A stretch of DNA of 25,507 nt from a virus. The position numbers were made by a program, and so were the translations under genes. Where the stretch lies: the IMG/VR virus record IMGVR_UViG_3300044639_003410, positions 1 to 25,507 of that record; one strand, written 5' to 3'. Position 1 is the stretch's first letter. Each line of letters begins with the position of its first letter. The notes beneath the pieces are model-generated. The model searched no databases and was not told the DNA's origin. It saw nothing but the letters and a program-made list of their open reading frames with translations. This document shows positions 1 to 25,507 of this stretch, one piece after another.

Positions 1-1
1 T

Positions 2-112
2 CACGAGTACATCGTTAACCTAAATAAAGAACAATACAAACCAGAGGGTTACATTGAAAGACAAGACGACAAAGACGTCTATTTCGAGTGGAGACCAATC
101 TCAGTGAAATAA
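2..112 (+). CDS. C-terminal end of an unknown protein (5' truncated by window)
   Basis: An open frame enters from the left edge and ends at a TAA at 110-112. It gives 36 residues beginning HEYIVNLNKEQYKPEGY and ending FEWRPISVK, with polar, charged composition typical of a genuine protein end. The next gene starts 21 nt downstream on the same strand, so the two probably share a transcript. No family can be recognised from this fragment. Confidence 0.6.
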   Translation, partial: HEYIVNLNKEQYKPEGYIERQDDKDVYFEWRPISVK

Positions 113-132
113 GTAAAATATAAAAATCGAAT

Positions 133-2580
133 ATGAAATTAAGAAGGTATGATAGTTTTGTCGAACGTTCAAAGGTTGATAATAACTTTGAGTTGTTGAA
201 CGAAAACCTTGAAAAATCCAAGAAATTTATGTTGGACAATTACATTTTGTCCACTGCTGTAAAATCAATAGGTCTTGTCAATCTACTTGGTAAAGAAAAG
301 GCTGAACAGATTGAGTATGATATGCAGGAGGGTAACAAAAAGTCTTTAAGTCCTACGGACTTCGCCAGTATAGACACTGAGAAGAAGAAGATGCTCACTG
401 ATGAGATGAAGTCCGTCAAAATTAAACGTGAGACTTTGTTAGAGGGAGACACTTTAACAAAGTTAAGTAATAGAGTGGGTGTTGATATCATTAACTTGAA
501 GTCGATGAACTCTTGGTTATCTGAGTATGGTCCGGACGATGTTCTACCACACTTGAACAAAGATGGGAATACTGTTGATGTGATTGCTGCTAAATTAGAC
601 GATAGCATAGTGAAAAGTCTTATTACGACACCAGAGTTCAAAGCACTAAGAGAGCTTTCCGTTGATGCCACTGCGGCTGACGGTAAGACTAAGGAATACG
701 TTCTTGATAAAGACAACATCGGTTGGCTTTCAAACTTCGTCTACTTCTACTACGTAGAGGGAACGGACCTGGATGGACTAAAGGCTATCTATAAGATGCT
801 CGTCGAGAATAGTGACCTTCTACCTAAGTTAGAGATAATGGAGGGTGTAAAGCTCGTTAAGAAACCATTCGACCTTAACTTCATAAACATAAGGATACCT
901 AACAACGCAGAGAAGTTGATTGATGCACTCAATAGACTTCCTTTACAAAGAAATTATAACAAATACTACAAAGACCTTCCTAGACACTTAAGAGCGGATC
1001 TTGACAAAGAGCCACAGATTATAAAGGACAAGTTCGCAGCAGTTGCAGAGGGATTTGAGACACTATTTATAGACCCATCGACTGAAAAAAGATGGACTGA
1101 TAAAGAGAAACTTGACAAAGCTGATAAAGACTTCAAAGGATTTTGGGGTAAGATGGACAAGGACACACGTGAGGGATCGAAGACTTTCGGACAATCAGTT
1201 TTCATGTCCCCTATATTCAGGTACAAGACTATCACCGAACTAATCGATAATGCCAATGGATACCTCAAAGCACTTGGTAACTCTAACTTCGAGGCATTTT
1301 ATGACAAATTCAACACGTGTAACCTACAATTCGGTGACGCCGGTGCAAAAGAGATGTTCAACTCCAAAGGTATTTTTATAATCGAGGTCAAATCTTTCGG
1401 TGCGAACAGGGTTCTAAACGGTCACACAACGCACTGTATCAAAGACTCACTTAGTCAGTGGAATAACTACGTGAATATGGACAGGAATAGGAACTTCGTT
1501 GAGGAGAACAAGCAGTACTACATCTACAACTTCAACCTTCTTTCATCTGACCCGATGTGGACTATTGGTGCAACAATCGAACCGGATGACAATTATGGAT
1601 ACCTAAGGGCGGCACACAACAAAACCGACCAGAGTGTTTCGAGTAGTCTACTTAGGATACTCAATGACTGGACGGATAAATACGACATCAAAGAAGATGC
1701 GACGAATAAGGCGAAAGCACTCGGTGTGACCAGTGATGAAATTGCGAAATATGGACCATTATATTGTATAATGAGACCTTTATCTGGAGAGGAGTTTGAT
1801 AGGAAAAAGGCACAAAGACAAAACAACATAGAGATAGTCAAGCCAGGATTGTCAATCGAAAGGTTGAAATGGCTCACTATTGGTGGTAAAGACGAGAATG
1901 GTAAGGTCGATCCTAAATCTGGAGGAGCTGATGTGAACAGAGAAGGTGATAAAAAGAATAGTGCTGTACTCTACAACGCAGTATTGGAAGATGATGTCGA
2001 AAAGGCTGAATTTCTTCTGAATCTTGGTGCGATGCCAAACCTATTCGACCACAGAAGAAACGCGCCAATCTCTTTCGCTAAGTCTAAGGAGATGATAAAA
2101 CTTCTCGTTTCTAGGGGATCCGTTCTTACACCACAGGTTTTTGGAACAATCTGTCAAGATGTAGAGACTGTTGAGTTCTGTTTGAAATCTGGTCTCGATC
2201 CGAACTTTGAGAACTCTTTCCCACTTAGAGCGTCTTGTAAAGGATCTTACAAAAGTGCTAACGAACCAGGTGAAGTTTTTTGGGACTCGTTCAAACTTTC
2301 ACTTAATTACGGTGCCAGCCTTGTTGATGAAACAGGAAACTTCTGGATACTCAAATGGGCTGCAGAATATGGAAGAATTGATCTTATCGACTTCGTAGAT
2401 AAAGAACTTGAAGGTAAACAAGGTTATGTAGGTGCATACTGTTGGATGTCAATGGTTAGAAAAAGAACACCTGAAGACAACAAAAAAACCGCAGCTAAAC
2501 TTATTGAACTTGCAGAGAAATATGAACCAGAAACATGGGATGCACTTCCAGATACTAAAAAATGGCACCTTAGAAGATAA
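133..2580 (+). CDS. Large ankyrin-tail protein with a phage N-terminal tag
   Basis: An 815-residue protein of unknown function. The N-terminus MKLRRYDSFVERS matches the tag seen on three other plus-strand genes here and resembles T4-type capsid-targeting leaders. Residues 1-430 are mostly helical and charged. Around residues 433-510 there is a Cys/His-containing segment (THCIKDSLSQWNNYV) followed by alternating strands, which I do not recognise with confidence. Residues about 630-760 hold degenerate ankyrin repeats, seen as SAVLYNAVLEDDVEKAEFLL, then a repeat with PNLFDHRRNAPISFAKS, then FCLKSGLDPNFENSFPLRA. The stop codon overlaps the next start (TAATG), so the two genes are translationally coupled. 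No signal peptide or membrane helix is evident. The ankyrin assignment is from repeat spacing and is fairly safe; a role as an injected or packaged host-interaction protein is inference. Confidence 0.9.
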   Translation: MKLRRYDSFVERSKVDNNFELLNENLEKSKKFMLDNYILSTAVKSIGLVNLLGKEKAEQIEYDMQEGNKKSLSPTDFASIDTEKKKMLTDEMKSVKIKRETLLEGDTLTKLSNRVGVDIINLKSMNSWLSEYGPDDVLPHLNKDGNTVDVIAAKLDDSIVKSLITTPEFKALRELSVDATAADGKTKEYVLDKDNIGWLSNFVYFYYVEGTDLDGLKAIYKMLVENSDLLPKLEIMEGVKLVKKPFDLNFINIRIPNNAEKLIDALNRLPLQRNYNKYYKDLPRHLRADLDKEPQIIKDKFAAVAEGFETLFIDPSTEKRWTDKEKLDKADKDFKGFWGKMDKDTREGSKTFGQSVFMSPIFRYKTITELIDNANGYLKALGNSNFEAFYDKFNTCNLQFGDAGAKEMFNSKGIFIIEVKSFGANRVLNGHTTHCIKDSLSQWNNYVNMDRNRNFVEENKQYYIYNFNLLSSDPMWTIGATIEPDDNYGYLRAAHNKTDQSVSSSLLRILNDWTDKYDIKEDATNKAKALGVTSDEIAKYGPLYCIMRPLSGEEFDRKKAQRQNNIEIVKPGLSIERLKWLTIGGKDENGKVDPKSGGADVNREGDKKNSAVLYNAVLEDDVEKAEFLLNLGAMPNLFDHRRNAPISFAKSKEMIKLLVSRGSVLTPQVFGTICQDVETVEFCLKSGLDPNFENSFPLRASCKGSYKSANEPGEVFWDSFKLSLNYGASLVDETGNFWILKWAAEYGRIDLIDFVDKELEGKQGYVGAYCWMSMVRKRTPEDNKKTAAKLIELAEKYEPETWDALPDTKKWHLRR

Positions 2581-2804
2581 TGCGTTATTTATTATTATTT
2601 GAAGGATTTCAGGAATCTGAATTCATAAGAACTGCTACTTATAAAGGGTATGTTAAGAGTGGATTTGTAAAACCGAATTTAGATGATATGCTTGACTGGA
2701 TGAATACCATAAAAAAGAAGATGGAATCCGCGACTGGTGATGAACTAAAATGGTTGGAGAAAGAGATGCTGGCAATAAATTTTATACTAAAAAGACACTA
2801 TTGA
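2580..2804 (+). CDS. Small tagged protein coupled to the ankyrin protein
   Basis: A 74-residue protein beginning MRYLLLFEGFQES, the same N-terminal tag as the genes at 13265 and 22522. Its ATG shares one base with the stop of the preceding gene (TAATG), indicating coupled expression. The rest is one or two amphipathic helices rich in Lys and Glu with no recognised domain. It ends directly at the 5' arm of a strong hairpin terminator. Unknown function; if the tag is a capsid-targeting sequence, most of the mature protein would be a short helical internal protein. Confidence 0.85.
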   Translation: MRYLLLFEGFQESEFIRTATYKGYVKSGFVKPNLDDMLDWMNTIKKKMESATGDELKWLEKEMLAINFILKRHY

Positions 2805-2832
2805 AAAAAGAGACCAATTAGGTCTCTTTTTT
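2804..2832. terminator. Bidirectional terminator between convergent genes
   Basis: Perfect stem AAAAAAGAGACC / GGTCTCTTTTTT with a 5-nt AATTA loop. It has a T-run in both directions and sits between the plus-strand gene ending at 2804 and the minus-strand gene ending at 2832. Confidence 0.9.
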
Positions 2833-3458
2833 TATTCATCATCTCTAACGCATCTTACTGCGGCTCGATCATGTAACGAACCTTTTCCATTCTCTTTGTT
2901 CCTTCGGTTGTCTAATCTTATACCCCAACATCTTTCCCCTTCTAAATCAGAAGACCACCAGAATCCACCGTGTAACCTCTCTACTCGTTTCTTCAATATG
3001 GCTTCATCCTGTACTATCTCGTAACTTATATACCCCGGCAATTCGTTGAACATAATCATCTTCATATCAATGCTCAACATATTAAATAAGGTATCCCATT
3101 CACCGATTCTTGGTACCCTCCATCTTTCAGGACATGCACTTTGTGCACCGGGTGGATTGAAGTAGATGCTGTCGTAGTTTGCGTTCAGGAACAGACCAAC
3201 ACCTGGCATATTTTTCTGTGTCTTCATATCAAGTAGGTTATCCTTCTCGTATGGCCTTAGATTGTTTAGGAACCATAGTTTCCAGTCTATCGTTTCTGCA
3301 CCGTTGTCTTCGTGTCTGACATAGCCAATACTTACGATTTTGTAAAGGTGTCCTTCGAACACTATGTCGTCATGTGGTTGGAATAGACGAACAGAAATGC
3401 CCTGTCCGAGCGATGTCAAACAGAGCAGTAATGATAGATATGTTAGTAGGTTTCTCAT
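2832..3458 (-). CDS. Secreted FISUMP-domain protein
   Basis: 208 residues from the ATG at 3458, which overlaps the stop of the upstream gene as ATGA. A longer in-frame start exists but would run through that gene. The N-terminus MRNLLTYLSLLLCLTSLGQG is a signal peptide. The C-terminal half carries the Fibrobacter succinogenes major paralogous domain (FISUMP) pattern: ACPERWRVPRIGEWDTL, then GGFWWSSD, then CWGIRLDN, ending AAVRCVRDDE. This domain is common in secreted Bacteroidota proteins of unknown biochemical role. Its presence in a phage suggests modification of the host envelope or a structural/adhesive role acquired from the host. The adjacent membrane protein gene is its likely partner in expression. 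Confidence 0.85.
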   Translation of the reverse strand: MRNLLTYLSLLLCLTSLGQGISVRLFQPHDDIVFEGHLYKIVSIGYVRHEDNGAETIDWKLWFLNNLRPYEKDNLLDMKTQKNMPGVGLFLNANYDSIYFNPPGAQSACPERWRVPRIGEWDTLFNMLSIDMKMIMFNELPGYISYEIVQDEAILKKRVERLHGGFWWSSDLEGERCWGIRLDNRRNKENGKGSLHDRAAVRCVRDDE

Positions 3459-3817
3459 TCTTTGTGTAGATAGTTGTTTATGTAGTTGCTTACAGCCATC
3501 GCGACACCCGCTAAACCAAGACCTCCGACAATCCACAACGGGTTGTTTTTTGCCACACCAATCACACCGGAAACCGCTACAACTCCTAACAATAGGACTG
3601 CGAACATCGGCATAATAGCTTTTGCGTTGGTTACCTTATCAATTCTTTCTACCCACACCAATCTCTCAATTGCATCCTGCATGTCTTTTCCGTATGCAGG
3701 AACGTCGTGGATTGTTCCATCGACTTCTTGTATGGTTACTTTGTATTTGAAGTATCCTGGGTGATCTTTACTTTCTCTAATTAGTTCTGCTTTTGTTGCT
3801 TTTCTTCTACTCTTCAT
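3455..3817 (-). CDS. Two-helix membrane protein
   Basis: 120 residues. A basic N-terminal region (MKSRRKATKAELIRESK) and a polar stretch with strand-like VTIQEVDGTIHDVPAYGKD precede two hydrophobic helices at about residues 67-87 and 90-108, with a short cytoplasmic tail. No recognised family. It overlaps the FISUMP gene by four bases (ATGA). A host-type -7 element (TACATTTG) lies 20-27 nt upstream of the start, so this gene pair probably has its own promoter. Confidence 0.8.
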   Translation of the reverse strand: MKSRRKATKAELIRESKDHPGYFKYKVTIQEVDGTIHDVPAYGKDMQDAIERLVWVERIDKVTNAKAIMPMFAVLLLGVVAVSGVIGVAKNNPLWIVGGLGLAGVAMAVSNYINNYLHKE

Positions 3818-3836
3818 TTTTGTTTGTTTCTTTTTA

Positions 3837-3844
3837 CAAATGTA
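3837..3844 (-). promoter_or_regulatory. Bacteroidota-type -7 promoter element (TACATTTG)
   Basis: On the minus strand the sequence reads TACATTTG, matching the Bacteroidota -7 consensus TAnnTTTG, about 20 nt before the start at 3817. No convincing -33 TTG is seen. A short hairpin (AAAAAG AGA CTTTTT, about 3864-3879) just upstream may terminate incoming transcription. Confidence 0.55.
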
Positions 3845-3881
3845 TGTATTTTTTTCGGTATATAAAAAAGTCTCTTTTTGT

Positions 3882-3898
3882 GACTGAGCTATTCTCGC
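3882..3898 (-). pseudogene. 5' fragment of a tRNA-Gly-like gene
   Basis: The minus strand reads GCGAGAATAGCTCAGTC. This matches 16 of the first 17 nt of the tRNA-Gly(TCC) at 4204-4278 (GCGAGAGTAGCTCAGTT) when the last position is excluded. The rest of the tRNA is absent, so this is a remnant covering the acceptor 5' strand and half of the D arm. Confidence 0.55.
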
Positions 3899-3905
3899 GA
3901 ATTTT

Positions 3906-4049
3906 TTATAACTCTAACTTTCTCTTTTGTTTAACCCTTCTCAAAATATTCTTTATCACATCGAGTATTGAGATGTTCACCAAAACTTCTCTTCTCATTG
4001 TTTCTCTACTGGATTTCATAGTGCCTTCCATAACTGTTCTTTTATTCAT
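3906..4049 (-). CDS. Small basic protein (47 aa)
   Basis: An open frame starting MNKRTVMEGTMKSSRETMRR and ending KQKRKLEL, very rich in Arg and Lys with a central hydrophobic heptad-like stretch (VLVNISILDVIKNIL). It follows the tRNA-Ala gene by 19 nt on the same strand and is preceded by an AT-rich initiation region (AAAATAAAAATATG). Coding status rests on context and composition only; it fills an otherwise empty gap. Confidence 0.5.
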   Translation of the reverse strand: MNKRTVMEGTMKSSRETMRREVLVNISILDVIKNILRRVKQKRKLEL

Positions 4050-4068
4050 ATTTTTATTTTATTTTTAG

Positions 4069-4141
4069 TGGAGATACCCGGTTACGATCCGGGGTCTATG
4101 GATTGCAAATCCATTGTAATAGCCGATTATACGATATCCCC
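4069..4141 (-). tRNA. tRNA-Ala(TGC)
   Basis: Cloverleaf with acceptor GGGGATA/TATCTCC and A73, anticodon stem ATGGA/TCCAT and loop TTTGCAA giving anticodon TGC. A G3:U70 pair, the alanine identity element, supports Ala over a shifted Cys reading. The T loop is ATCGTAA rather than the usual TTCGAAT. No 3' CCA is encoded. Confidence 0.85.
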
Positions 4142-4203
4142 AAATAGAAGGGAGACTAACCTTCTGTTGTTCCTTTGTACGTAGGAACTTTTAAGTCTTT
4201 TTG
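4142..4203 (-). other. tRNA spacer with two tandem hairpins
   Basis: The 62-nt spacer between tRNA-Ala and tRNA-Gly contains two consecutive stem-loops, AGAAGG/CCTTCT (4147-4166) and GTTCCT/AGGAAC (4169-4188), each with a 6-bp stem and 8-nt loop. Other tRNA spacers in this block are only 6-10 nt, so this one may be a processing signal or a small structured RNA. Confidence 0.4.
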
Positions 4204-4278
4204 TGCGAGAGACGGGGCTTGAACCCGCGACCTTCTGGTTGGAAGCCAGACGCTCTAAGCCAACTGAGCTACTCTCGC
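4204..4278 (-). tRNA. tRNA-Gly(TCC)
   Basis: Acceptor GCGAGAG/CTCTCGC, D arm GCTC/GAGC, anticodon stem TCTGG/CCAGA with loop CTTCCAA (anticodon TCC), T arm CGGGG around TTCAAGC. G1:C72 and C2:G71 fit glycine identity. Discriminator A, no encoded CCA. Confidence 0.93.
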
Positions 4279-4288
4279 GTTTATTTTG

Positions 4289-4362
4289 TACCGATAGCGG
4301 GATTTGAACCCACAACCTTGACGATATAAGCGTCCTGCTCTCACCAATTGAGCTATATCGGC
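4289..4362 (-). tRNA. tRNA-Ile(TAT)
   Basis: Acceptor GCCGATA/TATCGGT with a G1:U72 wobble and A73, D arm GCTC/GAGC, loop CTTATAT giving anticodon TAT, which reads AUA codons directly. The anticodon stem GGACG/CGTCA has one mismatch at its outer end. Most bacteria read AUA with a lysidine-modified CAU tRNA instead, so this choice avoids dependence on TilS. Confidence 0.8.
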
Positions 4363-4368
4363 ATTTTG

Positions 4369-4442
4369 TAGTCCGTACGGGATTCGAACCCGTGATCTTC
4401 TCCGTGAAAGGGAGACGTGTTAAACCGCTTCACTAACGGACC
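4369..4442 (-). tRNA. tRNA-Glu(TTC)
   Basis: Acceptor GGTCCGT/ACGGACT (G1:U72) with A73, anticodon stem TCTCC/GGAGA and loop CTTTCAC giving anticodon TTC, T arm ACGGG/CCCGT with TTCGAAT loop. Confidence 0.92.
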
Positions 4443-4449
4443 ATTTTTG

Positions 4450-4533
4450 TGGAAGTGGCGGGAATCGAACCCGCTCAGGCAACTGTCACTGGTTTTACAG
4501 ACCAGCCCGACTCTCCAACTTCGGCGCACTTAC
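4450..4533 (-). tRNA. tRNA-Tyr(GTA)
   Basis: 84-nt class II tRNA. Anticodon stem CTGGT/ACCAG with loop CTGTAAA (anticodon GTA) and a long variable arm. The acceptor GTAAGTG/CACTTCC has a mismatch at position 2:71. T arm GCGGG/CCCGC with TTCGATT loop. It is the first tRNA after the hairpin at 4544-4570. Confidence 0.9.
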
Positions 4534-4543
4534 ATAAACGAAA

Positions 4544-4570
4544 AAACCCAGTCTTTTTGAGACTGGGTTT
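4544..4570 (-). terminator. Terminator-like hairpin between mini-ORF and tRNA block
   Basis: Stem AAACCCAGTC/GACTGGGTTT with loop TTTTTGA, followed on the minus strand by TTTCGTTTA. The same position and near-identical flanks occur at 7109-7135, and a related hairpin is at 5961-5990. It separates the mini-ORF at 4594-4680 from the tRNA-Tyr block. Confidence 0.8.
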
Positions 4571-4593
4571 ATCATATTTTGTAATTATCACAA

Positions 4594-4680
4594 CTACTCA
4601 ACAGACAAAGTCAGTCCACTTACAAAGCTCCCCGCCTCATATGCATAACCTATCGCTTCTATGTTGATAATTGTTCTCAT
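4594..4680 (-). CDS. Leader-like mini-ORF upstream of tRNA block (28 aa)
   Basis: ATG at 4680 followed by 28 codons (MRTIINIEAIGYAYEAGSFV...). The first 21 nt are almost identical to the mini-ORF at 6016-6090, and the position relative to promoter, hairpin and tRNAs repeats in three modules. A -7 element (TATATTTG, 4712-4719) lies about 32 nt upstream. It may be a real microprotein, a leader peptide, or simply the transcribed leader of the tRNA operon; the conserved start favours translation. Confidence 0.5.
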   Translation of the reverse strand: MRTIINIEAIGYAYEAGSFVSGLTLSVE

Positions 4681-4711
4681 TTTATTTAGTTTTTTATCGT
4701 TGTTTCTTTTA

Positions 4712-4719
4712 CAAATATA
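4712..4719 (-). promoter_or_regulatory. -7 promoter element (TATATTTG) of the first tRNA module
   Basis: Minus-strand TATATTTG matches the Bacteroidota -7 consensus TAnnTTTG and precedes the mini-ORF, hairpin and tRNA-Tyr to tRNA-Ala block. An additional CTTTTATATATATAG run lies about 25 nt further upstream. Confidence 0.65.
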
Positions 4720-4808
4720 AGTATTTTTCTTTTACTTGTTCTATATATATAAAAGTTTTTTTCTTTCTTTTTGTATTTTATTGAAAATAAGTTAAAAAGT
4801 TTGAAAAT

Positions 4809-5123
4809 TTATCGCAATTCATAATACCAACCACTCCACCAACAGTACCAGGCATAGGAGTTCTGCCATTGTGTTACCCAACTCCATCCATTCCATACAT
4901 AAATATATCCTGAGTAGGATTGTCTTTCCCATTGTAATATCCTGTATCTTCTTTCTATTCCCAATGGTGTCATAACGGAATAATAAGGATCATATTCTTT
5001 TATTATCTGACCTTGATATTGGTAATATTGTCCGGCTTGCCAACCACTCTGTGCATTTGAAACTGGTGAAAATAAGGACAGTGTTATAACTGCTGCTAAT
5101 ATGTATAATATTCTTTTAATCAT
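4809..5123 (-). CDS. Secreted Trp/Tyr-rich small protein
   Basis: 104 residues from the ATG at 5123, which overlaps the stop of the upstream lipoprotein gene as TAATG; this start also places MIKRILYILAAVITLSLF at the N-terminus as a clean signal peptide ending near SNAQ. The mature part is extraordinarily aromatic, with motifs such as GWQAGQYYQYQGQ, YIYVWNGWSWVTQW and YAWYCWWSGWYYELR. No family is recognised. Coupling to a lipoprotein suggests the two act together in the periplasm or at the cell surface, for example in altering susceptibility to other phages, but that is inference. Confidence 0.8.
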   Translation of the reverse strand: MIKRILYILAAVITLSLFSPVSNAQSGWQAGQYYQYQGQIIKEYDPYYSVMTPLGIERRYRILQWERQSYSGYIYVWNGWSWVTQWQNSYAWYCWWSGWYYELR

Positions 5124-5515
5124 TAGTAAACTCTTATTTTTATACATTCTTGAAACTGACTAGGTTCTGCGGTTCCGTTTACTACGTTTCCTAACGCATC
5201 TCTAACTTCCCAATCGACTTTACTACCTGATGTGAATTGGTATGTTGCACATCCTGCGGCACTACAATTTCCTGGTCCATATGGGTAGAAACCTGTGATT
5301 GTTCCTTGTGCAGAATTATTAACGTAAAGTGTAAGTGGTGGATAGTTTGCAGGTCCAGAGACATAGAATATAGCTTTCGAATATTCACAGAGAGAATTAT
5401 CTTCTCTGGTCATTATGTCAGAACTATAATTGAGAGCTTTTGGATCTTCACATCTCCTACATGATGTAAATAACATCGAAACTGAGACAAATGCAAGTAA
5501 TAATATTTTACTCAT
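5123..5515 (-). CDS. Outer-surface lipoprotein
   Basis: 130 residues. The N-terminus MSKILLLAFVSVSMLFTSC is a lipoprotein signal with lipobox LFTS-C19. The mature start RRCEDPKALNYSSD...NSLCEY resembles the Cys-x-DPxAxNY...C segments found in many secreted Bacteroidota proteins. The rest is strand-rich, with a Gly/Pro/Cys-containing middle (YPYGPGNCSAAGCATYQF). Coupled to the aromatic secreted protein downstream. It follows the tRNA-Ser block on the same strand. A superinfection or surface-modification role is plausible but unproven. Confidence 0.85.
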   Translation of the reverse strand: MSKILLLAFVSVSMLFTSCRRCEDPKALNYSSDIMTREDNSLCEYSKAIFYVSGPANYPPLTLYVNNSAQGTITGFYPYGPGNCSAAGCATYQFTSGSKVDWEVRDALGNVVNGTAEPSQFQECIKIRVY

Positions 5516-5563
5516 ATATTTAATTATTTTTTATTTTGTATTTATTTACAAAACATTTGTTTG

Positions 5564-5647
5564 CGGAAAGCTACGGAATCGAACCGTATACCTTGCAGTA
5601 CGTCGCGCTTTCCAGGCGGACCTCCTCACCATCAGAGATAGCTTTCC
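5564..5647 (-). tRNA. tRNA-Ser(GGA)
   Basis: 84-nt class II tRNA with long variable arm, acceptor GGAAAGC/GCTTTCC, discriminator G followed by CA, loop CTGGAAA giving anticodon GGA. The anticodon stem contains a mismatch. T arm TACGG/CCGTA with TTCGATT loop. Confidence 0.88.
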
Positions 5648-5652
5648 AGTTG

Positions 5653-5736
5653 CGGAAAAAGTAGGTGTCGATCCCAATACCCGGAGGTACCCACTGTTTT
5701 CAAGACAGGGCTGCAGGCCGCTGCAGTTCATTTTCC
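5653..5736 (-). tRNA. tRNA-Ser(TGA)
   Basis: 84-nt class II tRNA, acceptor GGAAAAT/TTTTTCC with a mismatch at 7:66, discriminator G, anticodon stem CTGT/ACAG with loop CTTGAAA giving anticodon TGA, long variable arm. The T stem is imperfect (loop ATCGACA), so function is slightly less certain than for its neighbours. Confidence 0.8.
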
Positions 5737-5741
5737 ATTTG

Positions 5742-5825
5742 CGGAGAGCAGAGTACTCGAAACCCATTCCTTTCAGAACCACTCGCTTAGCAGGCGGTGT
5801 CAGGGACCTCCCTGATTTACTATCC
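5742..5825 (-). tRNA. tRNA-Ser(GCT)
   Basis: 84-nt class II tRNA, acceptor GGATAGT/GCTCTCC with one mismatch, discriminator G, loop CTGCTAA giving anticodon GCT, long variable arm, T loop TTCGAGT. It completes a three-gene set reading all six serine codons. Confidence 0.82.
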
Positions 5826-5832
5826 AATTTTG

Positions 5833-5870
5833 CGGAGAAACTGAGCACCGAAGTCCACACTACTTTCTCC
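5833..5870 (-). pseudogene. tRNA-Ser-derived minihelix (38 nt)
   Basis: Perfect 7-bp acceptor-like stem GGAGAAA/TTTCTCC followed by discriminator G and CA, as in the three neighbouring tRNA-Ser genes, but enclosing only 23 nt (GTAGTGTGGACTTCGGTGCTCAG) with a weak internal stem-loop. D arm, anticodon and T arm are missing. Either a deletion remnant or a deliberately kept acceptor minihelix. Confidence 0.6.
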
Positions 5871-5875
5871 TTTTG

Positions 5876-5950
5876 TAGTCCCAGAGGGATTCAAACCCTC
5901 ACATCTCTCGGTTCGTAGCCGAGTGTTTTGTTCAGTTAAACTATGGAACT
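5876..5950 (-). tRNA. tRNA-Arg(ACG)
   Basis: Acceptor AGTTCCA/TGGGACT (one wobble) with A73, anticodon stem CTCGG/CCGAG and loop CTACGAA giving anticodon ACG, T arm GAGGG/CCCTC with TTTGAAT loop. It would need host TadA to make inosine 34. Confidence 0.92.
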
Positions 5951-5960
5951 ATATAACACA

Positions 5961-5990
5961 AAAAACCCTCAGATTTTCATCCGAGGGTTT
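5961..5990 (-). terminator. Terminator-like hairpin of the second tRNA module
   Basis: On the minus strand AAACCCTCGGATGAAAATCT then GAGGGTTTTTTG: stem AAACCCTC/GAGGGTTT, extended inward by GAT/ATC across a one-base bulge, with a T-run. It lies between the mini-ORF at 6016-6090 and tRNA-Arg. Confidence 0.75.
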
Positions 5991-6015
5991 ACATAATATC
6001 TTTTAATATCGACAA

Positions 6016-6090
6016 TTATAAACACAATCGGATTCTATACACTCTTGACGAGCGACTTGACGAACTTGATATGTTGATAATTGTTTTCAT
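6016..6090 (-). CDS. Leader-like mini-ORF of the second tRNA module (24 aa)
   Basis: ATG at 6090 with 24 codons: MKTIINI followed by a Ser/Arg-rich stretch ending YRIRLCL. The first 21 nt (ATGAAAACAATTATCAACATA) differ by one base from the mini-ORF at 4594-4680; the rest diverges. The preceding AATATATAAGAAACA resembles the leader of the third mini-ORF. Translation is plausible from the conserved start but the divergent remainder argues for a leader role rather than a conserved protein. Confidence 0.45.
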   Translation of the reverse strand: MKTIINISSSSSRSSRVYRIRLCL

Positions 6091-6138
6091 TGTTTCTTAT
6101 ATATTATTTTTTATTCTTTGTTTTTATTATTTATTTTG

Positions 6139-6268
6139 GTAGGGAGGTGGGATTCGAACCCACGACCACGCGGTTAACAGCCGAAGTAACTCTTCTATTC
6201 GGCACTCTTGCGAGGCAAAGTTATAAATGAGTATTTGTACGTGCTCTACCAACTGAGCTACTCCCTAC
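6139..6268 (-). tRNA. Interrupted tRNA-Asn(GTT) with 56-nt insertion
   Basis: All conserved parts of a tRNA are present: acceptor TAGGGAG/CTCCCTA, T8 A9, D arm GCTC/GAGC, loop CTGTTAA (anticodon GTT), T arm GTGGG/CCCAC with TTCGAAT. A 56-nt segment (6184-6239) separates anticodon-stem residues 28 and 29; removing it restores the stem CGCGG/CCGCG perfectly. The extra 5' G and C73 form an eighth acceptor pair as in tRNA-His, odd for an Asn anticodon. The insert is too short for a group I intron and carries a GCCGAA/TTCGGC inverted repeat at its 3' border. Confidence 0.75.
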
Positions 6269-6271
6269 ATA

Positions 6272-6448
6272 TTATTTCTTTTTGGAGAAGGCTTTCTCTA
6301 GTTCGATATGTTTATCACTATTTTGCCATTTATCTCCGTTAAGTGTTTTCCAGGTACCATCATACATTCTTTTATGTACTTCATTTTTACCATTATCATT
6401 TGTGTATATGATTGAATACCTGTAATCTTCTATTTTAATAATTTCCAT
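6272..6448 (-). CDS. Small charged protein (58 aa)
   Basis: Begins MEIIKIEDYRYSIIYTNDNG and ends LEKAFSKKK. It starts one base after the stop of the Smr-like gene (TAG-A-ATG) and ends three bases before the interrupted tRNA, so it is almost certainly a coupled gene. Composition suggests a small beta-sheet protein (KNEVHKRMYDGTWKTLNGDKW). No family recognised. Confidence 0.8.
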   Translation of the reverse strand: MEIIKIEDYRYSIIYTNDNGKNEVHKRMYDGTWKTLNGDKWQNSDKHIELEKAFSKKK

Positions 6449-6449
6449 T

Positions 6450-6671
6450 CTATTTTATTCTTATATTCAGTGAACCTGGATTGAGTGGAACATCATCGAC
6501 TTTGAAGTTATAATCTTTCGATACATCCTTTACAATCTGTTTCATTCTTTCACTTATTCCGGTCACGACTTCTACTTCGAAGTGTCCACGTTGTAACATC
6601 TCCCAGAAGAACTGGTCGAGTCTTTGTTGTACATCTGCGTGTTTGATACCGTGAAGGTCTATTCTGTTCAT
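6450..6671 (-). CDS. Smr-domain protein
   Basis: 73 residues from the internal ATG at 6671, chosen because MNRIDLHG places the family motif at the N-terminus; an alternative ATG at 6686 is only 5 nt from the end of tRNA-Lys. The Smr (small MutS-related) fold is indicated by IDLHG at residues 3-7, a following helix, the EVEVVTGIS segment corresponding to the family TGxG loop (here TGIS), and the ending LNPGSLNIRIK. Smr domains cut or bind branched DNA or RNA. Here the protein lies inside a tRNA gene cluster, so an RNA role is as possible as a DNA one. The Gly of the TGxG loop is not conserved, which may affect catalysis. Confidence 0.82.
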   Translation of the reverse strand: MNRIDLHGIKHADVQQRLDQFFWEMLQRGHFEVEVVTGISERMKQIVKDVSKDYNFKVDDVPLNPGSLNIRIK

Positions 6672-6690
6672 AATTTTATATATCATTCTG

Positions 6691-6763
6691 TGACCCCACC
6701 GAGACTCGAACTCGGACTGTTACATTAAAAGTGTAAAACGCTAACCAATTACGTCATGAAGTC
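6691..6763 (-). tRNA. tRNA-Lys(TTT)
   Basis: Acceptor GACTTCA/TGGGGTC with two G:U pairs and A73, D arm ACGT/GCGT, anticodon stem TTACA/TGTAA with loop CTTTTAA giving anticodon TTT, T arm CCGAG/CTCGG. Confidence 0.9.
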
Positions 6764-6773
6764 ATATTTTTTG

Positions 6774-6842
6774 CGCGAATGGTAGGAATCGAACCCACTC
6801 CGTGGGGGTTGGAATCCCACTGGCTACCTCAGCCTCACTCGC
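6774..6842 (-). tRNA. tRNA-Gly(TCC)-like, short D loop
   Basis: 69 nt. Acceptor GCGAGTG/CATTCGC with discriminator G, compact D arm GGCT-GAGGT-AGCC, anticodon region GTGGG-ATTCCAA-CCCCC with a T:C mismatch, T arm GTGGG/CCTAC with TTCGATT. The most regular alignment gives anticodon TCC (Gly), supported by G1:C72 and C2:G71. A register shift would give CCA (Trp). The imperfect stem and shortened D loop leave function uncertain. Confidence 0.65.
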
Positions 6843-6852
6843 TTATATTTTG

Positions 6853-6928
6853 TTGCCCTGGTGGGACTCGAACCCACATTACTACCTGATTAAGAGTCAG
6901 GACCGGAACCAATTACGGATACAAGGCA
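6853..6928 (-). tRNA. tRNA-Lys(CTT)
   Basis: Acceptor TGCCTTG/CAGGGCA with A73, anticodon stem CCTGA/TCAGG and loop CTCTTAA giving anticodon CTT, T arm GTGGG/CCCAC with TTCGAGT loop. The D stem has three good pairs. Confidence 0.9.
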
Positions 6929-6935
6929 ATTTTAG

Positions 6936-7008
6936 TGGAGCCGACGGGTTACGATCCCGTTCCTCTGGATTTTCAGTCCAGCGCAATGACCACATCTGCC
7001 ACAGCTCC
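6936..7008 (-). tRNA. tRNA-Phe(GAA)
   Basis: Acceptor GGAGCTG/CGGCTCC with A73, anticodon stem CTGGA/TCCAG and loop CTGAAAA giving anticodon GAA, T arm ACGGG/CCCGT. T loop is the unusual ATCGTAA, as in tRNA-Ala(4069). Confidence 0.9.
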
Positions 7009-7019
7009 TTGTTATGTTG

Positions 7020-7092
7020 GGTGTATGAGGAATTTCGAAATCCCGACCTCTGGCTCCACAAACCAGTGCTCTGCCTCTGAGCTACACACACC
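7020..7092 (-). tRNA. tRNA-His(GTG)
   Basis: Acceptor GTGTGTG/CATACAC with an additional G-1:C73 pair, the histidine identity element, D arm GCTC/GAGC, anticodon stem CTGGT/GCCAG with loop TTGTGGA giving anticodon GTG, T loop TTCGAAA. Confidence 0.92.
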
Positions 7093-7108
7093 ATATATGT
7101 AAACGAAA

Positions 7109-7135
7109 AAACCCAAGTCTTTTGAACTTGGGTTT
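7109..7135 (-). terminator. Terminator-like hairpin of the third tRNA module
   Basis: Stem AAACCCAAGT/ACTTGGGTTT with loop CTTTTGA and trailing TTTCGTTTA on the minus strand. Flanks are nearly identical to the hairpin at 4544-4570. It sits between the mini-ORF at 7156-7275 and tRNA-His. Confidence 0.8.
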
Positions 7136-7155
7136 CTGTTATTTATTGTTATTGT

Positions 7156-7275
7156 TTACAAAGTCGTCAAATCTTCCGAAAACAAACGCAATACTTTTCC
7201 AGTACCAAGTTCTGATTTATTGCTAAACCATTTGCTCGATTTACTAAAATGTTTATGTGTATTATTTGTTCTCAT
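7156..7275 (-). CDS. Leader-like mini-ORF of the third tRNA module (39 aa)
   Basis: ATG at 7275, 39 codons: MRTNNTHKHFSKSSKWFSNK and ending LFSEDLTTL. It shares the ATGAGAACAA start with the mini-ORF at 4594-4680 and the AATATATAAGAAC leader with that at 6016-6090. A promoter with both -33 and -7 elements lies upstream. Its Ser/Lys-rich, His-containing sequence is not obviously related to the other two after the start. Confidence 0.5.
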   Translation of the reverse strand: MRTNNTHKHFSKSSKWFSNKSELGTGKVLRLFSEDLTTL

Positions 7276-7322
7276 TAGTTCTTATATATTATAGTTGTTG
7301 TCTTTCCTTTTGTTATAGGATA

Positions 7323-7353
7323 CAAATATAGTGAAGTTTTTTATTTCTACAAA
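7323..7353 (-). promoter_or_regulatory. Bacteroidota-type promoter, TTTG-N19-TATATTTG
   Basis: On the minus strand TTTG (7350-7353) is separated by exactly 19 nt from TATATTTG (7323-7330), matching the Bacteroidota primary sigma consensus TTTG-N19-TAnnTTTG. It drives leftward transcription into the third mini-ORF, hairpin and tRNA block. The surrounding 7276-7413 gap holds no gene that I can support. Confidence 0.8.
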
Positions 7354-7413
7354 TTTTTTTAATGTTTTTAAGAAAAATAAAATTCGGATTCGGTAGTCTG
7401 GTAACTAAAACTT

Positions 7414-7875
7414 TTAGATTTTTTTAAAATACAAATCTGCCTCTGCATGTCTTCTTAATACTAAGCCTTTTAAAACTTTATTTGAAGCTTTCGTCCACTT
7501 TAAAAATTCATCTTTTATAGTTTCATCATTTGGGTTAGCATTAACCTTTTTCAATAATGTTGATGACTTTAAGTTTGCTGGACCCAAATTGTAACAAAAT
7601 GATACAAGTGCATCAAATTGATTTTGTGTTATAGAATCAGTTGTGTATGAGTCAACGTATTGTTCAAACTTTTCCAAACTTTGTTTTAACATTTCAACTG
7701 CTTTTTGTTCAGTTATTGGTTTGTCGTTTAGTGTTACCTTTTTACCATTTTTGTAAAAAGTATTGCCGTAGCCGATTGTTGGTACATTTGCGGGACATAG
7801 GTATGGTTTTAAGCTTAGTCCTTCGAATCTTTTTATCAATTCGATTCCTTTGTCGGATGTTTTAGTCGCTTTCAT
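7414..7875 (-). CDS. Endolysin, GH24 phage lysozyme
   Basis: 153 residues from the ATG at 7875, chosen because it gives the TAA-T-ATG junction used elsewhere here; a longer start at 7896 would overlap the upstream gene. It hydrolyses peptidoglycan glycan strands at lysis. The GH24 core is RFEGLSLKPYLCPANVPTIGYG: Glu18 matches the catalytic Glu of T4 lysozyme, Cys27 occupies the Asp20 position and Thr33 the Thr26 position, with the correct E-x8-C-x5-T spacing. The CPA variant is common in P21/lambdoid-type relatives. The C-terminal half has the family FDALVSFCYNLG and TLLKKVNAN motifs. No signal peptide or SAR helix is present, so a holin or export aid is required. Last gene of the kinase-receiver unit. 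Confidence 0.93.
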   Translation of the reverse strand: MKATKTSDKGIELIKRFEGLSLKPYLCPANVPTIGYGNTFYKNGKKVTLNDKPITEQKAVEMLKQSLEKFEQYVDSYTTDSITQNQFDALVSFCYNLGPANLKSSTLLKKVNANPNDETIKDEFLKWTKASNKVLKGLVLRRHAEADLYFKKI

Positions 7876-7876
7876 A

Positions 7877-8557
7877 TTAGAATTTATTTTTACCACTTGC
7901 GTATTTTACACCTACTATTGTTCCTATTATTGAGAACGCGTTTGTAATAAGTATACTAAGTGTATTAGACCATGCGGGTCCTATAATATATGTGTCTTTA
8001 CCAGTGAGTAGGGCTGTTATGTATAGTGCTGTTGTTGCGATACCTGCACCTACTATAAGCATTAGTGCTACTTTGACTATATTACTTATTAGTTCGGTTT
8101 CTTTCCTCTTTTGTAATATATTTAGATCATATTCTGCGGTTTCTTTGGCAGTTATGGCATCCTTTTTCGAAAGTTCTGCATCACTGAGAGCTTTTCTCAA
8201 CTCCTCACTTATTCTTTCGTTCTCTTCTTTCCACTCGGTGAGTTCTTTGTTTTGATCCTCTATGAGTTCTTTACTTTTTTCAGATTCTACGAATGCGTTT
8301 TTTATATCATTCATTAGATTTTCTCTCTCCTCTGCGGCAGTGGTGAGTTCTTTGTTCTGTGATTGAATCTGTTTTGTTATTTCAAGTCTTTTCTTCCTAC
8401 TGGATTTATCTTTATCTGTTGCGGTTTTTATATAGTTCACAAAATCAGGATCCTCTCCTTCGGTGTCTATGACCTTAAGTATGTTTCCTTCCAGGTGTAT
8501 ATTTTTTTCCTGAGCTAGTTTTAGAAGGTCCTTTTTTGTGTCTTTACAAAGTTTCAT
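7877..8557 (-). CDS. Coiled-coil protein with two C-terminal membrane helices (holin/spanin candidate)
   Basis: 226 residues. Residues 1-45 are a small charged domain (NIHLEGNILKVIDTEGEDPDF). About residues 50-160 form a long coiled coil with repeated NKELT motifs (QSQNKELTTAAEERE and EDQNKELTEWKEENE). Two hydrophobic helices follow at about 163-190 and 197-218 and the protein ends in a basic tail (KYASGKNKF). The ATG overlaps the receiver stop (TAATG) and its stop is one base from the lysozyme ATG. Position before an export-lacking endolysin fits a holin, an inner-membrane spanin-like part, or a signal-transducing lysis regulator. The long cytoplasmic coiled coil is unlike ordinary holins and could be the receiver's target. 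Function is inferred from position. Confidence 0.8.
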   Translation of the reverse strand: MKLCKDTKKDLLKLAQEKNIHLEGNILKVIDTEGEDPDFVNYIKTATDKDKSSRKKRLEITKQIQSQNKELTTAAEERENLMNDIKNAFVESEKSKELIEDQNKELTEWKEENERISEELRKALSDAELSKKDAITAKETAEYDLNILQKRKETELISNIVKVALMLIVGAGIATTALYITALLTGKDTYIIGPAWSNTLSILITNAFSIIGTIVGVKYASGKNKF

Positions 8558-8988
8558 TATCTATATATCTTGAAGTTTGCTGTCCTGTTAACGTAGGATG
8601 GATAGTCTTTTTTGAAGTCTTCTAATCTAGGTTCGATATCGTCGTTTTTTATTATCCAGAATTGTGCACCTGCTTGTAAAGCTTTGGCTTGTTCGGTTGC
8701 CTCATTACTTGATGATATTATACCGATAACGACGTGGTTACCGTATTCGAAGTTTATTCTTCTTATAAGTTCAATTCCATCAAATGTAGAACCGATTATA
8801 TTTAGATCCACAAAAACACATACAGGTCTTCCCGTCGGATTTTTGTGCCATTCTGAAAACTTTGTACCTGCCTCATCTGCACTATTTATACACTCTAATG
8901 TGAGTGATATATCTAAAAGGCTGCAGGCATCCTCGAAAACTAAGTGGAAAAGAGACTCATCATCCACAAGTAGTATTGAATCAATCAT
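8557..8988 (-). CDS. Stand-alone response regulator receiver
   Basis: 143 residues from the ATG at 8988 (TGA-T-ATG junction with the kinase); an alternative ATG at 8997 adds three residues. A single CheY-like receiver with all key residues: acidic pair Asp9-Asp10 in ILLVDDE, phospho-acceptor Asp61 in VFVDLN, Ser92/Ser93 in GIISSS at the switch position, and Lys114 in WIIKND. No DNA-binding or enzymatic output domain follows, only a short tail, so it must act by protein contact or in a phosphorelay. Direct coupling to the kinase upstream and to the membrane coiled-coil protein downstream makes these its likely input and output. Confidence 0.9.
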   Translation of the reverse strand: MIDSILLVDDESLFHLVFEDACSLLDISLTLECINSADEAGTKFSEWHKNPTGRPVCVFVDLNIIGSTFDGIELIRRINFEYGNHVVIGIISSSNEATEQAKALQAGAQFWIIKNDDIEPRLEDFKKDYPSYVNRTANFKIYR

Positions 8989-8989
8989 A

Positions 8990-10762
8990 TCAATCATTTG
9001 TATTGTATTTTATTTTTATTTTGGTTCCTCCTTTTTCAAGTTTTTCACATGAAACCGTGAAACCATGTTCTTTTAGTATAGCTATACATATGTTCAGGCC
9101 AAGTCCCATACCAGATTCTTTTTGTTCTACCTTTCTCGCATATGGTTTTGAATATTTATCAAACTCTTCCTGTGTGAGACCTCTACCGTTATCTTCTATT
9201 GCTATTGTGTCACCATCGGGGTATATCTTAACTACACGTGTTGGACTGTCGTTGTATTTTATACCATTTCTTATTAAGTTGTCTACTGCTGTACAGAATA
9301 GTGACTCATTAACATTTATGCTTGGTAAATCTTTTGACAATAATACAGAGTCTTTGTAAGCTGTAGATTCTAGGTAATTGTCTAATATCTTGCCTATGTT
9401 ATGTGTTTCTTTTTCGAGAACACTATCTTTTTTTACGAGGTTGGTGAATTCGTAAACACCTTTGTATATCTTTTGTGTCTGTGTTAGTCCTTCTTTAAGT
9501 AACCTTATGGGTGCTTGTAATTTGTTGTCTTTTATTAGTTCTGGTGTTAGTCTTCTTATTAGTGAGTTTATTCCTTTTGGAATATAGGTATTTATACCTG
9601 AGTGCATATCGTGTCTAAGTATCTTTGCGGCGTGTTCTAAATATGTATTCTTCTTTTCTATTTCAATCGAAGTTTCTACAATCTTAGTAACATCTTGTCT
9701 TATAGATGTGAATCCGATGTGTTCGTTGGTCTCTGGATCAAAGTTGGCTTTTATGTAGGTATCAACATAGTAATGATCACCGTCCTTTGTTTTATTTGTG
9801 ACCACTGCGTTCCATATTTGTCTTTTATCTATTGTGATTTCATACATATTTGCCCAAAAAATTTTATCATGTATACCAGAGCTAAGTATTTTATGATCTT
9901 TCCCAATCACCTCTTTTTGTGACCATCCTGATACAGCAGTGAATTTCTCGTTTACGTAAATTATTTTCCCTCTTTTATCTGTTTTGGATACGAGTGATGC
10001 AGTATCCATAAACCTTTCTATCTCCATTAGGTTTTTCTGTATGTCATTTCCGTCTGCGATTGACCAAGCGAATGAGTAGAGTGATGAAAGTACCTGTGCA
10101 AAGTTTACTTCGGTGTCTAACCACTCCCTTCTTTTATAACTCTCTATACATATCACACCAATAGTCTGTCCCCTGAAAAATATTGGAACATCTAACATAG
10201 ATTTTATATTGTTTGGTCTGAGATAACTATCAGTGAAACATTTAGTTGCGTGGTGACTATCTGCGTCATTTGCAATTATAACTGATTTGGTTTTTAGTTC
10301 TTTGAAATATGGTATACAATCATCGTACCATAAGTTTCCACCCGATGTCCATTTACCATCTTCGTACATCATATCTAGTTCGAGTGATTTATTCTGTTCG
10401 TAGTATAACCATATTCCACATCTATCTACGTCTAATACCTCGGTGACATCTTTTGTTAGTAGTGTGGCACATTGAACTAAATCACCTTCATAAAAAGCGG
10501 GATTGTGTGATTGATTTATCAGTGTAAGGTTTATTCGGTCAGTGTATTCGTTTAGACCTTCGGCCTCTTTAGCTCTTCTCAGGTGGTCTCTGACCATACG
10601 GTAGAAGAATGGTAACATAAATATAAAACAAGCGACCTCAATCAACTTTGCAATTGGTGAAGTTTCTATAATTCCGGTCAACATAAGTGTCTTAGTGGTT
10701 ATGTATGCCAATGACGATAATGTTGTTAGAATTATGTTCAGTAACGTGCTTTTACAAATCAT
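8990..10762 (-). CDS. Membrane GAF-PAS sensor histidine kinase
   Basis: 590 residues. Two membrane helices at about 8-32 and 38-57, with only a few residues between them, are followed by a cytoplasmic GAF domain (about 80-235, with YFKELKTKSVIIANDAD and PIFFRGQTIGVICIES), a PAS domain (about 248-362, with GKIIYVNEKFTAVSGW) and the kinase core. H-box LRHDMHSG carries the likely phospho-His384, the N-box DNLIRNGIKYN has Asn495 and Asn499, the G1 box is EDNGRGL (Asp524) and the G2 box is GMGLGLN (551-557). All motifs required for autophosphorylation are intact. It is the first gene of the unit ending in the endolysin. Lack of a sizeable extracellular domain implies sensing of a cytoplasmic or membrane signal. 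The start codon lies in an inverted repeat. Probably acquired from a Bacteroidota host, then streamlined. Confidence 0.93.
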   Translation of the reverse strand: MICKSTLLNIILTTLSSLAYITTKTLMLTGIIETSPIAKLIEVACFIFMLPFFYRMVRDHLRRAKEAEGLNEYTDRINLTLINQSHNPAFYEGDLVQCATLLTKDVTEVLDVDRCGIWLYYEQNKSLELDMMYEDGKWTSGGNLWYDDCIPYFKELKTKSVIIANDADSHHATKCFTDSYLRPNNIKSMLDVPIFFRGQTIGVICIESYKRREWLDTEVNFAQVLSSLYSFAWSIADGNDIQKNLMEIERFMDTASLVSKTDKRGKIIYVNEKFTAVSGWSQKEVIGKDHKILSSGIHDKIFWANMYEITIDKRQIWNAVVTNKTKDGDHYYVDTYIKANFDPETNEHIGFTSIRQDVTKIVETSIEIEKKNTYLEHAAKILRHDMHSGINTYIPKGINSLIRRLTPELIKDNKLQAPIRLLKEGLTQTQKIYKGVYEFTNLVKKDSVLEKETHNIGKILDNYLESTAYKDSVLLSKDLPSINVNESLFCTAVDNLIRNGIKYNDSPTRVVKIYPDGDTIAIEDNGRGLTQEEFDKYSKPYARKVEQKESGMGLGLNICIAILKEHGFTVSCEKLEKGGTKIKIKYNTND

Positions 10763-10785
10763 TCCTTATATATAAAAATAAGGAA
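10762..10785 (-). promoter_or_regulatory. Inverted repeat covering the histidine kinase start
   Basis: The minus strand reads TTCCTTAT-TTTTATAT-ATAAGGAA, immediately followed by TG of the kinase start codon. An 8-bp RNA stem would bury the AAGGA (Shine-Dalgarno-like) sequence and the A of the ATG. Could also be a DNA operator or part of the TTTTTATATATA element (10767-10778). Confidence 0.55.
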
Positions 10786-10787
10786 TA

Positions 10788-10817
10788 AAAAAACCGGTCA
10801 TAATTGACCGGTTTTTT
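10788..10817. terminator. Terminator downstream of the HNH/kinase fusion gene
   Basis: Stem AAAAAACCGGTCA/TGACCGGTTTTTT with TAAT loop. T-runs on both strands; on the minus strand it ends the transcript from the gene at 10830-11672 just before the sensor kinase unit. Confidence 0.9.
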
Positions 10818-10841
10818 AGAAGTTGAATTTTAGAAGTTGAA
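10814..10841 (-). repeat. Perfect 14-bp tandem duplication across a stop codon
   Basis: Two adjacent copies of TTTTAGAAGTTGAA (plus strand) at 10814-10827 and 10828-10841. The right-hand copy encodes the last residues and stop of the fusion protein; the other copy follows in the untranslated tail next to the terminator. Confidence 0.85.
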
Positions 10842-11672
10842 TATAAGTTTTCCTAGCTTTATGGCTTTAGATTCTAAGTCACTTAGTGTTGTTTTATTGG
10901 TTACTATTAAGTCGGCTTCAAATTTTGTTATTGTAAAAGAGTTTCTCTCTTTTTTCTCTCTACCTTCTGCATCCACGTATATAATTACGTCAAAAAGATC
11001 TTTGGATGCTAGAAACTCATCATGATCTCTCATACCTACATAACAATCAACTATTGATGTTATCTCTTTTGCCAATCTAGCTCTATCTGGATCGTTATAA
11101 TCTCTGATCATTTCATACCATTTTTCACGGTGATTTACTCTATCTTCAAAACATTGTTCTAATGTTTTGTATCCGTGTTCCTCTTTTAGTTTGTCAAATA
11201 TAAATATCTCATTCGCTGCATGTGAGGACGACTTAAAGGTCATTCCAAAATGTTTAGTGAATAGTTCAGCTAATGTGTCTTTACCGTGTCTTGCATTTCC
11301 AATAATTAGTATCTTCGGCATCTTCTTTTTTCGGTTACTAGTCAATTTAGCTAATTTGGCATGTAGACAATCAATCTCTTCAAAACTTAGGTTAGCTTTT
11401 TTACCGTTGATGTCTATCGTACATGCAACTACATTTCCCTCAATGTATCCTTTATCAGAGTCTATCCTGTCGAATGATCTAGCATTTACTCCGTCTTCTT
11501 GAAAAGTAGAACCTGTATAGTAACATGTTTTATATTCGAGAAGGTTCCTTACATACTCAAAACTTAGGTTGAAGTCTATCTTCCTGTCCTGTGAACTTTG
11601 ATATATGTTGATTAATTTTTTAGCAACCTCTACGTCGGTAACTAAGTTCTTTGTGTTATTTTTCTTACTCAT
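10830..11672 (-). CDS. HNH-like domain fused to a dNMP-kinase-like P-loop domain
   Basis: 280 residues with two parts. Residues 30-100 resemble a compact HNH-type nuclease seen in phages: YKTCYYTGSTF, then SFDRIDSDKGYIEGNVVACT, then a following Asn and Lys pair; only one Cys of the usual zinc site remains. Residues 118-280 form a P-loop kinase with Walker A GNARHGKDT (125-133), a lid-like RDYNDPDRARLAKE segment and a core ending DVIIYVDAEGREKKERNS...ADLIVTNKTTLSDLE, as in phage deoxynucleoside monophosphate kinases. An internal Met118 (MPKILIIGN) marks the junction and could be a second start. Such kinases convert dNMPs from host DNA breakdown to dNDPs. Why a nuclease-like module is attached is unknown. 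Confidence 0.8.
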   Translation of the reverse strand: MSKKNNTKNLVTDVEVAKKLINIYQSSQDRKIDFNLSFEYVRNLLEYKTCYYTGSTFQEDGVNARSFDRIDSDKGYIEGNVVACTIDINGKKANLSFEEIDCLHAKLAKLTSNRKKKMPKILIIGNARHGKDTLAELFTKHFGMTFKSSSHAANEIFIFDKLKEEHGYKTLEQCFEDRVNHREKWYEMIRDYNDPDRARLAKEITSIVDCYVGMRDHDEFLASKDLFDVIIYVDAEGREKKERNSFTITKFEADLIVTNKTTLSDLESKAIKLGKLIFNF

Positions 11673-11686
11673 TTGTTTTGTGTTTT

Positions 11687-11911
11687 TTAGCCGCAGAAAA
11701 CATCGGTAACTACACCGTTTCTGGTTCTGAAATTGAGTCTTCTATCGTTTACACTATATTCAAGTATAAAAGCATTTCCGTCCTCTTCGACTATTCTGGT
11801 TGTAAATCCACCTTCTTCTGCATATGTCTTGGCATCGTCGTGTGTCTTCCCAACATATTCATTTTTGGTTATCAAACCGTTGTTTCTTAATGGTGTTCTT
11901 TCCATATACAT
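11687..11911 (-). CDS. Peptidase inhibitor I78-like small protein
   Basis: 74 residues (or 72 from the second ATG at 11905). The pattern YVGKTHDDAKTYAEEGGF, then RIVEEDGNAFILEYSVNDRR, then LNFRTRNGVVTDVFCG closely follows the I78 inhibitor family (a G-x-x-x-x-x-A segment, RxxxxDGxxxxxxxDYxxxRxN, and a VTxVxCG ending). I78 members inhibit serine peptidases. In a phage this could block a host or competitor protease, or serve as a small fold reused for another purpose. There is no signal peptide, so it acts in the cytoplasm unless released by lysis. Confidence 0.65.
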   Translation of the reverse strand: MYMERTPLRNNGLITKNEYVGKTHDDAKTYAEEGGFTTRIVEEDGNAFILEYSVNDRRLNFRTRNGVVTDVFCG

Positions 11912-11918
11912 TTATTAT

Positions 11919-12614
11919 TTATATTTGTCCACTTAGTTTCCTGTGGTAGTAGATTATCGATTCATTGAACGCCTGTGTCGTCTCGTTTGATACCTCGAAC
12001 GATTCACGCTCTTCGTTGGCCTCGTCGAATAAGTAGTTGAATAGGCCCTCTGCGGTCCAAGCATTTACGATACCATCCGTGTTTGTGACCCTATGAATGC
12101 TAAGTTCTTGTAGTAGGTCTTGGTAGAGACCTATACTTTTGTGTCTTATACAATTGCGTGGTACTATCCATTGTGCGCCGGCTGAGAAGTATATCTCTGG
12201 TGCGGATCCTTGTAGGTATTTCGAGTATATTCCCTTACAGAGACCGGTCCAGTCGTGTACGAGGTTTTCATCCTGTGTGTCGCAACCGTTGAATGCCGGT
12301 TCTCGCATATTTTTGTAGTTGTGTTTCCTTATGTCGTCGTTTATCGTCTCTGGTGTTAGGTGTGAGTGGTAGAATGGATCTCCCTGTAGGAATATTGTGT
12401 GATCTGCAATTTTTTCGTAGTTTTCGACTATATGATAAATAAATGTATGTGCTTCTCTTCCAACATTTGGTAATTTTATTACCTCAATATTCGGATTATT
12501 GGTAAAGATATTTCTATCACCTTTGTTATAAACAATTATTTTATCTACCGAGTTTATATTATTTATCCATGATATGTCTTCGTTATAGACTGCGATTATC
12601 AACTCTTTTTTCAT
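11919..12614 (-). CDS. DUF3431-like (glycosyltransferase-like) protein
   Basis: 231 residues. It has the DUF3431 signature: LIIAVYNEDISWI near the N-terminus, KIIVYNKGD, PNVGREAHTFIYHIVENY and DHTIFLQGDPFYH, then AGAQWIVPRNCIRH. The family is related to sugar-transfer proteins found in surface polysaccharide clusters, with unproven chemistry. A phage copy may modify host surface glycans or phage components. No signal peptide or membrane helix. It lies between a small unknown gene and the I78-like gene, all on one strand with short gaps. Confidence 0.78.
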   Translation of the reverse strand: MKKELIIAVYNEDISWINNINSVDKIIVYNKGDRNIFTNNPNIEVIKLPNVGREAHTFIYHIVENYEKIADHTIFLQGDPFYHSHLTPETINDDIRKHNYKNMREPAFNGCDTQDENLVHDWTGLCKGIYSKYLQGSAPEIYFSAGAQWIVPRNCIRHKSIGLYQDLLQELSIHRVTNTDGIVNAWTAEGLFNYLFDEANEERESFEVSNETTQAFNESIIYYHRKLSGQI

Positions 12615-12630
12615 TTTTCATTTTTATTTT

Positions 12631-13119
12631 TTAGTCTAACAACTTATCTAAGTTGTTCTCTCTGATGAGTCCCGATTCAAAGTAGATATTATCGATTGCT
12701 TTATTTAGATTCGTCTTACTCTTCTGAATTATAACGCTCTCAAAATCCTTCATCGTTTGTGTGTAGATTTCTTTGTCCTCGAAGTAGTTCCTTCCACTAT
12801 GACCGTATGTGAATGAGAATCCTTCTTCATCTATCTCAATCTCGAGATACCTATCGTCACTATATCCCGAAACCTTTCCTGTCTTCAATTGTTTTACGTC
12901 CCTACAGTTTATGTATATCCTGTCCGCTCTTACGTCCATTGTAGTTCCGTCCTGTTCGATAATCTTTTTTATGAATGTAATCATTGTTTGGCTGGTCATT
13001 TGGTCATATGGTGTCCTATATACAGACTCTCTTGCCGGTACACACTTATCACTTTCCGTGATTTTCTTCATTTCCTTTACAATCGCCTTAGCGACTTTCT
13101 TTTTGATTCCTTTCTTCAT
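12631..13119 (-). CDS. Unknown protein (162 aa)
   Basis: Begins with a very basic helix (MKKGIKKKVAKAIVKEMKK), then a middle with alternating strands (TTMDVRADRIYINCRDVKQL, DDRYLEIEIDEEGFSFTYGH) and a helical C-terminus (LNKAIDNIYFESGLIRENNL). No family recognised. Its ATG overlaps the stop of the 33-residue gene upstream (ATGA), so they are coupled. Confidence 0.82.
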   Translation of the reverse strand: MKKGIKKKVAKAIVKEMKKITESDKCVPARESVYRTPYDQMTSQTMITFIKKIIEQDGTTMDVRADRIYINCRDVKQLKTGKVSGYSDDRYLEIEIDEEGFSFTYGHSGRNYFEDKEIYTQTMKDFESVIIQKSKTNLNKAIDNIYFESGLIRENNLDKLLD

Positions 13120-13217
13120 TTTGGTCCCATTCCTTTTTCGTTAATCTCTCGAAGTGCTCGGTTCACATCTGCAAAAAACCTGAAAACCCTGCCAAATAAA
13201 CGTCCTATACTTCTCAT
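13116..13217 (-). CDS. Small amphipathic basic protein (33 aa)
   Basis: MRSIGRLFGRVFRFFADVNR followed by ALREINEKGMGPK. It overlaps the next gene by four bases (ATGA) and is the first gene leftward from the divergent promoter region at 13218-13264. The Arg/Phe-rich amphipathic helix could bind membrane or nucleic acid. Too small to assign. Confidence 0.7.
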   Translation of the reverse strand: MRSIGRLFGRVFRFFADVNRALREINEKGMGPK

Positions 13218-13246
13218 GTCTTTTATATGTCTGTTAAAGATTTTTG

Positions 13247-13260
13247 TTTTTTATATATAT
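13247..13260 (+). promoter_or_regulatory. TTTTTTATATATAT element upstream of a tagged plus-strand gene
   Basis: AT tract TTTTTTATATATAT ending 4 nt before the ATG at 13265. Similar tracts occur before the plus-strand genes at 22522 and 24275 and before the kinase unit at 10762. It may be a phage promoter element or an initiation enhancer typical of AT-rich leaders. Confidence 0.35.
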
Positions 13261-13264
13261 GTCT

Positions 13265-14032
13265 ATGAAGTATATTAAGATTTTCGAAAATGTCGTTGAA
13301 AAGACGAGTAGGTTAGATACATTGAAGAAAAGAATTTCTGAACTGAGGAGTGAAATGGTTTCAACTGAGAGTTATAAGAACTGCGAGCATCTTATGTTCG
13401 ACGTTTTCGACATCACGCACACCGTAGAACCGTTCATTTATATAAGTTTCACTGAAAATGGTGGTGATAGTTCAATCAATTTGACTCCGGAGATATACGT
13501 GGATCGTGATGTGGCACCGACAGACCGAATGTTTCTGAAGCTGGCGAAGTCCGAAGTGAAGAAGTTACAAGTTCGTTACAATATGCGTGAAGATGATGGT
13601 ATGTTCGGAAGTCTTCCGAAACTCAACGGTGAGCAGGTCGCGGATATCCTCGATAGGGTTGCTATGGTAAATGAAATGGGTGGAAAGGTAACCGTGGATA
13701 TACAGAGTTTCTATTCGAAGCCTAGGCATTCCAGCCAAATGAGGAGCTCGAAACGCATTACTTTGGAATCAGATAGTACAGACTACAAAAAGTGGAGAGA
13801 TTTCATACACGGTATGTCTTTACAAAGAAGACCTCAAATTTTGATTGAGAAAATAATGTTCACTTTCGATGTTGATATAAAAATGGAGTTCGAAGATTAT
13901 AAATTGTCGGTTCCTAAGTCTGTTATTGCGGACTTTGAGCAGTTCTGTGAAGACGAGAAACTGGGAATCGATTCCAGAAGGAGGCTTGCACAGATTTTCT
14001 CGAAGGTGAACAGGTTCTTTCGGAAACAATAG
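13265..14032 (+). CDS. Tagged unknown protein (255 aa)
   Basis: Start chosen at the ATG at 13265 so that the protein begins MKYIKIFENVVEKTSRLD, matching the N-terminal tag of other plus-strand genes; an upstream ATG would add seven hydrophobic residues. After the tag comes a coiled-coil helix (LKKRISELRSEMVSTES), then a mixed domain with strand-rich FIYISFTENGGDSSINLTPE and a basic C-terminus (RRRLAQIFSKVNRFFRKQ). It converges on the gene ending at 14034 with no terminator between. Unknown function; virion packaging is inferred only from the tag. Confidence 0.82.
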   Translation: MKYIKIFENVVEKTSRLDTLKKRISELRSEMVSTESYKNCEHLMFDVFDITHTVEPFIYISFTENGGDSSINLTPEIYVDRDVAPTDRMFLKLAKSEVKKLQVRYNMREDDGMFGSLPKLNGEQVADILDRVAMVNEMGGKVTVDIQSFYSKPRHSSQMRSSKRITLESDSTDYKKWRDFIHGMSLQRRPQILIEKIMFTFDVDIKMEFEDYKLSVPKSVIADFEQFCEDEKLGIDSRRRLAQIFSKVNRFFRKQ

Positions 14033-14033
14033 T

Positions 14034-14342
14034 CTATGCCCACATATAGGGGTTGTATTCGTCGTCTCTTAGTAGGTCGTCTATCCTCTTATCTCTGAGA
14101 TACTTCTGCATCTCTTTCCTGGTCTTGACAAATTTATTGAATGTTTCAATCATCCAACTCGGAGTTGGACTAGTATTGTTTACTAACTCGTCCAATTCAT
14201 CGACAGAGTATATTTTTCTACCTAACTCAGCGTAAAGTACTATTTCTCCTTTGTCACACTTACATATGTGCATCTGTAGTTCCTCGTCAGTCGTTTCCAG
14301 AACGAAGAGTGTAGGTCCGTTCCTAAGTGGTATTACTCTCAT
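14034..14342 (-). CDS. Unknown protein (102 aa)
   Basis: Strand-rich N-terminal half (MRVIPLRNGPTLFVLETTDE, GEIVLYAELGRKIYSVDEL) followed by a charged helix (FNKFVKTRKEMQKYLRDKRI) and the acidic end DDEYNPYMWA. Its ATG overlaps the stop of the zinc-knuckle gene upstream (ATGA). No family recognised. Confidence 0.8.
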   Translation of the reverse strand: MRVIPLRNGPTLFVLETTDEELQMHICKCDKGEIVLYAELGRKIYSVDELDELVNNTSPTPSWMIETFNKFVKTRKEMQKYLRDKRIDDLLRDDEYNPYMWA

Positions 14343-14704
14343 ACTAAATCATCTAAGTTTTTACGTCGTCTGTATGTCTTTTTTGAATCCTCTACGTATT
14401 TCTCTGGATTTATATAATGACCACTTTTGTATAATAGAAGTGTACCATCGTTTAAATTTTCTACGATACAACTATCACAGATTGCGATTATGAAACTATC
14501 GGTGTCGTGCATTGATCCGAAACCAGCGTGTATTATCTGTATAATTCCACCATTAATCATCTCGTTGTCGATGGTCAATGTTCTACCGTTGCGTATCTCT
14601 TCACGCCATAGAAGTTCCTCTTCGGTCTTATAAGTACCAATCTGACCGTCCATAAGTGGATCGTATGGAGTTACTTTGTCTTGTTTACAGCAGATACAAT
14701 ACAT
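14339..14704 (-). CDS. Small probable zinc-binding protein (121 aa)
   Basis: An N-terminal CICC (MYCICCKQ) and a central CDSC motif (AICDSCIVENL) could form a four-cysteine zinc site spaced about 70 residues apart. Between them is a strand-rich region (NGGIIQIIHAGFGSMHDTD) reminiscent of small phage proteins built like a truncated zinc ribbon. The end is basic (KKTYRRRKNLDDLV). Coupled to the next gene by ATGA. Confidence 0.78.
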   Translation of the reverse strand: MYCICCKQDKVTPYDPLMDGQIGTYKTEEELLWREEIRNGRTLTIDNEMINGGIIQIIHAGFGSMHDTDSFIIAICDSCIVENLNDGTLLLYKSGHYINPEKYVEDSKKTYRRRKNLDDLV

Positions 14705-14715
14705 TCTTTTTAGGT

Positions 14716-15021
14716 TTAGTTTGACCAGTTTTGTTTTATGTCTTTCAGTAAGTCAGACTTCATCTCACTGAATGGCTTTGAGAAAAGGAATGCACCATTT
14801 TCTATACCGTAACATTTTGCGAGGTATTCGTCTATATGTGTCTCCGACAATTTGTCGGTTCTTTTGAATATTCCAGGATTGGCATAAGTCGCACCGTTTT
14901 CCGGATGGTTGAACCAGATGTTGAAGTTAGTGACATTGAAGATTATTTCCTCTAAAGGAATAACTCTCTTCGGTGTCTTATCTTCCTTTTTGTTAAGTAT
15001 ACTATCGATTATGCTTTTCAT
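14716..15021 (-). CDS. Unknown protein (101 aa)
   Basis: MKSIIDSILNKKEDKTPKRV, then a mixed region with aromatic residues (NVTNFNIWFNHPENGATYAN) and a helical C-terminus (FSEMKSDLLKDIKQNW). It has no recognised domain. It lies 12 nt upstream of the probable zinc protein on the same strand. Confidence 0.78.
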   Translation of the reverse strand: MKSIIDSILNKKEDKTPKRVIPLEEIIFNVTNFNIWFNHPENGATYANPGIFKRTDKLSETHIDEYLAKCYGIENGAFLFSKPFSEMKSDLLKDIKQNWSN

Positions 15022-15053
15022 ATGCCTTTAATATTTAGTCTAATTCAACTTTC

Positions 15054-15167
15054 TTAGTTTAGGTAAACGACCTCAAAATCTTTATTAGCCCTTTGTCCAA
15101 TCAATACTTGGAAAGCCAAAAACTCGTTACGAACAGTTATTCCTGATATTTTGTCTGTCAAAAACAT
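15054..15167 (-). CDS. Small coupled protein (37 aa)
   Basis: MFLTDKISGITVRNEFLAFQ followed by VLIGQRANKDFEVVYLN. Starts one base after the stop of the 23-residue ORF at 15169-15240 (TAA-T-ATG), the same junction type used by established genes here. A promoter-like element precedes the pair. No family recognised. Confidence 0.55.
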   Translation of the reverse strand: MFLTDKISGITVRNEFLAFQVLIGQRANKDFEVVYLN

Positions 15168-15168
15168 A

Positions 15169-15240
15169 TTAGTTGAATTTACGTGAGTAATAAACAATCT
15201 CGTGAGCCAATGCTGCAATTTCTATCTGTGTGAGTGTCAT
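15169..15240 (-). CDS. Very small ORF behind a host-type promoter (23 aa)
   Basis: MTLTQIEIAALAHEIVYYSR followed by KFN. ATG lies 18 nt downstream of a TATATTTG -7 element. Amphipathic helix, net small charge. Possibly a microprotein or leader peptide for the 37-residue ORF downstream. Confidence 0.5.
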   Translation of the reverse strand: MTLTQIEIAALAHEIVYYSRKFN

Positions 15241-15258
15241 AGTTTCTTTCTTTTTTTA

Positions 15259-15266
15259 CAAATATA
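15259..15266 (-). promoter_or_regulatory. -7 promoter element (TATATTTG)
   Basis: Minus-strand TATATTTG matching TAnnTTTG, with a TTG about 17 nt upstream, followed by a short A-rich leader and the ATG at 15240. It starts the leftward run of small genes 15240 to about 14034. Confidence 0.65.
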
Positions 15267-15276
15267 AGAAAAAATA

Positions 15277-15732
15277 TTAATCAATACCCAGACTATCGAT
15301 TTTTATTTCTCGTGTCAACGACTTCATATATGAATTTACCCTTTCTCGTAGGTCTTCATCATTTCCGTAAAGTGCTCTAACCTCGAACTCTTTGTCGGTT
15401 GAATCCTCAATTGGTTTTTCATTGTGTATGAGTAAGAAGGTGGTTTCTGAAAAACACCATTTTCTACCACCATAGTATGTACCTTTTGAGTCCTTTTTGT
15501 TCTCTTTGATTGCCTCGTCAGGAAGACCTACTTTGATAAGTGCCTTCCTGTATTTGTCTGATGGACAGAAACATTCTGTCAAAAATCCGTTGTGACGTTC
15601 GAAGTCCCATCCACACTCGGTTTTGGTGAGTCCCCAGGTATTCTCGTGTATTAAATCGAATGCATTCTCAGTGTTTTCGAACTCCAATGTTACATTTGGA
15701 AATCTCTGAACGAATATTACAGTCTTTATCAT
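15277..15732 (-). CDS. Unknown protein (151 aa)
   Basis: Begins MIKTVIFVQRFPNVTLEFEN with a strand-rich N-terminus, a central Cys-containing section (ECGWDFERHNGFLTECFCPS) and a charged C-terminus (RERVNSYMKSLTREIKIDSL). I do not recognise a family. It follows the membrane protein at 15751 by 18 nt on the same strand. Confidence 0.8.
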   Translation of the reverse strand: MIKTVIFVQRFPNVTLEFENTENAFDLIHENTWGLTKTECGWDFERHNGFLTECFCPSDKYRKALIKVGLPDEAIKENKKDSKGTYYGGRKWCFSETTFLLIHNEKPIEDSTDKEFEVRALYGNDEDLRERVNSYMKSLTREIKIDSLGID

Positions 15733-15750
15733 AGTATTTTTATCTGTTGA

Positions 15751-16113
15751 TTACTTTCCTATCGGTATCGTAACGCCGACACCTCTCGAATCTAATATGA
15801 TTGATGCTCGGAACAGGTGAACCTGTCCTTTTAGTGCGAGTAGACCACCCAGGCACATCCCTGCGATACCTATGTTCGGTACTGCTCTCGGTATACTTGG
15901 ATCTGATACCGATTTGGAGTACATATACGAACCCATAATCGTGATTATTGAACCCGTTATTGTACTGACTGCAGCCTTTCTTATTTGAGTTCCTGGTGTC
16001 GTTGACATCCACTTCGGTTTGTAGTGCTCGTAGTATCTAACTTCGTAGTCCGACTTCTGTGACATTGCGTTAAGGCCGAGTAGTAACACGGCGATTGTTA
16101 GTATAGACTTCAT
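15751..16113 (-). CDS. Secreted or membrane protein with signal peptide (120 aa)
   Basis: MKSILTIAVLLLGLNAMSQ is a signal peptide typical of Bacteroidota, cleaved before KSDYEVRYYEHYKPKW. Two further hydrophobic segments (about residues 48-66 and 82-95) could be membrane helices; the end is strand-like (RGVGVTIPIGK). No family recognised. Four bases separate it from the helical protein upstream. Confidence 0.8.
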   Translation of the reverse strand: MKSILTIAVLLLGLNAMSQKSDYEVRYYEHYKPKWMSTTPGTQIRKAAVSTITGSIITIMGSYMYSKSVSDPSIPRAVPNIGIAGMCLGGLLALKGQVHLFRASIILDSRGVGVTIPIGK

Positions 16114-16117
16114 AGTT

Positions 16118-16372
16118 TTATTTGTTAGAAAGAATCTTTGCGTTCTCTGTCATCGCTTCCATCATCTCTAGCAATGCTTGTTGTTGTACTACGTAAGCTC
16201 TTTGGAACTTTATCGAGTTCTCCATAAACTTAGTCCACTTCTCTATGTCACCTGTCATCGGATTCTGAATTCCACTGAACGCCTCGGTTGCGTTCTTTAC
16301 TCCTTTGAATGGCATTTCAGGTGTCATCTTTTGCTGGAATTTCATCCAGTCTTCCATCATTTTTTCGAACAT
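16118..16372 (-). CDS. Helical phasin-like small protein (84 aa)
   Basis: All-helical, Met-rich: MFEKMMEDWMKFQQKMTPEM, then GIQNPMTGDIEKWTKFMENS and QQQALLEMMEAMTENAKILS. The composition and the W-x-x-F-x-x-x-Q pattern recall phasin-type amphipathic helices, but similarity is only by eye. No signal peptide. Could be a scaffold or surface-coating helix bundle. Confidence 0.7.
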   Translation of the reverse strand: MFEKMMEDWMKFQQKMTPEMPFKGVKNATEAFSGIQNPMTGDIEKWTKFMENSIKFQRAYVVQQQALLEMMEAMTENAKILSNK

Positions 16373-16378
16373 GTCGGT

Positions 16379-16681
16379 TTAGTTTAGTGATATTATTGTG
16401 TTTCTTGCTATTTCCCTTATTGAATTATCCGTACAATGTGTGATTACCAATACTGCGTGTTCCTCACTATCGTCCCAGATAATTGGTAATTTTATTCTAT
16501 CTCCTTTTGACCACTTACCATCATCCGATGTTTCGTTAATTAGTATAACCGCTAGATATGGTTTTCTGTGGTGTGACCACTCATACTCTTCGAGTATGGT
16601 ACTCAATGTGTACTCTTTATTATCCTCGGAGATTTTAAGTTCCAATTCCTGACCTGCTTTATACGAATACCAATCTATCAT
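16379..16681 (-). CDS. Unknown small beta-rich protein (100 aa)
   Basis: Start at the ATG at 16681 (MIDWYSYKAGQELELKISED) because it makes the ATGA overlap with the esterase stop; an upstream in-frame ATG lies inside the esterase. It looks like a small beta barrel (YLAVILINETSDDGKWSKGD, AVLVITHCTDNS). No family recognised. Confidence 0.78.
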   Translation of the reverse strand: MIDWYSYKAGQELELKISEDNKEYTLSTILEEYEWSHHRKPYLAVILINETSDDGKWSKGDRIKLPIIWDDSEEHAVLVITHCTDNSIREIARNTIISLN

Positions 16682-17196
16682 AGGTTTTTGTTTTTTTGTT
16701 CCGCTTCTGTCCACTTCTTTGTAAACATAGCGTATTTTATGAAGACTGGAAGTGATATTTGATGACCCATATCTTCTATTACTAATTCCACCTTGTTGTA
16801 TATTCCGTTACTACGTAAGAACTCATATGATCTCTCTGGATCCACTACTTCGTCGTTCTTACCAAGTACTATAAGTATGTTTGAATCGAAATTTTTATTG
16901 AGATCATAACCGAAGTCGTCGTATCTAACACCGAATGCTGGATTGAAACACAACGCATCAATATTGTTTTTTGTTGCTAAGTAGAAAGCCATCTGGCCAC
17001 CCATTGATGATCCTATGACGTGTGTAATACCTTCTGATTTGATTACTTCGTCCAATTCTTTGAAAAGATTTTGTCTCCTCATATCGTCCTCCCAGTCGAT
17101 ATGTGGTGCTATTACCTGTCCGAAGATTTCTTCGAGCGCTTTCACCTTTACCGGAACTGGTGAAGATTGGAATCCGTGTATGTATAGTGCCTTCAT
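16678..17196 (-). CDS. YqiA/UPF0227-like alpha/beta-hydrolase
   Basis: 172 residues from the ATG at 17196; longer in-frame extension runs through the upstream terminator and gene end, so is rejected. Motifs: MKALYIHGFQSSP (oxyanion region), nucleophile elbow GSSMGG with Ser64, Asp115 in GKNDEVVDP and His145 in DMGHQ, giving a complete catalytic triad. These small esterases act on short acyl esters; the natural substrate in a phage is unknown, possibly a host lipid or surface acetyl group. It is the first gene after the terminator at 17231-17262 and its stop overlaps the next start (ATGA). Confidence 0.87.
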   Translation of the reverse strand: MKALYIHGFQSSPVPVKVKALEEIFGQVIAPHIDWEDDMRRQNLFKELDEVIKSEGITHVIGSSMGGQMAFYLATKNNIDALCFNPAFGVRYDDFGYDLNKNFDSNILIVLGKNDEVVDPERSYEFLRSNGIYNKVELVIEDMGHQISLPVFIKYAMFTKKWTEAEQKNKNL

Positions 17197-17230
17197 AAGA
17201 CGAATATAAGTATATATTTTAAATATTAAC

Positions 17231-17262
17231 AGAGAAAAGGCGGAAAGTTTCCGCCTTTTACT
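17231..17262. terminator. Terminator after the acidic coiled-coil gene
   Basis: Near-perfect palindrome AAAAGGCGGAAA-GTTTCCGCCTTTT, with T-runs on both strands, located 10 nt after the minus-strand gene ending at 17273. Confidence 0.9.
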
Positions 17263-17272
17263 TATTTTATTC

Positions 17273-18580
17273 CTAATGCTTTGAGTTTCCGTCTTCCTCT
17301 TCATTGAAGTCATCATCGAAGTCTTCTTCATCCTCGTCGTCAACAGAAAGAAGAGATTTAGGGAATCCAATCTCGAAGTCTTCGTCCTCTTCAGATCCTC
17401 TATCAGTAACTTTGCTTGTGTATGAGTTTGATCCTACGAACTTGTCAAATTCTTCATCTTGTTCAAATCCTTTGTGGATCATCTTAGATGTAATCTCATG
17501 CCAGTTAAGTTCACCTGTGTATGTAATCTTAATCACACCACCTTCTGGTTTTATCTCGAACTTACCCTCGATGTCGATAGATTTGATGTCGTTGATGATT
17601 TTGTTCAACTCGACTTCTTTCTCCTCGTCCTCTTTGTTGTAATCATCACGTTTGTCTGTAATATTAATCTCGTAGAAACCTGATGTAAGTTGAGTGAAAA
17701 GAACGTCTTTCTTCAATCCTAAAAGATCTGCAATCTTGTCAGCTACGTGTTTGGTGTTCTCGTCTAATCCTGTTTCGTGTTTCTTCTCTTCTGATACGTT
17801 GAAAACAATACCGTTAGGTTCGTTTTTAGGTAACATCGTCTCTAAACGTGAGTTTAGAACTTTCAATTCCTCAGTAGTCTTTTTAATCTTTGTCTCTGCG
17901 GTGCTTAGCTCGAACTTTGTCTTACCTAATTCTCTCTCAGATTTCTCGATACGTTCTTTAAGTTCATTCACTTTTTGTTCATTCATCTTACGGAACGATT
18001 CCTCTAAATAACTTTCTGATGCAGATTTCAGTTTCTCGTTAGGTTCTGATGGATTCTCAACCTCTTCTACGATAGTCTCTACGTCTTCTTCTGAAAGGTC
18101 TAATGACTCTTCGTCGTCGCCACCGAAAAGTAAATCCAGTGCACTAAGTCCTTTCTCGGATATTTCTGGTTCGTCGAATAACGAACGAAGTCTGTCAATC
18201 GGTTTTTGGTGTTCTACTTCAAGATAGCAGATGCTACCATCCTCGTCTTTGAAAGTGAACCCGGATGTAACGAATTTGTTTGCGTAACCAGTTACATCGG
18301 CATCCTCAATCTGATTGATAAGACGTTTCAACATAGCCTCGTCTGCGATGTCTGTGTCGATTTCCTCGAAGTCTAAGGTACCCTCGTCACAGATTGTCAT
18401 TTTGAACTTTGTTTTGTCGAACAAGCCTGACAATTGAGATCCGTCAATATATGCTGTCTCGCGGAAAAGCCTAACTCTTCCTTGTGTCGCCGACATAAAG
18501 CTGACGAACTTTCCTTTTGTTTTAAATTTACCAATTACTGGTGCCTTATCTTGCTTTTCGATTTGTTCTTCCATTTCCAT
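17273..18580 (-). CDS. Acidic coiled-coil protein of unknown function (435 aa)
   Basis: The N-terminal 140 residues form a strand-rich domain (GKFVSFMSATQGRVRLFRET, NKFVTSGFTFKDEDGSICYL). Then an acidic linker (GGDDEESLDLSEEDVETIVE), a coiled coil of about 55 residues (MNEQKVNELKERIEKSEREL onward), a second globular region with ITDKRDDYNKEDEEKEVELN, and a strikingly acidic tail (DDEDEEDFDDDFNEEEDGN). It has its own promoter element and terminator, so it is a single-gene transcript, which suggests an abundant or separately timed product. The acidic tail could mimic nucleic acid or interact with a DNA-binding partner. No family recognised. Confidence 0.9.
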   Translation of the reverse strand: MEMEEQIEKQDKAPVIGKFKTKGKFVSFMSATQGRVRLFRETAYIDGSQLSGLFDKTKFKMTICDEGTLDFEEIDTDIADEAMLKRLINQIEDADVTGYANKFVTSGFTFKDEDGSICYLEVEHQKPIDRLRSLFDEPEISEKGLSALDLLFGGDDEESLDLSEEDVETIVEEVENPSEPNEKLKSASESYLEESFRKMNEQKVNELKERIEKSERELGKTKFELSTAETKIKKTTEELKVLNSRLETMLPKNEPNGIVFNVSEEKKHETGLDENTKHVADKIADLLGLKKDVLFTQLTSGFYEINITDKRDDYNKEDEEKEVELNKIINDIKSIDIEGKFEIKPEGGVIKITYTGELNWHEITSKMIHKGFEQDEEFDKFVGSNSYTSKVTDRGSEEDEDFEIGFPKSLLSVDDEDEEDFDDDFNEEEDGNSKH

Positions 18581-18595
18581 TATGAGTAGTTTTTA

Positions 18596-18603
18596 CAAAT
18601 ATA
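18596..18603 (-). promoter_or_regulatory. -7 promoter element (TATATTTG)
   Basis: Minus-strand TATATTTG matching TAnnTTTG, 15 nt before the start at 18580 and directly after the nadV-like gene's terminator. Confidence 0.65.
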
Positions 18604-18611
18604 ATGCTTTA

Positions 18612-18645
18612 AATGAAAATGCCACATTAGAGTGGCATTTTTTTT
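18612..18645. terminator. Terminator after the NadV-like gene
   Basis: Stem AAAATGCCAC/GTGGCATTTT (core AATGCCAC/GTGGCATT) separated by a short loop, with a run of nine T on the plus strand and A/T-rich tail on the minus strand. It closes the Prs-to-NadV unit. Confidence 0.85.
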
Positions 18646-20177
18646 TATGCTAAAACTGTTTCGGTTCCAATATTGGCAAGTGTCTCAATCTTACCTCTAA
18701 TCTCAGATAATGTAATCTGATTATAGAATTTTCCATCTTCGTAAATTACCTGTAAGATTCCTTCTTTCTCTTGGTCGAGTGTGCATTGAACACCTACTGA
18801 GTGGTCTCCATCTTCTGTTTCGTGAACCGAGATAAGTCCTTTCAATGACTTCTTAGTTCCGTCATCTGAGATTGGATCTTTGAATATGTCGTAGTTCACG
18901 CCGTTTGCTTGAAACCAAGCACCTTTAGCAGCGAAACCAAAAGTATCACGTGTGTTGTATTGGTAAGTATAGCTTCCCACTCCCAGAACAATATTTGTAG
19001 TGGCAAATCCTTTAGCAGCCAATCTATCGTAGATCTCTACTTGACGGTCAGTCGTGATAGAGTCGCCGTAGATAGCTCCAATATGTGGATCTAAGACTTT
19101 GTACCCTTGTGCGTTGATAGTTCCTCCAAAGATGTCCCATAAGCACTCAATCAATCCTTTCGTGTAGAACTCTGGATAGAAAGCTCTGTTCTCATTATCG
19201 GTCAACTCAGTTCTTCCGTGTCCACAGATAATCTCTACTGGGTCTCCAGAGTCGGGACGAATAACTAACTTACCATCACGAGATAAGATTTGGTCTTTCA
19301 GGTCGAAACAGTATCCACCTTCACTTGGTTTCGCAACTTTTGTGATGTCGAAAGTATCCATTACTACTGATAAGATACCTTTGTCGAACTTGTTCATCCA
19401 ATCAATCAACATTTGTTTTTCACCAACCGTGAAGATTTTTGTTGTTGATACAGAGTGTTCAGATGCGTTTACAGAGTTGATAACAACTTCGTTCTCTGGT
19501 TCTTCATAGAAGTAACGAGCTGCTGGGATAACTACAAGTGTATCAGAACCTCTGAATGATGTAGCGTGTCCTAAGCCAGATGATACCATAGTCCAAGGAT
19601 CTAATCCTCTCGCGGAGAAATCGTGTGCTAAGAAAGGAATCAAGAAAGCGTTCGCTGGGTCTGTTTTCAAGATGTATTTCACTAAGTTTCTTTTGTATTG
19701 AAGTGCAATAGAAGCAGACGTTGCTGGTTTCCAAGCTAAAGAAGAAACAATAGTTTCTAAGAATAAAGTAAGCCATGCAAATCCTTTTACTGTGTTGATG
19801 AATGTCATGTGAGGAACATTCGTGCGAGTTTCGATACCTTCTGGTAATGACTTAACTCTTACTGGTAAGTATCCTAATTTGTGAAGAGTAATGAAATGTT
19901 CTCCGTTGTACTCCATACCTAAGTATAAAGCCATATCTTTTACAAACTTCTCTGCGACATCAACTGGTTGAGCGAAGAAGTTTTCAGTGAACTCGTCGTG
20001 AATCCAACGCCAAGTCATTTGCTGGCCGAAAGAAACAATCTTGTTGATTCCTTTAGGTGCGTGTTTTGTCGAACGTGGAATCCAAGTTCCGTATAAGAAG
20101 TCGGTTCCTTCTGCAAGCATTGCTGGGTGTCCGATTTTGTACCCGTCTGAATAGAATAATGTTGTTGGTCTAAACAT
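18645..20177 (-). CDS. nadV: Nicotinamide phosphoribosyltransferase-like enzyme (NadV; possibly Namat)
   Basis: 510 residues, the usual length of NAMPT/NadV. Conserved landmarks: SDGYKIGHPAM near the N-terminus, AHDFSARG at 184-191, FRGSDT at 208-213, SEHSV with His241, RPDSGDP at 307-313, GDSI at 371-374 and the glycine-rich LGVGSYTYQ at 398-406. NAMPT joins nicotinamide and PRPP to make NMN. In phages, close relatives act either with an adenylyltransferase (NMN to NAD+) or, as Namat, join nicotinamide to ADPR-pyrophosphate to give NAD+ directly. The Prs-like gene at the head of this unit and the absence of an adenylyltransferase in the window favour the second scheme, but sequence motifs seen by eye cannot separate them. 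Confidence 0.95.
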   Translation of the reverse strand: MFRPTTLFYSDGYKIGHPAMLAEGTDFLYGTWIPRSTKHAPKGINKIVSFGQQMTWRWIHDEFTENFFAQPVDVAEKFVKDMALYLGMEYNGEHFITLHKLGYLPVRVKSLPEGIETRTNVPHMTFINTVKGFAWLTLFLETIVSSLAWKPATSASIALQYKRNLVKYILKTDPANAFLIPFLAHDFSARGLDPWTMVSSGLGHATSFRGSDTLVVIPAARYFYEEPENEVVINSVNASEHSVSTTKIFTVGEKQMLIDWMNKFDKGILSVVMDTFDITKVAKPSEGGYCFDLKDQILSRDGKLVIRPDSGDPVEIICGHGRTELTDNENRAFYPEFYTKGLIECLWDIFGGTINAQGYKVLDPHIGAIYGDSITTDRQVEIYDRLAAKGFATTNIVLGVGSYTYQYNTRDTFGFAAKGAWFQANGVNYDIFKDPISDDGTKKSLKGLISVHETEDGDHSVGVQCTLDQEKEGILQVIYEDGKFYNQITLSEIRGKIETLANIGTETVLA

Positions 20178-20207
20178 GATTTTTTTGGTTTTTATTTTTG
20201 GTTTTTA

Positions 20208-20855
20208 TTATTCGTTACCTTCTAATATAAGAGTGAAACTTCGTCCTATATGCCATCTTATTTTATATTCGACAAATATATACTCGTCGAGAAATCCATC
20301 TTTATTATAGTGTTGGAAGTAACTAAATGTCATCCATTTAAGATTTTTGTTTACAATGGCATCTGCGATTTCTTTATACCCTATGATTTCATCAAATGCA
20401 GACTCGGAACAAGTACAACTTTCGGTCTCGTCAAATATCCTCAGTACAAAGTCGTTCTTAAGTGAGTCTGTCATATAGTAACAGAACAACGATATAGACT
20501 CCTCAGCTCTCGAATTGTCTATGTAGTCACTTATTGCTGAGGTAGATTTACCAATACCGAGTGAATCCTTCCTTCTATCTAATGCTAATGAATTGATGTT
20601 AACATTTACATCACGGTTAGTCATAAATATACCACCTTTCCTTATGTCATTTGCGATAGTTTCAATTATGGTATCATAATCACCACCATTTTTCAAATAT
20701 GAATAAGAATTTCCTTTGTGTACTTTGAAGTACTCACTCGGATTTGGTTCATCATAATATGTAGTGTCATCCTCAATATAGACAGTGTCTTGTTGTGAGA
20801 ATACAAAAAATGGTAATGATAAGATTAGTGTCAGAATTATATTTTTTACTAACAT
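20208..20855 (-). CDS. Secreted protein of unknown function (215 aa)
   Basis: Start at the ATG at 20855, which gives the clean signal peptide MLVKNIILTLILSLPFFVFS and lies two bases after the upstream stop. The mature protein starts QQDTVYIEDDTTYYDEPNP, is acidic and has two Cys (ETESCTCSESAFDE). C-terminal strands end SFTLILEGNE. No family recognised. It sits between two small genes and the NadV-like gene, so is probably expressed with the NAD+ genes; a periplasmic protein in that unit is unexpected. Confidence 0.82.
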   Translation of the reverse strand: MLVKNIILTLILSLPFFVFSQQDTVYIEDDTTYYDEPNPSEYFKVHKGNSYSYLKNGGDYDTIIETIANDIRKGGIFMTNRDVNVNINSLALDRRKDSLGIGKSTSAISDYIDNSRAEESISLFCYYMTDSLKNDFVLRIFDETESCTCSESAFDEIIGYKEIADAIVNKNLKWMTFSYFQHYNKDGFLDEYIFVEYKIRWHIGRSFTLILEGNE

Positions 20856-20857
20856 AG

Positions 20858-21079
20858 TTATAAAATCATATGAGTTACACATTCGCATTCCATTTGACGA
20901 AACATATTTTCAGACATTACATTTTTAAGGTCTGATGTTGAAAAGTAAACATCGATTTCACCGATATGTTTTTCACATTTATCAACATTCATTTGGTGTG
21001 ATGGTGCGTTTGAAAGAAATTGAATAACCGAAGTAGTTTTCATATAGTTACCTGGTTTTAGTGTTTTTTTAGATTCCAT
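20858..21079 (-). CDS. Small protein with DVYF motif (73 aa), paralogue of 23944-24210
   Basis: Start taken at the ATG at 21079 (MESKKTLKPGNYMKTTSVIQ), six bases after the membrane protein's stop; a longer frame would overlap that gene. The core GEIDVYFSTSDLKNVMSENM matches GTFDVYFTKTDIKELCSGKS in the gene at 23944-24210, making the two likely paralogues. Two nearby Cys (ECECV) near the end. Unknown function. Confidence 0.78.
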   Translation of the reverse strand: MESKKTLKPGNYMKTTSVIQFLSNAPSHQMNVDKCEKHIGEIDVYFSTSDLKNVMSENMFRQMECECVTHMIL

Positions 21080-21084
21080 ATTTT

Positions 21085-21264
21085 TTATTTTTTGAGTTCC
21101 TTTTCCATTCGGTTTGCTAACCAATCATTTTGTGATTCTTCTTCTAAGACTCCACCTAAGAAGATAAATAATATTCCTGGTAAAGATAATAAAAAAGATG
21201 GAATTGTAAGAATCATTCCAATAATTCTCATAGTCGCACCTAATATATTCATAATATTTCTCAT
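21085..21264 (-). CDS. Small membrane protein (59 aa)
   Basis: MRNIMNILGATMRIIGMILT followed by IPSFLLSLPGILFIFLGGVL, one or two hydrophobic helices, then a charged tail (EEESQNDWLANRMEKELKK). ATG overlaps the previous stop (ATGA). The length and topology resemble small phage membrane proteins such as antiholin- or exclusion-type factors, but nothing specific can be assigned. Confidence 0.8.
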   Translation of the reverse strand: MRNIMNILGATMRIIGMILTIPSFLLSLPGILFIFLGGVLEEESQNDWLANRMEKELKK

Positions 21265-21680
21265 ATTTCGTATATTCCGGTTTCGTCCGATTCGTCTAAA
21301 AAACGACCTAACTTTATCATTGTTTTACCGTGAAGGTAATGTGTAGATTCTTTATCTACGTTATCTAATTCGCCAATTGTGTACACTGTTCTGACTGTAT
21401 CGGGTATTCCTTGTCGAGCACACATATCTGAGTATTGTTTGTACATATCCTCTGCAATCTCTTTCACCTTATCAGGTTTAGTCGTACATCCTGGATGAAC
21501 ATCTTCATCCATCGATATAACAATATCTTCTTTATAAATTGAGTTTATATCATCTACAATCCTTTTGACATTTTCCTGGAAAGACTTCGGAGTTTCTGAA
21601 AGAAAATGGCAGTACTTTATCCAATCTCCTGGCATTCCATCTTTTGGACATATTTTAGTGTATATAACTCCGTATTCCAT
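21261..21680 (-). CDS. Unknown protein (139 aa) coupled to the Prs-like gene
   Basis: Begins MEYGVIYTKICPKDGMPGDW, one base overlapping the Prs stop (TAATG), and ends in an ATGA overlap with the membrane protein. It has three Cys in the first two thirds and an acidic SMDEDVHPGC segment. No family recognised. Its placement directly after the Prs-like gene makes it a candidate accessory factor in NAD+ metabolism, by context only. Confidence 0.82.
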   Translation of the reverse strand: MEYGVIYTKICPKDGMPGDWIKYCHFLSETPKSFQENVKRIVDDINSIYKEDIVISMDEDVHPGCTTKPDKVKEIAEDMYKQYSDMCARQGIPDTVRTVYTIGELDNVDKESTHYLHGKTMIKLGRFLDESDETGIYEI

Positions 21681-22489
21681 TATACCGTCTGTGGTTTATT
21701 AAGAATTGTTCCTTCTAAAAGATAAACAAGATCATAAGTTGTCAAATTGTTGAGCTCGTAATATCCGAACTTTGAGTTTGTCGTGAATATTTTGTCATAG
21801 TATTTCTCCAACTCAGGGTTAGGATTCTGAACAGTCATATGTGATACTGCTAAGTAAAGTTTACCAGCATTTCTTTCTTTCAGAAGTTTAGCCAAACCAA
21901 CAAAAGTTCCACCGAAAACACAGAGATCATCAATAACAAGAATATCTTTACCCTCAAAGTCCTCGTTTTCAATTACTTGTGTTAATTTGTGTGTTACTAA
22001 GTCTCTCGACTTACTCGCACTATATACTTCACCTTCGAACTTGATCTTGTCTGCTAGTTTGTTGATCCATTTGAACGACCCTGCGTCTGTTGACAGGATA
22101 ACTGGCTCTTGTTCCAGGTCTTTTAGAACCTGTGATATGAATGCACTATTATCCACAACTCTGGCGTTTCTCACTCCCATACCGGTAGAGTCTGAATGTG
22201 GGTGAAATATTGTTACTTTACTGAAATTACAAGAGTTTATAAAGTCAGCAACCAATTTCAATTCAAAAGATTCATTGTCTGCGAACCTACGGTCGTGTTG
22301 TTGCTGGAACATACACGGGATGAAAAGTTCTACGTCCGTGACTCCGTTGAAGTCACAAACATCTTTTAATGATTTTATGAAGAATAAATCCTCGTATGAA
22401 TTTATCCTCTCTACAATCTTTGGATTGGTGAAGTCTTGTACCTCTGCATAAATCCCACCATCGGGATATTTTTTTCTAGTATATTTCAT
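21680..22489 (-). CDS. prs: Ribose-phosphate pyrophosphokinase-like enzyme (Prs; possibly Adps)
   Basis: 269 residues from the ATG at 22489; further in-frame extension upstream would overlap the divergent gene. It is shorter than cellular Prs (about 315). Alignable motifs: FIPCMFQQQHDRRFADNESF (cellular PxxRQDKK region), HPHS (the LHAS site), STDAGSFKW (SPDAGG), KSRD at 160-163 (catalytic loop) and the PRPP/ribose-phosphate loop VIDDLCVFGGTF at 185-196. Prs transfers pyrophosphate from ATP to ribose-5-phosphate. In phage NAD+ reconstitution pathway 1, the Prs-like Adps instead acts on ADP-ribose. Compactness and the accompanying NadV-like gene are consistent with that, though unproven. First gene of a six-gene unit. 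Confidence 0.88.
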   Translation of the reverse strand: MKYTRKKYPDGGIYAEVQDFTNPKIVERINSYEDLFFIKSLKDVCDFNGVTDVELFIPCMFQQQHDRRFADNESFELKLVADFINSCNFSKVTIFHPHSDSTGMGVRNARVVDNSAFISQVLKDLEQEPVILSTDAGSFKWINKLADKIKFEGEVYSASKSRDLVTHKLTQVIENEDFEGKDILVIDDLCVFGGTFVGLAKLLKERNAGKLYLAVSHMTVQNPNPELEKYYDKIFTTNSKFGYYELNNLTTYDLVYLLEGTILNKPQTV

Positions 22490-22505
22490 ACTACTAATAT
22501 ACGGA

Positions 22506-22517
22506 TTTTTATATATA
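22506..22517 (+). promoter_or_regulatory. TTTTTATATATA element between divergent genes
   Basis: TTTTTATATATA lies 4 nt before the ATG of the tagged gene at 22522, in the 32-nt gap shared with the Prs-like gene. The same 12-mer precedes the kinase unit on the minus strand (10767-10778). Confidence 0.35.
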
Positions 22518-22521
22518 GTTG

Positions 22522-23028
22522 ATGCGATATTTAAAGATTTTCGAGAGTTTTTCTGAGAACAAAGATGTTCAGGATCTATGGAAGATAAACCCTGAAGATA
22601 ACATACACCTGGTGATATCTTGTTTAGAAGAGACCGGTCTTTACGGAGTCGCCGACTACGAGATATTCTACGCAGTGTTAGAGACTGTCGAGATGAGACG
22701 TGCACCAGGTTTGCCTTCATACGGAAGTAAACATTTTCGTGCATGTTTCGTGCAGGATACCGAAAAGTTACGTACTGATGATATCGCTGTGTCAGAGTAT
22801 ACGATGTACATCAAAAAACTTAGGAAGAAAGGTCCGAGTGAATACTTTATGCCGATTATTGAGGTTTCACTAACCGGTCTCGACGACGAACATGAGGAGC
22901 AGGTCGCCGAATTCGGTCGCATCTATGGTGAAAGATTCAGAGAGTTATTCGGTGATGTCTATAATGTAGAAGAGAGTGATTGGGACACAACAGACGGTTA
23001 TAGTATCAGACTACATATGGTTATCTAA
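22522..23028 (+). CDS. Tagged unknown protein (168 aa)
   Basis: Start at the ATG at 22522, giving MRYLKIFESFSENKD, the shared plus-strand tag; the frame is also open from a TTG three bases upstream. The body is mixed alpha/beta with acidic stretches (EVSLTGLDDEHEEQVAEFGR) and ends GYSIRLHMVI. No family recognised. The 3' end overlaps the convergent terminase-like gene by eight bases, and no terminator is visible. Confidence 0.82.
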   Translation: MRYLKIFESFSENKDVQDLWKINPEDNIHLVISCLEETGLYGVADYEIFYAVLETVEMRRAPGLPSYGSKHFRACFVQDTEKLRTDDIAVSEYTMYIKKLRKKGPSEYFMPIIEVSLTGLDDEHEEQVAEFGRIYGERFRELFGDVYNVEESDWDTTDGYSIRLHMVI

Positions 23029-23947
23029 GTATCGTCTCCAACATCTTATCTCGCCACTCCTGTGTTCCAGGAACTAATAACTCGTATTCCATAAGCCACT
23101 GTTCTGTGGTTAGTTGACTCCTTATCTCTTGTTCATGTTCAACCCAGTATGTTTTCCAGTCCCAGGTGCCAATCGCGGTCGATCCAGGATTTTTATCATT
23201 GCGTTTTCTCGCCCAGTCAAATACCGTTTCAAAATTACCTTCTCTGTCTGGAAGACCGGCAAGTACAATCTTCGTATTAGTCCTTGCGATAAGACCAGGA
23301 AACGTACCAGCTATTAAATCTAATCCATAAAATTGAATTCCGTCCACTATTAGAAGGTCCGGACTCACCAAAAGTTTAGACATATCGAAAACTCGAATTG
23401 TACACCCGTTTTCAAAACTTATAACTGCCGTAGGTTCTGGATCGTTATTTTCATTTACTTCACGAATACCAGATTGTCTATGATAAGGACAATTCTGAAT
23501 TGCCTTCATTATTTTATGTGTCGCTCCACGTACGTCCTTTGTTACAAACATTATACTTTTATCCCAGCTGTTCGCTAAATAATGTGTAACATAAGTCGCC
23601 AACACCGAAGTGGTACCTATCTGTCTGGCACAACTCAGAACATTCATCTTATTTGACTGTATCTGTCGGAGCATCTCAAATTGGTATTCACGGCTTTGTG
23701 GTAGAAGACCATTCATCATTTCAGGGAGTGTTTTGTTCCTTACTATATCTTGTAGTTCGTCATTGGTGTGGTTCAATACAATTGAAGAACTTCTTAGTCT
23801 ATAAGATTCACCAAAAATCTCAACATTGGTGTATGGTTCAACGGTGATATCTTCACCATCGTTGAGTAAATTAAGTAGCTTCATATCTCGTTCGACTGCT
23901 TTCGGGTCTTCGAGCCAGTTTCTTACAAGTTTTGTTGTCCAGTTCAT
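23021..23947 (-). CDS. Terminase-large-like ATPase with degenerate motifs
   Basis: 308 residues. Residues 85-150 match the ATPase domain of T4 gp17-type terminase: adenine-motif region REYQFEMLRQIQSNKMNVLS, P-loop region ARQIGTTS (107-114) followed by VLATYVTHYL and IMFVTKDVRGATHKIMKAI. In gp17 the P-loop reads SRQLGKTT; here the essential Lys is replaced by Thr. The Walker B position DLLIVDG (197-203) lacks the catalytic acidic partner. The C-terminal nuclease domain of terminase is absent: the protein ends after the ATPase fold. It therefore looks like a non-hydrolysing paralogue, perhaps binding terminase, portal or DNA. The start overlaps the preceding gene's stop (ATGA). Confidence 0.82.
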   Translation of the reverse strand: MNWTTKLVRNWLEDPKAVERDMKLLNLLNDGEDITVEPYTNVEIFGESYRLRSSSIVLNHTNDELQDIVRNKTLPEMMNGLLPQSREYQFEMLRQIQSNKMNVLSCARQIGTTSVLATYVTHYLANSWDKSIMFVTKDVRGATHKIMKAIQNCPYHRQSGIREVNENNDPEPTAVISFENGCTIRVFDMSKLLVSPDLLIVDGIQFYGLDLIAGTFPGLIARTNTKIVLAGLPDREGNFETVFDWARKRNDKNPGSTAIGTWDWKTYWVEHEQEIRSQLTTEQWLMEYELLVPGTQEWRDKMLETILR

Positions 23948-24210
23948 GATGGAATGTTTAACTCCTCGTAGAGTCCGTAGTATACTGGTGATCTTTTGAG
24001 TATGTTCATCATTTCTTCTGCCATATTGGCGAGTTTCATAGGATCTGGACTTAGTTCTGGTTTAGTTATACTTTTACCAGAACAAAGTTCCTTTATGTCT
24101 GTCTTAGTAAAGTATACGTCGAAAGTACCAAACTGGTCTTTGGTGTTTACATATCCTTTTTTACATATTTCTGTGAACATCGACTCGTTTATGATTATGG
24201 TATTTTCCAT
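23944..24210 (-). CDS. Small protein with DVYF motif (88 aa)
   Basis: MENTIIINESMFTEICKKGY then QFGTFDVYFTKTDIKELCSG. It shares the xDVYFxxxDxK core with the gene at 20858-21079. Its C-terminal half is helical and Met-rich (KLANMAEEMMNILKRSPVYY). Coupled by ATGA to the terminase-like gene. No function assigned. Confidence 0.8.
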   Translation of the reverse strand: MENTIIINESMFTEICKKGYVNTKDQFGTFDVYFTKTDIKELCSGKSITKPELSPDPMKLANMAEEMMNILKRSPVYYGLYEELNIPS

Positions 24211-24224
24211 TTTAGTTCTTTTTG

Positions 24225-24237
24225 TTTTTGTATATAT
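24225..24237 (+). promoter_or_regulatory. TTTTTGTATATAT element
   Basis: TTTTTGTATATAT in the divergent gap 24211-24274, similar to the tracts before the genes at 13265 and 22522, but 37 nt from the ATG at 24275 rather than 4. Confidence 0.3.
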
Positions 24238-24274
24238 CGATAGTGACTTTGTTGGTATTTGTCATATAATCATT

Positions 24275-24610
24275 ATGGGTATAGATTTTAAAAAAGATTT
24301 TAAATTCATCGCCAAACCAGATGAATATTATTTAGAATTAACTGAGGTTGTAATCGAAGGTGATTACACTGAATGGCAACCAAATGCATTTATTTATGAC
24401 GGATGGGGATTTTTCAGAGGACTTACAATGGTTTCATATAGAGGATATGATGGTGAATTACCAAGAATGGATGGTGATACTGCTAGTTTTTCAGAGTTTT
24501 ATATTTATTATAAAGATGAAATATTAAGTGAGGAAACTAAATATGTTGATTTACTTAATCTCATTAAATCTGAAGAGAGAGATTCGAAAATAGATGAAAT
24601 AATAGATTAA
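24275..24610 (+). CDS. Unknown protein (111 aa)
   Basis: Start at the ATG at 24275 (MGIDFKKDFKFIAKPDEYYL); the open frame upstream crosses the divergent gene start and is not credible. Aromatic- and acid-rich beta segments (YTEWQPNAFIYDGWGFFRGL, DTASFSEFYIYYKDE) precede a helical acidic end (SEERDSKIDEIID). It lacks the tag seen on the other complete plus-strand genes. Its own terminator follows directly. Confidence 0.82.
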   Translation: MGIDFKKDFKFIAKPDEYYLELTEVVIEGDYTEWQPNAFIYDGWGFFRGLTMVSYRGYDGELPRMDGDTASFSEFYIYYKDEILSEETKYVDLLNLIKSEERDSKIDEIID

Positions 24611-24643
24611 AAACAAAAAGAGGCTTTATGCCTCTTTTTGTTT
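24611..24643. terminator. Terminator between convergent genes
   Basis: Stem AAAAAGAGGC/GCCTCTTTTT with TTTAT loop, T-runs on both strands, serving the plus-strand gene ending at 24610 and the minus-strand gene ending at 24666. Confidence 0.9.
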
Positions 24644-24665
24644 TAGGTTATACTGTCCGGTATAC

Positions 24666-25507
24666 TCAATACCAATTATTATTATTATTATTATTATATA
24701 TGAAATAATCATTTTGTTCGTGAATAACAAATGGTTGTGATGGTTCGGTTATATTCATTGTTACTGGTTTACTAAGGTTCTTTATTATTTTACCTTTTTT
24801 CCTCCACCATCTAAGTTCTGCAGGTTGACTGGATGTTGCACCCGGTGTATCCGATGTATCCGCACCTGGCATTTGAAAAGAAACCGAAACACCATTTGAT
24901 ACAATCATTGGTTGTATAGAAGTTTGAGGTTGTGTCAAACTATTATTAGGTGTTGCCGTCTGATCATAAAATGTGGTTAGATATCCTGATGCTGTTCCTA
25001 CGAAAGAATAGATAGTTGTTAAATCTAATGAACCATCTGTGTTAAAACCTATATCCATAAGTGCGTCATCATATGATCTCCTTATCTGAATGGCTGGTCC
25101 ACTATATGTTGCCGATATTCTTTGTAAAGAATATAAACCAGGGATTTCAGTAGTAGTTATATCACCTGGTAATCCTATAATTTCATCTTCATCAAACAAT
25201 CCCCATAAAAACACATTCAAACCATTTGCGTATATTGTTGCATTAGGATTAGCATTAAACGTCCAATTTTTATTTATCAAACTAGTATAATTAGAGTTAC
25301 TTAATGAGGTTCTTCCATTGTTAGACATAAAAGTACCATTTGATAAACCATTTGTGTTAAGATCTTGTAAAATTTGATTATTTGTAACAGAACTAATACC
25401 TGTGTTATAAACCATATACAAATAAGTTAAACTAGATAAACCAGCACAATTGAATGTAGTCAGAGTTGTAATATTCCAAGTCTGAAAATTTAAACTAGTT
25501 ATTAAAC
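24666..25507 (-). CDS. Tail-fibre-like protein with arabinofuranosidase-B-like fold (5' truncated by window)
   Basis: The frame stays open to the right edge, so the true start is outside. Near the edge the sequence FNCAGLSSLTYLYM and SLNFQTWNITTLTTF resembles short leucine-rich BspA-type repeats. The central part GLYSLQRISATYSGPAIQIR, then GFNTDGSLDLTTIYSFVGTA and LTTFYDQTATPN matches the alpha-L-arabinofuranosidase-B-like (LamG-type) domain often found in phage tail fibres and tail tips. The C-terminus ends YFIYNNNNNNNWY, with the Asn run encoded by a trinucleotide repeat. A role in receptor binding is likely from the domain type; catalysis on a glycan is not shown. Confidence 0.8.
   Translation of the reverse strand, partial: LITSLNFQTWNITTLTTFNCAGLSSLTYLYMVYNTGISSVTNNQILQDLNTNGLSNGTFMSNNGRTSLSNSNYTSLINKNWTFNANPNATIYANGLNVFLWGLFDEDEIIGLPGDITTTEIPGLYSLQRISATYSGPAIQIRRSYDDALMDIGFNTDGSLDLTTIYSFVGTASGYLTTFYDQTATPNNSLTQPQTSIQPMIVSNGVSVSFQMPGADTSDTPGATSSQPAELRWWRKKGKIIKNLSKPVTMNITEPSQPFVIHEQNDYFIYNNNNNNNWY
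24675..24697 (-). repeat. Trinucleotide (AAT)n tract coding for poly-Asn
   Basis: Plus strand ATTATTATT... seven units, read on the minus strand as Asn codons near the C-terminus of the fibre-like protein. Unit-length changes would alter the Asn count without shifting the frame. Confidence 0.85.

Follow-up and report, generated by a model that had tools for sequence, protein, structure and literature searches.

A kinase–receiver–coiled-coil cassette of large uncultured phages and its frequent placement near lysis genes

Does a phage that carries its own kinase–receiver pair next to an endolysin gene use the pair to time lysis of its host? The question was raised by a 25.5-kb virus record, analyzed over its full 25,507 nucleotides (hereafter the window), in which four intact genes lie tightly packed on the minus strand behind a terminator-like hairpin, in the order membrane histidine kinase (HK), stand-alone receiver (RR), coiled-coil membrane protein (CC), and GH24 lysozyme (Table 1). 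A sequence-only reading of this DNA had described the four as either overlapping or spaced by one nucleotide and the kinase and receiver as intact, and had taken the endolysin to lack an export signal. All of this was borne out, with two start sites corrected. Specifically, RR probably begins at the later of its two possible starts, 1 nt after the HK stop, because its homologues begin at the second methionine (MIDSILLV), and the lysozyme probably begins not at the upstream GTG but at the ATG that follows the CC stop by 1 nt, because its nearest homologues are 153 aa long. The hairpin probably separates the upstream gene from HK and leaves the four genes as a transcription unit of their own.

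Table 1. Features of the four-gene locus, in positions of the window
Feature	Positions	Strand	Basis and remarks
Terminator-like hairpin	10788..10817	-	13-pair stem followed by a T run; consensus match only
Membrane histidine kinase (HK), 590 aa	8990..10762	-	Pfam, hydropathy, 22-sequence alignment
Codon of the presumed phospho-accepting His384 of HK (LRHDMH)	9611..9613	-	Invariant in 22 sequences
Stand-alone receiver (RR)	8557..8997	-	PF00072 Response_reg 1e-7; likely start ATG 8988, 143 aa
Codon of the presumed phospho-acceptor Asp64 of RR	8806..8808	-	Invariant in 25 sequences
Coiled-coil membrane protein (CC), 226 aa	7877..8557	-	Immediately follows RR in almost every relative; no curated family
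Cytoplasmic coiled-coil rod of CC, approximately residues 37-155	8093..8449	-	One long predicted helix; indels in multiples of seven
C-terminal membrane hairpin of CC, approximately residues 157-218	7904..8089	-	Hydropathy, alignment A1
GH24 lysozyme/endolysin, no export signal, 153 aa from ATG 7875	7414..7875	-	ORF opens at GTG 7896

The kinase comprised two N-terminal hydrophobic helices, a GAF domain (Pfam, 7.7e-18), a PAS domain (3e-6), a HisKA-like helix, and HATPase_c (4e-14). Residues characteristic of histidine kinases, namely H384, N495 and D524-G528 (N and G1 boxes), and G553-L556 (G2 box), were invariant in the 22 aligned sequences. Across relatives the core was constant and the sensor parts varied, with whole kinases ranging from 294 to 743 aa. 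Hydropathy revealed the N-terminal hairpin with its short loop in most copies tested, and in the window copy it is accompanied by GAF and PAS, while the minimal kinases of two loci (L082 and L083; 294-296 aa) consist of membrane hairpin and core only and fit the definition of intramembrane-sensing kinases, that is, a hairpin and no other sensory domain. The two hydrophobic helices and short loop are shared with SaeS, GraS, and Bce-type kinases (PMC4388633, PMC10581149, PMC10314905), as is the lack of any other sensor in the smallest phage copies; unlike these, most phage HKs add GAF and/or PAS, some carry a large domain that is presumed to be periplasmic, and no transporter partner was seen. 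In two contigs, a rhodopsin is possibly the sensor.

In the receiver, D12, D13, D64, S95, S96, and K117 were invariant among 25 aligned sequences, and relatives with 70-98% identity were present in 105 viral contigs. The invariance of the active-site residues in both proteins points to functional selection on HK and RR, which are also adjacent and jointly conserved. As in bacterial two-component systems with a single-domain receiver, a membrane kinase with HATPase_c and a conserved His accompanies a receiver that has the acidic pair, Asp, Ser, and Lys, and no DNA-binding output. Unlike those systems, the cassette has so far been found only in phages, and its fixed partner is neither a flagellar motor nor a longer phosphorelay but a dedicated coiled-coil membrane protein. 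The closest solved structure to the RR family was 3ilh, a bacterial response regulator. Based on this structure and on signal-peptide style, the host is probably a member of the Bacteroidota.

The third protein, CC, belonged to no curated family and had no holin or antiholin match in Pfam or PHROG, including to the RI and RIII antiholins of T4. Its predicted fold (AlphaFold2; mean pLDDT 87, pTM 0.36) comprises a small N-terminal helical domain, one helix of 149 residues, and two hydrophobic helices that form a hairpin; the second of these two was nearly invariant in the alignment of relatives. Indels in the rod were all of 7, 35, or 42 residues and placed 36 of 36 sequences in a single length class modulo 7, as expected if the register of a heptad coiled coil matters. 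A fold search returned one 53%-identical protein from an uncultured phage, the remaining matches being meaningless for a long helix. PADLOC matches were set aside, as they look like coiled-coil noise.

The HK-RR-CC set is not a chance arrangement but a conserved module. Among loci fetched with RR, CC was located directly behind RR in 80 of 80 and HK was present in 77; among those fetched with CC, RR was present in 74 of 78 and adjacent in all 74, the other four being cut by a contig end. The gap between RR and CC was -4 nt in 49 and -1 nt in 34 of the dereplicated loci (83/94), and L218 was the one locus in which short ORFs separated the two. Genes that separate HK from RR were a patatin (L067 group), a YceI-like gene (L081), and a presumed homing endonuclease bearing NUMOD3 (L017 and L021), and RR and CC stayed contiguous in almost all complete loci, including those in which another gene split HK from RR. 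No RR-CC, HK-RR, or HK-CC gene fusion was found among 240 loci. Because the RR-CC pairing was almost never interrupted, CC appears to be the partner of the receiver, and the pairing supports the idea of a receiver that acts on CC.

The lysozyme was the least fixed of the four genes. Its identity is clear from matches to PF00959 Phage_lysozyme (1e-42; 145.7 bits against a cut-off of 22.3) and phrog_7 endolysin (8e-58), and from the E-x8-C/D-x5-T triad, here E-GLSLKPYL-C-PANVP-T. As a fixed fourth member it was rejected, being absent from 19 of 27 records. The sequence-only reading had proposed a search of related phages for the same four-gene order, which holds for HK-RR-CC and not for the endolysin: in the first set of relatives, HK-RR-CC-GH24 was limited to this phage and its sister L001 (97% identical), and no more than one further GH24 gene downstream of the cassette came from the wider locus set.

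Profile scans of IMG/VR showed that HK is encoded in at least 559 viral stretches and CC in at least 556 contigs. Among 50,697 catalogued phage records, neither RR nor CC had a tblastn match, and HK matches were weak, with at most 30% identity in the core among the matches listed. Many of these matches were in Listeria phage LM, Salmonella, or Escherichia records and resemble host kinases. When 84,980 cellular species genomes were scanned, the two CC patterns used, short enough that very distant cellular relatives could be missed, recovered a single locus, an HK-RR-CC set on a phage-like contig within a bin, and in 199 genomes of the phylum of that locus the RR profile matched only the same phage contig. 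As far as searched, the cassette is therefore phage-specific, and it is carried by hundreds of large uncultured phages.

We assigned neighboring genes by clustering and by Pfam and PHROG matches. The lytic families so identified were GH19 with a peptidoglycan-binding domain, GH24, Peptidase_M15_3, and Amidase_2 with a peptidoglycan-binding domain, and in 59 of the 94 dereplicated loci a GH19, GH24, M15, or amidase gene was located within 6.5 kb of the cassette. Up to 40 of the 94 had a lytic or small membrane (holin-like) gene whose start was within 130 nt of the end of CC (GH19 in 17, hol28 in 9, phrog_3000-like in 6, hol9 in 4, holS in 2, and M15 and GH24 in 1 each). In one locus (L078), a small membrane gene, GH24, M15, HK, RR, and CC formed a single run; elsewhere the endolysin was a GH19, M15, or amidase that may be upstream or on the other strand, the GH19 often being upstream and divergently oriented. 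The phrog_3000-like neighbor also matched part of an endolysin family and is a possible cell-wall enzyme by this partial endolysin-PHROG match and an H..G...S.GC motif only; its predicted structure was unusable (pLDDT 40).

Among large records (≥50 kb, holding GH19, GH24, or M15), 16 of 22 cassettes were within 6 kb of one of these genes where 3.2 would be expected under uniform placement, a five-fold excess for which the p of ~3e-10 is optimistic in that it treats related phages as independent. As controls, stand-alone Amidase_2 was near the cassette in 0 of 10 cases and full-length large-terminase matches in 0 of 7; stand-alone Amidase_2 was accordingly rejected as a lysis partner. On the RR+CC tree, parsimony required a minimum of 13 changes of arrangement and 4 of enzyme type, and proximity was therefore kept or regained across replacements. 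The link to lysis genes is thus supported but optional, with no fixed endolysin: approximately one-third of cassettes had no recognized endolysin nearby, in some cases because the contig ends, and the lysis enzymes were 18-26 kb away in L058-L063, L050, L054, L021, L022, and L080, with none in L082 and L083.

These distant or missing enzymes are what would be expected if the cassette controlled the envelope of the infected cell in some other way, for example through superinfection exclusion, membrane-stress tolerance, or lipid remodeling, with lysis genes nearby owing to the clustering of late envelope genes. YceI-like and patatin-like genes inside or beside the cassette fit an envelope theme as well, including envelope remodeling without lysis control. 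We nevertheless consider this explanation unlikely, since it would not account for the excess of GH19, GH24, and M15 against controls that showed none, nor for a neighborhood that persists while the enzyme family changes. Clustering of late membrane genes could in itself yield proximity without regulation, and this, like the frequent divergent orientation of the upstream GH19 and the cassettes with a distant or missing endolysin, counts against the explanation that we favor, in which the receiver gates lysis through CC.

A second alternative is that CC is itself the holin, its hairpin oligomerizing into a hole that RR, acting on the coiled coil, blocks or triggers. The two C-terminal hydrophobic helices, of which the second is so strongly conserved, agree with this, and both in the window and in L001, CC directly precedes the signal-less endolysin with no other small membrane gene adjoining; the 17 loci with GH19 immediately following CC point the same way. 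Class II holins are small, with two membrane helices, both ends in the cytoplasm, and a lethal permeabilizing activity; CC has two hydrophobic helices, yet at 226 aa with a long coiled coil it is unlike known holins, and it matches no holin family. L002, L004, L006, L078, L079, and L080 moreover carry small hairpin genes distinct from CC, placed next to the endolysin or between it and CC. Judging by their size, helices, and position, these small neighbors may be the holins, although the 'holin-like' genes had no curated holin match (the best, at 0.08, was to a holin PHROG), and CC was unrelated to the hol28 family in profile comparison. Because in several relatives the endolysin is accompanied by such a small membrane gene in addition to CC, a regulatory role for CC is more likely than that of a holin, and we regard the identification of CC as the holin as rather improbable. 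The sequence-only reading had offered CC as a holin-type partner or gate; these separate genes speak against a plain holin role, and the cassette is strongly enriched beside genes for peptidoglycan degradation, which come from no fewer than four unrelated families. Finally, an output-less receiver could serve as a phosphate sink, and the bacterial nature of 3ilh would suit an HK and RR that tap host two-component networks by phosphate drain or cross-talk and reprogram the host, with CC only tethering RR to the membrane, but this is very improbable, as HK and RR occur as a fixed pair and resemble their counterparts in other phages much more closely than any cellular protein found, and a sink needs neither its own kinase nor a conserved CC hairpin.

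The HK-RR-CC cassette is certainly real, its link to lysis is likely though not universal, and phospho-gating is its proposed function. Our preferred explanation, which we hold to be somewhat more probable than its negation, is a phage-owned phospho-switch that senses the state of the envelope or cell and whose receiver, by acting on CC, would gate lysis at its membrane step. HK would be anchored in the host inner membrane by its two-helix hairpin, would read envelope or cell state through this hairpin together with exchangeable GAF, PAS, or periplasmic domains, and would phosphorylate the stand-alone RR on Asp64. The receiver would then bind the cytoplasmic N-terminal domain or the coiled coil of CC and switch CC between states, such that the output of the cassette would be a protein-protein interaction and not transcriptional. 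As a rod held by the conserved membrane hairpin, CC may gate the membrane step as an antiholin-like regulator or co-holin, and this gating would release the signal-less endolysin from a nearby gene at the right time. Phosphotransfer, RR-CC binding, the signal sensed, and lysis control are all steps that we infer.

The nearest known behavior is the lysis inhibition of T-even phages and ICP1, from which most of what is known about environmental control of phage lysis derives (PMC6832632, PMC7182436). In T4, antiholins RI and RIII act on holin T (PMC6832632, PMC11413866, PMC8385771), and lysis time is set, as proposed for the cassette, by an outside signal through a protein that acts on the membrane lysis machinery; there, however, a periplasmic antiholin binds the holin directly, whereas in the cassette the signal would pass through a kinase and a receiver, and no sequence relation was found. 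A lysis cassette of phage type is also tied to a regulator of a bacterial signaling family in Yersinia entomophaga, where it is under a PhoB-like regulator (PMC10101115). That regulator is carried by the bacterium and is of a DNA-binding kind, in contrast to a receiver without a DNA-binding domain in a relay that is wholly phage-borne. The divergent receiver domain of a jumbo-phage survey (PMC7824862), which was tied to NAD processing and said never to be found with histidine kinases, is different from the RR of this cassette. A phrase search found no open-access paper on a phage-encoded histidine kinase or two-component system.

Hundreds of large phages have kept a complete kinase-receiver pair with its own putative membrane effector, usually near lysis enzymes, and in CC this abundant group of uncultured phages has a conserved family of membrane proteins for which no function is known. 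It is possible, though somewhat less likely than not, that a broadly distributed set of large phages times lysis by a complete, membrane-based phospho-signaling chain of its own, built from interchangeable sensors, a near-invariant receiver, a coiled-coil membrane gate that the receiver physically switches, and endolysins that are unrelated from phage to phage. If this is true, phage lysis would be under post-translational control by signal transduction; lytic phages would have signaling machinery of their own at work in the host cell, and what they sense would become directly testable.

Elsewhere in the window, the two enzymes matching the NAPRTase/NAMPT and PRPP-synthetase families form a predicted phage NAD-salvage pair, which is reminiscent of NAD-reconstitution counter-defence. 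The ORF upstream of the membrane histidine kinase is possibly a fusion of an HNH/Srd-like domain with a deoxynucleoside monophosphate kinase, judging from the families matched by its two ends. The terminase-large-like ORF apparently covers part of the usual protein, and a split or interruption of the gene is possible. Scattered among the tRNA genes were an Smr-domain gene and genes for small secreted proteins.

Features of the window and of loci from related viral contigs (L-numbers)
Feature	Coordinates	Match or remark
tRNA genes (ten)	window 4068-7091	minus strand
ORF upstream of kinase	window 10830-11672	N-terminus, HNH/Srd-like families; C-terminus, deoxynucleoside monophosphate kinase families
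NAPRTase/NAMPT-family enzyme	window 18645-20177	PF04095, 3e-28
PRPP-synthetase-like protein	window 21680-22744	PF00156, 4e-10
Terminase-large-like ORF	window 23021-23947	308 aa only
Secreted coiled-coil protein	L010:3938-4540, L013:3958-4563, L015:4156-4743, L017:1372-2007, L021:3336-3953, L057:3979-4593	flanked by two kinases
Patatin-like phospholipase	L067:5034-6026 and relatives	PF01734, 5e-20
Microbial rhodopsin gene with overlapping kinase gene	L233:4716-6616, L231:1-1709	PF01036, 4e-15

In one phage group (L067 and relatives), the patatin-like gene lay between the kinase and the stand-alone receiver, overlapping both neighbors. A spanin-like gene of another related contig (L009:4855-5355) was a weak match to the secreted coiled-coil protein, with an E-value of about 0.003.

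The rhodopsin (208 aa) contained the RYTDWFLTVPLL motif as well as the lysine of helix G, in DVIAK, and there was a 4-nt overlap between its gene and the end of a kinase gene from the same phage family. Neither the receiver nor the coiled-coil protein with a C-terminal membrane hairpin was seen in these two contig pieces (L233 and L231). In these rhodopsin-bearing phages, light is a possible input.
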